A DNA stretch of 42,147 nt from a virus. Made by a program: the position numbers and the translations under genes. Below the pieces are notes generated by a model. It was not told the origin of the DNA. It worked only from the letters and a program-made list of their open reading frames with translations, and did no database searches. Shown here in pieces: positions 1 to 42,147 of the stretch (positions are counted from its first letter, which is position 1; each line of letters begins with the position of its first letter). The stretch is from positions 1 to 42,147 of the IMG/VR virus record IMGVR_UViG_3300011113_000734. The stretch is one strand, 5' to 3'.

Positions 1-2438
1 ATATTCTTAACCATCTTAGAAGCTGCATATAAAGCAACTAGACCGATTGTAATAATTGCAGCCAATGCGAGTAAGAGTTTGATTATGAGTGAGCTGTCGA
101 TGATAGAGCCCGTAGCTTGAGCATTTGCTGTCTCTGCAGGAGAAGGTGTTCCAGGTGGAATTATTGGACCTCCTGCACCGGCAGGAGCGGGGGGAGGAGT
201 AGCCTTTGACATTAGCTCGGAGAACTGCTTGCCCGTCATCTCGCTAATCTTTTTTGATCCTGGGCCTAAGAAAGCGTTTCTCACTGCGTCGGAGGCGGCT
301 GCTGCCAAGGTGCCGGTCAACGCACCCGTCAAGGACTTCAGTAGCGAGGGACCAAACATAACAAGTGCAAGAATCGGACCGGCTTTCTTCAAGAAAGTCA
401 AGAACTGCTCAGAAGTTAAAACTTCAAAGATTTTCTTACCTAAAGCTAGCAGTAAGGGCAAGACAAGAGGTCCGAGCTTCTCAAAAACGTGCATGGCAGC
501 GTCTATGAGCGGCTTGAACATTTTCGTGAATGTTCCCATTCCAGGAGACTTAGCGTTCTTAAGTGACTCAATCAAGCTCTTGATGGCACCTTCAATGTGA
601 TCAGCAATCCATATGATCATTTGAGAAACAATCTTGATGAGCGCAGTGAAGAAATTCTTAAATCCTCCGATTATCTTCTCGTAAGCCGGTGTGCCTGCCT
701 TGAAGAAGTCAAAGAATGCTGTCTTCAATTTGCTCATTAATTCGTCAAATGACTTTATGCTTCCATTCTGGAATCCCTTGAATATTTTAAGGACTTCACC
801 CGATAATTTTCTAAATCTCGCGGGATCGAATAAATCGCCTAAACCATCAAGAATCTGCTTTACACCTGGGAAGCCCTTCACAAACAACTGACCCAGGTTG
901 AATCCCATTCTACCAACTTCAAAAAGTGAACGTCTGATATTGATCATCACACGCTGGAACTCACGGGTCTTGGTGATGCCTTCCGTGAAGCCTCTGGTAA
1001 ATGCTTCGAGGAAGCTTCCTCCCGGTGATCCTCCGCCACCGCTCTGAACAACTCTTTCAATTTGGACAGCTAGCTGCTTCATAGCGTCAGCTTGCTTTAA
1101 AGTTGAGTCTTCGGCTTTCTTAGACTCTTTATTGATATCTCCGAGAATATCAGCTTGAGCATCTTGCGCCATTGCAGCATCAAATGTAGCCTGATCTAGA
1201 CCCGTCTTTTGTTGAATTAATTTTCTTTCTTGGAAGCTTAATTGAGACATATCTTTTCCAGTTGCCTGGAAAGACTTTCTCAACATTTCCATCTTCTCGG
1301 CTGGGCTTTGTGCAGCCATCAATTCCATCGCGTCGATGTTCGTTCCGAACTGTTCATTAAGAGATGCAGTTGACTCGGCTGCCTTGTCGAACGTATCAAA
1401 CTGATCCATGAGGCCAGTCAGCTTGTCGATAGACACACCCAATTTATTAGCATAAACAACAGCAGAACTGAGTTGCTGTGTAGTCAAGTGACCGAAGTGA
1501 GACACATCAGCCATGGCTTTGCCCATGTCTCTTGAAATTACCTTGGCATCTAATCCAAATGCTTTTGACATGTGTAAAGCTTGCTTAGTGATGCCATTCA
1601 GAGTAGAACTCATGTCTTCGCCCATGAGCTTAGCTTTAATCGCCAGCGCAGACAGATGCTCACCGGTGAGACCCAAACCCTTTTGGTAGGCTAGAATTGC
1701 TCCGCCGTTTCGACGGAATTCTTCAGCATTTGCAGCGAACTGAGGACCCATCTCTTTTGCGAGAGCAGTCATGTACTTGATTCTGTCTGCAGCCATGCCG
1801 AAAACTCTTATGGCACTTAGACCAGTATCAGAAAATCCTTGCATGTTCTTGGCGACGTCAGTAACTGCTGCAGACGTCGGCCCTAAGAATCCGAACTCTT
1901 TTCTGAGTTCTTCCATGGCTTCAGCAAGGCCGCCACCGCCGCCTCCGCCTTGATTTGCCATGTTAATCAAGCCCTTCATCATCTTGAAGGGCACAGAGAT
2001 GACTGATCTACCCAGATCAAAGATAGCTGAAGCAGCTGATTTGATAACGTTGATCCCGCCTTTAAGACTTGCAACAAAGCTAGCAAATCCCTGCTTGAGA
2101 CCCGCTAAACCGCCAGCTACACCGCCGATAGTGGGAGCTAACTTGCTAAAATTAGTGGATAGTTCTTTTGCCTTCTTAGCAAGCTGACCGGTGCTTTGAG
2201 TTGACGTCTTTGTTTGACTGCTATAAGCTTGAGCTTGCTTGGTGACCTGCTGCCATTTGTCAGAAGAAAAGCACTTATCAGAGACTTCACAGAATTCTGA
2301 CATCTGCGTAGTCATTGACGCAATCGCGTCTTTCAGCTGGTTCATGATGGCAAGCTGCTGCTGAAGCACAGAGTTAACTGCACTTACTTCCTTCGGATTG
2401 GGTCCGCTGCCTCCCTTGCCACCGCCGCCTTCTGCCAT
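1..2438 (-). CDS. Probable tail tape measure protein (C-terminus cut by window edge)
   Basis: The reading frame is open from the ATG at 2438 to the left edge (812 codons visible) and no stop is reached. A TAGGA ribosome site precedes the start. The N-terminus is Gly-rich, followed by Gln/Lys/Ser-rich helical sequence with phage tail-like regions, then a Gly/Pro-rich linker. Several long hydrophobic stretches follow, including one around residues 650-720 and a clear membrane-type helix close to the left edge. Length, alternating helical and hydrophobic segments, and position directly after the gp26-like chaperone and its frameshift extension fit a tape measure protein, which sets tail length and is ejected into the host envelope. 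No family motif was recognised, so the call rests on architecture and position. A large baseplate-associated structural protein is the alternative. Confidence 0.6.
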   Translation of the reverse strand, partial: MAEGGGGKGGSGPNPKEVSAVNSVLQQQLAIMNQLKDAIASMTTQMSEFCEVSDKCFSSDKWQQVTKQAQAYSSQTKTSTQSTGQLAKKAKELSTNFSKLAPTIGGVAGGLAGLKQGFASFVASLKGGINVIKSAASAIFDLGRSVISVPFKMMKGLINMANQGGGGGGGLAEAMEELRKEFGFLGPTSAAVTDVAKNMQGFSDTGLSAIRVFGMAADRIKYMTALAKEMGPQFAANAEEFRRNGGAILAYQKGLGLTGEHLSALAIKAKLMGEDMSSTLNGITKQALHMSKAFGLDAKVISRDMGKAMADVSHFGHLTTQQLSSAVVYANKLGVSIDKLTGLMDQFDTFDKAAESTASLNEQFGTNIDAMELMAAQSPAEKMEMLRKSFQATGKDMSQLSFQERKLIQQKTGLDQATFDAAMAQDAQADILGDINKESKKAEDSTLKQADAMKQLAVQIERVVQSGGGGSPGGSFLEAFTRGFTEGITKTREFQRVMINIRRSLFEVGRMGFNLGQLFVKGFPGVKQILDGLGDLFDPARFRKLSGEVLKIFKGFQNGSIKSFDELMSKLKTAFFDFFKAGTPAYEKIIGGFKNFFTALIKIVSQMIIWIADHIEGAIKSLIESLKNAKSPGMGTFTKMFKPLIDAAMHVFEKLGPLVLPLLLALGKKIFEVLTSEQFLTFLKKAGPILALVMFGPSLLKSLTGALTGTLAAAASDAVRNAFLGPGSKKISEMTGKQFSELMSKATPPPAPAGAGGPIIPPGTPSPAETANAQATGSIIDSSLIIKLLLALAAIITIGLVALYAASKMVKN

Positions 2439-2467
2439 TTAAATCCTACTTAATTCTATGACCTTAA

Positions 2468-2767
2468 TCACAGGGGCCATTTAACGCCAAAAACTCTCTC
2501 AAATGTGGACGCAGACATCTCTTTTACTCTGAGCTTCTCTACGACAGATTCAACAGAGGCACCAGGTCTATTGAGTTCTTCTTGAAATCTTCTAGAAGAA
2601 ATAAGCGCGTCTGCAACTGCAGACACTTCGTCTCGACTGCCCTTCAGCTTTGTGTTGACATATTTACCCACCATCCAAGCACCCAGAGACGCAAGAAATA
2701 TCTTGCCCGTAGTGTTTAGATAGAGATCTTCAGTTAAGACAGACTTTTTATTGGAACCTTTAGACAC
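2468..2767 (-). CDS. Small protein between tail chaperone and tape measure
   Basis: A 99-residue protein that I do not recognise. A GTG start at 2767 is chosen because a good GAGGT ribosome site lies just upstream on the minus strand. Residues about 20-40 (GKIFLASLGAWMVGKYV) are moderately hydrophobic and could be one membrane or buried helix. The rest is charged and helical. It lies 29 bases upstream of the tape-measure start and about 70 bases after the frameshift ORF, so it is probably co-transcribed with the tail genes and may help tail assembly, but no function can be read from the sequence. Confidence 0.6.
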   Translation of the reverse strand: MSKGSNKKSVLTEDLYLNTTGKIFLASLGAWMVGKYVNTKLKGSRDEVSAVADALISSRRFQEELNRPGASVESVVEKLRVKEMSASTFERVFGVKWPL

Positions 2768-2839
2768 GTGCTTACCTCAGCTTAAGCGTAAATAATACGA
2801 CGAAAAAAAGAAGAACACACAATTTCAACAAACTTGTCA

Positions 2840-3109
2840 TTATGTGAATCTTCTAAGGCGAGAAGGTGACTGATTTCTCACCTTGCCTTGAAGCTCACGC
2901 ACGTCGGGTTGATTTTGATGGGCCGCGCGGGTCTGAGTCTGTCCTGCTTCGTGGGTTCTAGTTATCTCTTGATTGATTCTTTGGATGAACCAACGCTTAT
3001 AGGCAACGGGCATCCGCATGATTTCTTCATACAGACACCCGCCGTAATACATCAGGAGGAATGCCGGTTCTAAGACCAGCTGTTCTCTATCTTCGGGCCT
3101 GAGGCCAAA
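2840..3109 (-). CDS. Frameshift extension of the gp26-like protein (tail chaperone C-terminal part, gp51-like position)
   Basis: A frame overlapping the end of the gp26-like gene. The first ATG (3052) has no ribosome site and would start in mid-domain. Protein-like sequence continues upstream of it without a stop as far as 3133 (FFGLRPEDREQ, then LEPAFLLMYYGG). The zero-frame codon TTT at 3113-3111 is followed by C. A tRNA-Phe that reads TTT can slip forward one base onto TTC and still pair perfectly, giving a product of about 374 residues (285 plus 89). The extension carries EEIMRMPVAYKRWFIQRIN, the type of sequence seen in small phage tail-assembly proteins, and ends in a basic tail. Tail chaperones made by frameshift just upstream of the tape measure are common in tailed phages. 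The slip itself is inferred. Confidence 0.6.
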   Translation of the reverse strand, partial: FGLRPEDREQLVLEPAFLLMYYGGCLYEEIMRMPVAYKRWFIQRINQEITRTHEAGQTQTRAAHQNQPDVRELQGKVRNQSPSRLRRFT

Positions 3110-3965
3110 GAAACGAGACTCCGAGCGGCATGTTCACCTCCTCGGTGTGGCCGCAAGCGTCACAAGTAGTGTCTTGACGCATGATGATGCCTGGTTCGCT
3201 GTCTTTGATGAATTCTCTTAAGGACAGTGAATCTCTCGCAGGCATGTTCTTGACGAAAGCTGAGATCTTGCTTCTGTCTGAGACGCCATCGATAGACACA
3301 ATTGAGTACAGAAGATTTGTGGTAACATTCGACTCGGTTCCGAGAGCAAGCTTCTTCTGCTTCTCAGACATGACCATGATCTCTTCTTCGTCGCGGCCGG
3401 TCATGAACTTGAAGTGCACCTTCTTCTTGCTATAAGGCAGCTGGTATTCAAACACGTTCATACCTGGCTGTACAGGCTCGATCTCAAGGCGTCGGAGAGG
3501 TAATGACGAGAGATCAAATCCGTGGGGTGACTTGACACTACACTCGGGACATTCAAGCTCGACATTGTACTCAGGGCCATAACCGGTGATTCGAATTGCC
3601 ACCATGATGGCGTTTCTATCGCCCGACAAAAGCTGAAGTGGATCAATTGAACGATTGATGATGCATGACTTAATCAGCTCAGAGATGACTGTGCCCTTCT
3701 TGAGGAGAGCTCTTGACGTGAGAATATCTTCTTCACGGGCTGTCATCGCCTTGATCTCGATCGATTCAAGGCCGTGAAGGGGTGACTCTGGGTGGTAAAC
3801 CTTGCCCATCGACGGCAGCGGAACGATCTCTTGGGGAATGTCTAGACCAAAGTCGGCCTTGACTTTCTCGGCAATTGTCTGGCGCGGCATGCGGGGATCA
3901 ACGCCTGCTGGCACTTGTTGCCCCTGAGTGAAAACTGCATTTTTTGAATCACGATCTTCTGACAT
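3087..3965 (-). CDS. gp26: gp26-like baseplate / tail assembly chaperone protein
   Basis: A 292-residue protein resembling the T4 gp26 baseplate protein family. It has two Cys pairs, CPEC near residue 139 and CDAC near residue 270, which probably bind one zinc, and a repeated pattern of acidic helices (TAREEDIL, TGRDEEEI). It starts at 3965 with an AGGAG site upstream, behind a plausible sigma-70-like promoter at 3993-4020. In T4 gp26 takes part in baseplate hub assembly. Here the gene lies just upstream of the tape-measure candidate, where tail chaperones usually sit. Its 3' end contains a likely +1 slip site, so two products, short (292 aa) and extended (about 374 aa), are expected. The family call is from remembered pattern, not a search. 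Confidence 0.7.
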   Translation of the reverse strand: MSEDRDSKNAVFTQGQQVPAGVDPRMPRQTIAEKVKADFGLDIPQEIVPLPSMGKVYHPESPLHGLESIEIKAMTAREEDILTSRALLKKGTVISELIKSCIINRSIDPLQLLSGDRNAIMVAIRITGYGPEYNVELECPECSVKSPHGFDLSSLPLRRLEIEPVQPGMNVFEYQLPYSKKKVHFKFMTGRDEEEIMVMSEKQKKLALGTESNVTTNLLYSIVSIDGVSDRSKISAFVKNMPARDSLSLREFIKDSEPGIIMRQDTTCDACGHTEEVNMPLGVSFLWPQARR

Positions 3966-3992
3966 GTGTTTGATATTCTCCTGTGTAAACGG

Positions 3993-4020
3993 ATTTTATG
4001 TCTAAAATAGACGTTGTAAA
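3993..4020 (-). promoter_or_regulatory. Candidate sigma-70-type promoter for the gp26 operon with a palindrome in the spacer
   Basis: On the minus strand a TTTACA -35 box (4020-4015) and a TAAAAT -10 box (3998-3993) are separated by 16 bases. The spacer region contains the perfect palindrome GTCTAAAATAGAC (4000-4012). Transcription would start about 20 bases ahead of the gp26-like ATG. This is a pattern match only. Confidence 0.45.
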
Positions 4021-4126
4021 AACTATTGACCTATTTTAATTGATGATGAGCATAACTTTGTCAGCAGGTTATAATTGTTTCTGCATTTGATATTTACCGC
4101 ATCCATAGCATACAGGGCACAATAAA

Positions 4127-4522
4127 ATGGCACTAAAAAATCCTTCAATGGGCGAATACTACTCACCCGCATACCAGATGTCAGGCATTCCCTTCGTCAC
4201 TTCTTCGATCGTGGCGCTTGGAGCAACACGCGAGATCACATTCGACACTGTCTCCAAATTCCTCTTGGTGAGGAACACTGGTGCTACGTCGACAGCAATC
4301 GCAGTCGCTTTTACACAGAATGGGCTCCTCGCGAAGAATTCGAACTACTTCATCCTCAGCGGATCTGAATCTTTCTCAGCTGAACTGAAGACAGACAGAC
4401 TCTTCATCTCCGGAGCAGTTGGTACTTCAGTGCCCTTCTCGGTAGTGGCCGGGCTCACAGTCATTCCATGGACCGAGATGCTTCCTGTCACCGGCAGTAA
4501 CGGTTTCGGCGGTGTGGGTTGA
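4127..4522 (+). CDS. Small beta-rich virion protein (fibre or decoration type), unassigned
   Basis: A 131-residue protein, one of three genes on the plus strand in this window. It is rich in Ser, Thr, Val and Phe with an alternating hydrophobic pattern suggesting an all-beta fold, and has no signal peptide. The ends (YYSPAYQMSGIPFV near the start, VTGSNGFGGVG at the end) resemble small virion proteins in marine T4-like phages, but I cannot name the family. It is followed one base later by the LamG-type protein, so the two are a transcription unit facing away from the gp26 operon. A TATAAT at about 4070 could serve as a -10 box, but no clear -35 was found. Probable role: an outer virion component. 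Confidence 0.65.
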   Translation: MALKNPSMGEYYSPAYQMSGIPFVTSSIVALGATREITFDTVSKFLLVRNTGATSTAIAVAFTQNGLLAKNSNYFILSGSESFSAELKTDRLFISGAVGTSVPFSVVAGLTVIPWTEMLPVTGSNGFGGVG

Positions 4523-4523
4523 C

Positions 4524-5285
4524 ATGGGATTCAGCGGTTTCAATAGAGGATTCTCGACTTCACTGTCCCAATTTGGATTCGACGGTGGATTCTCTACTAT
4601 CTCCACCGCAATAGTCACGACAGGTCTAGTCCTTCACTACGATATCGGCAACGCCGCATCATATCCGGGCAGCGGAGTGACAGTCACTGACCTGAAGGGA
4701 AACAGCAGCGCCACGCTGTACAACGGACCGACTTACAGCAGCGGTTACCTCACATTTGACGGCAGCAACGACACGCTGATCACAAACACTTCGTTGGCCT
4801 CGAAGGTGCCGACCGACATCACCTCGATCATGATGTGGGCTTATCCAATGGACAACGGTGTGCTGCTGTCTGAGATTGGATCATCCGCCCTTCCCAATGC
4901 TGCAGGCTGGCACAACTCGCAGATGGAAATGGTCGCTGGGACGATGAAGTTCGGCATGTGGAATGGTTCTGCCATATCCTCGATCACGTCCACGGTGGCG
5001 ACACCCCTCAATGCTTGGTATCACTTTGCGATTGTGTACGACGGGACGAAGCTCAATGCTTACGTCAACGGGGCGGCAGCAGGGAGCGCGACATTTGCTC
5101 GTCTGAATCCCATCGAAGGAGGTGCAGGACTGTACTATGCTATAGCGGCAACAGACATCACCAACATGGGCGACGGATCCTACGCCAACATGAGACTGGG
5201 ACAATTCATGGTCTACAGTGCGGCACTCACCGCGACAGAAATTGAGCAGAACTTTAGCGCTGGGCGAAAAACGTACGGCGTCTGA
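4524..5285 (+). CDS. LamG / concanavalin-like lectin-fold protein, probable virion adhesin
   Basis: A 253-residue protein starting at the ATG at 4524 (a GTG at 4512 would overlap the gene before it). After about 35 Gly/Phe/Ser-rich residues comes a LamG-like jelly-roll domain: GLVLHYDIGNAASYPGSG, LTFDGSNDT, then WYHFAIVYDGTKLNAYVNG, and LGQFMVYSAALTATEI near the end. These are the usual landmarks of the LamG/Laminin_G_3 superfamily, which binds sugars or polypeptides. In phages such domains occur on fibres and capsid or tail surface proteins. Placement with the small beta-rich gene suggests a two-part surface structure that may contact host envelope polysaccharide. Binding partner unknown. 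Confidence 0.75.
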   Translation: MGFSGFNRGFSTSLSQFGFDGGFSTISTAIVTTGLVLHYDIGNAASYPGSGVTVTDLKGNSSATLYNGPTYSSGYLTFDGSNDTLITNTSLASKVPTDITSIMMWAYPMDNGVLLSEIGSSALPNAAGWHNSQMEMVAGTMKFGMWNGSAISSITSTVATPLNAWYHFAIVYDGTKLNAYVNGAAAGSATFARLNPIEGGAGLYYAIAATDITNMGDGSYANMRLGQFMVYSAALTATEIEQNFSAGRKTYGV

Positions 5286-5383
5286 TAATTCTGGTTAATG
5301 ACTTGAGTAAACTATCAGGTCTTTATTAGAAGATTATTCGGGGTCACCGACGTGCTGGTGGGTGTGGCAGGGAGCACAGCACC

Positions 5384-6301
5384 CTACATAAGTAAAGACG
5401 TGACTTGTCGAGAGAGAAATGGGTGCGTCTTTTCGGTCCAAACTTCAAATGACATACCTTTGTTAGATGCGAAGATGCTAGCAGCTTCAAATTTCGCGAC
5501 GTTCTTTGGATCCAATAAGTGACAATTGGGTTTGAATTCTATGAGAATCTTTCGGCCATCACTGTATTCAATTAAGCAATCGACAACATAATGACGGATT
5601 TTTCCATCAAAGTTGTATTCGATTGTGAGAGGTTCCATAGTATACGAAGAGATAGAATCATCAGCTTCCATGAATAGAACTGCGTTCAGCTCGAACATTG
5701 ACCGATAGTAGACATGTTTGTTTGACTTTGTTGGGTTTTCATAGTATCCGTGCACTCGCGTTGCCTTTGTGAGCATTCCACTCTTGACACACTCAGCTTG
5801 TCTTTGACTTTGCTTTGCTCTATTCTCTTCATTAGACCAATATGACTTCATGTTTTGAGCTATCTTGTCTTTATGAGACTCAGACTTTGATCGGCCCGTT
5901 AACGCGTCTGAAATCTTCTGTGCTCTTTCTGATGTGTTCATCTTCTGTATGATCGCCGCGATCCGCGGATCTTCTTTAGTCAATCCCGTGCACCAACCCT
6001 TGATCTCACCGTTCTTCCACATCTCTCTGCGAGTCTCGATGCTCTTCTCTCTAGCTGTTATATTATTCCCCCAATTGTTGTTGATTCTAGCGACATGTCC
6101 CCAGGCATATTCAGAGTATCCTTTGCTCAGTCCGTGAAATTTTACTGATTCTCCGCAACCGCACTTACATGCGGGCTTAGAGCCTTCTAGGACTACGCTG
6201 ACATAAAGATCTTCACTTCCCATGCCGTGCTTTTTTGATGCATGGATTCTGAGAGAATTGATTGTTTCGACTTGAAAATCACAGTTAGGGCACTTAAGCA
6301 T
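5384..6301 (-). CDS. Free-standing homing endonuclease, zinc finger plus PD-(D/E)xK type (copy 1)
   Basis: A 305-residue protein. Residues 1-26 form a C2H2-like zinc finger (C4, C7, H20, H25). CKCGCG at 45-50 is a second possible metal site. Residues about 130-160 (TGRSKSESHKDKIAQN) resemble NUMOD3-type DNA-binding repeats of phage homing endonucleases. The C-terminal domain has a PD-(D/E)xK, TnsA-like core: E204 (SMFELNAV), D241 (VVDCLIEY) and E255-x-K257 (LIEFKP). This is a nuclease that should cut intron-less or insert-less alleles to spread its own gene. It sits immediately downstream of the tail tube gene. Its ribosome site GGAGG lies inside the 3' arm of the hairpin at 6307-6331, which should limit translation from long transcripts. 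A related protein is at 24667-25494. Confidence 0.8.
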   Translation of the reverse strand: MLKCPNCDFQVETINSLRIHASKKHGMGSEDLYVSVVLEGSKPACKCGCGESVKFHGLSKGYSEYAWGHVARINNNWGNNITAREKSIETRREMWKNGEIKGWCTGLTKEDPRIAAIIQKMNTSERAQKISDALTGRSKSESHKDKIAQNMKSYWSNEENRAKQSQRQAECVKSGMLTKATRVHGYYENPTKSNKHVYYRSMFELNAVLFMEADDSISSYTMEPLTIEYNFDGKIRHYVVDCLIEYSDGRKILIEFKPNCHLLDPKNVAKFEAASIFASNKGMSFEVWTEKTHPFLSRQVTSLLM

Positions 6302-6331
6302 AAAAACCTCCGCAGCATTGAGCCACGGAGG
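6302..6331 (-). terminator. Terminator-like hairpin after the tail tube gene; also hides the endonuclease ribosome site
   Basis: On the minus strand CCTCCG (6331-6326) and CGGAGG (6312-6307) form a 6-bp GC-rich stem with a 13-base loop, followed by TTTTT (6306-6302) and then directly by the ATG of the homing endonuclease. The same GGAGG is the only good ribosome site for that ATG. Confidence 0.65.
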
Positions 6332-6370
6332 TAATTATACCTCACCAAGCGTTTTGGTAAAGGACTTTTA

Positions 6371-6862
6371 CTAGAATTGCAGCACGCAGTTATCAAAGCG
6401 AAGTGTCATTGAGATTTCCATTGGGCCGCCGTCTTCGTAGGTGACTTCGCCGAAGTTTGCTTCGGTGATGAAGGCGCCCTTGATGTCCCAGAGCTCGACC
6501 ACTGTTCCAACGGGATCGAGGAGCTTGAGTTGGATGTCACGCTTGTAGAAGTCAGCGTAACCGGAGCGACCGGAGACCGATTCGAAGTGTGTACGAACCC
6601 ACTCCATGACCTGCTGAGCGCCGGAGGGAGCGATGGGATCGTGCAGTGTCACTGCCATGGTTCCGAAAGATGTCTTGCCTGCAAGGTAACGTCGGCTGTT
6701 GATGAAGGGAACTTCAACTTCTTCCGTTGTGATTGTGGGTCTTGCAGTTGTCTTGATGATGTAAGCGTCGATACCCTCAATCATAAGGACCCAGCGGTTC
6801 TTACGCTTTGGCTCGAACTTCGCGGGAAGCATCGATGATACGTCTAATGTTTCAGCGGCCAT
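6371..6862 (-). CDS. gp19: Tail tube protein (gp19-like)
   Basis: A 163-residue protein, exactly the size of T4 gp19 (163 aa). It has the tube-family layout: N-terminal FEPKRKNRWVLMIEGIDAYI, a central VTLHDPIAPSGAQQVMEW segment and a C-terminal MEISMTLRFDNCVLQF strand. Subunits would stack as hexamer rings inside the contractile sheath. It follows the two sheath genes, as gp19 follows gp18 in T4. Start at 6862 with an AGGAG site upstream. The 186-base gap before it contains a long hairpin (6959-7032). GC content is high, as in other strongly expressed structural genes of this window. Confidence 0.93.
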   Translation of the reverse strand: MAAETLDVSSMLPAKFEPKRKNRWVLMIEGIDAYIIKTTARPTITTEEVEVPFINSRRYLAGKTSFGTMAVTLHDPIAPSGAQQVMEWVRTHFESVSGRSGYADFYKRDIQLKLLDPVGTVVELWDIKGAFITEANFGEVTYEDGGPMEISMTLRFDNCVLQF

Positions 6863-6958
6863 GTTTCTTTTCTCCTATATCGCCTTTTCTAAGTATGTGT
6901 GAATTTCAAAAATATTACTACAATTTGAGTTTGTGTTAGATGTCTGAGGTCTCACAGA

Positions 6959-7032
6959 AAGCTGCCAAGATATTGGAATTAATCAGGGTGTTTATACCAA
7001 TTCTAATTAATCGCATAATATTCTGGCAGCTT
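6959..7032 (-). promoter_or_regulatory. Long imperfect hairpin between sheath and tube genes
   Basis: AAGCTGCCA (6959-6967) pairs perfectly with TGGCAGCTT (7024-7032). After a one-base bulge on each side, GATATT-type pairs extend the stem to about 15 bp around a roughly 42-base AT-rich loop. There is no strong T run after it on the minus strand, so an mRNA stability or processing element is as likely as a terminator. Confidence 0.5.
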
Positions 7033-7048
7033 CCTCCTTAACCTAGCG

Positions 7049-10000
7049 TCAGGACTGAATGTTGTTGGACACCACGAAGTCGAGGCTGACGAACTCGATG
7101 CTCTTCGTGGGTTGCACGAAGATCTTTCCGCGGAGTGTGTTGTTGAGGATGTCGTCCTGAGTCGTTGTAGATGAATCGATGACCACCTTGAATCTCTCGA
7201 GTCCTGCGAGTGCCTGAATTCTCTGGAGACGGGGTGTGACCGCTGCAGAGAAACGAGCGAGTGTTGCTTCTCGGTTGGGCTCGAAGATGATGGTCTGAGC
7301 GATGTCTCTCACCTGACGACGGATCTCGATGAGGAGTCTTCTCACGTTGACTCTGTCGAGTGCCGAAGCAGCGACTTGCAGTGTCTTCTGGCCCCAGACC
7401 ACGAGCCCTGAAGCGGGATTGGTTCCGCTTCTTGGCGCACCCGGGAAAGCGACCAGAGGATTGATGCTGTTGTCATAGAGGGAATCTAGATCGTTCTGGC
7501 TAAGCTTCACGCGTGCTTCAAGAGCATCTTGCGGTAGAGCACCGCGTGTGAAACCGGCCGGGGCGAACCAGGGATGACCCACAGCGTCGTTGAGAGAGAG
7601 AGCTCCGAGAACCACGACCGACGGTGGCACGAAGAGGTTGATGCCCTTCGGATCACTGTAGAGAACGTCTGGGAAGTAAGCTGCAGCGAAGGAGCTGTCC
7701 ACAGAGCGATCTCTAAAGGTGGTGATTGAGTTCGTCACTGAGGGTTGATCATTCTCGTCTCTCACGTTGTCGCCATTTTCATCTTGATGTTCGATGTCCA
7801 TGATGAACAGCGCGTCGAATCTCTCCTCAGTGGCTTGAATTGCCGTGTCAGTGACGAGCGGCTCTCTAATGCCAGGGATTGCGAGAAGCTGAATATCCAC
7901 GTTGACTGTGTTCTTCATGATCTCGAGAGCCTTGAGGTATGAGGAGACGCTGGGTCCTTCATTCAAGCCGCGACCGAGTCCTGATGTCATGTCAGCGACG
8001 ACTGCAAGGTTTGTAATCTCAGACTCATTCTCGTCGAAGATATTGACACCATTGAAGCCACCCTGCATGATTGCTGTGAACTTAGCATAACGCTTGTTGT
8101 CTGCAAGATCGTCAACCTTAAAGGGTCTTGTCTTGGCAGAGTCAGTAGCACCGATGCTGTCAGAGAGGTAACCGCCGCCTGTAGGAGCGCCGCTTCTCAC
8201 GTAGACTGCCTTTGACCACTTCTCAGGATCAGCATTTCCTGTTGAACCTGTCACCACCTGAATGTTCTCCAGAGTGAACACGTTATTACAGAATCTGTCT
8301 GAGTCGAGTATACCGTTGGCTGCAGTGTCAGCTTGACCCACGTTGCTGCCTGTCACGAATTTTGCCTCGCCCACAACGAATTGTGGGAAGTACTTCGCAA
8401 AAGACTCAATGCTCTTGTTCTTTAGAACAGATCCATTTCTCTTAACGAGCGTCTCAGGATGCTCGAATTGAACGCCCCAGTAGAATCCCTTCTCAACTTG
8501 TTCCTTGACTGACCATTCTTCACCTGTTGTTATCTTGGCTCTAAATGGTAGCGGAGGTGTGACTGAGTTCTTGAGGTAGCTTCCAGTTCCTACACTGTAG
8601 ACCTGTGACATAATGTCCGCCACGGCCTTTGGAGTCACTGTAGAGAGCGGTGCTGAACCAGATGTAACCAAGTGGTCAACGCCTCTGAAGCCCATCGGCA
8701 ATGCGAGTGGATCGACAAAACCGTTCTCAATGTCAGGATTGACTTCTACGCGAACGTAGTTAGACTTGTTTGAGTAGTTGCCCTCGATAACAAGCTTCTG
8801 TGAAGAAAGTTCTCTGTCAAAGTCGTAGTAAGCATGAAGATCACCAATGACCTTTGCAATGTATCTGTCAGACGAAGGATCAAGTGTGACGCCTGTGAAT
8901 TTCTCGTTCACTAGAACCTTCTTGTCGAGATCTCTATCATCCCAGAGACGTAGCATCACATCAAATGTACCGTACTTATTAAGAGGATCATTTGACTTGT
9001 TAATGTTCTCAATCGAAATCTTAATCTTGTCAGCAACAGAGCTTCCATCATCAAGAGCATGGAATTTAAAGAGATTAACTGCCTCACCGCCGAATTTCTG
9101 CGATATAAACCAAGGAGTGACTGCGTGAGCGAACCTATCTCTGAAGTTTTCGTAGTTAGGAACGGTTGTGCTGCCCACGTTTCTAGCTGTTGAACCAGAT
9201 ATGATAAATGCTGATGGTTCATAACCACCAATTGGTCCTGAACCTGATGCAGCATTAATAACGCCTGAGCCTGTCAAAACAGCAAGTGAACCATGAATAT
9301 CCCAGTGAGCGTAAAGATAATGGCCTGCCTTTTGAAGCTTAAGTGGGTCTGTGTTAAAGACATCGTAGAAGTAATTGTTTGAATTCACATCAAATGATGC
9401 GGTAATTACGTTAGGATAAGATGCATCAGATCCTTTGTGTCCATTAAGAATTAAAACAAATTCTTGCTTGGCCGTGCTGTTCTGTGAAAGAACAACAGTT
9501 CCCAAAGAAGTTCCTGCAGAATTTGTTTCTGTTGCAACAAGCGCCGCAGAAGGACCATCAGAAGAAAGTCCAGATCCTGGAATCGAAGAAGACAGTCTCA
9601 TTATGACACCGCTTGGTGCCATGAGTACGCCTCTAATGATTGGAATGGCTGTTGTAGAAGTCTGTATGCCAGCCTCGCTAAATAGCTTTGAACCGGCAGA
9701 CTCTGACATGAAACATCCTAAGAAGTAAGTTCTTCCTGGAGGTCCACCTGCATTTGCATAAGCATTGGCACCAAGTGCATCTAAGTTTGATGCTTGATCA
9801 CTGGGTTGCTGCTCACCTACTGTGAAACCTGCGCTTGTGACGTCACCTGCAGCATTTCTCTTCTTTCCGTCACCAACACCTAAAACTCTTAAGTAAGTGA
9901 CTGCCTGTGCATTTCTAAGCCATTCACGAACTGCCAGTGGACCAAATTTCTTTCCATCTGTTTCACCAAACTTAGCAGTCCAATCTGATAGATTGCCTAC

Positions 10001-10141
10001 TGTCACTGGTACGAATGCCGGACCTTTTAGTGACGTTCCAATAATGCCAGCAGGAATACCAATCGGTTCCTGTGTAGTTGGCCCCGTGAGGTCAATCTCT
10101 CTAGCTGTTACGCCTGCGCTTCCAAACTTTAGTTTTGCCAT
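7049..10141 (-). CDS. gp18: Tail sheath protein, paralogue A (gp18-like)
   Basis: A 1030-residue tail sheath protein, much longer than T4 gp18 (659 aa). The N-terminus has the sheath hallmark (AREIDLTGPTTQEPIGIPAG, then GTSLKGPAFVPV). The conserved C-terminal domain contains HPWFAPAGFTRGAL, LYDNSINPLVAFPG, GQKTLQVAASALDRVNVRRL and a final strand KSIEFVSLDFVV. The long central part is probably surface insertion domains rich in Ser, Gly and Asn. Sheath proteins assemble around the tube and contract at infection. It lies 47 bases downstream of a second, equally large sheath gene with which it aligns along its length. The C-terminal third is visibly more GC-rich than the N-terminal part. Ribosome site GGAG, start at 10141. 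Confidence 0.93.
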   Translation of the reverse strand: MAKLKFGSAGVTAREIDLTGPTTQEPIGIPAGIIGTSLKGPAFVPVTVGNLSDWTAKFGETDGKKFGPLAVREWLRNAQAVTYLRVLGVGDGKKRNAAGDVTSAGFTVGEQQPSDQASNLDALGANAYANAGGPPGRTYFLGCFMSESAGSKLFSEAGIQTSTTAIPIIRGVLMAPSGVIMRLSSSIPGSGLSSDGPSAALVATETNSAGTSLGTVVLSQNSTAKQEFVLILNGHKGSDASYPNVITASFDVNSNNYFYDVFNTDPLKLQKAGHYLYAHWDIHGSLAVLTGSGVINAASGSGPIGGYEPSAFIISGSTARNVGSTTVPNYENFRDRFAHAVTPWFISQKFGGEAVNLFKFHALDDGSSVADKIKISIENINKSNDPLNKYGTFDVMLRLWDDRDLDKKVLVNEKFTGVTLDPSSDRYIAKVIGDLHAYYDFDRELSSQKLVIEGNYSNKSNYVRVEVNPDIENGFVDPLALPMGFRGVDHLVTSGSAPLSTVTPKAVADIMSQVYSVGTGSYLKNSVTPPLPFRAKITTGEEWSVKEQVEKGFYWGVQFEHPETLVKRNGSVLKNKSIESFAKYFPQFVVGEAKFVTGSNVGQADTAANGILDSDRFCNNVFTLENIQVVTGSTGNADPEKWSKAVYVRSGAPTGGGYLSDSIGATDSAKTRPFKVDDLADNKRYAKFTAIMQGGFNGVNIFDENESEITNLAVVADMTSGLGRGLNEGPSVSSYLKALEIMKNTVNVDIQLLAIPGIREPLVTDTAIQATEERFDALFIMDIEHQDENGDNVRDENDQPSVTNSITTFRDRSVDSSFAAAYFPDVLYSDPKGINLFVPPSVVVLGALSLNDAVGHPWFAPAGFTRGALPQDALEARVKLSQNDLDSLYDNSINPLVAFPGAPRSGTNPASGLVVWGQKTLQVAASALDRVNVRRLLIEIRRQVRDIAQTIIFEPNREATLARFSAAVTPRLQRIQALAGLERFKVVIDSSTTTQDDILNNTLRGKIFVQPTKSIEFVSLDFVVSNNIQS

Positions 10142-10188
10142 TTAAGCTCTCCAATTACTACTAGCTAACTATTACTTAAGACTCAATT

Positions 10189-13100
10189 TCACACGAACTG
10201 AACCCCACTATTTGTGACGATAAAGTCGATTGCGATGAATTCAACAACTCTTGTTGGAACAACGACTATTCTTCCATTGAGTCTGTTAAGATCAACATCT
10301 TCTTGTGTGTTGTTTGTTTCGTTCATGACAACCTGGAAACCTTCAATGCCTGCTTGAACTTGGATGAGACCAAGCTGGAATGAGGTATCTGCCACGAATT
10401 TATTTCTAACTGCTGGTGTATTTTGCTCGAAGACAATTCTCTTCGCGATGTCAATAATCACACGCTTTATCTCAAGCATGAGTCTACGAACATTTACTCT
10501 GTCAAGAGCAGACTTGTTGATCTGTAGAGTCTTCTGACCGTAGACAACGAATCCCAATCTTGGGAATGTCGCTATGGGGTTGATTCTTGACTCATAAAGT
10601 CTATCTCTGTCAGAGACGTTTAGACGAACTGCAACGTTTGTGACAAAGTCTAAGGCGGCTCGGTTGAAGCCTGCGGGTGCAAACCATGGGTAAGACACTC
10701 TGTCGTTAAATCCGAGAGCACCAAGAGCTGCGACTGATGCAGGTACTTTGACTCTTCTTCTATTGGTTTCATCATCAATGTAGACGTCCGGGAAGTATGT
10801 GGCAACATAGTTGTTGTCTATGCTTCTTGCGTCAAGTTCATTGCAAACATAATTGATGTTTGGCTTAGCCGTAGAGTCATCGTACAGTCTATTGCCGCTA
10901 TCATCATAAGACGGTATGTCCATAACATGAATTGCAAGACCGTAATCCTTGACTTTTGCCATGGCATTGTCATTGATGTAAGGCTCTCTGATTCCAGGTA
11001 TTGCAAGTATATTATTATTTGCAACTAGAGGATCTGTGCCAATATTAACAGCTGCTAAGTAAGAAGCAACACCATTGTTGTTGACATCTTGACCCGATGG
11101 ATTAGTTGAGAATCCAGAAATTGTGTTGGTCGTAGAAGCACCACCCCCGACGTCGAAAGATACTGACTTATCATTAAGCCTTCGAGCATTTCTCTCTAAG
11201 AAATTAGTACCGTCGAATCCACCATACATGAAGTTTGTGAACTTAGCAAAGGCAGAGAACTTGTTAAAGTCAGACGCAGATCCTGATGCCAGAATTGTCG
11301 CGAGTGACATTCTATTGCGGCCGCCTTCAGAGTAAGTGTACTTTGTGTTGTCAAGTGCAGCATTTCTAATATAAGCTGCTTCTTTCATGTGTGAGTTGAT
11401 AGAGCTAGTTAAGTCGCCGATTGAATCATTGTAAAGAACGACCTTTGACAGTGAGAACTTATTATTATTGAGTGAATCAGCATTAGAACCTGTCACAAGA
11501 GAATCAAGCTTCTCGATACCCACGAACTTAGTGAGTGATGCAAGAAGTTCGTTCTTTTCTTGAACAACATTCGGATTGAGAAGAGAAGTACCTGTAGGTG
11601 AAGATGATGTGCTATCTCTCTCGAACTTAACACCCCAGTAGAGACCTGGCACTGTAACTTCTGAATTGCCCGGTGCTCCAATGAACGAGGGGCTTGTCGG
11701 CATCTCGCCTCTTGTCACCTTAAATCTCATTGGAACAGGAGGAACGTATGAAGATGAAAGATTGGCAAATGAAGTACTGAGCTTTCCTCCCAGGCGTGCA
11801 TTTGCAGAACTTAAAGCTGTAGATGAAACGAGGTTGGGATTTATATTAAGTGCATGAACACCCTTAAATCCAAACGGTAAGCTGTTCTCTGGGACTTCCT
11901 TATTGTCAACCAGCGAATTCATTATAATTCTGACGTATCTTGAACGATTTGCGTATTTGCCAGTTGCAATTAAACGACGTTCTCCGGGCAGAACAGAGTC
12001 AAAGTTGTACTGTACTTTTCTATCGCCGATTAGCTTGGCAACGTAGTTTGGAGAGTCGGGATTTAATGAGCAGTTTGAGAATTGCTCAATGACTTGTGGA
12101 TTTTGGTCAGTATCATCCCAGCTTCTAACTTGAATTGTGAATGTACCATAGCGATCAGCATCATTTGCTGATGCCTTTAAATTTGAGATTGAGATCTTGT
12201 AAAGCTGATTTGCGTACTCTCCATCGTCAATTGCTTCGAAATGGAATAAGTCGTATTCAGTCTTACCGAACGGCTGAGAGATGAAGGTTGTTGTTTTTGG
12301 TGCAGTGAAGCGTGTATTATAAGATCCAAAGACTTCGCGGAATGATTTAGAAGAATCACCTGCGGTTGAAGTATTCGCTGAACCAGAAAGAATACCGACT
12401 CTGCTTTGAGCGCTACCGCTTGCGAATACAATTGATTTATCAACTGCGAAATCGGCATGTAGATAATGTTGCTCTTGGTAAAACTTGTCAGGATCTCTAT
12501 TGAGAATCTTGCCAACGTAATCGCTGTCGGATGGATCAAACGATGCTGTCAAAACCTTGACGCCCGTGACACCGTCTGTCACGGCAAAATCTGCACCCAG
12601 CGAAGAAGAAATAATAAGCTTAAACTTACCAGATATAAGATCAGCATCATCGTTAATTGCTGTCGCAACTGCAAAAGAAGATGCTGCAATGCTTCCGTGA
12701 GAAGCAGTGACCATGATTCTAGATGTGTTAGGGGTCATGATGAGACCGCGTACTAGATTGACATAGGATGAACCTGCGAACGTGTCGTTGTCAGAGAACA
12801 TCGGAGCGGCTGCACCTTCATAAGTTCCTATGTCATGTCTAGCAACAAGGAATTGAACTGCACCCGCGTGTCTATTATCGGTTGTTGCAGTTCCTGCTAA
12901 TACAAATCCTGCCTTTTCAACAACACCATAAGTTGCTGTACTCGTTATGTGCGCAGATGTTGAATTAGCTCCGGCTCCCAAGACTCTAATATAAGAGAGA
13001 GACGATCTATTCTTTAAGAACTCATTGGCAGCATATGGCCCAAATTTGTCTGGGTCTAAGTTACCGAATACCTCAACGTATTCATTGAAGTTAGCAACTG

Positions 13101-13239
13101 TTACCGGAACAAATGCCGGACCTTTATTTGCAGTGCCAATGATCAATGCAGGTACGCCTGTTGGACCTGTAACTGCTGGTGCTGAAAGATCTATCTCGCG
13201 CTCATAAAAATTTGGCGACTTAAAAGTCTGCTCTGACAT
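10189..13239 (-). CDS. gp18: Tail sheath protein, paralogue B (gp18-like)
   Basis: A 1016-residue paralogue of the next gene. Shared landmarks are EREIDLSAPAVTGPTGVPA and GPAFVPVTVANFNEYVEVFG at the N-terminus, then YPWFAPAGFNRAAL, LYESRINPIATFP, GQKTLQINKSALDRVNVRRL and VEFIAIDFIV at the C-terminus. The central region (about residues 130-480) is more divergent between the two. A strong AAGGAG site precedes the ATG at 13239. Two adjacent full-length sheath genes imply either a mixed sheath or specialised copies. Base composition here is more AT-rich than in the downstream half of paralogue A. The protein is certainly sheath-like; which copy forms the main sheath cannot be told from sequence. 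Confidence 0.92.
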   Translation of the reverse strand: MSEQTFKSPNFYEREIDLSAPAVTGPTGVPALIIGTANKGPAFVPVTVANFNEYVEVFGNLDPDKFGPYAANEFLKNRSSLSYIRVLGAGANSTSAHITSTATYGVVEKAGFVLAGTATTDNRHAGAVQFLVARHDIGTYEGAAAPMFSDNDTFAGSSYVNLVRGLIMTPNTSRIMVTASHGSIAASSFAVATAINDDADLISGKFKLIISSSLGADFAVTDGVTGVKVLTASFDPSDSDYVGKILNRDPDKFYQEQHYLHADFAVDKSIVFASGSAQSRVGILSGSANTSTAGDSSKSFREVFGSYNTRFTAPKTTTFISQPFGKTEYDLFHFEAIDDGEYANQLYKISISNLKASANDADRYGTFTIQVRSWDDTDQNPQVIEQFSNCSLNPDSPNYVAKLIGDRKVQYNFDSVLPGERRLIATGKYANRSRYVRIIMNSLVDNKEVPENSLPFGFKGVHALNINPNLVSSTALSSANARLGGKLSTSFANLSSSYVPPVPMRFKVTRGEMPTSPSFIGAPGNSEVTVPGLYWGVKFERDSTSSSPTGTSLLNPNVVQEKNELLASLTKFVGIEKLDSLVTGSNADSLNNNKFSLSKVVLYNDSIGDLTSSINSHMKEAAYIRNAALDNTKYTYSEGGRNRMSLATILASGSASDFNKFSAFAKFTNFMYGGFDGTNFLERNARRLNDKSVSFDVGGGASTTNTISGFSTNPSGQDVNNNGVASYLAAVNIGTDPLVANNNILAIPGIREPYINDNAMAKVKDYGLAIHVMDIPSYDDSGNRLYDDSTAKPNINYVCNELDARSIDNNYVATYFPDVYIDDETNRRRVKVPASVAALGALGFNDRVSYPWFAPAGFNRAALDFVTNVAVRLNVSDRDRLYESRINPIATFPRLGFVVYGQKTLQINKSALDRVNVRRLMLEIKRVIIDIAKRIVFEQNTPAVRNKFVADTSFQLGLIQVQAGIEGFQVVMNETNNTQEDVDLNRLNGRIVVVPTRVVEFIAIDFIVTNSGVQFV

Positions 13240-13305
13240 GGACTATCTCCTTAACATTTACCGATCAATAATTATCGTCCTAAAATTCACTAATAAAAAG
13301 AAAAT

Positions 13306-14565
13306 TCATTCTATATCGTCTAAGCTGTAACCTGTGTAAGTTGTCTCTCCTTTCGCATTTTTAGACTTTACTTTTAAAAATCTGTAACCTCTTGGGTTAG
13401 TAGTGTAAGCAGGATCATTAGAATCACCTCCGGCAGGGTTATTTGGATCATGCTGCTTTATAAAGGGCGAAACTTTTTGCTGTCTCCAGCCTACATTTCT
13501 TTGGTCATCAAGCGAGTTTTTTTGATCATCAAGCGGCAACGTAGGATCATCTGAGCCTAAAAGATATTTGTTGCTAGGTGTCTCAGTTGTTAAAACGTCG
13601 TCTTCCATAGAAAGATTTTTAAATTGAATTGTGGGAGAAGAAACGTAGCGCTTTAGCGGAACCGGCGATCCTGGTGTTTGTGTTGCAAAGAAATAAGCGG
13701 GCACATTTACTACAAAGTTATGTTTAATAAATCTCTCTGTTGTTGACATGTCTTCAAAGCTTGACTCTGATGAATATGCGCCTCCCTCAACTGTTGCGAC
13801 AAACCAATATCCTTTTTGAGTATCAAGACGCCATGACTGGCTTTGAGGCAAAAAAGAAGAGATAAATTTTTCTATGACTTGATTTGAATGTTGCATGTAC
13901 TGTGTCCACACAGTGACCTGGTACTTAACAGAGTAAAATTGAGGGGCTGGAACGACTATTGTCTCGAAAACATTATTTAACAGATTTGGCTTGAGATAAG
14001 CGCCATCAACAATGTCTTTGTCTTGAGTTCTATCTCCCAGCTGTCTCTCTACGGTTATTTGGTCATTGACGACTGAGTCTGTTGTGTTTACTGCAAGATT
14101 AACTTGATTCTTTAAGAATAATCTATTTACTAAGTTTTGATAGTCTCTATCGGATTTATCTAGTCTTCTTCTGATTACAATCTCGCCTTGCTGTTGATTA
14201 ATGCCCCGACCAATGATATCAGCTGCCATATCCTGCGTGATATCAGTTCTCATTATAGTTATTAGCGGTAGTATTAAACTACCTGTCTGATCCCTGACCG
14301 GTCGTCCTTTCTTAAGCATAGACCATTTTTCACCTGCTGCAAAAATCACTGGGACTTTAAGCAGGTTTGTCTCGTCTTTACCAACTTGAGGAGCGATCTC
14401 TTTGTCGAATAAATTAAAGATTGCTGTATCTACATCTTCTAAGCCACAAGAATTAATATAAAAGTCGGGTGTTCCACTTGTCTTTTCATAACCTGACTTG
14501 ATGGGTGTAATCCCATAATTTTTTTTACTTTGCGTCTTAAACCTAGTTGGCATAATAGTTTTCAC
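13306..14565 (-). CDS. Probable tail sheath stabiliser / tail completion protein (gp15-like)
   Basis: A 419-residue protein ending 66 bases upstream of sheath B. Recognisable parts: DFYINSCGLEDVDTAIFNLF near residue 35, VPVIFAAGEKWSMLKKGRP, GRGINQQQGEIVIRRRLD, a mid-protein VTVWTQYMQHSNQVIEKFI and an all-beta segment after it. This pattern is frequent between neck genes and sheath genes in T4-like phages, the place of the T4 gp15 sheath stabiliser, and I assign it on that basis. The GTG at 14565 overlaps the stop of the gp14-like gene by two bases. The ATG at 14553 is a possible alternative start. The C-terminal 80 residues are polar and Asp/Asn-rich. Confidence 0.6.
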   Translation of the reverse strand: MKTIMPTRFKTQSKKNYGITPIKSGYEKTSGTPDFYINSCGLEDVDTAIFNLFDKEIAPQVGKDETNLLKVPVIFAAGEKWSMLKKGRPVRDQTGSLILPLITIMRTDITQDMAADIIGRGINQQQGEIVIRRRLDKSDRDYQNLVNRLFLKNQVNLAVNTTDSVVNDQITVERQLGDRTQDKDIVDGAYLKPNLLNNVFETIVVPAPQFYSVKYQVTVWTQYMQHSNQVIEKFISSFLPQSQSWRLDTQKGYWFVATVEGGAYSSESSFEDMSTTERFIKHNFVVNVPAYFFATQTPGSPVPLKRYVSSPTIQFKNLSMEDDVLTTETPSNKYLLGSDDPTLPLDDQKNSLDDQRNVGWRQQKVSPFIKQHDPNNPAGGDSNDPAYTTNPRGYRFLKVKSKNAKGETTYTGYSLDDIE

Positions 14566-15203
14566 TCATCGTAGAAAGATGTCTTAATTTTTCGAATTCC
14601 ATCAATAGGGGGTTCAAGAACGCCATTGTCGCGAAGGTCTCTCTTGTCACCAGTAGGATTACCTGCAGAATCCAAAGAATTACCTCTCTGCTGTTCAAAA
14701 TTAACTTGAACTGCATCATCATCTGTGTGAGATATATCAGTTGGCCCTTTGAACGGGGCTCTGAATAGACCTTCGCGCGACTTGGTCCCAATTAGCTTAA
14801 TTCCATTCTTGTGCTCTGGTAAGCCATAGATGTTTCTTGAAATCATGGCTTCAGTTATTTCATAGAAGATCTCATCAAAAGAGAAAAAGTCGCCTATGTT
14901 AACATTGATTCCTTTGTCAACTAGATCTCTATACTGAATAAAAACTTCTAACATAAACTGCTTATCAATTCCAAACTTATCTATCTTGGTTGATTGCTGG
15001 AAATTAGAATCGACAAAACACTCTATCTCAATTGGATTGTCATAGAATTTTTTTAAAGCTTCATTATAGATTGGATGAGACTTGGTTTTTTTCTCTGAAA
15101 TAGGGTAGTAGTATATCTTCTGGCCTACAACGTCCTTAACAATCTCCTTTGTGATGTCGGAGATGAAGCTTAGCTCTCTCTGTGTTATAAATAATCGGGC
15201 CAT
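14562..15203 (-). CDS. gp14: Neck protein (gp14-like)
   Basis: A 213-residue protein (T4 gp14 has 256). The order of elements matches the virus neck protein family: an N-terminal helix ending in QKIYYYPISE, an acidic segment, FMLEVFIQYRDLVDKGINVN, GDFFSFDEIFYEITEA and then a polar C-terminal tail. In T4, gp13 and gp14 seal the filled head and connect it to the tail. The gene lies between a gp13-like and a gp15-like gene, in the same order as T4. GAAGGAA ribosome site before the ATG at 15203. Confidence 0.75.
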   Translation of the reverse strand: MARLFITQRELSFISDITKEIVKDVVGQKIYYYPISEKKTKSHPIYNEALKKFYDNPIEIECFVDSNFQQSTKIDKFGIDKQFMLEVFIQYRDLVDKGINVNIGDFFSFDEIFYEITEAMISRNIYGLPEHKNGIKLIGTKSREGLFRAPFKGPTDISHTDDDAVQVNFEQQRGNSLDSAGNPTGDKRDLRDNGVLEPPIDGIRKIKTSFYDE

Positions 15204-15215
15204 TATATTCCTTCA

Positions 15216-16394
15216 TCAACCTATAACGATTGATTTTCCTAGCGGCATCGGTATATACCGTAAATTCTTATTCATGTTCTCGGCAGCAAGAGCATCTACT
15301 TCAAGCAATTTTGATCTAGTTAAATTAGATAAAAATTCTTTTAATTGAGTCACGAGCTTATCTTTGTCTTCTCGACCCGTAGAAACCAAGCTCTCTCCAT
15401 TTAATTGTAGATCAGCGTTAGGTATTGGGATACTTTGGAACTTAGAACGAATTAGACCAAGAAGTTCTCTTGATAGCGCAAGCGTATATTGACGTATCCA
15501 CTGTCTTCCTGGTTGTGTTACATTCTTAAAGGGTATATTGCTGTATGGCGCATTCTCAGGTCCTGAGACGCCATAGATTCTATCGTCTGTGTATGCTGTA
15601 GGATTTAGTGGATTTTTTCCTTCCATGACTTTACAATAAACTCTACCAATCTGTGACTCAAGGACTGGTATTGGAAAGAGCCTCAGTTTGCTTCCAAGTA
15701 TTTGATAGCTGTATTGTGATCTTCTCACTCTAAATGCAGTTTCTAGCATGCCTCTTCTAAGCACATCTTCAAAGACTGGTAATACGTAAAAAACCGTAGA
15801 GTTGATGTACGACTCGTAGTTAAAATTTGTTGCAAGGTAATTTGTGATATTAGATGCATTGAGCAAAAAGTGCTGAGCTGCGATTGGTTCAAAGTGAAAT
15901 AACTCTACAATTTTTAGCTTACCTTTTGAGCCACTGGGTATCGTCTGATATATTACTTGATTTGTAACTGCATCTTTTAGATCCGCGTAGATGTCATAGT
16001 CTTGTCTATCAGCCTGAATGTCAAAATATCCTAGCTGAGCATTGTATGATCCTCCGACGTAAGCTTCTGATGCATATGCATCGGACATTCTTAATAGGAA
16101 TTCTAAAGTGTTTCTTGTGTACTTATTTGTTAAGTCTGTAGATCCTGTCGGCATTCCTAAAATGTTTGATAATTCAGACATTATTTTCATCTCGTGAATA
16201 TGCTTAGAATATTCACAGCACGCTTCTTCAAAGCATGCCCAAATTTCTTTCTTGGTAAGCTCAACAGACAATACGTCATCACCCAGCTTTCTCTTGACAA
16301 AGTTGACCATATTATCAGCCTCTGTCTGAAATTCGGTGTCAGAATCAAAAAAACCAAACGGTGTTGGACTTATTGTATCGCTAAAATTTGCCAT
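15216..16394 (-). CDS. gp13: Neck protein (gp13-like)
   Basis: A 392-residue protein, longer than T4 gp13 (309 aa). The N-terminus has the family pattern: MVNFVKRKLGDDVLSVEL followed by IWACFEEACCEYSKHIHEMK, a helix that starts the head-to-tail connector fold. The middle part holds FHFEPIAAQHFLLN and PVFEDVLRRGMLETAFRVR, and the C-terminus is helical (YTLALSRELLGLIRSKF). It would bind under the portal after packaging. It is the first gene of a neck/tail run on the minus strand and faces the lysin gene across an 80-base gap. Confidence 0.75.
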   Translation of the reverse strand: MANFSDTISPTPFGFFDSDTEFQTEADNMVNFVKRKLGDDVLSVELTKKEIWACFEEACCEYSKHIHEMKIMSELSNILGMPTGSTDLTNKYTRNTLEFLLRMSDAYASEAYVGGSYNAQLGYFDIQADRQDYDIYADLKDAVTNQVIYQTIPSGSKGKLKIVELFHFEPIAAQHFLLNASNITNYLATNFNYESYINSTVFYVLPVFEDVLRRGMLETAFRVRRSQYSYQILGSKLRLFPIPVLESQIGRVYCKVMEGKNPLNPTAYTDDRIYGVSGPENAPYSNIPFKNVTQPGRQWIRQYTLALSRELLGLIRSKFQSIPIPNADLQLNGESLVSTGREDKDKLVTQLKEFLSNLTRSKLLEVDALAAENMNKNLRYIPMPLGKSIVIG

Positions 16395-16418
16395 CTAAGA
16401 TCTCGACTCGAGTGCGAG

Positions 16419-16426
16419 TATAAATA
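16419..16426 (+). promoter_or_regulatory. T4-type late promoter motif upstream of the lysin
   Basis: The exact octamer TATAAATA, the T4 late promoter -10 consensus, lies 50 bases before the lysin ATG in the gap between divergent genes. T4 late promoters need no -35 box. It is the only exact match that I noticed in the intergenic gaps. Confidence 0.45.
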
Positions 16427-16475
16427 TCATTAGAAAGCAGTAATCATCAATAAACAAAACTTTCAAGAGGATCTC

Positions 16476-17261
16476 ATGAAAATAATTAAATTTGGATCGA
16501 GCGGGCCCGACGTAGAAAAGTGGCAGATCTTCTTGAGAGGCAGGAAGAAAAACAGTACAGTTATAGTAGATGGTCAGTTCGGCCAGACCACACATGACGA
16601 AACAAAAGAATTTCAAAGTAAATCAAAGCTAACAGACGATGGAGTAGTTGGTCCGGCGACAGTGGCTGCGGCTTTAAATCTTGGATTTAATTTAATGACA
16701 GATGATCAAGTAAATGAAGACGGTCCTAATTGGCCACAAAAACCATCCCATGGCTCACTTTCTCCCGTCGATAGGATAAGACTATTTGGAGAGTTTACTT
16801 ATATTGCAGCTCCTACAGCTGCAAACCCAGAAGCTATAAAGATAACGAACGGATGGGCAAAAGATAACATCAGCACTATTACAATTTGCCAATTAAGCGG
16901 TTTAAAGGGCGCACCGTCAGACAGCTCTATTCAGGTTCACAAACTGTTAGAAAATCAAATATTATCACTATTTTCTGCCTGGGAAAGTTCATGTCTTTCA
17001 CACAGGCTTAAGTCCTGGGGTGGTTCTTGGGTGCCTCGATTTATAAGAGGCTCGAGAACTTCTCTTTCAAATCATTCTTGGGGAACTGCTTTTGATATCA
17101 ATGTGCAATGGAATATGCTTGGAACAGTCCCTGCGCTAAAAAACAATGATGGAAGTGTTAGAGAATTAGTTAAAATTGCATACGACCATGGTTTCTATTG
17201 GGGTGGATGGTTTCCTAATAGACCAGATGGTATGCACTTTGAAGCATTTAAAATCTTATAA
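16476..17261 (+). CDS. Endolysin: peptidoglycan-binding domain plus M15 (VanY-like) peptidase
   Basis: A 261-residue protein. Residues 1-70 are a PG_binding_1-type domain (GSSGPDVEKWQIFL, GQFGQTTHDETKEFQ, DDGVVGPATVAA). The C-terminal domain has the zinc ligands of peptidase family M15: SNHSWGTAFDIN gives H200 and D207, DGMHFE gives H254. It should cut peptide crosslinks or stems of the host wall. No signal peptide is present, so release would need a holin, or the enzyme is carried in the virion. It has a good AGAGGAT ribosome site, its own T4-late-type promoter motif, and runs against the flanking minus-strand genes. Its stop abuts the stop of the 72-aa gene. Confidence 0.88.
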   Translation: MKIIKFGSSGPDVEKWQIFLRGRKKNSTVIVDGQFGQTTHDETKEFQSKSKLTDDGVVGPATVAAALNLGFNLMTDDQVNEDGPNWPQKPSHGSLSPVDRIRLFGEFTYIAAPTAANPEAIKITNGWAKDNISTITICQLSGLKGAPSDSSIQVHKLLENQILSLFSAWESSCLSHRLKSWGGSWVPRFIRGSRTSLSNHSWGTAFDINVQWNMLGTVPALKNNDGSVRELVKIAYDHGFYWGGWFPNRPDGMHFEAFKIL

Positions 17262-17480
17262 TCACATGCCAGAGATAAGAGCCTGCACAGCAGTTTTGAC
17301 TCTCTCTTGTAGCTCTCTTGGTAGTGCTGAAAGAAGCACATAAACTTCGCCTTTTTGACTGGATTCGGGTACACCTCCCACAAAGTGATCTTGATGAACC
17401 GTCACAATGGTCCTCAGCGTCAAAGGTGCAGGACCTGTTCTATCAGAAATAATTGGTTGGTAAAGATCAGCTTTATTCAT
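17262..17480 (-). CDS. Small conserved-looking protein of unknown function
   Basis: A 72-residue protein, not recognised. Start at 17480 with AAAGGAT immediately upstream, inside the end of the preceding 59-aa gene. The middle (RTIVTVHQDHFVGGVPESSQ) is beta-like, and the C-terminus (LPRELQERVKTAVQALISG) is an amphipathic helix. Its stop codon directly touches the stop of the convergent lysin gene. Tight spacing with two further small genes upstream suggests one transcript. Confidence 0.6.
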   Translation of the reverse strand: MNKADLYQPIISDRTGPAPLTLRTIVTVHQDHFVGGVPESSQKGEVYVLLSALPRELQERVKTAVQALISGM

Positions 17481-17481
17481 T

Positions 17482-17661
17482 TTATCCTTTCAAAACAAAG
17501 TTGGGACTAGACAAAGTCTCAGTCAAGCTATTCAGCTCTTTTCTAAGAAATGTAATCTGTTCTTCAAGCAGAATAGTGTCTCTACCTGCGGCCCTGTCTT
17601 CTTGAAGTCTAGATTCCAGTTCTACAATTTGCAAGTATATTCTTTCAGCTGATGCAGACAT
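17482..17661 (-). CDS. 59-residue coiled-coil protein
   Basis: A short gene: ATG at 17661 overlaps the TAA stop of the preceding gene by one base, and its own TAA (17484-17482) lies just upstream of the next ATG. The protein is almost entirely helical with heptad-like spacing of Leu and Ile (IYLQIVELESRLQEDRAAG, then LLEEQITFLRKELNSLTETL) and should form a coiled coil. Stop-start coupling on both sides is the main evidence that it is real. Function unknown. Confidence 0.6.
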   Translation of the reverse strand: MSASAERIYLQIVELESRLQEDRAAGRDTILLEEQITFLRKELNSLTETLSSPNFVLKG

Positions 17662-17966
17662 TAACGCTTACCTTTCTTTTTAAGAACCTTGTTCTTTAAT
17701 GTGGTAGGTAAAGAATTTAGTTCTGAGTTTTTTAGATCTTCGTTCTTTTGAGAAAGATCCTTTAACTTCTGCTCTTCTTTTGACTTCCAAGCTTCATACA
17801 TTGACTTGCTGGTCTCTACTTGAAGTGATTCTAATTTCTCAACAAGAGAAAACTTAATTTTTGATAAAATCATGGTTTTTAATTCTTGCTGTTCCGATCC
17901 TGTAACGATTGAATTGGTTAAATTCTCATAAAGAAAAAATAGTTCAGTTGGAGTCAAATTTAGCAT
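17661..17966 (-). CDS. Small helical protein, unknown function
   Basis: About 101 residues from the ATG at 17966. A longer frame begins with TTG at 18017, but that codon falls in the T run of the upstream terminator, so it is not used here. The sequence opens with LNLTPTELFFLYENLTNS, continues as Lys/Glu-rich helix with coiled-coil character (KSKEEQKLKDLSQKNEDL) and ends in a very basic tail (KNKVLKKKGKR). No ribosome site is obvious. It is the first of three tightly coupled small genes between the lysin and the terminator at 18015-18041. Confidence 0.55.
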   Translation of the reverse strand: MLNLTPTELFFLYENLTNSIVTGSEQQELKTMILSKIKFSLVEKLESLQVETSKSMYEAWKSKEEQKLKDLSQKNEDLKNSELNSLPTTLKNKVLKKKGKR

Positions 17967-18014
17967 GATGATATTATATACACGACTGCCGCTATAGTTT
18001 ACAAGAATCAGAAA

Positions 18015-18041
18015 CAAAAAAGGCCTGCAAGAGCAGGCCTC
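18015..18041 (-). terminator. Rho-independent terminator after the 89-aa gene
   Basis: AGGCCTGC (18021-18028) and GCAGGCCT (18033-18040) form a perfect 8-bp GC-rich stem with a 4-base loop, followed on the minus strand by a run of six T. It is a textbook terminator for the gene ending at 18069. Confidence 0.85.
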
Positions 18042-18068
18042 GTATCTAGTCTAGATCAGACTTAAATC

Positions 18069-18338
18069 TCACCAAGACTTCTCGGTGAATCTGTAGTGCT
18101 TCTGCAGTGCACGATAGATCGTGCGGGCCTCTCGACCATCAAAGCGAAAAGATTCACCATTTGGAGCGTCAACATAAAGCATCGTTGAGTCGCTCTGAGG
18201 ATTAGTGCTCACTGCGACAGTGATACCGCTGTCTCTGCGAGTTGTCTCGGTGCGAAACTTACCCGTACGATCTTGACGTGTAACGATTGTGGAGTTGTGG
18301 TTAGTTGACTGTGCGTTCTTATTCTTTCGTCGTGCCAT
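18069..18338 (-). CDS. Small basic protein, unknown function, with its own leader and terminator
   Basis: An 89-residue protein with a strongly basic, Asn/Arg/Thr-rich N-terminal half (MARRKNKNAQSTNHNS) and a more ordered C-terminal half (MLYVDAPNGESFRFDG, EARTIYRALQKHYRF) that looks like a small mixed alpha/beta domain. I do not recognise it. The gene is a monocistronic unit: a structured leader (18344-18397) before it and a strong terminator after it. The leader can hide the ribosome site AGAGGT, so translation may be controlled. A nucleic-acid-binding role is possible from the basic N-terminus, but this is only a guess. Confidence 0.65.
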   Translation of the reverse strand: MARRKNKNAQSTNHNSTIVTRQDRTGKFRTETTRRDSGITVAVSTNPQSDSTMLYVDAPNGESFRFDGREARTIYRALQKHYRFTEKSW

Positions 18339-18343
18339 AATTT

Positions 18344-18397
18344 ACCTCTGTAGTATTAGAACCAGTGGTTCCTATGCTTCTATAATAAGACAGAGGT
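18344..18397 (-). promoter_or_regulatory. RNA leader structure that can hide the ribosome site of the 89-aa gene
   Basis: In the minus-strand transcript ACCTCTGT (18397-18390) can pair with ACAGAGGT (18351-18344), which contains the ribosome site of the next gene. Between them lies a second perfect inverted repeat, GAACCACTGGTTC (18371-18359), and TATTAT that could be a -10 box. Either an RNA switch on translation or a DNA operator is possible. Confidence 0.5.
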
Positions 18398-18426
18398 ATG
18401 TCTATGTTTAAAACTTGATCTTGTAA

Positions 18427-18732
18427 TTATTTTTCTTCAATCTTAGACATCAGCATACCAACCTTCTTAGAAGCATCTGGGCCTGCTGCAAGCAAAGCTT
18501 TTACAAATGCTAAAAGAGCTGCTCCCTTGCTAGCATCGCCCTTTTTAGCAGCGAGAACTGCAGCTTTTAATGTCTGTTCATCCATGTCTAATTGATTAGC
18601 TATCTCTTTAGTATTGAGCTGACCCTTTGTGTCTGTTTTTTCACCCTTTGCAGCAGACGCCGAGTCTTCAGCTTCACGAAGAATCTCTTGTCTAATAATT
18701 TTACGAAGATGTGTTTCAGTTATCTTTGACAT
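18427..18732 (-). CDS. Small leader-bearing protein 1 (possible prohead internal protein)
   Basis: A 101-residue protein starting MSKITETHLRKIIRQEILRE, the same kind of N-terminal helix (hydrophobic at i, i+4 with basic and acidic residues between) found on three other small proteins here (30922-31164, 31216-31650, 36364-36675). ILRE20 followed by Ala21 matches the T4 prohead protease cleavage rule (L/I-x-E before a small residue). The remaining part is Ala/Lys-rich helix. By analogy with T4 internal proteins the leader may target the protein to the prohead core. That role is inferred; the shared leader is directly visible. AAGGT site before the ATG. Confidence 0.6.
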   Translation of the reverse strand: MSKITETHLRKIIRQEILREAEDSASAAKGEKTDTKGQLNTKEIANQLDMDEQTLKAAVLAAKKGDASKGAALLAFVKALLAAGPDASKKVGMLMSKIEEK

Positions 18733-18761
18733 TGTTACCTTAGCCTCAAAAATTTAAATAT

Positions 18762-20363
18762 TCACTTTATATTAATTAATCCAGAAACAATGCCTGGCGA
18801 CACACCATATTCGGCAGTCTTGTTAACGTCGCCCTTCGCGGCAGCATATACAATCGCAGCAGAAGCAAACGCTGAACATTGTTCTGATGTCTTGCTAACG
18901 TCGTCAGCTCCGGTAGCTGGATTAAAACCGACTGCGTTCTTTCCGCCTATCTTATTCGCATAGACATGACCGAACCATCCGTTCTTTGTGTTTCCTTTGG
19001 GATCCATGACATATACGAAGTTACAGGCATCCGGAGTAGCATCGGGCCATGTTGAACCTTGCAGCGGTGTGTGTGGTGTATCGCCGTATGCAACGAATAC
19101 TGTACTCTGATCTAGCTTCTCTGTTGGACTTTCAGGGTCCACCTGCTGTGACAGGTAGTTATAGAAGCCATTCAGGACCTTGCCTAAATGCTTTGTAGTA
19201 TTCCTGCCTTGGTTCATCAAGGTCATATTATCAAATGTAACGTGAGGATCCGTAAACGTCGTGTCACTAGTCGGACCGGGTGAGAGAGCTACAATTGCCG
19301 TCTTGGATAGACCGAGCGCGAATGCTTTAGCAACCACGATCAGAGTTCTTCCAAACTCTTCGATTCCTCTCCTCTGAGCAGCTGACATGTACATAGAAGA
19401 AGCATTAAGTCCATCGATCATCTCTTGAATTCCAAAATCAGCAAGATCTTGACTGGTTGGTGTCAGCTGGGATGCAAAATTAAGACCGATAATCCTTGCA
19501 GCATTCTTGGTGATCTGCATCTGAGGAATCCAGGAAGATCTGCCAGAAGATTTTCTTAAACCTGCTAAGGCCTTATAGTAGACTTCAAAAAGATCTTGAT
19601 CAATTTTGCTTGCTAGCGTGAATTGGCTGGCTGAGCTATTAAAGAGGTCGATCATGCCCGCAGATGATGGAACTGTAGCAACTTCTGGTGCACCGGGTGC
19701 TCTTCCATATTTGACAGGATCAATACCAAGAACTGGTACTATTGCTGATGACCCTGCTGCGCCAAGTGATGCTAATGCTGCCTGCATTGAAGCATTTCCA
19801 GATAGGGTAACCTGCGAGATAGGAAACTCGGTGTGCGTCTCATCTTTGCCAGACATAAAAGCTGACACTGGGTATTTCGGAACGCCTAAAGCATGATCAA
19901 ACCAAGGCGCATCAGGACCGTAAAAGAAAGATCTATCTCCTCCTGCCCATCCTTTTACGCCCATTGGAAGCGAAGGCATTGGATTACCTTTACCCCACAC
20001 ATAAGTTCCTCGATATCCATTAGCAGGATTATAACCGTACTGAGACGTGTAAAGATAGGAAGAGAATCCACCAAAGTTGGAAGATAGCCCAGGAACATTG
20101 GCATTTTGGCATGCTTTGAAACCGACATCAGCGACAGGCCACAGTTCTTGAAACCAGGCTTGTGAACCGTTTGGGGCCGGCACTAATAAAGAACGACCGT
20201 ATGTAGAACCTGCCGCCTCGGCCAGACCATATCCGCCCTCGTCAGCAAGAAAATTTAGTAACTTGCTTCTCTCAATGCCTACAGCAGCTGCTGCAACTGT
20301 GCACATCTTAAGAAACGTTCGACGTCTTTCATCTCTAAGTTCTTTGAGTTTCCAATTAGCCAT
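18762..20363 (-). CDS. Tat-exported protein, probably DUF1501/DUF1552-like
   Basis: A 533-residue protein with a twin-arginine signal: RRRTFLK at residues 13-19 followed by an Ala-rich hydrophobic segment (MCTVAAAAVGI). Near residue 430, STVFVAYGDTPHTP followed by an Asp/Gly region resembles the late metal-site area of DUF1501 (sulfatase/phosphatase-like fold) proteins. The match is loose, so the family is uncertain. The gene is third in a run with a DUF1588/DUF1585-type cytochrome lipoprotein, and DUF1501 or DUF1552 proteins are habitual neighbours of such cytochromes in Myxococcota and Planctomycetota. It would be exported folded, possibly with a metal or redox partner. Clearly not a virion-type protein. 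AAGGGT ribosome site 18 bases after the upstream stop. Confidence 0.65.
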   Translation of the reverse strand: MANWKLKELRDERRRTFLKMCTVAAAAVGIERSKLLNFLADEGGYGLAEAAGSTYGRSLLVPAPNGSQAWFQELWPVADVGFKACQNANVPGLSSNFGGFSSYLYTSQYGYNPANGYRGTYVWGKGNPMPSLPMGVKGWAGGDRSFFYGPDAPWFDHALGVPKYPVSAFMSGKDETHTEFPISQVTLSGNASMQAALASLGAAGSSAIVPVLGIDPVKYGRAPGAPEVATVPSSAGMIDLFNSSASQFTLASKIDQDLFEVYYKALAGLRKSSGRSSWIPQMQITKNAARIIGLNFASQLTPTSQDLADFGIQEMIDGLNASSMYMSAAQRRGIEEFGRTLIVVAKAFALGLSKTAIVALSPGPTSDTTFTDPHVTFDNMTLMNQGRNTTKHLGKVLNGFYNYLSQQVDPESPTEKLDQSTVFVAYGDTPHTPLQGSTWPDATPDACNFVYVMDPKGNTKNGWFGHVYANKIGGKNAVGFNPATGADDVSKTSEQCSAFASAAIVYAAAKGDVNKTAEYGVSPGIVSGLINIK

Positions 20364-20380
20364 TCTAGATACCCTTTAGT

Positions 20381-21397
20381 TTATTGACAAGAATGAGTAG
20401 CACTGAGAAGAACGGAGACAGCAATTATCTTCTTCTTCATGAGATCTGACGAGTCACCCTGTTTTGCCTTTTGAATCAAAAGATTGCACAACAGCATGTG
20501 ATCGTCTGTGGCTGGCATGCCTATTAAACAGCTCACAGACTCTTCAACACAGCTTCCGTCATTAGCGAACATCGGCATATTTTTACCATTTAAGGTGCAG
20601 GCCGGAGCTTTGGAAGAATCGCCAATATTTGCGATGATCTGTGGCGCAGCCTGAATAAATATGTCCATTAACTTCATAGCAGAGGCTGTAGTATGCTCTT
20701 CTTTTTCTCCAAGGCGTGAATCAAGCTTCGGAACACCAAGGGCATCTTTGCCTGTGAAATACAAGAAACCAGCTGTAAAGGGCTTTGATACACAGTATCC
20801 ATCGGCAGCATCGGGAGAATTGTTACCGACGTCTAAACAGCCTCTGTTGACCTGGTTCATCTTGTCATCTTGATTACAGAAGCAAGACTCATTTGAAGGA
20901 CAGATGGGATCATTTGTGCCATTTGCGTCGGTGATTGCCATCTCGCAGGCTGAGCCGCTTCCGCCAAAAATTGAACCAAGGGTTTGTGTCACTCCAAATA
21001 TTGACGCCTGCGTAGTTCTGACGTCGGAGACATTGCCGGGTGGAATTGCAACACCTCTCGCTCTTAGCAGATTACCAATCTGGGTGTAGGTAAGCTTATG
21101 GCAACCGTGCAAACGTGATACTATCTCATCTAAATTTGGTGTATTATACTGAGGAAGATCTTCCATGCCAGACCCAGAAGAAGTTGCAGCGGGTTGATCT
21201 ACGGGCGCACCTCCGGCACCCGATGTTGCAACAGTTGATGAAGTTGAAGAAACAGCTGAAACTGTGACAGAGTCTGTCACGACTATCTCTTCGTCAGGGC
21301 AGTAATTCTCACCAATGTCAGGTGCTGTTGACCCACATGCTGAAGAGAATACGTACGCAGTTAAGAAAACAATGCCCGGAAGGAACTTTCTCTTCAT
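20381..21397 (-). CDS. Exported lipoprotein of unknown function in the cargo operon
   Basis: A 338-residue lipoprotein. The ATG at 21397 is preferred over one at 21418 because GAGG lies seven bases upstream and a typical signal follows: MKRKFLPGIVFLTAYVFSSAC, with lipobox Cys21. Next is a Ser/Thr/Ala/Gly linker (SSTSSTVATSGAGGAP) like those of myxobacterial surface lipoproteins. The mature part has about a dozen Cys residues, several in close pairs (CFCNQDDK), suggesting disulfides and an extracytoplasmic fold. The start of the domain reads LHGCHKLTYTQIGNLL, and HGCHK contains no CxxCH motif. The start lies one base after the stop of the cytochrome-like gene, implying co-translation. No family is recognised. 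Confidence 0.7.
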   Translation of the reverse strand: MKRKFLPGIVFLTAYVFSSACGSTAPDIGENYCPDEEIVVTDSVTVSAVSSTSSTVATSGAGGAPVDQPAATSSGSGMEDLPQYNTPNLDEIVSRLHGCHKLTYTQIGNLLRARGVAIPPGNVSDVRTTQASIFGVTQTLGSIFGGSGSACEMAITDANGTNDPICPSNESCFCNQDDKMNQVNRGCLDVGNNSPDAADGYCVSKPFTAGFLYFTGKDALGVPKLDSRLGEKEEHTTASAMKLMDIFIQAAPQIIANIGDSSKAPACTLNGKNMPMFANDGSCVEESVSCLIGMPATDDHMLLCNLLIQKAKQGDSSDLMKKKIIAVSVLLSATHSCQ

Positions 21398-21398
21398 T

Positions 21399-22886
21399 TT
21401 AAAACCTCGTGAAATCATCTGACGTTAAAATTGTCCTAAAAACTTTCTTCAAGTTGAATCCGTTAGACTTAAACTGAGAAACTAACTTGGACATGGTGAC
21501 TAATTCTGGGTTCTTGTCTTTGCGATCCGGTAAGCTTACCCAAGAGCGTCCACCGATTTCTGTGATGTCTGCTCTACCCATAGCATAATTCCAAGTTCGC
21601 TTCACAGCACATTCGATCACTTCGTCATCCTTGGACATCTGCTGTCCAAGTTCGTTGATCGTGGAAGCAGATGCAGCAACTTCAACACCGTCGACTTTCA
21701 TAATCTTTTTCCAAGCTGTTGAATTGCTGCCTCCATTTGGACAGGTTGGACCGACGCACAACCAATCGCTCAACTTGGCGCGCGGTGAACCGGTCACAGG
21801 GACAAAGACTGAGTACTCACCTGACGCGGTGAGGGGTTGAAACACGCCGTTTGAGTCGAACTGGCTGAAGAGGGGTGAGCGGTGGTTCCACGTGGCGTGA
21901 CAGTTGGCACACACGTTGCTGCTGTTGTAAGCATGAAAGTCTACACGTCCTCCATTGCAAGTTCCCGCAATCTCATTGACAGGCCATTTATTCTGGTAAC
22001 CGGGAATCGGATTGACACCGCTGCATGGTGCATCTGAAGGCGGTTGATCTGTTGGTTCGCCGCCGGCTTGCTCGTTACCAGAGCGACAGAGAAACGTCTC
22101 GTGAAAGAATCGGTTTCGGCGGAAAGAGAGGTTACCGAAGTACAGGCTCTGCACGCCTGGGTTGGTGAGGATGCCTGAATGGTTTATCCCCGCGGGAAGA
22201 TTGTTGCAGCTACCATCAGTAAAGGAGTTACTTGCAGGATTAAAAGTAGGACATGTATTAGCTTGCTGAACGAGAATGTTGCGCCAATCTTTTTCTTCAT
22301 AGACCACCTTCGCAGCAAAAGTCGGTGCCGTGTCACGATTCGGTTCACCTGCAACAGTAGACGCTCCACCCATCTTGAACGTGTACTTGAAGAACTCCAC
22401 CAGGGTCGCGGCAAATCGAGGATCTGATAACTTCTTATCGATTAGATCTTCGTACTTCACCTTCTGCTGATCAGGTGGTAGATCGCCCAGCTCGTAGACC
22501 TCTGTCAGAGTGGGTAGTTCTCCAATGATGAGCATGCTAGCTGTTCTAAGAGCTTCAGAATAATCTAGCTCTCTCTCGTCAAGCTCTGTCAGCTCAATTT
22601 TTGGTTCATTATTACCTGACCCCGTAGACGTCACGGATGGACCCACAGTGGCGGCCGAGCTTACCTCTTGACCGCCGGTTCCCGTTGATGTAGCAACCGC
22701 AGACGAAACACTTGACGAGGTGGACGAAGTCGTCTTCACAGTGGGCGTTGGACAATCTTCAAACACTGCAGAAGTGTCGCCTGCAAGCTTATAAGGGTTC
22801 GGTCTCTCGCATCCGTAGGACGCGAACAACACTGAGGCGACGACGAGTGCGCACCTCTTGGTTAATCTGCTTTTTGTCGTTACCAT
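21399..22886 (-). CDS. Lipoprotein with one c-type haem motif, DUF1588/DUF1585-like
   Basis: A 495-residue protein with a signal peptide ending at lipobox Cys26 (LFASYGC), then a Ser/Thr/Gly-rich linker (about 45-95) similar to the next gene's. Residues 105-170 look like the start of DUF1592/DUF1549-type proteins. HSGILTNPGVQSLYFGNLSF and RRNRFFHETFLC (about 236-267) match the DUF1588 pattern. VCANCHATW gives a single CxxCH at C326-H330, followed by FSQFDSNGVFQ, the usual Phe-Asp-x-x-Gly block. The C-terminal 75 residues (CAVKRTWNYAMGR, then LVSQFKSNGFNLKKVF and TSDDF) match DUF1585. It is first in the three-gene set. In bacteria these proteins are thought to be exported haem proteins of unknown substrate. 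Not a known phage family. Confidence 0.8.
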   Translation of the reverse strand: MVTTKSRLTKRCALVVASVLFASYGCERPNPYKLAGDTSAVFEDCPTPTVKTTSSTSSSVSSAVATSTGTGGQEVSSAATVGPSVTSTGSGNNEPKIELTELDERELDYSEALRTASMLIIGELPTLTEVYELGDLPPDQQKVKYEDLIDKKLSDPRFAATLVEFFKYTFKMGGASTVAGEPNRDTAPTFAAKVVYEEKDWRNILVQQANTCPTFNPASNSFTDGSCNNLPAGINHSGILTNPGVQSLYFGNLSFRRNRFFHETFLCRSGNEQAGGEPTDQPPSDAPCSGVNPIPGYQNKWPVNEIAGTCNGGRVDFHAYNSSNVCANCHATWNHRSPLFSQFDSNGVFQPLTASGEYSVFVPVTGSPRAKLSDWLCVGPTCPNGGSNSTAWKKIMKVDGVEVAASASTINELGQQMSKDDEVIECAVKRTWNYAMGRADITEIGGRSWVSLPDRKDKNPELVTMSKLVSQFKSNGFNLKKVFRTILTSDDFTRF

Positions 22887-22912
22887 ATAGCCTTATTATA
22901 TCTATGCAGCAT

Positions 22913-22942
22913 ATAGTAACTTAAAGTTTAAAAAAATTACAA
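22913..22942 (-). promoter_or_regulatory. Candidate promoter of the cargo operon
   Basis: On the minus strand TTGTAA (22942-22937) and TACTAT (22918-22913) are 18 bases apart, giving a start about 20 bases ahead of the ATG at 22886. This is a moderate match to a sigma-70 promoter in an AT-rich gap, so the operon may be transcribed on its own. Confidence 0.35.
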
Positions 22943-22953
22943 CGCGATTTAAC

Positions 22954-24000
22954 TCAATGTTTTCTTAGAGATTTGAGGTGCTCTCTCACCAATTTTCTTA
23001 GATCATTTATGATCGCAGCTTCTTGGACTCCTGAAGACACCCAATCAGATTTTGTGTTGACTCTCTTGAAGAATTGCTTGACGAGTTGCGTCCCTGCCTC
23101 AGCGTCACCGGAGCGATAGGCTGCTGCTAGACCGCTCAATCCTGTCATCTCCGTGGGTGAGAAAAATGTCCTAAAACCCTTCGGTAGTTTTGCCGAGGCC
23201 ATTTTGTCGACGTAATCTAGGACGTCTGAGACAAAGCGATCCGCAGCGGGATCATCAGCGGCATTCTGGAAGCGCGACTCGATGTCTTTCATGGGTACTC
23301 GTCGAACGATCGCCACAAATCTTGACTGATCTTTCTGCAGTTCGTCGTACTGTTTAGATGGGATCTTAAAAGTACCACCGTCAAGCTGACCAAACAGACC
23401 CTCGATCCGTTCGCTACCCAAGGTTGAAGGCACGCCGCCGCTGTCCACGACTGACATCAAGAGCCTCTCTATCTCAGCAGCCCTCTCTTTGCTAGGCTTC
23501 CTGCCTGACGCGAGCTCATCCCTAAATTTAAGCAGTGCTTCTTTGTCTCCGGGTTCTTTGACGTAAGCAGCAGCTGACTTCTTGATCGCTTCTTTGGGTA
23601 GAAAGGCAACTGCACCTTGCCCGCTGTTCAGTTGATCAGCTGTAGCTTGATCTAATTGACCCGTTAGTTCGACCACCGCAAAGTCTTTGTCTATGGGATA
23701 ATCAATGAAGTCAGACCGGCCGGTCTTCTTTAAGACCTCGAAGCTGTAAGAAACCGGTTTCGATACCGCTGGATGATTATCACGTAGAGCACGCGTCACC
23801 TGAGGAAAGAGGCCGCCACCGATAGTGGTCTTGCCGCCCTTGCCCGCGTACTCCACCTCACCACCGGGTAGCACAGTGAGCGCCATATTCTGACCGGCTA
23901 GTTTCTCTGTGAACTGAGACCGGGAGGGTGAACCCAAGAAAGCATCGAGGACGTCCCGCATCTCATTGGGTCTTAAGGCACTAAATCGACGGGTGGGCAT
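22954..24000 (-). CDS. Unknown protein, possibly nucleotidyltransferase/ligase-like
   Basis: A 348-residue protein. Residues about 8-60 (NEMRDVLDAFLGSPSRSQFT, then EKLAGQNMALTVLPGGEVEY) resemble phage proteins with a ligase-like nucleotidyltransferase fold, where an E-K-x-D-G-x-N motif holds the catalytic Lys. Here the motif reads EKLAGQN, with Ala in place of Asp. SYSFEVLKKTGRSDFIDYP around residue 105 would be the second strand pair of that fold. The C-terminal two thirds are helical and basic at the end (LVREHLKSLRKH). I could not place it more exactly. It lies between the decoration gene terminator and the cargo operon. If the fold is right, the missing Asp might mean lost or changed chemistry. 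Confidence 0.5.
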   Translation of the reverse strand: MPTRRFSALRPNEMRDVLDAFLGSPSRSQFTEKLAGQNMALTVLPGGEVEYAGKGGKTTIGGGLFPQVTRALRDNHPAVSKPVSYSFEVLKKTGRSDFIDYPIDKDFAVVELTGQLDQATADQLNSGQGAVAFLPKEAIKKSAAAYVKEPGDKEALLKFRDELASGRKPSKERAAEIERLLMSVVDSGGVPSTLGSERIEGLFGQLDGGTFKIPSKQYDELQKDQSRFVAIVRRVPMKDIESRFQNAADDPAADRFVSDVLDYVDKMASAKLPKGFRTFFSPTEMTGLSGLAAAYRSGDAEAGTQLVKQFFKRVNTKSDWVSSGVQEAAIINDLRKLVREHLKSLRKH

Positions 24001-24020
24001 GACTGAATAACTATGGGAGC

Positions 24021-24052
24021 AAAAAGAAAAAGGTTCCCATCGCTGAGAACCT
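24021..24052 (-). terminator. Rho-independent terminator after the decoration-type gene
   Basis: AGGTTC (24031-24036) and GAACCT (24047-24052) form a 6-bp stem with a 10-base loop, followed on the minus strand by TTTTTCTTTTT (24031-24021 region). It lies 29 bases after the stop at 24081. Confidence 0.8.
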
Positions 24053-24080
24053 CTTTGCTGTTTATTGGCAGTTTCTAGAA

Positions 24081-24512
24081 TCAGGTGCCGCTGAAAGCAA
24101 CTGAACCGGATCCTGGAAGAACGATAAAGTTCACGCCGTCAGAGATGAGAGCGACTGATGCGCCGACGACACCTTGCAGTGTGAGCTTACTACCATTTTT
24201 TACGTTGCCGGCTGTGGGATCGCCGAGCACGAAGACCTTGGTTCCCGCAGCTTCGGCAGAGCCTGTGAGAAAGTGGGCTTGTGCTGATGTGCTTCTGAAG
24301 ACGAAGACGCCACCGAGTGATTCTGAGGCTGTGGGCATCTTCACTTCGGCTGCGCTTCCACCTGCGATGGTGTACGCACCGGGAAGCGATGCTGTGTTTG
24401 TGGTGACGAGTGCCACAGCAGCAGAGACTGTGGGTGTGTGCTGGAGAACGACGCCGTCTCCAGACTTGATTTGATTGAGACCTTGTGTATCTGTGATTGT
24501 AATCTTGGCCAT
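24081..24512 (-). CDS. Probable capsid decoration or small head protein
   Basis: A 143-residue protein, rich in Ala, Gly, Val, Ser and Thr with strand-like alternation (KLTLQGVVGASVALISDGVN, then FIVLPGSGSVAF). It starts MAKITITDTQGLNQIKSGDG and has no signal peptide. Small beta-rich proteins of this type next to the major capsid gene are often head decoration or fibre proteins, which is the basis of the call. AGGAG before the ATG at 24512, a candidate promoter about 110 bases upstream, and a strong terminator after it make it a separate highly expressed unit. Separated from the capsid gene by a homing endonuclease insertion. Confidence 0.55.
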   Translation of the reverse strand: MAKITITDTQGLNQIKSGDGVVLQHTPTVSAAVALVTTNTASLPGAYTIAGGSAAEVKMPTASESLGGVFVFRSTSAQAHFLTGSAEAAGTKVFVLGDPTAGNVKNGSKLTLQGVVGASVALISDGVNFIVLPGSGSVAFSGT

Positions 24513-24619
24513 TTTGAGCTCCTAATAATTTCTGTGAATGTTCTTGCGCCGGTTTGTTTTGCTGATCAGCGCTCCGACGCGAATTTAAATATGAAGTTCG
24601 TAGTCAAAAATGAGCAAAT

Positions 24620-24647
24620 ATTATAGACGATCAACGAATTTCGTAAA
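24620..24647 (-). promoter_or_regulatory. Candidate promoter for the decoration-type gene
   Basis: On the minus strand TTTACG (24647-24642) and a perfect TATAAT (24625-24620) are 16 bases apart, in the 154-base gap between the homing endonuclease stop and the ATG at 24512. The leader would be about 100 bases. Confidence 0.4.
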
Positions 24648-24666
24648 ACACAAGGGACGCGCTGAT

Positions 24667-25494
24667 TCAAGACAGCTCTGCATCCTCCGGGGCGAGCATC
24701 ACCACGAACCACCAATTGCGCTTCTCACAGAAAGCCTTCGCGGCGTCCCACTTGGCCTGGTCCACGGCGTCGTGGCGACCCTTCACCTCGTACAGGGTGC
24801 GGTCGTCACGGCCGAAGAAGTCGGGGACGTAAGTCCGAGTGGTGCCGTCGGGGTGGGTGTAGGGAATCTGGATGCCGTGGTTCTTGGTGACGTGGTACTG
24901 GCGAGACACGCAGGCCTGGTAGAACGCTGACTCCCAAGACGAGTGCATGTGCTCCTCCTCGCCGGTCCACGGGCTGATCAGGGTCTCACGCTTGAAGGGA
25001 GCGTGCGGTCCGATCTTGTTGTCAGCCAAGAGCTGCACGGCACGAGCGGAGGCTTCTTGCCGGAGGACGGGTGCGAGGGGCGACTCAGCCCAGAAGCGGT
25101 GGACGGATTCTGTCTGTTTCTTTATTGCCTCAGGAGTTTTTGAAAGAGGATTCATCTTTTTTATTCTCTTTTTTGCTACATCTGGGTGTTTTGACATGAA
25201 TTCTTTCATGTTTACAGAGTTCTTCCTCCCGATCTTCGCCTTCTCTTCTTCAGATTTGATTCTGCCATGTGCGTGATGTCCGTGAATAAATCGGGTAAAA
25301 TCCTTTAAGGCAATATTCCACTTATTTTTGGAACCACATCCACAAGCACAGTGTGGAGCTTGTCCACCGTATTTCCACTTGAGCACGTATTCTTGCGCGT
25401 TGATCTTGTGACATCGAATGTGTCTTAAGACGAACTCTAATGAATCGAATTCAGTATTACACTCTTTACAGACATTGTCAATTTCAGTTAACAT
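24667..25494 (-). CDS. Free-standing homing endonuclease, zinc finger plus PD-(D/E)xK type (copy 2)
   Basis: A 275-residue protein with the same plan as the one at 5384-6301: C2H2-like finger (C9, C12, H25, H29), CACGCG at 49-54, a NUMOD3-like Lys/Ser-rich linker (EEEKAKIGRKNSVNM, then SKTPEAIKKQTESV) and a PD-(D/E)xK core with E188 (SSWESAF), D225 (YVPDFFG) and E236-x-K238 (LYEVKG). Sequence identity to copy 1 looks low outside these motifs. Base composition changes sharply inside the gene: the nuclease half (24667 to about 25100) is GC-rich, while the finger and linker half (about 25140-25494) is AT-rich. This suggests a join of two sources. It lies just after the capsid gene terminator. 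Confidence 0.8.
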   Translation of the reverse strand: MLTEIDNVCKECNTEFDSLEFVLRHIRCHKINAQEYVLKWKYGGQAPHCACGCGSKNKWNIALKDFTRFIHGHHAHGRIKSEEEKAKIGRKNSVNMKEFMSKHPDVAKKRIKKMNPLSKTPEAIKKQTESVHRFWAESPLAPVLRQEASARAVQLLADNKIGPHAPFKRETLISPWTGEEEHMHSSWESAFYQACVSRQYHVTKNHGIQIPYTHPDGTTRTYVPDFFGRDDRTLYEVKGRHDAVDQAKWDAAKAFCEKRNWWFVVMLAPEDAELS

Positions 25495-25533
25495 ATAACT
25501 ATTATATATACATCAACTGAATGTTTATAAACT

Positions 25534-25558
25534 ACAAAGGCCACCTTTTGGGTGGCCT
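25534..25558 (-). terminator. Terminator after the major capsid gene
   Basis: AGGCCACC (25538-25545) and GGTGGCCT (25551-25558) form a perfect 8-bp stem with a 5-base loop. The T run after it is short (TTTGTAGTTT). It lies 39 bases after the capsid gene stop and upstream of the homing endonuclease. Confidence 0.75.
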
Positions 25559-25596
25559 CTGCAGATCTTAGGATATGAATTCAGATGATATTCATG

Positions 25597-27453
25597 TCAT
25601 ATCACGTTCATGTCCAAGCATGTGACAGTTCCGAAGAAATCGCTGCGGACCATCTTCTTGCCGTAGCGAGTCATTACGCCTTTGCGTGGCGTGAAATCTT
25701 CTGGCGCGAAGATGGTGGGTGTCACGATGAGTGGCACGTAGGGAGCGTAGACGTAGCCGGTCTCGAGGTAGCTGCCGCCCTTGTAGCCGACGAGGATCTT
25801 GTTTCTAACGAAGTAAGGATCCTTGTAGACTGTGAAGCGGTTGCTCACGGAACCGATGTTCTCTGCACCGATGGAGAACGGAGCTCCAACTTGTCCCTCA
25901 CCGTCGATGGAAAGCTTGGGCTTGTAGAGGACCGAGCTCTCGAGGATGGTGGCGACGTCCGGTCCGCAGACGAGGAAGTTTGCGCTTCCACGGAGTGTCT
26001 TGCGGTGGATGGTGTTGGCAACGTCGATGATCGTCTCGACGAGGGTCTCGTACCACTCGCGGACTGTGCCTGTGAAGGCCGGTCCGATTTGGAATGCGTC
26101 AGCGAGTGTCTCGCGAACGCCTGTGGTCTTGTTGACGAAGCGACCGGGTGAGCGGCTCCAGTAGTAGTTGGCGCCGTTGGCTGCTGTGACGAGGTCGTTG
26201 AGGATCTCGCGGTCGATCTCGAGAGCGATCTGCTCGGAGAGGATCGAGGTGAGCTCAACCTCTGCGTCCATCGAGTGATAGGCGTTGAGGTCTTGCGCGA
26301 GTTCCGGTGACCAGCGAGCACGGAGCTTGCGGGTCTCAGCTGTCACAGCGATCGACTCGATGCGGATGTCGATCTCTGGGATTGCCGGGGCCGGGTTTGT
26401 TCCGAAGTCGGACTCGAAGGAAGGCACTGTGACGGTTGAACCCACTGTGCTGTCGACCGAGAGGCCGGCTGCAGTCACGAATGAACCGCGGAGTGAGCTG
26501 CCAACTGCTGAGAGAGCGTTGCCGTTTGCACCCTTGAGCACCATGAGAACGTGTGTTCCGTTGAGTGCATCAGCTGTGAAGACGGAGCCTGTCCAGTTAC
26601 CGCGCTTGTTGAGGCGGCGGAGGTTGAGGACGCCGCTGCCACCTTGGTAAGTCTCGCCCCATGCTGTGGCGTTGGTCACTGTACCGAAGACTGCGAGGTG
26701 CTCGACGGCGAGCTTGTCCATCTTGTCGAAGCCGGAGCCTGTGATGGCCATGACTGCGAAAGTGAGGTCGAGGTCGTTGTTCTGCACTGCTGCTTGGACC
26801 TGTGGGTCGAAGTCAGTGAAGCGAGCGTTTGAACCGCTGAGCTGGCTGTCAGATGTGATCATCAAGCTTGCAGCGAATGTGTCGCCATTGGCGCCACCGA
26901 AAGCACCGAGCGCCGCGAGGTTCTCGCCTGTGAACGAGCCAGAGGTGCGGGAGTAGCCGGTGCCGACGAGGTCGTACATACCGCCAGCTGCGAGAGATCC
27001 TGATTGGACGCCCTTGCCGCGTGGGTTGTTGTAGATAGATTGACCTGATGTGTATGTTGCGTCGCCGGCGTTTGCTCCACCCTTGGTTGTACCGTAGGTA
27101 TAATCAAGGTAGAAGATGAGTCCTGATGGAAGGCTCATCGGTTGGATTGAAACGAGCTCGTTGGCGACAAGGCCACCGAACACGCGGCGGACGATTGGGA
27201 ATGCGATGTTGCTGAAGCCCTGAATCTGTCCGCTGGTTGCAACGTTGCCGCCACCGGTTGAGAGAGCTGAGCTCTCCTTGAGGACCTGTGCAGCCTGGTT
27301 CTCGAGAAGCTGTGCCATCATCTCGCGGCGTGTGCCGTCGAGACCGCGGAGGAGACCTGTGCGGCTCCACTTCTCTGTTAAACGGGCACGCTCAGCACCG
27401 ACGTGCTTCTCGCGGATACCCTGTGCAAGTTGATCTAAGCTAAAATACTTCAT
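25597..27453 (-). CDS. gp23: Major capsid protein (gp23-like)
   Basis: A 618-residue HK97-fold capsid protein of the T4 gp23 family (T4: 521 aa). Landmarks: LTEKWSRTGLL and QLLENQAAQVLKES near the N-terminus, then FPIVRRVFGGLVANELVSIQ, PSGLIFYLDYTYG, the conserved ARWSPELAQDLNAYHSMDAE helix and IALEIDREILNDL, and the C-terminal GYVYAPYVPLIVTPTI. LKE60 before Ser61 fits the gp21 cleavage rule, close to the T4 site after residue 65, so the first 60 residues are probably removed on maturation. The region about residues 130-330 is an insertion-like, Gly/Ser-rich section. It follows the scaffold gene and has an AGGAG site and the highest GC content of the window, as expected of a strongly expressed gene. 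Confidence 0.96.
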   Translation of the reverse strand: MKYFSLDQLAQGIREKHVGAERARLTEKWSRTGLLRGLDGTRREMMAQLLENQAAQVLKESSALSTGGGNVATSGQIQGFSNIAFPIVRRVFGGLVANELVSIQPMSLPSGLIFYLDYTYGTTKGGANAGDATYTSGQSIYNNPRGKGVQSGSLAAGGMYDLVGTGYSRTSGSFTGENLAALGAFGGANGDTFAASLMITSDSQLSGSNARFTDFDPQVQAAVQNNDLDLTFAVMAITGSGFDKMDKLAVEHLAVFGTVTNATAWGETYQGGSGVLNLRRLNKRGNWTGSVFTADALNGTHVLMVLKGANGNALSAVGSSLRGSFVTAAGLSVDSTVGSTVTVPSFESDFGTNPAPAIPEIDIRIESIAVTAETRKLRARWSPELAQDLNAYHSMDAEVELTSILSEQIALEIDREILNDLVTAANGANYYWSRSPGRFVNKTTGVRETLADAFQIGPAFTGTVREWYETLVETIIDVANTIHRKTLRGSANFLVCGPDVATILESSVLYKPKLSIDGEGQVGAPFSIGAENIGSVSNRFTVYKDPYFVRNKILVGYKGGSYLETGYVYAPYVPLIVTPTIFAPEDFTPRKGVMTRYGKKMVRSDFFGTVTCLDMNVI

Positions 27454-27506
27454 TTTAAATTGACTCCTAAAAAAATCTAAAGTTGGTTTGTTGTTAAAAG
27501 TTCACA

Positions 27507-29537
27507 TCACTTAATGATGCCCGCGAGCTTCGCCCAACGCTCAGCTTCGAAGCCTTCGTTGAGTGTAGTTGTTGTCGCCGCGGGACGCGCGGGACGTGAT
27601 GAAGATCCAATGACTCCGCGTGAAGCTGACTCGGTCATTGCGCGACCTGTAGATCCACCTTGGAGGGCCTTCACCAAGCTCTCATAGACAAGCTTCGCCT
27701 CACGAACGTTCTGTGCCTCGTCGAGACGCTCAATCACCTCGGCCTTTTGGCGCTTGGTGAGCGACTCATTCTGAAGCAGCTTGTTTGTGAAGAGTAGCTT
27801 CGCGTTGAACAGATTCATTTCTGCCAACTTATCACGGAGTTCGACGGTGTTCTCCGCTAACCGTGTGGTTCCACCATTCTTGGAGGATCCATTGCGAGCA
27901 GTTGCTTCTGCGAGCATGCCCTGTAATTTTCTTGTGCGAAGGACTGACTCGTTGAATTGGGTAGCATAGTAATCGTACGCTTCCTTCATCTGCTTAGCTT
28001 TCTTCTGCTTTTGCTGAGCTTCCTTCATCTTTTGCTCGGCATCCTTCTTCTTCTGCTGAGCTTCCTTCATCTTCTTCTGCTTAGCTTGTTGCTGAGCTTC
28101 CTTCATCTTCTGTTGTGCGTCCTTCTTCTTCTGCTGAGCTTCCTTCTGTTGCTTCTTGACAGCTTGAGCAGCTTGACCTGCCTTCTTCTTGGCCTCGGTC
28201 TGAATGCGAATCTCAGAAGCAAGACGACGCTTGATTGATTCTTTCATCTTCTTCTCGTCTTTTTCTTCGTCTTTTTCTTCGCTAGCTTCGTCAAGATCAA
28301 GGTCACCTTCCTTGTCCTTCTTGTCTTGCTTGTCAGCTTCGTCCATGTCCACGTCCATTCCCTGGTCCGTGTCGTACTCTTCGTCGAGGTCGCCTTCTTC
28401 ATCGCTCTTGCCGGCTTCATCCATGTCTACATCGGCATCCATGTCCATTCCCTGGTCCATGTCGTACTCTTCGTCGAGGTCGCCATCGGCCTCAGAGAGG
28501 TCCATCTCAAGAGGATCGCCAAGATCCTCATCCTCAAGGTCACCGAGGTCTCCGGGTCCGTGGCCGTCCGCTGAAGGAACTGCCTCCTCACGGAGTGCTC
28601 TCATACGTGAAATCTCTTTACGAAGCATGTTCTCATCAATTTCGACGACAACGTCGCCCTTTAACCATCGTGTTTCCATTTTTTCTTCCTCTTTTTCTTC
28701 GGAGCTTTCCTCTCCTTCTTCAGTTTCTTCGGTATCTTCTTCGTCTTCGCCCTCATCGCCAAAAACGTCTTCACCCTCAGCTTCTTCGCCTTCTTCTTCG
28801 GGTTCTTCACCTTCTTCTTCTTCGGCGCCGCCAGACACGAGTTCAATCTCGACATCATCGAGGTTCAAATCGTCCGGAAGTCCCTTGAGGGTAAGAGTTA
28901 CGTCTTCTTCATTGAGTGAAAATTTCTTTTTCATGTTCGTTTCCTGCTCCATGAGCGTTTTGAGCGTTTTATGACATTCCTTCAATCGTTGAATCAAATT
29001 TTGCGTGTTTGAAGAATTCTTCAATGTTGAATACATATCTTCAACTTCAGAAATTGTTGACACCAGACCCACCAAATAGCTCTTGGTCTCACGTAGCACA
29101 GCACTTGCTTTTGAAAAATTGTGTATCTTGTTCTCAAGTTTTCTTAAAGCAGACTCAGCCTTAACTACATTGATTTTATTAGATGGAACTAAAGCATCGA
29201 CTGCCTGCTCATCATCCATGCTCAAAGCGTAATCTTCATCTTCAGGTGATGCAAGCATACTTAAATCAAGAGTAATCTTGCCCTCGTCGTCAGGCATAGA
29301 GATAGCTGCATCAATTGGGTCTGCATCTGCTGGTACAACCTCAGGCATGTCGTCTAATAAAAGCTCATCTTCTTCAGAATCGTTGCTTTTATCCGCCTCA
29401 CCAAGAAGTTGATTCTCAATGAGATCTTTTATTCTAGGCGTAACAGCCTCTAGAATTGCACGCTTGGCATTGTCTTCAGCTATTTCTTTTAGCTTCTTAA
29501 CATCTGCCAGTGCCTCCTCATATAATTGCTTGCTCAT
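27507..29537 (-). CDS. gp22: Prohead core scaffolding protein (gp22-like)
   Basis: A 676-residue, very charged protein located between the internal proteins and the capsid gene, as T4 gp22 is. Layout: a helical N-terminus with LLGE47 followed by Ala48 (a gp21-type cut site), a coiled coil (about 130-200), a Glu/Asp-rich stretch (about 235-420) with a near-repeat of DLDEEYD..DQGMD units, a Lys/Ala/Gln-rich stretch of KKMKEAQQ repeats (about 450-520) and a conserved C-terminus (LRDKLAEMNLFNAKLLFTNK, then ERWAKLAGIIK). Gp22-type proteins fill the prohead and are cut to peptides by the gp21 protease. Length and repeats exceed T4 gp22 (269 aa), so it may have merged other core functions. Confidence 0.85.
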   Translation of the reverse strand: MSKQLYEEALADVKKLKEIAEDNAKRAILEAVTPRIKDLIENQLLGEADKSNDSEEDELLLDDMPEVVPADADPIDAAISMPDDEGKITLDLSMLASPEDEDYALSMDDEQAVDALVPSNKINVVKAESALRKLENKIHNFSKASAVLRETKSYLVGLVSTISEVEDMYSTLKNSSNTQNLIQRLKECHKTLKTLMEQETNMKKKFSLNEEDVTLTLKGLPDDLNLDDVEIELVSGGAEEEEGEEPEEEGEEAEGEDVFGDEGEDEEDTEETEEGEESSEEKEEEKMETRWLKGDVVVEIDENMLRKEISRMRALREEAVPSADGHGPGDLGDLEDEDLGDPLEMDLSEADGDLDEEYDMDQGMDMDADVDMDEAGKSDEEGDLDEEYDTDQGMDVDMDEADKQDKKDKEGDLDLDEASEEKDEEKDEKKMKESIKRRLASEIRIQTEAKKKAGQAAQAVKKQQKEAQQKKKDAQQKMKEAQQQAKQKKMKEAQQKKKDAEQKMKEAQQKQKKAKQMKEAYDYYATQFNESVLRTRKLQGMLAEATARNGSSKNGGTTRLAENTVELRDKLAEMNLFNAKLLFTNKLLQNESLTKRQKAEVIERLDEAQNVREAKLVYESLVKALQGGSTGRAMTESASRGVIGSSSRPARPAATTTTLNEGFEAERWAKLAGIIK
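27980..28160 (-). repeat. In-gene KKMKEAQQ-type repeats in the scaffold
   Basis: Imperfect tandem units on the minus strand coding for Lys-Lys-(Met/Asp)-Lys/Ala-Glu-Ala-Gln-Gln. They are in frame and predicted to be a long basic helix. Slippage between copies would change protein length. Confidence 0.7.
28352..28484 (-). repeat. Two near-identical 43-bp repeats in the acidic part of the scaffold
   Basis: Bases 28352-28394 and 28442-28484 differ at only about two positions and are spaced 90 bp, a multiple of three. They code for the acidic EEYD...DQGMD units of the scaffold protein. Confidence 0.75.
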
Positions 29538-29683
29538 TTGGATCCTTTCAAATTACCGGTGTCATATTGTCAATAACTAATTATTCATCACACATGCTAA
29601 ATTATGCTGTAATTTATCTTTAGGTACGCCCAGATACTAAAAATTTAATTTTTCATAGAGAAATTTTATGATTAAATTAACAA

Positions 29684-30352
29684 TTAAGCTGTTTCTAGCA
29701 ACTTTTTACTAGACCCTAAACTTACAACTGAAACAATAGAAAGAGAACCTACTTGTCGACTTGCATCGTGCGGTGATAAAGTGCCTAAATTCTCTTTGTC
29801 GTCTGACGTTTTTGGAATGATCAAGTTGGGCTTGTAACCATCTTTTCCTGTTGCATCCCTGGTATCTACTTTATTATCAAATAGAAACTTAAAATTAACA
29901 GCGTCTTTAATTGCGCCAGGGGAAATTAAAACTGGCATGTAAGAATTAGAAGCGACGGCTTTGTCGTCTAATTTGGACGTATCGGGCAAATCATTTATTC
30001 CGTTGCCTGTAAAATAAACTAGACTCTCAGGTAATCCGGTCACAGGATCTTTAGCTAGTTCCTTGTCTACTTTAAGATCTTTAACAACGTCTTTTGAGAT
30101 CGGACTTGTATAAAGATCATCAATTAGATTTTTAACGTAGTTTTGAGTAACAGAGGATGCTGCATTAGTATTTGATTCTTGATTTGATTTGTCAGTTGCG
30201 CCATAAAAAATCCCGGGATTGCTTTCAGCCCCGGGATTAATCATTGGATTAGTATTAAAATTTCTGTGCAATCTTTTTAATTTTGCACTTTGCCCAGATG
30301 AGAAAGCATATTGCACGTAGTCAGTATATCTTCCTTTACCTGGGCCGGACAT
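29684..30352 (-). CDS. GPG-start structural-type protein A
   Basis: A 222-residue protein starting MSGPGKGRYTDY, clearly related to the next upstream gene (MPGPGSGRYTNY). Both contain a KPN(L/Y) segment and a C-terminal LG(T/S)(L/Q)SPH motif, so they are probably tandem duplicates. Composition is polar (Asn, Asp, Ser), no signal peptide or membrane segment. It sits 146 bases upstream of the scaffold, in the position of small core or capsid proteins in T4-like head clusters. Function unknown. Confidence 0.65.
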   Translation of the reverse strand: MSGPGKGRYTDYVQYAFSSGQSAKLKRLHRNFNTNPMINPGAESNPGIFYGATDKSNQESNTNAASSVTQNYVKNLIDDLYTSPISKDVVKDLKVDKELAKDPVTGLPESLVYFTGNGINDLPDTSKLDDKAVASNSYMPVLISPGAIKDAVNFKFLFDNKVDTRDATGKDGYKPNLIIPKTSDDKENLGTLSPHDASRQVGSLSIVSVVSLGSSKKLLETA

Positions 30353-30370
30353 TTTTAACTCAAACTAATA

Positions 30371-30898
30371 TCAAGCTTTTGGTTCTGCTGAACCTTTTGA
30401 CACGCCCATGACCAAATCGGCACCAATCGGTGAAACACCAATTCCAGGGGCAGTCAAGTGCGGTGATTGTGATCCAAGATTTTGTGAGTCTTGAGATCCG
30501 ACACCATTTGAAACAACGTAGTTTGGCTTGACGTCTGTGACAGAAATGTTTCCTCCTGTCTTGGTCTTTGGATCAACGTTAATTGATCCTTCGACTGCTC
30601 CTGGCGAGCTGACATCGGGAACAAACGCATTGCCCGGTCCACCGGGAACTTTTGCATTAACATCGCCAAAATTAGGCGATGATCCATAAGCCATGTCAAC
30701 TCCTGCGGGAAACATTTGCTTGTCTCCTGCACCAGCCTCAAGAGCCTTTACAGCATTTGCTACGAGATCCTTTTGAAAATCTCCTTTTTCAGCTGCTGCT
30801 TTGTTATTAAAAAGAGCAAGTCTTTTCTGATAAGCTGCTGCGCTCGCAGCGTCTAGCGGTGTATAATTTGTGTATCTACCTGATCCTGGGCCGGGCAT
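30371..30898 (-). CDS. GPG-start structural-type protein B
   Basis: A 175-residue paralogue of the downstream gene. N-terminus MPGPGSGRYTNYTPLDAASA, then an Ala/Lys-rich helix, a Gly/Pro/Asn-rich middle part and the LGSQSPH motif (compare LGTLSPH in protein A). It lies 18 bases upstream of protein A in the head cluster. No enzyme motif. Probably a virion or prohead component, by position only. Confidence 0.65.
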   Translation of the reverse strand: MPGPGSGRYTNYTPLDAASAAAYQKRLALFNNKAAAEKGDFQKDLVANAVKALEAGAGDKQMFPAGVDMAYGSSPNFGDVNAKVPGGPGNAFVPDVSSPGAVEGSINVDPKTKTGGNISVTDVKPNYVVSNGVGSQDSQNLGSQSPHLTAPGIGVSPIGADLVMGVSKGSAEPKA

Positions 30899-30921
30899 GT
30901 TAGTCTTCCTTTTCTAGTTAA

Positions 30922-31164
30922 TCAACCTTGTATCCAAGACTTCTTCATCTCTGTGATCTTTTGAAGACGTCGACGTAGACGAGTCTCTTCAATCTTAAGC
31001 GCCTTTATGAAGTCAATTGAAAGTTCATGCGCTTTGTCAGAACCAAGCTCATCGGCGTCTAATTCAACAGCGTCCTTCGCTCGGTCTTCTGTTGACTCCA
31101 TGTCACCGAACTTGGAAACTTCTTCTTCAATAATTTGCTTTAAAAGCTTACTTGTTAATTTCAT
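30922..31164 (-). CDS. Small leader-bearing protein 2
   Basis: An 80-residue protein starting MKLTSKLLKQIIEEEVSKFG, the shared leader helix of this phage's small head-cluster proteins. The rest is acidic then basic helix (LSIDFIKALKIEETRLRRRL). IEE14 is followed by Glu15, a poor fit to the gp21 cut rule, so it may not be processed. GAGGT before the ATG at 31164. Probably a core component; inferred from leader and position between GPG proteins and another leader-bearing gene. Confidence 0.6.
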   Translation of the reverse strand: MKLTSKLLKQIIEEEVSKFGDMESTEDRAKDAVELDADELGSDKAHELSIDFIKALKIEETRLRRRLQKITEMKKSWIQG

Positions 31165-31215
31165 TTCAACCTCAATGTGGTTACTGTTACTAAATATTCG
31201 CTAAAGAAAAAATAA

Positions 31216-31650
31216 TTATTTTTTTGGTGAGGGGGCAAAAGCTAGGTTTGCCCATTTTGATGCTACTTCTTCACCGAATAGATCTTCAGGTGCAGCAGAA
31301 GCAACGACCCGCTCTGCTGTGCCTGTGGGTATAGGCGTAAATTTACCGGGAACATCAGACTCTAGCATAGAAGGTAAACTATTTGCTGCAGTGTCAGCTA
31401 AGATTGAAGCCATAATGGGATTACCTGCCGATTCAATCTTAATAGCTTCTTTTAATGCGTTTGATGGCATACGAGCTCTTTCTGCATTTTGTCTTAAGAC
31501 AGCAGAAGAATGAGGCATAACATCTCGTTTTTTAGGAATTTGCTTTTTTATCTCGTTGACTGTGGGCAAAGAAGCTCCCATGCCCTCAGACAAGATCTCG
31601 ACGAGACATTCTTTAACGATTTGTTTTAGATCATTCTTTGTTAGTTTCAT
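31216..31650 (-). CDS. Small leader-bearing protein 3
   Basis: A 144-residue protein starting MKLTKNDLKQIVKECLVEIL, followed by SE22 and Gly23: L-S-E before Gly is a good match to the T4 prohead protease rule. The body is mixed (Lys-rich, then AERARMPSNALKEAIKIE), and it ends in PEDLFGEEVASKWANLAF. It is placed directly after the prohead protease gene. Likely an internal protein of the prohead by leader and context. No ribosome site is obvious at 31650. Confidence 0.6.
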   Translation of the reverse strand: MKLTKNDLKQIVKECLVEILSEGMGASLPTVNEIKKQIPKKRDVMPHSSAVLRQNAERARMPSNALKEAIKIESAGNPIMASILADTAANSLPSMLESDVPGKFTPIPTGTAERVVASAAPEDLFGEEVASKWANLAFAPSPKK

Positions 31651-31679
31651 ATATCATTATATTGGGTTAATAAGTGGAA

Positions 31680-32291
31680 TCACTTCTTAAAACTAAGCAC
31701 ATCGTTTATTATTCTATCAATTCTATCCGACTTATTGAATGCATTTTTCAACTCATTTGGATTGATTGATTTACCCTCTGGCAACATGAATGCGCCTGGT
31801 GTTGAGGGCTCTGATACGAAGTCCCAGCAAATAAGCTGAAAGTCGTCCTGAACAACGTGATAATCCCCCTGCTTCTTGGTTGTACCAACGCCGCGGGAAG
31901 AGATACCGAGCTTGACACCTGACTCAATAAGAGACTGTAATATTTTTCCAGAAGGTGTTTCAAGAATCTCTACTGTACCATAAACTACTTGCTTATCAAG
32001 GTAAGCTTCCTTCACTAAGTGCGACGCATTTTTTAAATTAACAACAGAAGAATCAGGATGGTCTAATTCACCAAGCGCTCTATTTTCAACAATAAACTTT
32101 TGATAGTTTCTAATTTCTCTTTCAAGAATATCAATGGGATAGATTCTACCGTTCTGGTTTAAGGTATCTGCTTTTTGCAGGATGCCTTTCATCATCACTT
32201 TTCCGCCATTCTTTTCACGAGACTCTTTGATCATCTCGGGCGTGTAGTTGAATATTTCGTAAGAATTTAACAGTTTCAGATCGGTAGTCAT
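31680..32291 (-). CDS. gp21: Prohead core protease (gp21-like)
   Basis: A 203-residue protease of the T4 gp21 family (S77, herpesvirus-assemblin-like fold). KGILQKADTLNQNGRIYP and RALGELDHPDSS (His78) and LGISSRGVGTTKK (Ser131 or Ser132) carry the catalytic His and Ser. CWDFVSEPSTPGAFM near residue 165 is also characteristic. It should cut scaffold, capsid and internal proteins after L/I-x-E. The ATG at 32291 is preferred to the GTG at 32297 because AGGAG lies five bases upstream. It overlaps no neighbour and sits between portal-side genes and the core proteins, as in T4. Confidence 0.92.
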   Translation of the reverse strand: MTTDLKLLNSYEIFNYTPEMIKESREKNGGKVMMKGILQKADTLNQNGRIYPIDILEREIRNYQKFIVENRALGELDHPDSSVVNLKNASHLVKEAYLDKQVVYGTVEILETPSGKILQSLIESGVKLGISSRGVGTTKKQGDYHVVQDDFQLICWDFVSEPSTPGAFMLPEGKSINPNELKNAFNKSDRIDRIINDVLSFKK

Positions 32292-32293
32292 GG

Positions 32294-33157
32294 TCACTCC
32301 TTTGAGTCAAGCTCTGTTTTAAGCTTGGAATAAATCATAAATTTTGTGATTATTGTGTCATCAATTTGATCAAATTTTTCAGACATGAGCTCTTGCTTTG
32401 TTTCAATAAGTTTTGCCTTAAGGTGTGGCAAATCTTTTATTTGCTCGATGTAAGCGTTGATGCTAGATGAAAGATCAGATCTAACCTCTTCTAATCTTTG
32501 AACTATCTGAGAATCATCGTTAGATGATGAGGACAGTGCATAAGCCTTGATAATGTTCTTTTGCTGTTCATTTAAAGAGTCTGAATATTTTTCGTTCAGC
32601 TTCTTAGACATGACAGTCATTAGTAAGCGGGATGTTCCAGGCGTCTCTTCAGAGATTGTGTGTTCAGACACAATCTTTTTTGGTGATAGAAGCCATTGAA
32701 CAAGCTGATCTTCATATTCGGCGATCTTAGTGATGTCAGCATCTTCAGAACGCCACTCATTAATTAGCTGTTGTATTGTTGCACACATTCTATATTCATT
32801 GACGTGTTGATCGTAAAAAGAACCGTCATTATTAATAGTATGGTTTATGTTACGAATAAGCAAAGATTTTTCTCTGTCTAATTCTGCAGTATCCATCTTA
32901 ACAGCAGCATCCTTAGCCTCTTTGAGTATTCTTGATGCTACTTGAGGTGATGAAACTGAGGTCTTAATTAGCGCATTTAAAAGGCGAAATTCTCTATAGA
33001 GACTAGTTCCCTTCTTGAAATGACGTCTTAGAATTTTTAAAGCAGCAGCTGATTTTCTTTTGTCATCTTCAACGAGTGACTTAGAAATAGAAGAAACTAA
33101 GAATTCGTAAAGTAGAATTGAGTTTCTTTTCTTGTTGTGGTTCTTGCTCATTCTCAT
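32294..33157 (-). CDS. Unknown helical protein between portal and protease
   Basis: A 287-residue protein from the ATG at 33157 (a GTG one codon earlier overlaps the portal stop). GAGGAG upstream, inside the portal's last codons, points to translational coupling. It is almost all helix: basic N-terminus, then LLYEFLVSSISKSL and several amphipathic helices, no membrane segment. Similar-sized helical genes occur between portal and protease in marine T4-like phages, but I cannot name a family. Position suggests a head assembly role, for example a portal or core partner. Confidence 0.65.
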   Translation of the reverse strand: MRMSKNHNKKRNSILLYEFLVSSISKSLVEDDKRKSAAALKILRRHFKKGTSLYREFRLLNALIKTSVSSPQVASRILKEAKDAAVKMDTAELDREKSLLIRNINHTINNDGSFYDQHVNEYRMCATIQQLINEWRSEDADITKIAEYEDQLVQWLLSPKKIVSEHTISEETPGTSRLLMTVMSKKLNEKYSDSLNEQQKNIIKAYALSSSSNDDSQIVQRLEEVRSDLSSSINAYIEQIKDLPHLKAKLIETKQELMSEKFDQIDDTIITKFMIYSKLKTELDSKE

Positions 33158-36100
33158 CACAGTATCTCCTCGTCGGTCTTATCAGATTCTTGCTCCTCTA
33201 TTTCAATAGACATATCTTCTGATAAAAGTTTATTTGAATTAATAGATCTAGACTGAAAAGCCGGTAGCGAAGCCATCTTTCTCAATGCAGACATAACATC
33301 TGACCCAATTCTTGTCTTAGTTTCTTTTAACGGATTAGATGCAAGGGATCTTAAGAATTTTCCATCAAACGGGTCGGTCATAGCTAAATCTTTTGCATCA
33401 AGCGATGATGCCCAATCAGGCATGTGCAGCTTTGAAGGTCCTGAATGTCTTATTCGTGCTCTGTTATGACGTATTCTATCAATTTGTCGCTGTGCCTTAA
33501 CTGGCATGTCGACGTCTTTTAGCTTGAATTTAATTCCAAACTCTTCGTCATCGTCCGGATCGTCGGCTGAAAGCAGTAGATTTCCTACCTCTTCGTTGTC
33601 AGCAGGATCATCTCCAGCAAAGAGATCTCCTTCTTCTCCGCCCTCTTCACCTCCGGATTCTTCTCCGCCCTCTTCACCTCCGGCTTCAGCTTCGCCTCCG
33701 CCTTCACCGCCGCCAGTTGTGGCCTCGTCTCCGCTTTCCTCTTCAGGTTTAGCATTTTCAATCTCACCATCTATCAGTTTTTCTTTTAGACGCTGATCGT
33801 CAATATCGCGGCATTCTTCTTCACTGAGACCCCAGATCTCTTTTCTAATAAATTCCTTGCTCATTTGACCTTCAGGAGCTGAACCTGCAATTTCAAATTT
33901 TGCTCTCCATAGTTCAAGCTTTTGCTGCTGGGCTATAGTTGAAGGATTCGGTAGACGGAGAACGAAGTTTTGTAAGTCTTCATCATCAAATCCATGAGAA
34001 TATAGATGTATAATTGCGAGCTTGTTTAGCTCAGCGATAATAGTCTTTTGTATTACGGCAATAGTCCTAGAGAAACGTATGTCTTCTTGAGCCAAAGTAG
34101 CCTTTGAACTTAAAGACTCATCGTAGCCAAGATAAGCTTTCGGTACCTTGAGTGCAGAGAATAGTTTCTTTTGAATATAGGCTACATCCTCAACTGCTGC
34201 AGCATTTTGTCCACCAGCTAACGTATCAATTTTAGTACCAGACTCACCGCCGCGGACAGGTATGAAATAATCTTCATCTACAGATAGAGGATTATAACGA
34301 AGATCAACTCGGCCCGTAGACCTATCGACTACCTGACTTGATCTCAAGTTCTTTCTTTGCTCTTCGACGTACATCGGTACGTTTTCAGGAGGAATATTGG
34401 CAACATCAATATAGAAAACTCGGCGTTCCGGAGCGCGGACAACGCGATAAACCAGCATTGCGTCTTCAATTAGAATGAGTTGACGCCAGATGCGTCTAGC
34501 AGCTTCTATGATCGATGATCCGTACGGCAAGAAAGAATCGTTACCGAGAAGCCTAAAATGAATGACTTCCCAATTTTCGAGAGTTTTATTACCCATGGTG
34601 ACCCACTTATAACGAACAGCCATCGGATCGTCTGGGTCGTAATTTTCTTCCCTAATAATCTCATTGACGGGAATTGGAAAGACATTTATGACACCATGAT
34701 CAGGCGAGACGTCACAGTAGAGGAAGAAATCACCATACTTAACAAGGTTTCTAACCCACGATCTTAGATTAAATTCAACATTTAATATATCGTAGAATAG
34801 CTCCTCTAATATTTCCTTAATTTTCTCGTTGTCAGAGTAGACATGTAGCACTCTACCCTTTTCATCTTGTGCACAAGTCTCGTCTGCGTATATGTCAAGC
34901 GCACTCGCAATCTCAGGTGTGTTGTGAGAAATGACTGTGTCTGTAGCGAAGTTCTTATAGCCGTCGACAGTTAGATCATACAGTGGGATCACACCATGAT
35001 AGTCGATAGACGCAACTTTAAGATTTTCGTAGTTATGAGAAAATTCAGTGTAGTTTTTATAACCTTGTTCGGCAAGTCGCTTAGAAAGAATTGTATCTGT
35101 CGTGCCCAAAGACTGAATTAGATCCTTCTTTGACATGCCTTTAGAAAAAATTGAGCATATTCTGTCAAAGGTAACTGAATGATTATATCGAGGATTATTC
35201 TCGCCTTGGTTGCTCCATCCTGCGTTGTGCCAATCTGGGTTGTATGCTTTGGCGAATGTTTGGAAGTCTTGATATCCGTGTTTTCGTAGTTTACGTTTGA
35301 TTACATTGGGATCGGTATCAAGAACTTCGCACATCTTTCGAGAATTGAAGTTTGTTCTTTCGGCAACTTCTAAAATTCGACCGAATGTGATGTCCTTCCG
35401 CTCGGCAGGATTGTTCTCGGACATGAACTTAGAATGATTGATCTTGAACTGCTGAATCCAGTCAGAATTTTGTTCAGACCATTTAGCACCGTTGAGAATC
35501 TCTGCATGAAGCTTTTGATGAGCTTCGCTTGTCATCACCAGGAGATTTTCAGGTCTATTGTCGTATTTGATGAAATTTTTGTGGTGAACGACTTCGTCGT
35601 TTGTCAAAGGAGAACCTTTTATCATTTCTCCGACGACTCGATGCTCAGATGCCCAGCCATTCATCTTCGACCGTCGGTCCATTGTGTAGATCCAACGATA
35701 ACCTTCACCTTCTTCTTTGCAGCCGTTAAAAAGATCCCGACGATAGAATGGCATCATTGCATCGCCGGCTTTAAGATCTTCAATCTTGCAGAAGGTTCCA
35801 TCGCGCTTCATGAGTCGATGGTTAGGAGTTCCGATGATCTTCTGCCCGTTGTCGAAAGTAACTATGTAAGCGTGATCGGTTCGGGTTTGTCGAGCTTGTT
35901 TACCCCAAGCTGGAATAATTCTTCCTAAGTTATGATCATAAGAATAGACTAGGAATGTTTTGTCTGGGTCTGCAGAGCATTCTTCAGCAAGATCTTTAAT
36001 TTTCTTATAACCGTCAGGTACTGCGATTAGAGTATCTCCATGAAGACAGTACTCCATTTCAACGAAGTCCTGATACCTCATCATTCTCTCTGAGAGATTG

Positions 36101-36288
36101 TAAGCGTTAGCTGTGATTGTTGTGTATGTAGGAGCTACGCTCTTTTGAAAGAGTAAAGTGCCGCTGCTCTTAGCAGAATCTGGCAAAGCAACGGTAGTAT
36201 CTAAACTTCGGATCTTTCTTTTGACGACTGGGCCGCTTTTAAAGAGCCTCGTTAATTTTTGAAAAAGTGTTTGTTGATTCTTTGCCAT
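33157..36288 (-). CDS. gp20: Portal protein (gp20-like) interrupted by an intein
   Basis: A 1043-residue precursor from the ATG at 36288; AGGAGG upstream decides the start (a TTG at 36303 is unlikely). The intein covers residues 81-456, leaving a spliced portal of about 667 residues (T4 gp20: 524). Extein landmarks: YQDFVEMEY before the intein, TPEIASALDIYADETC after it, then RNLVKYGDFFLYCDV, RLLGNDSFLPYGSSIIE, PERRVFYIDVANIP, LPRLPNPS-type region (FVLRLPNPSTIAQQQ) and FIRKEIWGLSEEE. The C-terminus carries a low-complexity Gly/Glu segment (around 820-860) and an Asp-rich part not in T4. The portal is the 12-fold ring for DNA entry. Candidate promoter at 36333-36361. Confidence 0.94.
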   Translation of the reverse strand: MAKNQQTLFQKLTRLFKSGPVVKRKIRSLDTTVALPDSAKSSGTLLFQKSVAPTYTTITANAYNLSERMMRYQDFVEMEYCLHGDTLIAVPDGYKKIKDLAEECSADPDKTFLVYSYDHNLGRIIPAWGKQARQTRTDHAYIVTFDNGQKIIGTPNHRLMKRDGTFCKIEDLKAGDAMMPFYRRDLFNGCKEEGEGYRWIYTMDRRSKMNGWASEHRVVGEMIKGSPLTNDEVVHHKNFIKYDNRPENLLVMTSEAHQKLHAEILNGAKWSEQNSDWIQQFKINHSKFMSENNPAERKDITFGRILEVAERTNFNSRKMCEVLDTDPNVIKRKLRKHGYQDFQTFAKAYNPDWHNAGWSNQGENNPRYNHSVTFDRICSIFSKGMSKKDLIQSLGTTDTILSKRLAEQGYKNYTEFSHNYENLKVASIDYHGVIPLYDLTVDGYKNFATDTVISHNTPEIASALDIYADETCAQDEKGRVLHVYSDNEKIKEILEELFYDILNVEFNLRSWVRNLVKYGDFFLYCDVSPDHGVINVFPIPVNEIIREENYDPDDPMAVRYKWVTMGNKTLENWEVIHFRLLGNDSFLPYGSSIIEAARRIWRQLILIEDAMLVYRVVRAPERRVFYIDVANIPPENVPMYVEEQRKNLRSSQVVDRSTGRVDLRYNPLSVDEDYFIPVRGGESGTKIDTLAGGQNAAAVEDVAYIQKKLFSALKVPKAYLGYDESLSSKATLAQEDIRFSRTIAVIQKTIIAELNKLAIIHLYSHGFDDEDLQNFVLRLPNPSTIAQQQKLELWRAKFEIAGSAPEGQMSKEFIRKEIWGLSEEECRDIDDQRLKEKLIDGEIENAKPEEESGDEATTGGGEGGGEAEAGGEEGGEESGGEEGGEEGDLFAGDDPADNEEVGNLLLSADDPDDDEEFGIKFKLKDVDMPVKAQRQIDRIRHNRARIRHSGPSKLHMPDWASSLDAKDLAMTDPFDGKFLRSLASNPLKETKTRIGSDVMSALRKMASLPAFQSRSINSNKLLSEDMSIEIEEQESDKTDEEIL
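34921..36048 (-). other. Intein with HNH homing endonuclease in the portal gene
   Basis: A 376-residue in-frame insertion. Splicing motifs: Cys1 in CLHGDTLIAV (block A), GTPNHRL (block B), YDLTVDGYKNFATD (block F), VISHN then Thr as +1 residue (block G: His-Asn, with Thr as the C-extein nucleophile). HHKNFIKYDNRPENLLVM is an HNH (HNH_3-type) nuclease core. After it come two related ~50-residue units (TFGRILEVAERTN... and TFDRICSIFSKGM..., each with a RxLxxxGY..F element), probably HTH DNA-binding repeats. It should splice out of the portal precursor. Confidence 0.93.
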
Positions 36289-36332
36289 ATTATGCCTCCT
36301 CAATACGAAGTCGGCGTTTCACCTTGCGGGAT

Positions 36333-36361
36333 ATATTAAACTGTTTCTGTCAATAATTCAA
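36333..36361 (-). promoter_or_regulatory. Candidate promoter for the portal gene
   Basis: On the minus strand TTGAAT (36361-36356) and TAATAT (36338-36333) are 17 bases apart, about 45 bases ahead of the portal ATG. Good sigma-70 spacing, but this is only a pattern match. Confidence 0.45.
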
Positions 36362-36363
36362 TA

Positions 36364-36675
36364 TCATTCTGAAGATGGTTTAAATACTGCCTTCTTAACA
36401 GCGGGATTTGGTTTAGAAGGTGCATCGATGTAGTTCATGCTATTAGTTGCAACAAATTTAAGCTTTTCTACAAGCTCGTCAAGTGCTTGTAATCCAACGT
36501 GAGATTTTGCTGACTCAGAAGCATTTGACTTAAATTTTTCAATTGACTTAATAAGATCCGCACAAGTGTTTTGTACGCTTGAAGATTGTTTAATCTCGTC
36601 AGAGATATCTTCGTTGATCTTTTGAATCTCTTCTTTGATTATTTGCTTAAGCTGATTAACGCTAATTTTTTGCAT
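36364..36675 (-). CDS. Small leader-bearing protein 4
   Basis: A 103-residue protein with the shared leader MQKISVNQLKQIIKEEIQKI, followed by NE22 and Asp23 (I-N-E before Asp, a weaker fit to the gp21 cut rule). The rest is helical with DLIKSIEKFKSNASESAKSH and a short basic C-terminus. It sits between the terminase and the portal. The AGGT site precedes the ATG. Likely role: prohead internal protein, inferred from the leader. Confidence 0.6.
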   Translation of the reverse strand: MQKISVNQLKQIIKEEIQKINEDISDEIKQSSSVQNTCADLIKSIEKFKSNASESAKSHVGLQALDELVEKLKFVATNSMNYIDAPSKPNPAVKKAVFKPSSE

Positions 36676-36704
36676 TGAACTTCTACCTTCGTATATGTAT
36701 CACT

Positions 36705-38327
36705 TCACTTGAATAACCAAGAAAAATCTGAATTATCTTGACTGGGCTGACTGTTGTTCTGCTGTTGAGAATTTCCAAATGGAGACAGGCTTCTAAGCTG
36801 CGGGTGTAGAGGCATCATTGTATTTCTATTACCCGGTATTCCTATAGCCTCGGATACAGTTCTGCTACCCCTGCTTGTTGCTTTAAGCATTGCATAAGCT
36901 AGACTAGATGCTTGATCATTGCCCCCGCCCTCTCCGGCAGCTAGCCACATTCCAATAGCTATGCTGATAATCAGATCGTCATGAGAGTCTTTAGACGCCA
37001 TTGCTTTAGATCCATTCCAGACGAATGCTTGCATTTGGTCATATAGACGTTGTGAGTAAGACTTCACCATACCATTTCTAATAAGCTCTTCTAGCTTGGC
37101 AAGTATCTGGTGTCTAGACTTGGTCTGAGTAGAAAATCCTGGTAGTTCATCCGGATTAACTGACTTAAATTCGAATGGGTCTCCTCTAAAGCTAGGGTAG
37201 TACATTCGAGGATAACCTTCGTCTCTCAGTTTTACGCAGGTAAAATAACCAAAAGAATTCTGTTCGGGACAAACAAGTGCTTCATTATACTTCTTGCCAT
37301 ATTCAGACAGCAGGTCAGCAAGTTTATCAGGAGGAGTTTTGCCCATAAACTCAGCTACAACTTCACAAGTTTCATAATCTATCACATGAAAAGTAGAATA
37401 GTCAGAAGCATCTCCTCTAGCAACGTCAGCTGATATAACATACTTTTTGTTCGCCTCGGGTTGACGCCATATCCACACACCACTTTGAGGTCCTTCTTTT
37501 AGGAGAGGTTGTCGAATCATCTCTCTCATCCTGTCTAATTCTGTTGGTTGTAAGAAGGTATCACCGGATGTTATAAAGTCGCACAAAAATTCTTGAGCAA
37601 CTTTTCTTCTCGGAAGATTCCTAGTCTCTTTGTCAAACCACTCTTGGTCATGGTCAGGATGTACATCCCAAGGCAGTCTAATAGGATTAAAAGCATTGAC
37701 ACCTGACTCAGCTTCTGTCCACAGCTTATAATATTGTCCACCTACACCGTTTGGTGTTGAAAGAATAACAGCGCTACCACCTGTTGATAGCGTAGGATAT
37801 AAGCCGGTCCAGATATCGTCAAAGTCTCTAATGAATGCTGCCTCATCGACGATGAGAAGTGCTAGCGCTTCAGAGCGGCCAGCGTCGGGAGATGTTGGAA
37901 CTGCCGTAATAGTTGAACCATTAGTGAATCTAATGGCCTGCTTAGTTGGCTCATATTTAGTGAGTAGCAACCACGGGGGAAGAGAGTCAAGCATAGTCTT
38001 CACCTTTTTGATGAAGTTCATTGCTGTAGGAAGCTTTGTTGCAATAACAAGTATGTTCTTGTCTTTCTTAAAAAGAGCCATCCACAAAGAAAAAGCTGCA
38101 GTAACTGTTGATAAACCTAGCTGCCTACTTTTAAGAACTATATTAAATCTATGATCTTGAAACTGCTTGACACAATCATCTTGAAAATCATATGTCTCAA
38201 ACGGTATTAGTCCTTTAACTGGGTGCTGGATTTTTGTGTACTTCTTCATAAAGTACACAGGATCTTTTCCGCACTTTAAAATTTCAGCAACTTGTTGTTG
38301 CCTGCTGGGACTGACTGGACTGCTCAT
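36705..38327 (-). CDS. gp17: Terminase large subunit (gp17-like)
   Basis: A 540-residue packaging motor. ATPase: KSRQLGLST (66-74, Walker A with the viral-terminase style), LLIVDEAAF (158-166, Walker B, D161 E162) and STPNG (190-194, coupling motif). Nuclease: D301 in VISADVARGD, E355 in PEQNSFG and D450/D451 in DSHDDLIIS, the RNase H-like triad for headful cutting. Length is close to T4 gp17 (610 aa). The ATG at 38327 overlaps the preceding stop by four bases (ATGA). No clear gp16-like small subunit is next to it; the 128-aa gene upstream is a candidate by position only. The C-terminal Gln/Ser/Asn-rich tail is probably flexible. Confidence 0.96.
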   Translation of the reverse strand: MSSPVSPSRQQQVAEILKCGKDPVYFMKKYTKIQHPVKGLIPFETYDFQDDCVKQFQDHRFNIVLKSRQLGLSTVTAAFSLWMALFKKDKNILVIATKLPTAMNFIKKVKTMLDSLPPWLLLTKYEPTKQAIRFTNGSTITAVPTSPDAGRSEALALLIVDEAAFIRDFDDIWTGLYPTLSTGGSAVILSTPNGVGGQYYKLWTEAESGVNAFNPIRLPWDVHPDHDQEWFDKETRNLPRRKVAQEFLCDFITSGDTFLQPTELDRMREMIRQPLLKEGPQSGVWIWRQPEANKKYVISADVARGDASDYSTFHVIDYETCEVVAEFMGKTPPDKLADLLSEYGKKYNEALVCPEQNSFGYFTCVKLRDEGYPRMYYPSFRGDPFEFKSVNPDELPGFSTQTKSRHQILAKLEELIRNGMVKSYSQRLYDQMQAFVWNGSKAMASKDSHDDLIISIAIGMWLAAGEGGGNDQASSLAYAMLKATSRGSRTVSEAIGIPGNRNTMMPLHPQLRSLSPFGNSQQQNNSQPSQDNSDFSWLFK

Positions 38328-38710
38328 GACATTTCGTATATAAATGTTTTTCTATAGTACGCAGTTCTCTTTGATGTGTGATGATAACCCCCACCAATCA
38401 TCTCAACTGAATCAGCAGCACTAACTTCTTTTAGAGTTAAAGCATCTCCAGTAATTTCTTTATATTTTTCTTTAAGAGACTTTGTGTAACGACCGACAAG
38501 GTTGTCTGCATCATTCTGTGTTGTCTTTTTAATCATTTGCGCTTCACTTGTTGAAGCAAAATTCATGATGCAATTAAATGTGGCCACCAACCTATCCCCA
38601 CCAGCGTATGTAAATTTAACTGAATAAGAAGCAGTCTTAGGTGTTGACGATCTTCCCCATGTATTGTCTAAGATCTGTCCCAGTGCATTATAGTCAATTA
38701 CTTTCGGCAT
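38324..38710 (-). CDS. Unknown 128-aa protein directly upstream of the terminase
   Basis: A 128-residue protein overlapping the terminase start (ATGA), so translation is coupled. It reads as a small alpha/beta domain: MPKVIDYNALGQILDNTWG, YSVKFTYAGGDRLVATFNC, a Gln/Lys helix (AQMIKKTTQNDADNLVGRY) and a YRKTFIYEMS end. In T4 the small terminase gp16 occupies this position, but this protein has no visible coiled coil or HTH and is shorter, so I leave it unnamed. Confidence 0.6.
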   Translation of the reverse strand: MPKVIDYNALGQILDNTWGRSSTPKTASYSVKFTYAGGDRLVATFNCIMNFASTSEAQMIKKTTQNDADNLVGRYTKSLKEKYKEITGDALTLKEVSAADSVEMIGGGYHHTSKRTAYYRKTFIYEMS

Positions 38711-38746
38711 GTTGTTACTCTCTGATGCATTAAATATGCTGTTAAA

Positions 38747-39007
38747 TCACGTTGTGACATCTTCTCTAGACGGTCGCCAACCATTTTTCCAGTCTTCTAG
38801 ACGCGGATATACATGCTTGCTTGCACACTTGTCACAACAATTAAATTTTTTATGTGCCTCTTCGTCGTAAATAGAAGTCATTATTTTGTCACAAAAGTTA
38901 CAAAAAAATGGAACAAACTCTTGTTCTTCTTTAGGCTTTATAACATAAAAGCCGTCAGGATGCTCACATATTAGTCTATCGTTGGTGTAATCTTTCCATT
39001 CTTTCAT
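38747..39007 (-). CDS. Small zinc-ribbon protein
   Basis: An 86-residue protein with two Cys pairs, FFCNFCDKIM and FNCCDKCASKH, suited to bind one zinc ion. The N-terminus (CEHPDGFYVIKP) is strand-like and the C-terminus carries RLEDWKNGWRPSRED. Its ATG overlaps the SbcDC fusion stop (ATGA). No family known to me. A DNA- or protein-binding role is plausible from the zinc site only. Confidence 0.7.
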   Translation of the reverse strand: MKEWKDYTNDRLICEHPDGFYVIKPKEEQEFVPFFCNFCDKIMTSIYDEEAHKKFNCCDKCASKHVYPRLEDWKNGWRPSREDVTT

Positions 39008-42000
39008 GCGTAGACAACCCTCGAGTCTTTTTCATTTTTTGTTATTTCTAAGATGTGGTCGGCAACATCCTTAATTCCATCAACGTGCGTTATGACAAGA
39101 ACAAGTCTAAAGTACTTTTTTAGGCTTGTCAGCAATCTATTGCATGCCTCGACTCCAGCGTCGTCTAGAGTGCCAAATCCTTCATCTATGATAAACATGT
39201 CACATTTCGACATAGAAGAAACGTTAACAAGCGCAACTCTTAAAGCAATAGACGCGATAGTCTTTTCCATGCCGCTGCAGAGCTCAATAATTCTTCGTGA
39301 GTCCCCATAATTAATATAGATCTCTGAGGCATCAGAATCATCATCATTCTCTAGTTCAACTTCAAAATCAACTATTCCATGAAGAATCTTTGCAATCTCT
39401 GCATTGATCGCAGGAATTTGTGAACGCGTAATGATCAGCGGTATACCCTTCTTAGAAAATGCACCAGAGATTATCTCGTACGTCTTCATGTCTTTTAAAA
39501 TTGCATCTCTAGAAAATTTTTCATTGTTAAGCTTATCAATATCAGACAGGAGCTTCCCTCTCTGTGTAGCCAAGCTTAGTCTAAGCTCATCAGACTCCTT
39601 AATTTGTTTTGTTAAAACTTCGATTTTTGACCTAATAGAAACAACCTCAGTGTTTTCTTCATTTTTAAGAGCAGTCTGTAAGTCTTTTAATTTCTGCTCG
39701 GCGTCTCGTAAAGTATCTGCAATAGAGTCGCAGGAAGCTCTGCTAGCAGCTATTTCTGTTTCTTTCTTAGAAATTTCTAACTTAAATTTAGCAGATAATG
39801 TGATAGCTTTCTCCAGCTTATCTAGCCTAGACACGAGATTTTCCTTATTCATGGCAGATAGCTTAACACTAATCTCATTCATTCTTTTTAAAGCATCGTC
39901 TGATTTGTGAACTTGATCACTAAGCTTTTCTTTGCTTTGGTGAGCATCCTTAATAAACTTGCAGGTAGGATACTCGTCTCCGCACGGAACTTCATCAAGA
40001 ATTTTAAGAGACTTTTGATATTGCTTGAGCTGAGTTGTTTCTTTATCATGCAGATGCTTTAGATCTGACAGTGATCTTTCAAGTTCACAAATATTAGTTA
40101 GCTGTTGCTTGAGATCTTCTACGTCGTCAGAGTTCTCAACTTGTTCAACAACTTCTAGTTTAGACTTTAATATCTGGATTTCGGACGTCAAATTGTCAAT
40201 TTTTGAAGTGCAATCGTCGCACGATTTTAGCAAGGTAGACACTCGCTTCTCTTGATTGAGAACGTCTGTTTGGGTAACTACTTTGACATCTTTGTGTGTA
40301 GAAAGATCCGCTTTTAAATCAGAAATTTCTGATTGCCTGTGAGCGTTTAAAACCTCAAGCTCATCTAGTTGATGCTTAATTTCACTGACAGCATCACTAC
40401 ACTGTTTTTTAAGCTCATCCCAATTTCTATCTGGGAAATTCTTTAACTGTGCCTTAAAGCCATTTAAGTCTTTATTTGCTAAGTCAGCCATCTTATCAAA
40501 AACATCAAGTCCTAAAAATCTTGATAGAAATGATCTTCTTTTAGTAGAACCCTGTGAGATAAACGCATTGATATCACCTTGCGCAGACAGAGACGTAATT
40601 GAAAAGTCTTCATGTGTACCAATTAATGATCTAATAACTTTTTCTGTATCAGTTCGAAGATCACCACATAAGTCTTCAAGCTCACCATCATCTTGCATTT
40701 TGAAGAAATTTAATGATGTTGTAGCGCTTGTGATTCCTTTTTTATTGACAGACTTACTAGTCTGGCGCTCTGCAACATAAACATTTCCGTTGTGCTCAAA
40801 GATTGATCTTGCGTAACAGTAGGGCTTTCTAATATTACAAACGTGTAAATTTTTTATTGATCCTCGGTCAGTCGTGTTGAACAAGTTATACATTAAAGTG
40901 CCAACGATAGAAGACTTACCAATTCTATTGGCACCAAATACGCCAATAATTCCATTCAGTTTTGAAAAGTCAATCTCATTGTCTTCGCCGTACGCAAATG
41001 TATTGTGCCACTTCATGTGTTTGAGGGTCCACTTTGATCCTCTCGATAAGTCATCTGACGACGAGACAATTGACAAATATTTTTTAACTTGGCTTGTCAG
41101 TGTGTCGCAATTATAGTCTGTGACGCCATTTTCTTTAGCGTAAGTTTGAATTAAAGAGAGAATCACTTCAGGAGATGATAAGTCTGACTTAGCAATAGTT
41201 GCGCTTCCAGCTTTGATAGTTTCACTCTCAGCTTTGTACTCAGACTTAAACGTTACCTCAGTAGCATCATATTGACTCTTTAAAGTGTCACTAAAGAAGC
41301 TAACGTCATCTTGACTCAAAGCATTAGAAGACTTAATTCTGAATCTTGACTGCTTTGGATAGTTCTGAGCTTCTTTTAGAAAATCTTTCTGAGAACCGGT
41401 CCAGTTGAGAGTGACAAAGGGCTTGGGATTAGGCAGCTTTCTAAAGCTGACGTTCCATTTAGAGATGCTTTCAATATTCCAGACTAGATAACCATGATCT
41501 AATTCTTCAGCATAATTCTGCTGCAATGGTGTACCTGGGTATGCTATCCACGGTTTCTTATTTCCCTCTTGATCATCCCTATAGCCAAGATACTGAAGCT
41601 GATGAATATCTCCTAAAAGAACAAACGGATAGTCTTTAAAGAAGTCAACTTTAATTTGTGACTCATCTATTTCCCAACCTGACTCTGTGACGGAGCCTTG
41701 AACCGGTCCGTGATAGCAGGCAAGATTGATTTTGCCCGGTTCTGGTTTGACATTATCCCAACCCTCTTCATCAAAAAGGCTGTAGACACACAAATTAAAT
41801 CCTGGCTCGAACTCATATATGCCGCTCTTCTTATAAAGATGGATGCGAGGATTGTTAATTGCTTGAACTATAGGAGATACAGCATCTTGTCTAGAAAGAT
41901 TGGTTAAATTGCCGTCATGATTGCCAAGCGTTAAGTGGACCGGCGCGACCTTAGCCATAGACTCAAGCCACCACGTAAGTTGGTCAATGTACTCTGGGGA

Positions 42001-42147
42001 GATGCCGGTCGTCTTCGTGTGGAAGATGTCACCACCGACGAAGATGTGGTCAACCTTGTTCTTCTTACAGTCTTCAACAAATGCCGTAAAAACTTCACGG
42101 TACTCATCGTGACGACTTAAACCCCGCCAGTGAATATCTGCAGTATG
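39004..42147 (-). CDS. SbcD-SbcC (gp47-gp46) fusion: recombination exonuclease (N-terminus cut by window edge)
   Basis: One frame runs from the right edge to 39004 (1047 residues visible). The metallophosphoesterase part is SbcD/gp47-like: HTADIHW at the edge (motif I), GGDIFH (38-43), TLGNHD (73-78), CYHGPVQG and GDIHQL. The SbcC/gp46-like part follows: GANRIGKSS (Walker A, about 405-413), a long coiled coil with a zinc-hook-like PCGDEYPTCKF, LCSGMEKT (ABC signature) and FIIDEGFGTLDD (Walker B). Only a few N-terminal residues can be missing, since motif I begins at the fourth residue. In T4 the two subunits are separate proteins that resect DNA ends for recombination-dependent replication. 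Here both are in one chain. A short spacer of about 110 residues separates them. Confidence 0.93.
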   Translation of the reverse strand, partial: HTADIHWRGLSRHDEYREVFTAFVEDCKKNKVDHIFVGGDIFHTKTTGISPEYIDQLTWWLESMAKVAPVHLTLGNHDGNLTNLSRQDAVSPIVQAINNPRIHLYKKSGIYEFEPGFNLCVYSLFDEEGWDNVKPEPGKINLACYHGPVQGSVTESGWEIDESQIKVDFFKDYPFVLLGDIHQLQYLGYRDDQEGNKKPWIAYPGTPLQQNYAEELDHGYLVWNIESISKWNVSFRKLPNPKPFVTLNWTGSQKDFLKEAQNYPKQSRFRIKSSNALSQDDVSFFSDTLKSQYDATEVTFKSEYKAESETIKAGSATIAKSDLSSPEVILSLIQTYAKENGVTDYNCDTLTSQVKKYLSIVSSSDDLSRGSKWTLKHMKWHNTFAYGEDNEIDFSKLNGIIGVFGANRIGKSSIVGTLMYNLFNTTDRGSIKNLHVCNIRKPYCYARSIFEHNGNVYVAERQTSKSVNKKGITSATTSLNFFKMQDDGELEDLCGDLRTDTEKVIRSLIGTHEDFSITSLSAQGDINAFISQGSTKRRSFLSRFLGLDVFDKMADLANKDLNGFKAQLKNFPDRNWDELKKQCSDAVSEIKHQLDELEVLNAHRQSEISDLKADLSTHKDVKVVTQTDVLNQEKRVSTLLKSCDDCTSKIDNLTSEIQILKSKLEVVEQVENSDDVEDLKQQLTNICELERSLSDLKHLHDKETTQLKQYQKSLKILDEVPCGDEYPTCKFIKDAHQSKEKLSDQVHKSDDALKRMNEISVKLSAMNKENLVSRLDKLEKAITLSAKFKLEISKKETEIAASRASCDSIADTLRDAEQKLKDLQTALKNEENTEVVSIRSKIEVLTKQIKESDELRLSLATQRGKLLSDIDKLNNEKFSRDAILKDMKTYEIISGAFSKKGIPLIITRSQIPAINAEIAKILHGIVDFEVELENDDDSDASEIYINYGDSRRIIELCSGMEKTIASIALRVALVNVSSMSKCDMFIIDEGFGTLDDAGVEACNRLLTSLKKYFRLVLVITHVDGIKDVADHILEITKNEKDSRVVYA

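Follow-up and report, generated by a model that had tools for sequence, protein, structure and literature searches.

A T4-type phage genome carries three adjacent genes (A, B and C) for two lipoproteins and a Tat-exported protein, and phylogenetic placement shows this trio to be host-derived, captured as a unit from Polyangia-type (Myxococcota) bacteria. The window analysed here is the whole IMG/VR virus record IMGVR_UViG_3300011113_000734 (42,147 bases, positions 1 to 42,147). Its T4-type gene set comprises the Gp23 capsid protein, the Gp20 portal, terminase, an S77 prohead protease, baseplate and sheath. A genuine T4-type genome therefore lies behind the trio (window Gp23, E 2e-77), and Gp23 is also present in the large trio carriers. 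The trio is on the minus strand, the same as its neighbours, and separates the capsid region from the tail genes. Its genes and their export and cofactor motifs are as follows.

18762-20363, minus strand: gene C, a 533-aa Tat-exported protein, remotely DUF1501/DUF1552-like
20304-20324, minus strand: twin-arginine motif RRTFLKM of C (residues 14-20), recognised by motif and TIGR01409
20381-21397, minus strand: gene B, a second lipoprotein, Cys-rich, with no Pfam family; the longest ORF runs from 21418 (345 aa)
21335-21337, minus strand: lipobox cysteine codon of B (C28, long form), invariant in the phage B alignment
21399-22886, minus strand: gene A, a 495-aa lipoprotein of PSCyt2-PSCyt3-PSD2 (DUF1549/DUF1588/DUF1585) type with one CxxCH
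21897-21911, minus strand: CxxCH motif of A (CANCH, residues 326-330), invariant in phage and host copies
22809-22811, minus strand: lipobox cysteine codon of A (C26), invariant in the phage A alignment

An earlier note on this DNA had placed three exported-protein ORFs on the minus strand at 18762-22886, and we confirmed them there, including the 17 bases between B and C. The 1-base spacing it gave for A and B holds when the ATG at 21397, which immediately follows the TAA of A, is taken as the start of B; the longest B ORF instead begins within A (start 21418), which makes the two genes overlap. The lipoboxes it had proposed are borne out by cysteines that are invariant in phage copies (Cys26 in 16 aligned A proteins; Cys28 in 19 aligned B proteins). 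The Tat assignment of C stands as well, since the window protein exceeds the NCBIfam TIGR01409 cut-off (18.0 bits versus 16.7) and RRxFLKM is invariant in 19 aligned phage copies, with RRxFL[KR] in 24 of 25 phage C proteins. The CxxCH motif noted in A was present in all 21 complete phage A proteins.

PSCyt and PSD domains (DUF1549, DUF1588 and DUF1585) are Planctomycete-specific cytochrome domains, and A resembles the proteins that carry them in having an N-terminal DUF1549, a CxxCH-bearing DUF1588 and a C-terminal DUF1585 in the right order. The CxxCH falls in the DUF1588 region, C326, C329 and H330 are invariant, and the motif makes A a putative haem c protein. The DUF1588/DUF1585 assignment made earlier held in relatives, which exceed the Pfam cut-offs, but not in the window copy itself. 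Window A fell narrowly below the gathering score for DUF1585 (25.1 bits against 25.8; E 1.5e-5) and also below it for DUF1549 (18.5 against 29.8 bits) and DUF1588 (14.7 against 27 bits), whereas a host A (L056; DUF1549 44 bits, DUF1585 29.4 bits) and another phage A (L152; DUF1549 29.9 bits, DUF1588 28.8 bits) scored above it. Unlike PSCyt/PSD proteins, A is a lipoprotein, is partnered with B in a three-gene operon and is phage-borne, with the window copy below the cut-offs. Searches of A against INPHARED phages gave no match, those against the sequences of solved structures gave no significant match, and its predicted fold was too poor for use (pLDDT 62). B matched no Pfam family; about a dozen cysteines are conserved in the phage B alignment, which would fit an oxidising extracytoplasmic location.

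C is the best conserved member of the trio, with a mean column identity of 88% in the phage alignments. Its earlier placement with DUF1501/DUF1552 survives only as remote similarity over parts of the protein. Neither PF07394 nor PF07586 was found among 26 diverse members, and in Pfam only Tat models matched. With hhalign, the C-terminal core gave a partial alignment to the DUF1501 profile (E 2.3e-5, Prob 76%), and the N-terminus aligned with the DUF1552 profile mostly in the Tat signal region (E 6.5e-6, Prob 85%). C is like DUF1501/DUF1552 (HXXSHH) proteins in its Tat signal and partial profile matches, but unlike them in having no Pfam match to either family and alignments that are only partial. 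With an AlphaFold model of C (pLDDT 73), the top of the Foldseek PDB list consisted of alkaline phosphatase/sulfatase superfamily members, at scores that were not significant (best E 0.17). Among viral models in BFVD, its best structural match was a DUF1501 protein from an uncultured Caudovirales phage (A0A6J5M742), which aligned over the full length but weakly (E 0.35, 11% identity) and may be related to the canonical DUF1501 pair described below. H177, D372, H374, D428 and D441 do not vary among diverse members, and this His/Asp set is compatible with a metal site. C had no significant match in sequence searches against solved structures and no match among INPHARED phages and plasmids.

The trio is widespread among related phages. 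Two scans of IMG/VR found A, C or both in about 33 distinct contigs, and one more came from a capsid scan, giving about 34 other contigs that carry the trio, the longest of 211 kb. Where contigs are long enough, the common gene order is capsid - (endonuclease) - A - B - C - g18069. A chimeric contig was rejected because about 34 independent contigs share an identical trio order. That the trio is an assembly artefact or misbinned cellular DNA has nothing in its favour beyond the low prior for such cargo, and we give it next to no credence: the same junctions, flanked by phage genes on either side, recur in about 34 contigs drawn from many samples, the phage copies form their own clade, and the GC3 of phage trios (0.38-0.51) lies within the range of the window's genes, compared with about 0.77-0.92 for the operon on host contigs.

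The cellular relatives found for the trio come from a single phylum. A scan of GTDB species genomes with C found ten loci, all in MAGs titled Polyangiaceae, Polyangia, Myxococcales or Deltaproteobacteria, the Deltaproteobacteria-titled MAG being Myxococcota in the taxonomy listing. Five of these contigs hold a complete A-B-C operon, 44-76% identical to the phage copy, and no other window genes were found in them. The contigs with the cellular operon have a GC content of 0.63-0.71 and chromosomal neighbours, including a divergent upstream ClpA/B-type ATPase, NADH:quinone oxidoreductase, GH35 and multicopper oxidase genes. Within the phylum the operon is restricted, occurring in 30 of 98 genomes of the family and 11 of 284 of the phylum. 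No capsid gene was found in the genomes of the 98 relatives; misbinned phage contigs as a source of the cellular copies are ruled out by these capsid-free genomes and the high-GC chromosomal contigs.

Host genomes hold several copies of the operon, which fall into class I (window-like) and class II (shorter and more widespread). In a tree of 63 C proteins, the 24 phage class I sequences form one clade (100/96) inside cellular class I, and the nearest cellular C to this clade is a copy from genome G003 (91/79). In agreement, class I phages form one clade in quick trees of both A and B. The placement of phage proteins within cellular clades upholds the host-derived origin proposed earlier, and the titles of the cellular MAGs agree with the Myxococcota-type lineage it named. 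From this gene origin, we infer that the phages infect a Polyangia-type host group. No partial-window DNA match was found in 290 genomes of the class, so there is no spacer-type host link. In the host class II operons, A is preceded by an additional CxxCH gene (L246:4210-5697, L248:4082-5458 and L250:11078-12376) that was not taken by the phages, and a peroxiredoxin (AhpC/TSA) gene lies next after C in L246 and, by sequence, in L251 too.

Class II was captured as well. L152, a 200-kb phage, has a class II trio at the same site, and two further contigs bring the phage class II carriers to three. The C of L152 is 54-59% identical to host class II but about 35-40% to class I, and phage class II is nested in cellular class II in the B and C trees. 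The L152 capsid protein is 76% identical to that of the window; therefore, related phages separately took two paralogs of one host operon. A single phage origin of both trio classes was rejected for the C proteins (AU test; p 2.6e-38, delta lnL 383). These tree comparisons show that the trio was captured at least twice.

A canonical DUF1501 gene was found in about 13 viral contigs of up to 171 kb. In the examined contigs it is directly preceded by a PSCyt2-PSD1 gene with a CxxCH (DUF1549 E 2e-38, DUF1553 E 2e-22), and the DUF1501 gene of this pair matches its family profile (DUF1501 E 1e-97). One example is:

L253:3149-6110 (contig IMGVR_UViG_3300022074_000021; set L252-L275): canonical PSCyt2-PSD1/DUF1501 pair

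In L253 the pair adjoins gp25- and gp6-like baseplate genes and a tail lysozyme, and Gp23 was present in six of the seven canonical-pair records tested. As the canonical pair is without B, it is the same kind of cargo and not the same operon. Its architecture suggests that it was probably a separate capture.

In the capsid tree, trios are confined to one well-supported clade, in which 10 of 14 members carry them (8 class I, 2 class II, 4 none). Outside this clade, all 17 phages with enough sequence are without a trio near the capsid gene. C was not found in 16 records lacking a complete trio when these were searched over their whole length, although absence from fragmentary records proves little. 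Since 4 of the 14 close phages are without the trio, it is dispensable for the lineage. In trio-less L080, L098, L103 and L139, the site between the capsid gene and g18069 is filled by other small accessory genes and is therefore an accessory-gene site. Such a variable site with other small genes is where host genes might sit by chance as neutral passengers between capsid and tail genes. We consider this very improbable for the trio, which has saturated synonymous sites with low nonsynonymous change, is intact in many divergent contigs and was captured twice in one clade. Indeed, the trio is under purifying selection: in the few unsaturated pairs (synonymous sites being mostly saturated), dN/dS was 0.05 for C, 0.07 for A and 0.13 for B. 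The same-strand position between capsid and tail genes could also mean that the proteins are structural, take part in assembly or decorate the particle. This too is improbable, if slightly less so, given that the export signals of all three are conserved in phages, that chromosomal homologues occur without capsid genes and that close relatives with the same virion genes are without the trio.

Comparison of the carriers pointed to a shared leader in front of A, with these elements in the window:

22895-22900, minus strand: TATAAT box just 5′ of the ATG of A, a candidate promoter element
22930-22936, minus strand: T-tract 5′ of A, which recurs in most trio carriers

In most carriers, a T-tract is followed by a TATWAT-type box that stops a few bases short of the ATG of A. 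This pattern occurred in 12 of 15 listed trios compared with 7 of 406 genes from the window and two large phage genomes, where one of the seven was itself a trio; the motif was defined after inspecting the carrier sequences. The TATAAT of the window sits farther from its T-tract and does not fit the strict pattern. Two DNA patterns for the motif missed the window's element or matched only the opposite strand, and the claim of a leader motif rests on the carrier comparison for this reason. The candidate promoter noted earlier was not matched by a plain sigma-70 scan upstream of A, but gains from the recurrence of the box near the ATG in most carriers. No T4 late promoter (TATAAATA) was found near the trio. 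The candidate leader suggests that the trio is under separate transcriptional control. In the 211-kb phage G007, the leader also precedes a 538-aa gene that is GroEL-like by its N-terminal sequence only (L205:7790-9406) and a 772-aa lipoprotein gene with no Pfam match (L202:16245-18563).

Our best reading, to which we give about an even chance, is that the trio acts as an auxiliary module, rebuilding or boosting a surface complex of the host while the cell is infected. A-B-C would probably be transcribed from their own promoter during infection, and the host Sec/Lgt/Lsp/Lol pathway would deliver both lipoproteins, A and B, to the envelope. A c-type haem may be attached to A at the CxxCH, a step that would require host cytochrome c maturation according to the earlier note. 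C, predicted to be a remote relative of DUF1501 proteins built on an alkaline-phosphatase-like core, would be exported by Tat in folded form. The three proteins would then assemble into one surface complex, sustaining or boosting a nutrient or redox function of the host while host gene expression is shut down. Expression timing, haem attachment and complex formation are predictions from the gene set, and the metabolic role is a guess because PSCyt/DUF1501 proteins have no known function. For Verrucomicrobia, the functions of PSCyt proteins are described as unknown, with carbohydrate metabolism only suggested, and PSCyt genes in cellular genomes usually adjoin particular unknown gene families (PMC5615132). 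Some benefit to the virus is likely, since related viruses separately took a different copy of the operon.

The main rival to an auxiliary module is superinfection exclusion or receptor masking, in which the phage copy would block, dilute or replace a host receptor complex, as exemplified by the phage lipoprotein Llp of T5. Two of the three products are lipoproteins, related phages have alternative paralogs at a single site, which would be expected were the receptor to vary from host to host, and only 10 of the 14 close relatives carry the trio. However, an arms race would usually diversify exposed parts, whereas the whole operon is under strong purifying selection with C the most conserved, and the invariant His/Asp residues of C and the CxxCH of A resemble active or cofactor sites. 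We therefore regard exclusion as unlikely, though deserving of serious consideration.

Planctomycetota, Verrucomicrobiota and Myxococcota are rich in PSCyt and DUF1501 proteins. Like phage auxiliary metabolic genes and other T4-type cargo, the trio is host-derived, under purifying selection and at an accessory genome site. Unlike the usual T4-type cargo, it is an entire operon for several exported proteins that a single phage clade has captured at least twice; to our knowledge, no such operon has been described as phage cargo, and we found no report of PSCyt/DUF1501 operons in phages in the literature covered, which did not extend to subscription journals. The compact, complete and strongly conserved set retained by phages points to A, B and C as a minimal functional unit, and its retention points to a benefit during infection. 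Judged by the origin of its genes, the trio also links a set of uncultured T4-type phages with hosts of Myxococcota type. More tentatively, T4-type phages of different hosts may repeatedly capture whole PSCyt/DUF1501-type export modules as a short-lived, rate-limiting surface system, a generalisation we find possible but would not yet favour. If true, infected cells would have to go on producing the module, a redox or enzyme system at the surface, and the phages would offer a first genetic handle on the large PSCyt/DUF1501 family.

Several other features of the window were observed. The Gp20 portal gene (33157-36303) contains an intein (Intein_splicing E 6.5e-13; HNH_3 E 2e-8). Two TnsA-like endonuclease genes are present (5384-6301 and 24667-25494), the second lying between the capsid gene and the trio. 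Finally, two large sheath-like genes form an adjacent pair (7049-10141 and 10189-13239; 1030 and 1016 aa).
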